Of a DNA stretch of 10,348 bases, positions 1 through 10,348 are shown in pieces. A program made the position numbers and the translations under genes. The stretch lies in contig JAFDJF010000028.1 in assembly GCA_019307645.1 (NCBI GenBank), positions 1 through 10,348 of the forward strand. Reading direction: 5' to 3'. The notes beneath the pieces were generated by a model. The model made no database searches. It had not been told where the DNA came from and saw nothing but the letters and a program-made list of their open reading frames with translations. Numbering within the stretch: the first letter of the stretch is position 1; every line of letters starts with the position of its first letter. This stretch comes from Deltaproteobacteria bacterium (GTDB lineage: Bacteria > Desulfobacterota > DSM-4660 > Desulfatiglandales > Desulfatiglandaceae).

Positions 1-10
1 TTGCCATTGA

Positions 11-30
11 CGTTAGGGTAAGCCCTGACG
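11..30 (-). other. Short hairpin downstream of the response regulator
   Basis: An 8-bp stem (11-18 with 23-30, one T/G mismatch that is a wobble pair in RNA from one strand) closes a 4-nt TAAG loop. It lies about 30 bases past the stop of the kinase/regulator operon. No T-run follows on the minus strand within the window, so it is not a textbook intrinsic terminator. It may instead be an mRNA 3'-end stabilising hairpin or chance. Confidence 0.25.
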
Positions 31-58
31 CAAATATTCACCAACCTCTAATCACAAA

Positions 59-1438
59 TCACCAGTCACGGCCTGGTTCAAGTCTGTATTCGCTCAGTTT
101 ATTTCTCAGCGTCCTGATACTGATCCCCAATAGCTTTGCCGCTTGGGTGCGATTGTCATCAACCTCATCCAGCGTCTTAAAAATCAGCTCCTTTTCCATC
201 TCTTTTACTGATGTACCAACCTTAAAAGGGATAGCTTCTTTTCCGTTGTTTTCCGGCTCATCCATAAACAGATGTTTCGGCAAAAGGACTTTCCCGCTGC
301 TCATGAGCACAGCTCTTTCAATAACATTTTCAAGTTCTCTTATATTTCCCTTCCACTCACATTTCGAAAGGAGAGAAATACTTTCTTCAGCAACAGTCAT
401 TAATTCTTTGTTGTTGACTGAGCAGTATTTTGCCAGGAAATGATTTGCCAGTAGAGGGATGTCAGACTTCCTTTCCCTTAGGGGCGGAATCGTAAAAGGA
501 ATAACATATACTCTGTAAAAAAGATCTTCCCTGAACTTTCCGTCGCTGACAGCATTTTTCAGGTCAACATTGCTGATAGCAATGACCCTGGCATTAATTG
601 AAACCGGTTTGCTGCCGCCTAATCTGTCAATCTCTCTTTCCTGAAGCGCCCTCAGGAGTTTGGCTTGAAGAGGCATGGACATCTCACTGATCTCGTCCAG
701 CACGACCGTGCCGTGATTAGCCAATTCAAATTTACCCAACTTTCTGCTCGCAGCACCTGTAAACGCACCTTTTTCATGGCCGAACAGTTCACTTTCTGCC
801 AGATTTTCAGGCAGGGCAGCGCAGTTAACTGCAATATATGTCTGATCACTCCGGCCACTGTTTTGATGGATAAACGATGCCAACATCTCTTTTCCGGTCC
901 CACTCTCACCCAGGATAAGTATTGTACTGTTGCTTGGCGCCACATTTTTTGCAAGGTCAAGGATCTTTAACATGCCTTTGTCCTGAGTGATAATCTTTTT
1001 GCCTTCCGTGTTGTTTTTTGACCTGACCTTTTGCGGTTCCCCATGCATGCGATTATTTGATTTTTCGCAAACTTTTTTTACCGTTTCTTCAAGTGTCTCG
1101 GAGGAAAAAGGTTTGATGATATAGTCGGACGCACCTTCCTTCATGGCTTCAACAGCATTATTGATCGTTCCGTATGCAGTAATCATTATCACCGGAATCT
1201 GAGGAGATATCTTCTTTATCTCTCCCAAAACCTGCATCCCTGACATCTCAGGCATTTTCATGTCGGTGATGACCATGCCGAAATCCTCACGTTTAAACTT
1301 CTCCAGTGCTTCAACCCCGCTGGAGGCGCTTGAAACACAGTACCCACTGCGACTCAGGGCATGAGAGAGCGCTGCCCTCATATCCGGTTCATCATCTACA
1401 ACTAATATTGACTGTGCCGGCATATCCTTACTTTCCAT
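59..1438 (-). CDS. NtrC-family sigma-54-dependent response regulator (REC-AAA+-Fis HTH), FlrC/FleR/AtoC-like
   Basis: Phosphorylation-dependent transcription activator that remodels RNA polymerase holding sigma-54. The 459 aa have the full three-domain layout. Residues 10-125 are a receiver with acidic pocket D15/D16, phospho-acceptor D59 (ITDMKMP), T87 and K109. Residues about 150-390 are an AAA+ domain with Walker A GESGTGKE (177-184), the sigma-54-contacting GAFTGA loop (224-229) and Walker B VVLDEI (D248/E249). Residues about 415-452 are a Fis-type helix-turn-helix (TQAAKLLGIS...). All key residues are present, so it should be active. The ATG at 1438 follows an AAGGGG Shine-Dalgarno (1442-1447) and overlaps the end of the kinase gene by 11 bp, indicating translational coupling. 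The kinase is therefore the probable phosphodonor. The exact regulon is not readable; the FlrC/FleR assignment rests mainly on gene order. Confidence 0.93.
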   Translation of the reverse strand: MESKDMPAQSILVVDDEPDMRAALSHALSRSGYCVSSASSGVEALEKFKREDFGMVITDMKMPEMSGMQVLGEIKKISPQIPVIMITAYGTINNAVEAMKEGASDYIIKPFSSETLEETVKKVCEKSNNRMHGEPQKVRSKNNTEGKKIITQDKGMLKILDLAKNVAPSNSTILILGESGTGKEMLASFIHQNSGRSDQTYIAVNCAALPENLAESELFGHEKGAFTGAASRKLGKFELANHGTVVLDEISEMSMPLQAKLLRALQEREIDRLGGSKPVSINARVIAISNVDLKNAVSDGKFREDLFYRVYVIPFTIPPLRERKSDIPLLANHFLAKYCSVNNKELMTVAEESISLLSKCEWKGNIRELENVIERAVLMSSGKVLLPKHLFMDEPENNGKEAIPFKVGTSVKEMEKELIFKTLDEVDDNRTQAAKLLGISIRTLRNKLSEYRLEPGRDW

Positions 1439-2705
1439 TTTCCCCTTCGCACAAAGGCAACGTAACCCTGCAAACGGTTCCTTCTTCCTCTAAACTTTCG
1501 ATATCGATATCACCACCATGAATTTCCAGGATATTGTGGACAATCGCCAACCCCAGTCCCGTTCCTTTATTCTTTGTGGTAAAAAAGGGATCAAAAATTT
1601 TGCTCATATCTTGCCTGGATACGCCATTTCCCGTATCGCAAATTCGGATCTCTACAAGACTTGAATCTCTTTGCCGGCCATTCAATTTGTTTGTGGAAAC
1701 GGTCAACCTTCCGCCATCGGGCATTGCCTGGACGGCGTTCAAAACCAGGTTAAGGCATACCTGTTTCAGAAGCTCAGGATCACCATTGACCTCTAGAGGT
1801 TCTTTTGAATACCGGGTCACAACCTCGATACTGCTGTTGGATACAAACAGTTCTCTGGAAAACAATAAAGAATCATCAAGCGTCGAATTGATATCTGTAA
1901 TTTGGAACTCGAACTTTTGATGCGGCCTGATGAACAGCAGGAGATTTGATATACTGCTATTCATATTTCTGACCCCTGATGAAATGTGATCCGCAAGATT
2001 CTGTAAATCGCCAAATCCCTCCAGATCTTTCTTCAGCGTCGTGGCAAAAAGCTCAATGCTCCCCAGGGGGTTCCGGATTTCATGAGCGATTTCAGCTGCC
2101 ATTTCTCCCATAGCTGCCAGTTTATCAGTACGATTTGCCTTTTCCTCAAGTTTTTTCAACCGGGTTATGTCCTGCAAAGTAAGCGCCGTCCCGATCTTCT
2201 CTCCCCGTTGATCTTTCACAGGGAATGTGGAAAGGCTGACATGGAGGATATCTTTTCCTCTTTGCAAGATTTCTGTCTCAATTTCCATGCTCTGCCCAAT
2301 TTCTGCTGGAGACCCTGCCTTTCGATTAAGTTTCGGGAAAAGGCTCGAAATGAAAAGCTCCTTAAACCTTTTTCCCCTGACATTTTCTGAATTCAGCCCA
2401 GTGATTTTTTCTGCTGCGCGATTAAAAGTGGTGACCATACCCTTCAGGTCGACAACAACAACTCCGGTTGTCAGGCTTTCAAGAATGTTGCGAAGATAAT
2501 TTTTTACCTCCTCTTTTTCCTGCAGATTCTTTTTTAACTCCCTGTTCTTTTCCTCTAATTCCAGATCCAGCTCCCTGACTCTTTCTTCCAGATGCCGATA
2601 GTAGGTCTCAAACTTGAAAGCTGCACCGTTAAAAGATTCAATTGTCTGGTTTAAAAGACGAATGCCGTCTAAATTTTCGTTTTCAAAAAAATCGAGGTTG
2701 TCCAT
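1428..2705 (-). CDS. Soluble PAS-domain sensor histidine kinase, FlrB/FleS-like
   Basis: Autophosphorylating kinase, 425 aa from the chosen start, predicted partner of the overlapping response regulator. No membrane segment or signal peptide is visible, so it is cytosolic. Residues about 33-75 form a charged heptad-type coiled coil (LEERVRELDLELEEKN...). Residues about 72-185 are a PAS domain (SLTTGVVVVDLKGMVTTFN...). The HisKA H-box AHEIRNPLGS carries H208. The HATPase_c domain has N-box N323, DTGNG (357-361) and GTGLGLAI (381-388). The open frame extends further upstream, but those codons lie in a palindromic repeat. The ATG at 2705 has AGGAAA (2712-2717) six bases upstream and begins the plausible protein. 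The coil-PAS-kinase layout without membrane helices matches FleS/FlrB sensors of sigma-54 cascades, but many NtrB-like kinases look the same. The input ligand is unknown. Confidence 0.92.
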   Translation of the reverse strand: MDNLDFFENENLDGIRLLNQTIESFNGAAFKFETYYRHLEERVRELDLELEEKNRELKKNLQEKEEVKNYLRNILESLTTGVVVVDLKGMVTTFNRAAEKITGLNSENVRGKRFKELFISSLFPKLNRKAGSPAEIGQSMEIETEILQRGKDILHVSLSTFPVKDQRGEKIGTALTLQDITRLKKLEEKANRTDKLAAMGEMAAEIAHEIRNPLGSIELFATTLKKDLEGFGDLQNLADHISSGVRNMNSSISNLLLFIRPHQKFEFQITDINSTLDDSLLFSRELFVSNSSIEVVTRYSKEPLEVNGDPELLKQVCLNLVLNAVQAMPDGGRLTVSTNKLNGRQRDSSLVEIRICDTGNGVSRQDMSKIFDPFFTTKNKGTGLGLAIVHNILEIHGGDIDIESLEEEGTVCRVTLPLCEGENGK

Positions 2706-2755
2706 TGACTTTTTCCTGAAATGATTACTCTGGGTTCTTTTACTGACGAGCAATT

Positions 2756-2891
2756 TTGACGGTTTCGTAAAAAGTCCGAAATCGTCATGCCGGACTTGAT
2801 CCGGCATCCAGAACATATTGATATAACTGGATTCCGGCCTTCGCCGGAATGACGAAGGAGGGTGTTTTCCGACTTTTTACGAGACCATCAA
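2756..2891. repeat. 136-bp nested palindromic repeat element (MITE/REP-like) in the kinase leader
   Basis: The ends form a terminal inverted repeat of about 24 bp. The left end reads TTGACGGTTTCGTAAAAAGT and the right end, reverse-complemented, reads TTGATGGTCTCGTAAAAAGT. Inside are two hairpins in opposite orientation: ATGCCGGA/TCCGGCAT (2787-2794 with 2800-2807, loop CTTGA) and ATTCCGGC/GCCGGAAT (2831-2838 with 2843-2850, loop CTTC). Each is flanked by GTCAT and ATCCAG-type ends. The inner units are the well-known dispersed palindrome that yields VIPAKAGIQ-like spurious peptides in proteobacterial genomes. The element carries no ORF and lies between the sigma-54 promoter at 2914-2928 and the kinase start, so it would be transcribed in the 5' leader. 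Confidence 0.85.
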
Positions 2892-2913
2892 TTTTAATAC
2901 AGGTATATGTTTG

Positions 2914-2928
2914 GCAAGAACTATGCCA
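2914..2928 (-). promoter_or_regulatory. Sigma-54 (-24/-12) promoter for the kinase/regulator operon
   Basis: Read on the minus strand the site is TGGCATAGTTCTTGC. It has the invariant GG and GC at exact 10-bp spacing and the TGGCA and TTGC blocks of the consensus TGGCACGNNNNTTGC. Transcription would start near 2902, giving a leader of about 197 nt before the kinase ATG at 2705 that includes the palindromic element. It is the only good match between the two regulatory genes. This fits control of the kinase/regulator operon by a sigma-54 activator, possibly the one encoded just upstream. Confidence 0.75.
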
Positions 2929-3372
2929 TCGCTGTGAATATGTGCTTAAAAAAAGATGAGAAGTGAAAAGGGGTAAGAATAGCAGGATCGATGTTATCAT
3001 TAATTGGTTCAGAGAGAAGACAGGCATGCTCTCCTCTGGTGAGTCTTTAAATTAATTCAGGCATGAATGTCGCCACAACCTCTTGCTTTTATTATTCATT
3101 TTATCGGAGCCCAATATCCCTTACATAAATATGAACCCAATCTGCCAGTCGAAATTCACGGACCGTGAAACCACCTGGCCCTTGTTTACATAAATAACTG
3201 TCATTTTGTATTGATGAGAGGACAGAATTAAAAGCATGTAAAGACTGCAAACGGTGTTGAAAGAAAACAGAAGTGGTAGGGAATTGAAATTATTTGTCAA
3301 ATACGGAGTTTCCCGCGTCATTTACTTGACGCTTGTATTCATGTCTATCGAAAGAACCTGTCCGTCAACATA
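2929..3372. other. Intergenic region between the activator and the sigma-54 promoter of the kinase operon
   Basis: No convincing gene is present. It contains a 15-bp palindrome at 3155-3169 (TTCACGGACCGTGAA, 7-bp arms around one A), an 11-bp direct repeat TTACATAAATA (3121-3131 and 3186-3196), and a small inverted repeat GCGTCA...TGACGC (about 3316-3333). It should hold the upstream activating sequence of the 2914-2928 promoter and the 3' end of the activator transcript. No hairpin followed by a T-run is visible, so read-through from the activator gene is possible. Confidence 0.5.
3155..3169. promoter_or_regulatory. Perfect palindrome TTCACGG-A-CCGTGAA, candidate operator or UAS
   Basis: The 7-bp arms match perfectly around a single central base, a shape expected for a dimeric helix-turn-helix protein. 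It lies about 230-240 bp upstream of the sigma-54 promoter at 2914-2928, rather far for an enhancer but within reach of DNA looping. The binding protein is unknown and no second copy was found in the window by eye. Confidence 0.35.
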
Positions 3373-4431
3373 TTAAGAAGCCTGTGCCAATTGATGTCTT
3401 TTTATCTTTTCCACAAGCGTCGTTCTGTTAACCTGCAGAAGCTTTGCAGCCCTTTTCTTAACCCATTTGGTCTGTTCCAGACATTGCACGATGAGATTTT
3501 TCTCGAATTCGCTTACTGCCGTGCTGAGGCATATTCCTTCCTGTGTAATGTCCATCTGGGGTAATAACACAGATGTATTTTTCATTGTAAGCTTCTTTGG
3601 CAGATCCTTTGGCATGATCTCTCCCTTACCTTTTAAGACAACAAGCCCTTCGACCATATTTTTTAGTTCTCTTACGTTGCCTTTCCAGGAATGGTTCATG
3701 ATAATTTCCATCGACTCTTCGCCGATCCCTTCAACATCCCTGCTGTTCTTTTCGTTAAATTGTTTCAAAAAATGAGAGATAAGGAGAGGTATATCCGACT
3801 TGCGTTCTCTTAACGGAGGCAGGTTTATGGGAATCACAAAAAGTCTGTAAAACAGGTCTTCCCTGAAGTTCCCTTTTTGGACTTCTTCTTCCAGGTCTCG
3901 ATGAGTGGCTGCAATAATTCTTACATCGACTTTAATGGTCTTACAGCCGCCTACTTGTTCAAACTCCTTCTCTTCAAGTACCCTTAATATTTTTACCTGC
4001 AGATCAGGGCTCATATCGCCGATTTCATCCAGAAAAACAGTTCCCCCATCAGCCACTTCGAACTTGCCCTGTTTAGGCGAGGTTGCACCTGTAAAGGCGC
4101 CCCTGACATGTCCAAACAGTTCACTTTCAAGTAAATTTTCAGGGATAGCGCCACAATTTATCTGGACAAAGGGCTTGCTTGTTCTTTGGGAATATTTGTG
4201 GATTGCTTTGGCTATCAACCCTTTCCCGGTCCCGGTCTCTCCATTAATTATGATCGTGCTGTCACTGTCAGCCACATTTTCAACCAGGCTGAATACCTCT
4301 TCCATTTTATGACTCTGGCCAATGATGTCTTTAAACTTGTTCTGACTTTTCGACTTTGGTTCAGCTGATTTATTTACAACTGAAAGCTTCTTTTCCTTTG
4401 GCACCCTTTCATCAATAGCTAATTCCGACAA
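3373..4431 (-). CDS. Receiver-less sigma-54-dependent transcription activator (PspF/FlrA-like AAA+-HTH)
   Basis: Enhancer-binding ATPase that opens sigma-54 promoters. At 352 aa it lacks any receiver or ligand domain; only about 32 lysine-rich residues precede the AAA+ domain. Visible motifs are Walker A GETGTGKG (64-71), GAFTGA (111-116), Walker B FLDEI (D135/E136), the FREDLFYR segment (189-196), and a C-terminal Fis-type HTH (about 324-347, RAAKLLQVNRTTL). Translation starts at TTG (4431) behind a strong AAGGAGG site, and no ATG lies nearby. Without an on-board sensor, activity is probably set by expression level, by a partner protein (as PspA does for PspF or FleN for FleQ) or by a small RNA. 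It has its own sigma-54 promoter at 4500-4514. Its place just upstream of a PAS kinase and NtrC regulator matches flrABC/fleQSR order, but it lacks the N-terminal FleQ domain of the characterised FlrA/FleQ proteins. Confidence 0.9.
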   Translation of the reverse strand: MSELAIDERVPKEKKLSVVNKSAEPKSKSQNKFKDIIGQSHKMEEVFSLVENVADSDSTIIINGETGTGKGLIAKAIHKYSQRTSKPFVQINCGAIPENLLESELFGHVRGAFTGATSPKQGKFEVADGGTVFLDEIGDMSPDLQVKILRVLEEKEFEQVGGCKTIKVDVRIIAATHRDLEEEVQKGNFREDLFYRLFVIPINLPPLRERKSDIPLLISHFLKQFNEKNSRDVEGIGEESMEIIMNHSWKGNVRELKNMVEGLVVLKGKGEIMPKDLPKKLTMKNTSVLLPQMDITQEGICLSTAVSEFEKNLIVQCLEQTKWVKKRAAKLLQVNRTTLVEKIKRHQLAQAS

Positions 4432-4438
4432 TTTTCCC

Positions 4439-4445
4439 CCTCCTT
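4439..4445 (-). promoter_or_regulatory. Strong Shine-Dalgarno supporting a TTG start
   Basis: On the minus strand AAGGAGG runs into a further GGG and is placed seven bases before the TTG at 4431. This fixes the rare start codon. The long G-run is a possible target for a C-rich small RNA. Confidence 0.75.
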
Positions 4446-4499
4446 AAGAAAAAAGATATCCCCATTATCCTTTCGAAACGCTAGACAGTAGAAAAGCTA

Positions 4500-4514
4500 G
4501 CAATTTTTGTGCCA
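4500..4514 (-). promoter_or_regulatory. Sigma-54 (-24/-12) promoter for the receiver-less activator
   Basis: The minus-strand sequence TGGCACAAAAATTGC matches the TGGCAC and TTGC consensus blocks with exact spacing. The predicted transcription start is near 4488, 57 bases before the TTG start codon. A consensus IHF site is centred about 72 bp upstream of that start. The activator is therefore itself sigma-54 dependent, by autoregulation or by another activator. Confidence 0.85.
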
Positions 4515-4553
4515 CAACTACATTAAATGAAAAAAATAATATTTTTCCAATAA

Positions 4554-4566
4554 TATCAATGGATTA
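4554..4566 (+). promoter_or_regulatory. Consensus IHF-binding site
   Basis: TATCAATGGATTA matches every position of the IHF consensus WATCAANNNNTTR. It is centred near -72 of the sigma-54 promoter at 4500-4514, the usual place for IHF to bend DNA between enhancer and promoter. The surroundings are A/T-rich on one flank, as IHF prefers. Confidence 0.6.
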
Positions 4567-4616
4567 TAAAGATTGCAGGGCTGTCTTGGGTTTGAGAGAG
4601 AATAACGCGGCCCTTA

Positions 4617-4640
4617 TTTTTTTGCAATTTGCCAAAAAAA
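4617..4640. promoter_or_regulatory. Imperfect dyad, candidate enhancer (UAS) of the activator promoter
   Basis: A T7 tract followed by GCA is mirrored by TGCC followed by an A7 tract, giving a 24-bp imperfect inverted repeat. It lies about -129 to -152 relative to the start predicted from 4500-4514, the typical enhancer distance with IHF in between. It does not match the classic NtrC enhancer (TGCACC-N5-GGTGCA), so the binder is unknown. Confidence 0.3.
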
Positions 4641-4647
4641 TTGACCA

Positions 4648-4676
4648 TTGACAGGCTAAATATATCTCTTTATAGA
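4648..4676 (+). promoter_or_regulatory. Candidate sigma-70 promoter, distal
   Basis: TTGACA (4648-4653), a 17-bp spacer and TATAGA (4671-4676) form a good -35/-10 pair facing the J-domain gene. The start would be near 4683, leaving a leader of roughly 355 nt with several palindromes, or a separate untranslated RNA. Confidence 0.4.
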
Positions 4677-4719
4677 TGCCAAATTCTTTTGAATTAGGTC
4701 ATAGTTTATAATATTCACC

Positions 4720-4733
4720 CCTGCCCGGGCAGG
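4720..4733. promoter_or_regulatory. Perfect 14-bp GC-rich palindrome CCTGCCCGGGCAGG
   Basis: This self-complementary block stands out in very AT-rich DNA and is bracketed by direct repeats TATTCACC. It could be an operator for a dimeric repressor between the divergent activator and J-domain genes. It could also be the core of a degenerate dispersed repeat. Function unknown. Confidence 0.35.
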
Positions 4734-4753
4734 TTATATTTATTCACCTATCA

Positions 4754-4766
4754 TATCAATTGGTTA
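4754..4766 (+). promoter_or_regulatory. Second IHF-consensus match
   Basis: TATCAATTGGTTA fits WATCAANNNNTTR at every position. It overlaps one arm of the GTTATCA/TGATAAC inverted repeat. It is about 270 bp upstream of the activator start, too far for the standard geometry, so it is less convincing than the site at 4554-4566. Confidence 0.35.
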
Positions 4767-4866
4767 TCATATGTCACGAAAATGGAGGCGGTGATAACAA
4801 CTCATTTTGAAAAGTAACTCGATTTAAATTATCCATAAACCGTATTTTGCAGATTACAAATCGGAA

Positions 4867-4883
4867 ATTTGCATTTTGCAAAT
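4867..4883. repeat. Small hairpin ATTTGCA-TTT-TGCAAAT
   Basis: A perfect 7-bp stem with a 3-nt loop. It is AT-rich, so RNA stability would be low. The neighbouring TTTTGCAGATTACAAATC (about 4850-4863) repeats parts of it, so it may be a decayed tandem repeat. Confidence 0.3.
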
Positions 4884-4963
4884 CTTTTGAAATCACCCGG
4901 CCCCTATAGAAAAATGTCGTCACGCTGATAAACCAACTACACTGAGCTGAGGCCTGAATATTT

Positions 4964-4990
4964 TTGACAAGCAATTCTGATTCATCTAAT
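4964..4990 (+). promoter_or_regulatory. Candidate sigma-70 promoter, proximal to the J-domain gene
   Basis: TTGACA (4964-4969) and TCTAAT (4985-4990) are separated by 15 bp, shorter than the usual 17. The start would be near 4997, about 42 bases before the chosen ATG at 5039. This promoter and the one at 4648-4676 are alternatives or tandem promoters. Confidence 0.4.
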
Positions 4991-5038
4991 CTTTCCTGAA
5001 TCATGAGAAGGCAACATCACCCTCCACGAGAGGTCAAG

Positions 5039-6781
5039 ATGGACATTTGGCAATGCTTTGAAATCCTTGAACTTGACACAGACGCTTCCATAGATGATGT
5101 GAACCAGGCTTACAAGGATTTGGCAGCTGTTTGGCATCCGGACCGCTTCTCCTCTAATCCTCGCCTGAAACATAAGGCAGAGGAAAAATTAAAGACAGTC
5201 AACCAGGCATATGAGAACGTCCTGTCATTTTTGTCTGCGGAACAGGGGACCCGGAAAATCGTGCCCAGTCCTGGTGTGGCATCCCGTTCACCCGGAAGTT
5301 ACAGATCAGATGGCATCCTTAAAGGGACATCCAAAAAAGGTTCTCTGCTTCATTCAACAAGAGAACCAATCGCGGAATCTCATTTGCGGCCCTGGGTACG
5401 CTGTTTTGCAAGGATCATTGATTATCTTTTCTTTGCTTTTCTTTTGAAACTAATAGCTGCTGATAACATCTTTCCCGAAACCGAGTTTCGCGTGTTGTTT
5501 ATTCCCGCAATTCTTGCCTTTGCATGGATTATTCCAGAGGCAGGCCTTTTGAGTATGTTCGGGACAACACCCGGAAAATGGATATTAGGAACGGCTGTAG
5601 TAGATATCTTCCAGCTGAAGCCAAAGTTTTTGAGTACTCTGAGACGAAGCCTTTCGGTCTGGTGCAATGGCGTGGGTATGGGTGTTTTTTTTATCGCCCC
5701 GATTACAGCGCTTGTTGCCTGCTTTAGAATAAAAACAAGGGGATCCACGGTATGGGACAGTGACGGCAGCTTCACAGTTAAACATTGTAAGATTGGCACA
5801 CCAAGAGCTGTGATCGCCTTTTTGTCTTCCGCCGTTATAATCCTTTTTTTATTTTCTGGCCCTGACATTATGATAAAAGCGTACAGGCAGGCCGTGCGAC
5901 TAAAACCTGATGACCCCGGAACACACCTTAAGCTGGGGGACTCATATGCCAAAGCCGGCCGTTATCGTGAAGCAATGGAGGCCTACAAAAATGTCATAAA
6001 AATCGAACCTGATTATGCTCAGGCCCATTATAATCTGGGGCGCTGCTCTGTTGAGCTTGAATGTTATAATGAGGCGCTGGCGCCCTTCAAAAAGTCCATC
6101 GCCCTCAATCCCAAGTGTGCAGAAGCCTATTATGATTTAGGTGTTTGTTATGCCAAACTTCAACACACTGGAAAGGCCGTTGAGGCCCTCAAACAGGCCA
6201 TCACATTAAAACCCGATTATTTTCGAGCCTACCATGAGCTGGGGGTTTGTTATGTTGAACTTGAACGTTATGATGAGGCAATAGAGACAAGCAAAAAGGC
6301 CATAGAAATCACGGAGTACGCCCCGGCGCACTATAACCTGGGAATCTGCTATTTCAGACTTCGCCGTACGGAAGAAGCTATTAGAAGTTTCGAAGCGGCC
6401 CTGCGAATTAAAACCAATTTTACAGAGGCCTATTACAACCTGGGACTCTGTTATGTTGAACTCGGCCGTTATAACGATGCAGTGGGGCCGTTTAAAAGGG
6501 CACTGGAATTCGAACCTGAGTATGCACAAGCCTTTTATGGTCTAGGTGTTTGTTATGCCAAACTTCAACACACTGGAAAGGCCGTTGAGGCCCTCAAACA
6601 GGCCATCACATTAAAACCCGATTTTGCTGAGGCCTATCACATTCTGGGCCTTTCGTATCTGACTCTTGGCAAAAACAGCGCCGCACGTGAACAATACGAA
6701 AGTCTTAAAAATCTTGACAAGGGCCTTGCAGAAGAGTTGCTTGATTACATAGAAAACATGCCGACTTCAAATGGAACCTGA
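5039..6781 (+). CDS. J-domain / RDD membrane domain / TPR fusion protein
   Basis: Predicted inner-membrane co-chaperone or scaffold, 580 aa. Residues 1-65 are a J domain with the HPD motif (33-35), which stimulates DnaK-type Hsp70 ATPase. Residues about 116-250 are an RDD domain: R/D pattern in ARIID (124-128), GTTPGKWILG (175-184) and hydrophobic segments near 122-141, 153-171 and 211-229. A fourth helix is at 255-273. Eight TPRs (292-561) follow. An even helix number puts the J domain and the TPRs on the same, presumably cytoplasmic, face. An ATG 36 bases upstream lacks a ribosome site; the chosen ATG has GAGAGG (5028-5033) five bases away and starts exactly at the J domain. TPRs 3 and 7 share an identical 81-bp stretch and TPR 4 is one residue short. 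It stands alone, between minus-strand operons. The client is unknown. Confidence 0.88.
   Translation: MDIWQCFEILELDTDASIDDVNQAYKDLAAVWHPDRFSSNPRLKHKAEEKLKTVNQAYENVLSFLSAEQGTRKIVPSPGVASRSPGSYRSDGILKGTSKKGSLLHSTREPIAESHLRPWVRCFARIIDYLFFAFLLKLIAADNIFPETEFRVLFIPAILAFAWIIPEAGLLSMFGTTPGKWILGTAVVDIFQLKPKFLSTLRRSLSVWCNGVGMGVFFIAPITALVACFRIKTRGSTVWDSDGSFTVKHCKIGTPRAVIAFLSSAVIILFLFSGPDIMIKAYRQAVRLKPDDPGTHLKLGDSYAKAGRYREAMEAYKNVIKIEPDYAQAHYNLGRCSVELECYNEALAPFKKSIALNPKCAEAYYDLGVCYAKLQHTGKAVEALKQAITLKPDYFRAYHELGVCYVELERYDEAIETSKKAIEITEYAPAHYNLGICYFRLRRTEEAIRSFEAALRIKTNFTEAYYNLGLCYVELGRYNDAVGPFKRALEFEPEYAQAFYGLGVCYAKLQHTGKAVEALKQAITLKPDFAEAYHILGLSYLTLGKNSAAREQYESLKNLDKGLAEELLDYIENMPTSNGT
6138..6218 (+). 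repeat. 81-bp exact internal repeat, copy 1 (TPR 3)
   Basis: Identical base for base to 6543-6623, 405 bp downstream (135 codons, four TPRs less one codon). It encodes residues 367-393 of the J/RDD/TPR protein. Confidence 0.95.
6543..6623 (+). repeat. 81-bp exact internal repeat, copy 2 (TPR 7)
   Basis: Second copy of the 6138-6218 sequence, encoding residues 502-528. The other TPRs of the gene differ at many bases, so this pair points to a recent duplication or gene conversion rather than ordinary TPR similarity. Confidence 0.95.
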
Positions 6782-6817
6782 TCCGGTTTTTTTACCAAAA
6801 AAAACCCTGCCGGATCA
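6779..6817. other. Alternative hairpin starting at the stop codon of the J-domain gene
   Basis: TGATCCGG (6779-6786) pairs with CCGGATCA (6810-6817); between them T7 (6787-6793) can pair with the A8 run (6797-6804) around ACC. The TGA stop codon itself is part of the stem. This fold shares bases with the terminator stem at 6802-6833, so the two exclude each other. It may end or stabilise the plus-strand transcript, although no T-run follows it. Confidence 0.5.
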
Positions 6818-6833
6818 ATTTCCTGCAGGGTTT
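6797..6833 (-). terminator. Intrinsic terminator, minus strand
   Basis: On the minus strand the 9-bp stem AAACCCTGC / GCAGGGTTT (6825-6833 with 6802-6810) has a 14-nt loop and is followed directly by a T-run (8 T counting the last stem bases, 6797-6804). It would end transcripts of the ATPase operon and of the candidate small RNA starting near 6878. No T-run follows on the plus strand. Confidence 0.8.
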
Positions 6834-6878
6834 AAAAGGTAAGAATGAAAGAAAGGGGGTTTTTTCTCTTACACTTGC
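6797..6878 (-). ncRNA. Predicted sigma-54-dependent small RNA, about 82 nt
   Basis: A near-consensus sigma-54 promoter (6890-6904) predicts a start at 6878, and an intrinsic terminator ends at about 6797, with no ORF between. The RNA would fold into two hairpins. The first pairs GUAAGA (6867-6872) with UCUUAC (6839-6844), continues with GAAA/UUUC across a 2-nt bulge, and presents the 12-nt loop AAACCCCCUUUC. The second is the terminator. A C-rich apical loop is typical of small RNAs that pair with Shine-Dalgarno sequences. Possible targets in the window are the G-runs before the activator (4436-4445) and the response regulator (AAGGGG, 1442-1447), each giving only about six Watson-Crick pairs. 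No known RNA family is recognised. The alternative is that the promoter match is accidental and the segment is merely the operon's 3' trailer. Confidence 0.55.
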
Positions 6879-6889
6879 ATGATTTTATT

Positions 6890-6904
6890 GCAACTATCAT
6901 GCCA
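6890..6904 (-). promoter_or_regulatory. Sigma-54 (-24/-12) promoter facing the convergent terminator
   Basis: On the minus strand TGGCATGATAGTTGC matches the consensus TGGCACGNNNNTTGC at all but one specified base, with correct GG-N10-GC spacing. It lies 42 bp past the stop of the ATPase gene and points to a terminator 60-90 bp on, with no gene between. It overlaps an inverted repeat GCATGAT/ATCATGC (6877-6883 and 6896-6902) that includes the predicted start, a possible operator. Confidence 0.7.
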
Positions 6905-6914
6905 TATCTGACCT

Positions 6915-6935
6915 GCGCCTGACTTCTTAAGGCGC
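6915..6935. other. Hairpin just after the ATPase stop codon
   Basis: GCGCCT (6915-6920) pairs with AGGCGC (6930-6935) around a 9-nt loop, 10 bases past the stop codon on the minus strand and upstream of the 6890-6904 promoter. No T-run follows, so it is more likely an mRNA-stabilising or processing hairpin, or a factor-binding site near the promoter, than a terminator. Confidence 0.35.
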
Positions 6936-6945
6936 TAAGCAAACC

Positions 6946-8142
6946 CTAACGATGCTCACAGCGTTTGAGAAACGCTTCAAAATCAAGCGGAATGATTGTT
7001 GCCTCACTATTAACTGTGTCTTCAGGAGGCAGCTTTGTTTCGGGGTGTTCCCCCCGCCCATTTCCTAAAGCTTTTCTGATTACACCAATATCCTGCGACA
7101 TTGATGAAACGTTTTTTACAAGGTCTTCCAATAGCAGACGGATTTCCTGTGCCATATGTCCGCCTTCAATAATCTGGGGATGAGAACTCGGGTCAGAAGA
7201 CGATGATATCTCAACCGCCCCGGATAACGAAGCCTTTTTCTCAGCGGAATGTTGATCAATGGTTGCCTTTTCATCCGGTACATCATGTTTGGATTCTTCA
7301 GGTTTCTTAACAGCCTTGGTACCCGTAAGCTGTACAGGTTCTTTGAAAACTCTCAAACATCTTGTCCAGAAAGTTTCAAGGCCGTAAATCTCAGTATCTG
7401 CGGCCTTTTCCTCGCCCAGATGCTTTGCCATCTTTTTTATGCAAATCGAGGCGGTCGAATTCGGGTAACGAGAAACAAATGGTTTCTGTTCTTTCACGGC
7501 CTTGACGACATTTGAATCCTGCATAACTGCGCCGAGAGGCAACACCTTGACGGGAAGAAATTTTTCCACTGTTTCTCTGAACTTTGTATATACAATTCTT
7601 GCACTCTGTATATTCTTACACTGGTTCACTGCGACCATGACGGAGTTGTTGAATCCGTTTAATGATAGAATTTTCAGCAGCGCATAACCGTCGGTCAATG
7701 AAGTGGGTTCGGGTGTTACAATCAAAATGACTTCCGAGGAAGCCATACAGAAAGAAATAACATTTTTTGAGACTCCGGCAGAAGTGTCAAAAATGAAAAA
7801 GTCGTATTCACCATCAAGTTCGGAAAATGACCTGATCATGTACTCAAGCTTCTCCGGATCAAGATCCGCCATTTTTTCGACACCCGAACTCCCTGGGATT
7901 ATGTCAATTCCTTTGTAGTCTTTAATTATGATATCGTCGATAGTCTTCTCGTTTAGGATTACATCACCCAAATCATGTTCCGGATAAAGTCCCAGAAGAA
8001 TATTGATATTGGCAAGGCCCAAATCTGCATCAAAAAGGCACGTCCGGTAACCCTGGCGGGCCAGACAAAGGGCGAGATTGGCACTGATATTTGTTTTTCC
8101 AACTCCGCCTTTTCCGCTTGTGACTGTAATTACCCTGGCCAC
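6946..8142 (-). CDS. FlhG/FleN/MinD-like P-loop ATPase with C-terminal extension
   Basis: Deviant Walker-A ATPase of the MinD/ParA (SIMIBI) group, 398 aa. Residues 1-245 form the ATPase: SGKGGVGKTN (9-18, signature lysine K11, P-loop K16), switch I FDADLGLANINILLG (D38/D40) and Walker B FFIFDTSAG (D119). The LGLANINILLG and DLGDV segments resemble the YlxH/FlhG branch more than ParA. It lacks the N-terminal DQA motif by which FlhG stimulates FlhF. The last ~150 residues are a Lys/Glu/Ser-rich linker and a helical segment (EIRLLLEDLVKNV...); no clear MinD membrane-targeting helix ends the protein. The start is GTG at 8142 behind GAGGAGG (8147-8153), overlapping the previous gene by 13 bp, so translation is coupled to the MshEN-repeat protein. 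Likely roles are polar placement or antagonism of a FleQ-like activator; a ParA-like cargo ATPase is the alternative. Confidence 0.85.
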   Translation of the reverse strand: MARVITVTSGKGGVGKTNISANLALCLARQGYRTCLFDADLGLANINILLGLYPEHDLGDVILNEKTIDDIIIKDYKGIDIIPGSSGVEKMADLDPEKLEYMIRSFSELDGEYDFFIFDTSAGVSKNVISFCMASSEVILIVTPEPTSLTDGYALLKILSLNGFNNSVMVAVNQCKNIQSARIVYTKFRETVEKFLPVKVLPLGAVMQDSNVVKAVKEQKPFVSRYPNSTASICIKKMAKHLGEEKAADTEIYGLETFWTRCLRVFKEPVQLTGTKAVKKPEESKHDVPDEKATIDQHSAEKKASLSGAVEISSSSDPSSHPQIIEGGHMAQEIRLLLEDLVKNVSSMSQDIGVIRKALGNGRGEHPETKLPPEDTVNSEATIIPLDFEAFLKRCEHR

Positions 8143-9500
8143 GATGCCTCCTCATTGATCGACCTGTCGTCAGAAATTGGAATATTCCCTATCAACGGCG
8201 CAGCAAGTATCTCCACCTGGTCGCTTCCGACCTCCACATAAAAAGACACGCTGTTGCAGTGAAACTTATCGCAGATGTCTTTATAGCTATCTTCAATAAA
8301 TTCTCTGAAAAGTAGCGCATCCGACCTGGGAAATTCGCCCCCGATCTTTTCCCTGAGAATTTCATATCGTTCGTACAAATTGTCGATCAGAATCCTGTCT
8401 GTTTCAAGATCCGATATTACTGATTTGCCGGTCTTTGTGACATCCGGTCTCTCCTCTTTGTTCAATTCTTTGGAAGTGTCCAGCATTTCTCCGTAAAGTA
8501 TCGCGAAGAGCTGCTCGAACTTCTCATCACTTATCAAAACGCAGGCTATTCTGAACTGGTTATATTTTGACCGCAACTCATTTGCCACCCATACCCTTGA
8601 TGGATTTGCCACTGCCACTGTGAGGTTGTTTCCATTGAGAAACAGCGGAAGGACCAGATTTTCTTCGGCATATTTCTGACCCACAATATCGCGAAGTGCA
8701 ATTTTCTGTTTCTCGTAAAAAACAAACCCGTCAAGATCGTGAAACTGAATATTGTACTGGACGGATAATGCAAAATAGAGTTGATGGACACTGATAAGGC
8801 TCTTTCTGACAAGAATCTTGCCAAGTGTCTCGCCCTTGAATTTCTGCTCCTGAAGTGCTTTTTCAAGGGTTTCCTGGTCGACGATTTCCTGCTGTAGAAG
8901 AATTTCACCAAGTTTAAGATGTTTGTTGTATTTTTGAAAAACGAGGTTCAACTCGCTCAGCGTAATCAGGTTTAAATCGCAGAGAATTTCACCAATAGCC
9001 CTTTTATACCGTTTGAATTTTAATGCTTCCTCAAGTTCTTTTTCTGATATCATCTTGAGCTTTAAAGCGAGCTTGCCCAGTTTGATCCCGTCAAGTTGCT
9101 TGTTCAATATATTTTCCAACTCATCATTATTTATGTGGCCTTCTTTGGCCAGCATGTCGCCAATCTGTTGATCTTCAGCCTTTTTCCCCAGGCAGTCGAA
9201 CAACCCCTGTTCGTCAATCAGCCCGTTTTCCAGAATCAGTGTTTCGATATCTTGCTGGATTTCAGGATGTGCAATCAGTCGGTCAATATCCTGTTTGGTC
9301 AGAAACCCTTTATTGACAAGGATCATGCTGAAGGGCATTTTTATTTCTTCCGTGTCCTTTTTCTGTATCTCAAGGGCACTTTCAATATCCTCTTCTGTCA
9401 CGAACCCTTCTTTTACCAGTAATGATCCGACATTTGAAGCGGATTCTTTTATGTCCGGTTTCGTATCCATTGTTTGGCTGTCAGAAAATTGAAAACGCAT
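8130..9500 (-). CDS. MshEN-repeat protein (GspE/PilB N-terminal-like), possible c-di-GMP receptor
   Basis: Soluble 456-aa protein with no ATPase domain. Residues 23-249 hold about eight copies of a 24-28-residue helical motif of the form LGxxLxxxGxIxxxxLxxALxxQ (near 23, 55, 84, 112, 139, 167, 195 and 225). This is the motif of the MshEN / type II secretion ATPase N-terminal domain, known to bind c-di-GMP in MshE. Residues about 250-340 resemble the rest of that domain (LVLPLFLNGNNLTVAVANPS). The C-terminal part (370-445, ...FREFIEDSYKDICDKFHCNSVSF...) is a separate domain that vaguely recalls MXAN_5187-type C-termini. The glycines of the binding motif are kept in repeats 1-4 but replaced (KLKM, DLNL, QQEI, RKSL) in repeats 5-8, so only part may bind ligand. 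The ATG at 9500 follows AAGAGGA; upstream and downstream ATGs lack ribosome sites. It overlaps the ATPase gene, so the proteins probably act together. Confidence 0.75.
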   Translation of the reverse strand: MRFQFSDSQTMDTKPDIKESASNVGSLLVKEGFVTEEDIESALEIQKKDTEEIKMPFSMILVNKGFLTKQDIDRLIAHPEIQQDIETLILENGLIDEQGLFDCLGKKAEDQQIGDMLAKEGHINNDELENILNKQLDGIKLGKLALKLKMISEKELEEALKFKRYKRAIGEILCDLNLITLSELNLVFQKYNKHLKLGEILLQQEIVDQETLEKALQEQKFKGETLGKILVRKSLISVHQLYFALSVQYNIQFHDLDGFVFYEKQKIALRDIVGQKYAEENLVLPLFLNGNNLTVAVANPSRVWVANELRSKYNQFRIACVLISDEKFEQLFAILYGEMLDTSKELNKEERPDVTKTGKSVISDLETDRILIDNLYERYEILREKIGGEFPRSDALLFREFIEDSYKDICDKFHCNSVSFYVEVGSDQVEILAAPLIGNIPISDDRSINEEASWPG

Positions 9501-9503
9501 AAT

Positions 9504-9509
9504 CCTCTT
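9504..9509 (-). promoter_or_regulatory. Ribosome site that selects the start of the MshEN-repeat gene
   Basis: AAGAGG on the minus strand sits three bases (AAGAGGA-TT-ATG) before the ATG at 9500. The ATGs at 9530 and 9470 have no purine-rich sequence ahead of them, so 9500 is preferred although the spacing is short. Confidence 0.55.
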
Positions 9510-9575
9510 GTTGGTTATGGTTGCGTCCAATGGAAGCGGATATCGGTGTTCGTGAGCCGGCTACTGACACGTGTA

Positions 9576-10348
9576 TCAAACAGACAGTACACCGTTTATC
9601 CCCTCATCAAAACCATATGTTGCTGTGATGCCGGGACCTTCCTCATCTTTCAGTCGGTTGGCTTCCATCAATATCAACATAAGTGGTTTGTTAATCTCTT
9701 TTTTCTTGTTCCGGCAGACGTCTTCAATTTCTATTGCGCTGTTTTCCCACCCAATTATACGATATGCCGCTTCTTCACCCCGCAGATCTTCCGTCACTGC
9801 ACCGATCAGACCACCTTTCAGAAAATAGAGATACCCTACCCTGTGGTTCCACTTAACCGTCAGAGTACATGTCTTCTCTTCTATCTCTACCAGCTGCAGG
9901 AAAGCAGCTATGCTTATTCCGTGAATCTTTCCCCCTGCTCCGGCATTCAGCTCCTGAAATATCATCTCAGTAAGAATATTAATATCGATAGGCTTTTCCA
10001 GGTACTGGGAGGCGCCAAGGGCCTTGATTTTTGTTTCTATCTCCTTTGTTACAAACCATGTCAAAACGATGACGGGGATTTCAGGGTGGTTTTTATTCAT
10101 GTCTGACAAAAGACCCACCCCATTCATTTCCGGCATTTCCATGTCGGTTATTACCAGATCAATTTTGATAATGTTCAGGAGTTTGACGGCCACCTTGCCG
10201 TTCTCGGCAGTCAGTACCCCTAGTTCCGTATAAGTCTTAAGAGCGCTTGACAGTATGGATCGGACAATGGGATCATCGTCCACAATCAAAATCTTTTTTA
10301 CCGAAAGTGGCGAAACCCCTTTTTCAATCTTTTGGGCTGCCTGACAGT
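9576..10348 (-). CDS. Response regulator receiver with C-terminal DUF4388 (PATAN-like) domain, 5' end outside the window
   Basis: The frame is open to the window edge. The codons before the receiver read ...EKGVSPLSVKKILIVDDDP and contain no ATG or GTG, so the gene begins beyond 10348 and may carry another N-terminal domain. The receiver has the acidic pocket DDD, phospho-acceptor in ITDMEMPEMNG, the T of VLTWF and K of LEKP, so it should be phosphorylatable. After it, about residues 125-200 of the visible part (GISIAAFLQLVEIEEKTCTLTV...GGLIGAVTEDLRGEEAAYRIIGW...) match DUF4388, a signalling domain often fused to receivers in deltaproteobacteria and cyanobacteria. There is no DNA-binding or enzyme domain, so its output is protein contact. 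It ends 75 bp before the MshEN-repeat gene with no terminator or clear promoter between, hence one operon. Confidence 0.85.
   Translation of the reverse strand, partial: CQAAQKIEKGVSPLSVKKILIVDDDPIVRSILSSALKTYTELGVLTAENGKVAVKLLNIIKIDLVITDMEMPEMNGVGLLSDMNKNHPEIPVIVLTWFVTKEIETKIKALGASQYLEKPIDINILTEMIFQELNAGAGGKIHGISIAAFLQLVEIEEKTCTLTVKWNHRVGYLYFLKGGLIGAVTEDLRGEEAAYRIIGWENSAIEIEDVCRNKKKEINKPLMLILMEANRLKDEEGPGITATYGFDEGINGVLSV

Follow-up and report, generated by a model that had tools for sequence, protein, structure and literature searches.

The window, that is, the whole stretch of 10,348 nt that was analyzed, carries on its minus strand the genes for a response regulator, an MshEN-domain protein, a MinD/ParA (FlhG-like) ATPase, a receiver-less sigma-54 activator, a PAS kinase, and an NtrC-type activator. 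The single gene on the plus strand encodes a DnaJ-RDD-TPR protein. This TPR gene (end at 6781) and the ParA gene (end at 6946) converge on a gap of 164 nt, which is the site of the RNA gene described here. The closest matches of the ParA protein are proteins from metagenomes (P0002-P0006 with 71 to 89% identity) and from Desulfobacterota, such as an uncultured Desulfobacterium, and the window itself probably comes from a metagenome. A single-protein scan with ParA as the search anchor gave no match; a ParA profile scan gave at least 80 loci, and among the matches listed only L001 was close, with an HDOD-like continuation behind its ParA. Viral contigs, searched by protein and by promoter pattern, gave no match either. 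The features of the window are the following.

6797..6878, minus strand: small RNA of about 82 nt, predicted start near 6878-6879 (promoter spacing, fold, leave-one-out profile)
6890..6904, minus strand: -24/-12 (sigma-54) promoter TGGCATGATAGTTGC (exact match, top matrix score of the window, like element in 13 of 15 relatives)
6836..6876, minus strand: first hairpin, AU-rich stem, pairing shifted relative to the family (fold; aligns with the 9-bp stem of the relatives)
6851..6862, minus strand: loop AAACCCCCUUUC with the C5 run (6859-6855), a variant form of the UUUCCCUCCUUUC loop typical of the family
6797..6833, minus strand: intrinsic terminator, stem 6833-6802 plus U-run (fold; 9 of 12 stem pairs with both partners changed among the 16 copies)
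6946..8142, minus strand: MinD/ParA (FlhG-like) ATPase gene, upstream of the RNA gene (Pfam, homologues)
5003..6781, plus strand: DnaJ-RDD-TPR protein gene, convergent to the RNA gene (Pfam)
4500..4514, minus strand: second -24/-12 element, upstream of the receiver-less sigma-54 activator gene at 3373-4431 (matrix scan; like element before the orthologue in genome G152)
2914..2928, minus strand: third -24/-12 element, upstream of the kinase and NtrC-type activator genes (exact match and matrix scan; near-identical element in L144)
6960..6976, no strand assigned: AGCGTTT-N3-AAACGCT, an inverted repeat with perfect 7-bp arms within the final codons of the ParA gene, about 56 nt upstream of the RNA promoter

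Promoter, fold, and terminator in the window

There are four exact matches to TGGC-N7-TTGC in the window, at 6904, 2928, 4514, and 8587, the last of which is intragenic. The promoter at 6904-6890 has the top weight-matrix score of the window (18.1, with the runner-up at 4514 scoring 15.3). When the window was randomized 200 times with a first-order Markov model, two equally good sites appeared, which corresponds to 1.6e-4 per 164-nt gap with both strands counted. The first-pass annotation of this DNA had described a well-spaced -24/-12 promoter pointing at a terminator, and this arrangement is present. It had also described a transcript of about 82 nt that has no open reading frame (ORF) and ends at an intrinsic terminator. 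Even with 30 nt added to the RNA, its longest ORF has 8 codons, compared to up to 31 in the relatives, and the terminator stem 6833-6802 with its U-run folds at -18.3 kcal/mol, with none of 200 shuffles as stable. An automated terminator scan of the window did not report this terminator. The C5 run that had been placed in the first loop was found at 6859-6855. We conclude that the promoter, the length, the terminator, and the C-run of the RNA gene are confirmed.

The proposed two-hairpin fold held up in part. The 82-nt RNA (6878-6797) folds at -24.5 (z of -3.9), and it is the terminator hairpin that contributes most. When the first hairpin (6878-6838) was folded alone, its energy was -5.3 (z of -1.5) and 20 of 200 shuffles were equally stable, so the idea that this hairpin is significant by itself was dropped and the case for it rests on the family described below.

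The inverted repeat at 6960-6976 is a possible activator site of the RNA promoter. The half-site AAACGCT has one further occurrence in the window, at 4476-4482, near the activator promoter. Upstream of the relatives' copies no equivalent of the repeat was found, and a search of these upstream regions for a common activator site found none. Four copies (G405, G413, and the first and second copies of G412) have ACAAAATC just upstream of the -24 element.

Concerning the other -24/-12 elements, near-identical ones (TGGCATARTTCTTGCC) precede the kinase/NtrC-type unit of the window (2928-2914) and the NtrC-type gene of G152 (L144, position 6756). A tblastn search with the window kinase against L144 gave no counterpart at an E value of 1e-10. 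A palindromic GTCATGCCGGACTTGATCCGGCATCC...GGATTCCGGCCTTCGCCGGAATGAC stretch lies at 2780-2880, between the kinase gene and the kinase promoter, and as the kinase ORF (from 2816) starts inside it, translation of the kinase probably begins further in. Conservation of the receiver-less activator is 64 to 83% in G152, G092, and G429 (L249, L250, and L251). Its gene is preceded by a -24/-12-like element in G152 and, with less clarity, in G092, and based on these elements it is perhaps autoregulated.

Relatives of the RNA in one order of Desulfobacterota

A covariance model made from the window sequence alone (R1) was run on 395 genomes drawn evenly across the phylum and gave matches at E values of at most 0.05 in nine of them. 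Eight of these lacked TGGC-N7-TTGC in the first 40 nt and were rejected; the sole member was the match in G225 (L149), which has the same layout as the window and lies among unrelated genes. The G225 copy and the window have in common the stretch TTT-NN-TTCATTC-N-TA, which R1 had left unaligned. A BLASTN search with 114 nt on 85 genomes returned chance-like matches and did not list the true G225 copy.

A second model (R2), consisting of the promoter and hairpin of the window and G225 without the terminator, was run on 85 genomes of the order to which G152 belongs. At E values of at most 1 there were 20 matches, and directly behind 11 of them, including G225, itself a sequence of the model, there was a terminator-like hairpin with a U-run. 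Ten matches became members (L155-L162, L171, and L167). The matches L163, L165, L166, L168, L169, L170, L172, L173, and L174 had no terminator directly behind them, several also had no -24/-12 element, and all nine were rejected. L164 (minus strand of G440 contig 73, 221-120) is a divergent candidate: its -24/-12 element scores 17.9, its UUUCCUCCU is unpaired, it has a terminator, and it immediately follows a gene for an NtrC-type sigma-54 activator on the same strand (1719-415, minus; domain recognized by eye). It is not counted as a member because it is matched by R2 only and is missed by the third model. This third model (R3) was made from the hairpin and terminator of 10 copies with the promoter left out.

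In the same 85 genomes, R3 found 15 copies in 12 genomes at E values of at most 1e-7: three in G407, two in G412, and one each in G405, G406, G413, G225, G268, G429, G462, G461, G092, and G459. Over the 395 phylum genomes, the same threshold gave only G225, G268, and G092, which belong to the same order as G152, and the next match had an E value of 2.4e-6. Within the stricter filters used in these searches, the family looks confined to one order of Desulfobacterota. Weaker R3 matches were excluded from membership. We fetched 42 such loci, and among the 41 with enough upstream sequence none had a -24/-12 score of 12 or more and seven had CCUCC, indicating that CCUCC near a terminator is not rare. 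By eye, two loci (L214 1501-1580 in G438 and L213 1501-1572 in G408) look like decayed copies that kept the 3' half and the terminator and lost the 5' arm and the promoter. A locus from another class (L192 1501-1574 in G016) shows CCCUCC, a AAAUGGAGUUCCCUCCAUUUU hairpin, CUUCCUCC, and a terminator, with a weak TGGT-N7-TTGC ahead (score of 10).

The nearest genomes by ParA identity are G454 (63%) and G152 (62%). G152 has the gene order of the window (NtrC-type activator, receiver-less activator, DnaJ and RDD parts, ParA, MshEN protein, and regulator), and at the place of the RNA gene, between ParA and the RDD gene, it has a gene for a PilZ-domain protein (L144, which is contig 3, 11227-11964). 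This gene overlaps the end of the RDD gene, so there is no space for the RNA. In G454, judged by eye, a similar gene seems to start behind ParA at the contig end. A PilZ remnant was looked for in the 164-nt gap of the window, and none was found. R1 found no copy in the locus regions of G152 and G454 (best matches with E values of about 1), R2 and R3 gave no match over the whole G152 genome under the stricter filters of these searches, and R3 gave one match in G454 with an E value of 0.4. The RNA is not conserved at the locus at this distance. The first-pass annotation had named loss of the promoter and the C-loop in close relatives that keep the flanking genes as an observation that would refute it; this is what is seen at the G152 locus, yet the RNA is present elsewhere in the order.

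Promoters, leave-one-out profiles, and covariation

A -24/-12 element is in place in 13 of the 15 relatives, starting 23 to 34 nt upstream of the model start, with matrix scores of 12.5 to 18.3; a score of 12.5 is reached by 0.7% of random 60-nt stretches. The R2 model contained the promoter, so that this element had helped to find the R2 copies. Six copies were used in no model (G406, the third of G407, the second of G412, G429, G092, and G459), and four of these have the element, although G429 was also a weak R2 match (E value of 0.41). The two copies without it are G406 and the third of G407. In the latter (L230 4013-4187) there is a 12/12 match to a sigma-70-type promoter, TTGACA-16-TATAAT, further upstream and a 9/12 match nearer, and G407 thus has two sigma-54-type copies and one sigma-70-type copy in one genome. 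A promoter scan of G406 found no alternative site. The exceptions to the -24/-12 rule may use other promoters.

A profile hidden Markov model of the other 15 copies finds the window with an E value of 6.9e-10 in 814 kb (3.1e-6 with the RNA only), a result that is only partly independent, as the searches that yielded these copies had started from the window sequence. The runner-up, with an E value of 3.2, is the activator promoter at 4521-4498. When G225 and G268 were also left out, the values were 8.3e-10 and 5.4e-6 (RNA only). When the profile of all 15 copies was restricted to their initial 46 nt, it did not find the window. In a MAFFT alignment of the 16 copies, 92.8% of the cells are paired. 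Changes on both sides were seen in 11 of 21 pairs, compared to 5.3 in shuffles, with 0 of 500 shuffles as high, and there are 25 pair types compared to 21.9 (11 of 500 shuffles reach this). Slid pairings had 40 to 60% of their cells paired, and the slide by -3 still gave 10 both-side pairs, with 47% of cells paired. Nine of the 11 pairs are located in the terminator and two in the first stem, which has nine pairs in all.

The promoter, the terminator, and a related RNA between them are conserved together across unlinked loci. With 15 relatives, 13 of them with a -24/-12 element, and the window recovered by the leave-one-out profile, there is strong support for the proposed small RNA with sigma-54 control and a C-rich loop.

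Anatomy of the family and neighboring genes

The consensus consists of a 9-bp stem, GGAAUGAAG/CUUCAUUCC, with the loop UUUCCCUCCUUUC, followed by a linker that is often near YACCUCCU and the terminator CCCUGUUAGG...CCUAACAGGG. Identity of the relatives' RNAs to that of the window ranges from 0.63 to 0.74, and the pyrimidine loop and the 3' arm are the best-conserved stretch. CCUCC is present in the loop region of 11 of the 16 copies (in G413 and the first copy of G412 the fold prediction pairs part of it), which makes it plausible that the C-run meets G-rich ribosome sites, as had been claimed. It is also present in the linker of seven copies (the first and third of G407, G405, G413, both of G412, and G092). 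Within the first 50 nt, 13 of 16 copies have CCUCC versus 12% of mononucleotide shuffles. This motif coincides with the 16S rRNA tail, CACCUCCUUU, and is the anti-Shine-Dalgarno core. The window copy has CCCCCUUUC instead, a variant of the anti-Shine-Dalgarno loop of the family; other variants are CCCCCC in G459, CCCUUGUUU in the second copy of G407, and UUCCUUU in G092. The second copy of G412 has neither a C-run nor a C-rich loop, and four others, including the window, have no CCUCC in the loop.

Pfam analysis of 40 proteins encoded next to the copies showed CheW and a CheA-type kinase in G429, a chemoreceptor and an Hpt protein in G092, HDOD-kinase genes in G461 and G462, GAF kinases in G225, G268, and G461, a GNAT acetyltransferase and a hydrolase next to the copy in G405 and the first copy in G407, ribosomal protein S7 next to the second copy in G407, and other genes elsewhere. 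The neighbors are alike in some pairs of genomes and signaling genes are recurrent, but there is no constant partner. As the neighbors vary between lineages, the RNA is probably trans-acting.

Discussion

We infer that the RNA is transcribed in dependence on sigma-54 and that it represses targets by pairing, with pairing of the loop to ribosome sites as the likeliest mechanism. Upon triggering of an enhancer-binding activator, sigma-54 RNA polymerase would start the RNA, and the transcript would stop at its own terminator after about 80 nt, giving an RNA with two hairpins, first one that presents the loop and then that of the terminator. This loop (UUUCCCUCCUUUC in the consensus, AAACCCCCUUUC in the window), together with the linker CCUCC in those copies that have one, would be complementary to Shine-Dalgarno sequences. 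In this way the RNA would pair with the ribosome-binding sites of a set of mRNAs and lower their translation under the condition sensed by the activator. Our preferred reading, to which we assign a probability of roughly 70%, is that of a free-standing, sigma-54-activated regulatory RNA whose loop most likely pairs with the ribosome-binding sites of several mRNAs and lowers their translation. A more far-reaching version, which we find rather doubtful, is that the RNA would be a sigma-54-switched mimic of the 16S tail, presenting one or two copies of CCUCC(U) in the loop and linker and, in response to the signal, broadly restraining mRNAs that have strong Shine-Dalgarno sequences. If true, this would tie the state of sigma-54 signaling to global translation, and variant loops such as the CCCCC of the window would be retuned to sites with G-runs.

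A role closer to the locus had been suggested in the first-pass annotation, by which the RNA would pair with the ribosome sites of both sigma-54 activators of the window and so close a negative feedback loop. Pairing energies were computed solely for the gene starts of the window, where an entry 'RR' (10306) was disregarded because there is no start codon there, and the best-pairing start is that of the receiver-less activator, activator 2, with the site TTAAGGAGGGGGAAAATTG and -15.8 kcal/mol. Each activator unit has its own -24/-12 element, and in G440 the divergent candidate immediately follows a gene for an NtrC-type activator. There is also a documented precedent in NfeR1, which silences ntrBC (PMC10746234) and shows that such a loop can exist. 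However, 5% of shuffled loops pair equally well with activator 2, and for the NtrC-type activator 1 (-11.7 kcal/mol with the loop) this is 25%. Moreover, the activator 2 site is nearly unchanged in G152 (AAGGAGGGGAAAATTG, one G fewer than in the window), a genome with no RNA match, and the orthologue sites in G429 (AAGGGGGAAAAATTG) and G092 (CCGGAGGTAACACATTG) do not follow the loops there. Because the sites do not track the loops, the feedback proposal receives no special support; these two activator genes are also absent among the scanned neighbors of the 15 relatives, and we consider feedback on the two activators unlikely.

Binding of a protein, CsrA or another, instead of pairing would make the C-rich loop incidental, and GGA triplets do occur in 15 of the 16 copies, with at least two in 10. 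Yet the number per RNA is 0 to 3, many are at stem-paired positions, G461 has none, and the one in the window is in the terminator; titration of CsrA was rated low since the triplets are few and often at stem-paired positions. As the best conservation lies in the pyrimidine loop and the 3' arm, a protein-binding role seems to us quite improbable. The terminator could also serve the ParA operon, as the RNA is downstream of ParA on the same strand and the first hairpin is weak alone, with the -24/-12 match being due to chance and no separate RNA made. That the promoter, hairpin, and terminator stay together next to other genes in 11 genomes (the RNA in 12, with G406 lacking the promoter) and that a promoter match this good is rare by chance make such a plain operon terminator very hard to accept. 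The convergent geometry of the window would allow antisense pairing in cis with the 3' end of the DnaJ-RDD-TPR mRNA, but the relatives have no constant converging neighbor, and we give this explanation almost no credence.

Comparison with known systems

At the curated threshold, Rfam 15 gave no match in the window and in the 15 member loci (103 kb). A relaxed Rfam search of 12 loci gave four sub-threshold matches; two, to SurC, lie on the other strand from the RNA, and two lie elsewhere. In the literature on small RNAs of Desulfobacterota, within a search that mostly did not reach subscription papers, we found no RNA of this form. Qrr and CrcZ are short intergenic RNAs that depend on sigma-54 and are under the control of enhancer-binding activators. 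GlmY sequesters RapZ, which differs from the pairing with ribosome sites proposed here. We know of no anti-Shine-Dalgarno loop of the form of the window family in GlmY, Qrr, or CrcZ. GlmY is another short intergenic RNA, and its -24/-12 promoter is likewise controlled by an enhancer-binding activator (PMC7073468).

Two other RNAs share some traits with the family. S17 of Bordetella pertussis likewise has a C/U-rich single-stranded region that is complementary to ribosome-site regions, and it represses a gene for a sigma-54 activator; it differs in being processed from a longer transcript and in belonging to the Betaproteobacteria (PMC11722255). CJnc230/FlmE of Campylobacter jejuni is also RpoN dependent and is linked to motility, but it is mainly cotranscribed with flgE and then processed, whereas the RNA of the window is a promoter-RNA-terminator unit of its own (PMC11187230).

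The closest likeness is to alphar14/NfeR1 (SmelA075) and the CcsR-like "cuckoo" RNAs of Alphaproteobacteria, which also have anti-Shine-Dalgarno hairpin loops and act in trans on ribosome-binding sites (PMC10746234, PMC3927594, PMC10253847). In the alphar14/CcsR RNAs, the loop motif CCUCCUCCC is carried by two to four hairpins whose stems vary. The cuckoo family is recognized by CCUCCUCCC in several hairpins; in the window family we found a single presenting hairpin with CCCUCCUUU, and its stem sequence is largely kept. In those same sources, the NfeR1 promoter is of the sigma-70 type under LsrB/NtrC and that of CcsR is of the RpoH type, whereas the promoters of the window family are mostly sigma-54 and the phylum is another one. 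Anti-Shine-Dalgarno small RNAs are known in Alphaproteobacteria and sigma-54-controlled small RNAs are known elsewhere (PMC10746234, PMC3927594, PMC10253847, PMC7073468). As far as Rfam goes, the RNA of the window belongs to a new family, which joins these two known traits. It is a case of an anti-Shine-Dalgarno RNA that is apparently under activator control, and as a compact and testable family in which most copies have a sigma-54 promoter, it offers a handle on riboregulation in these anaerobes.
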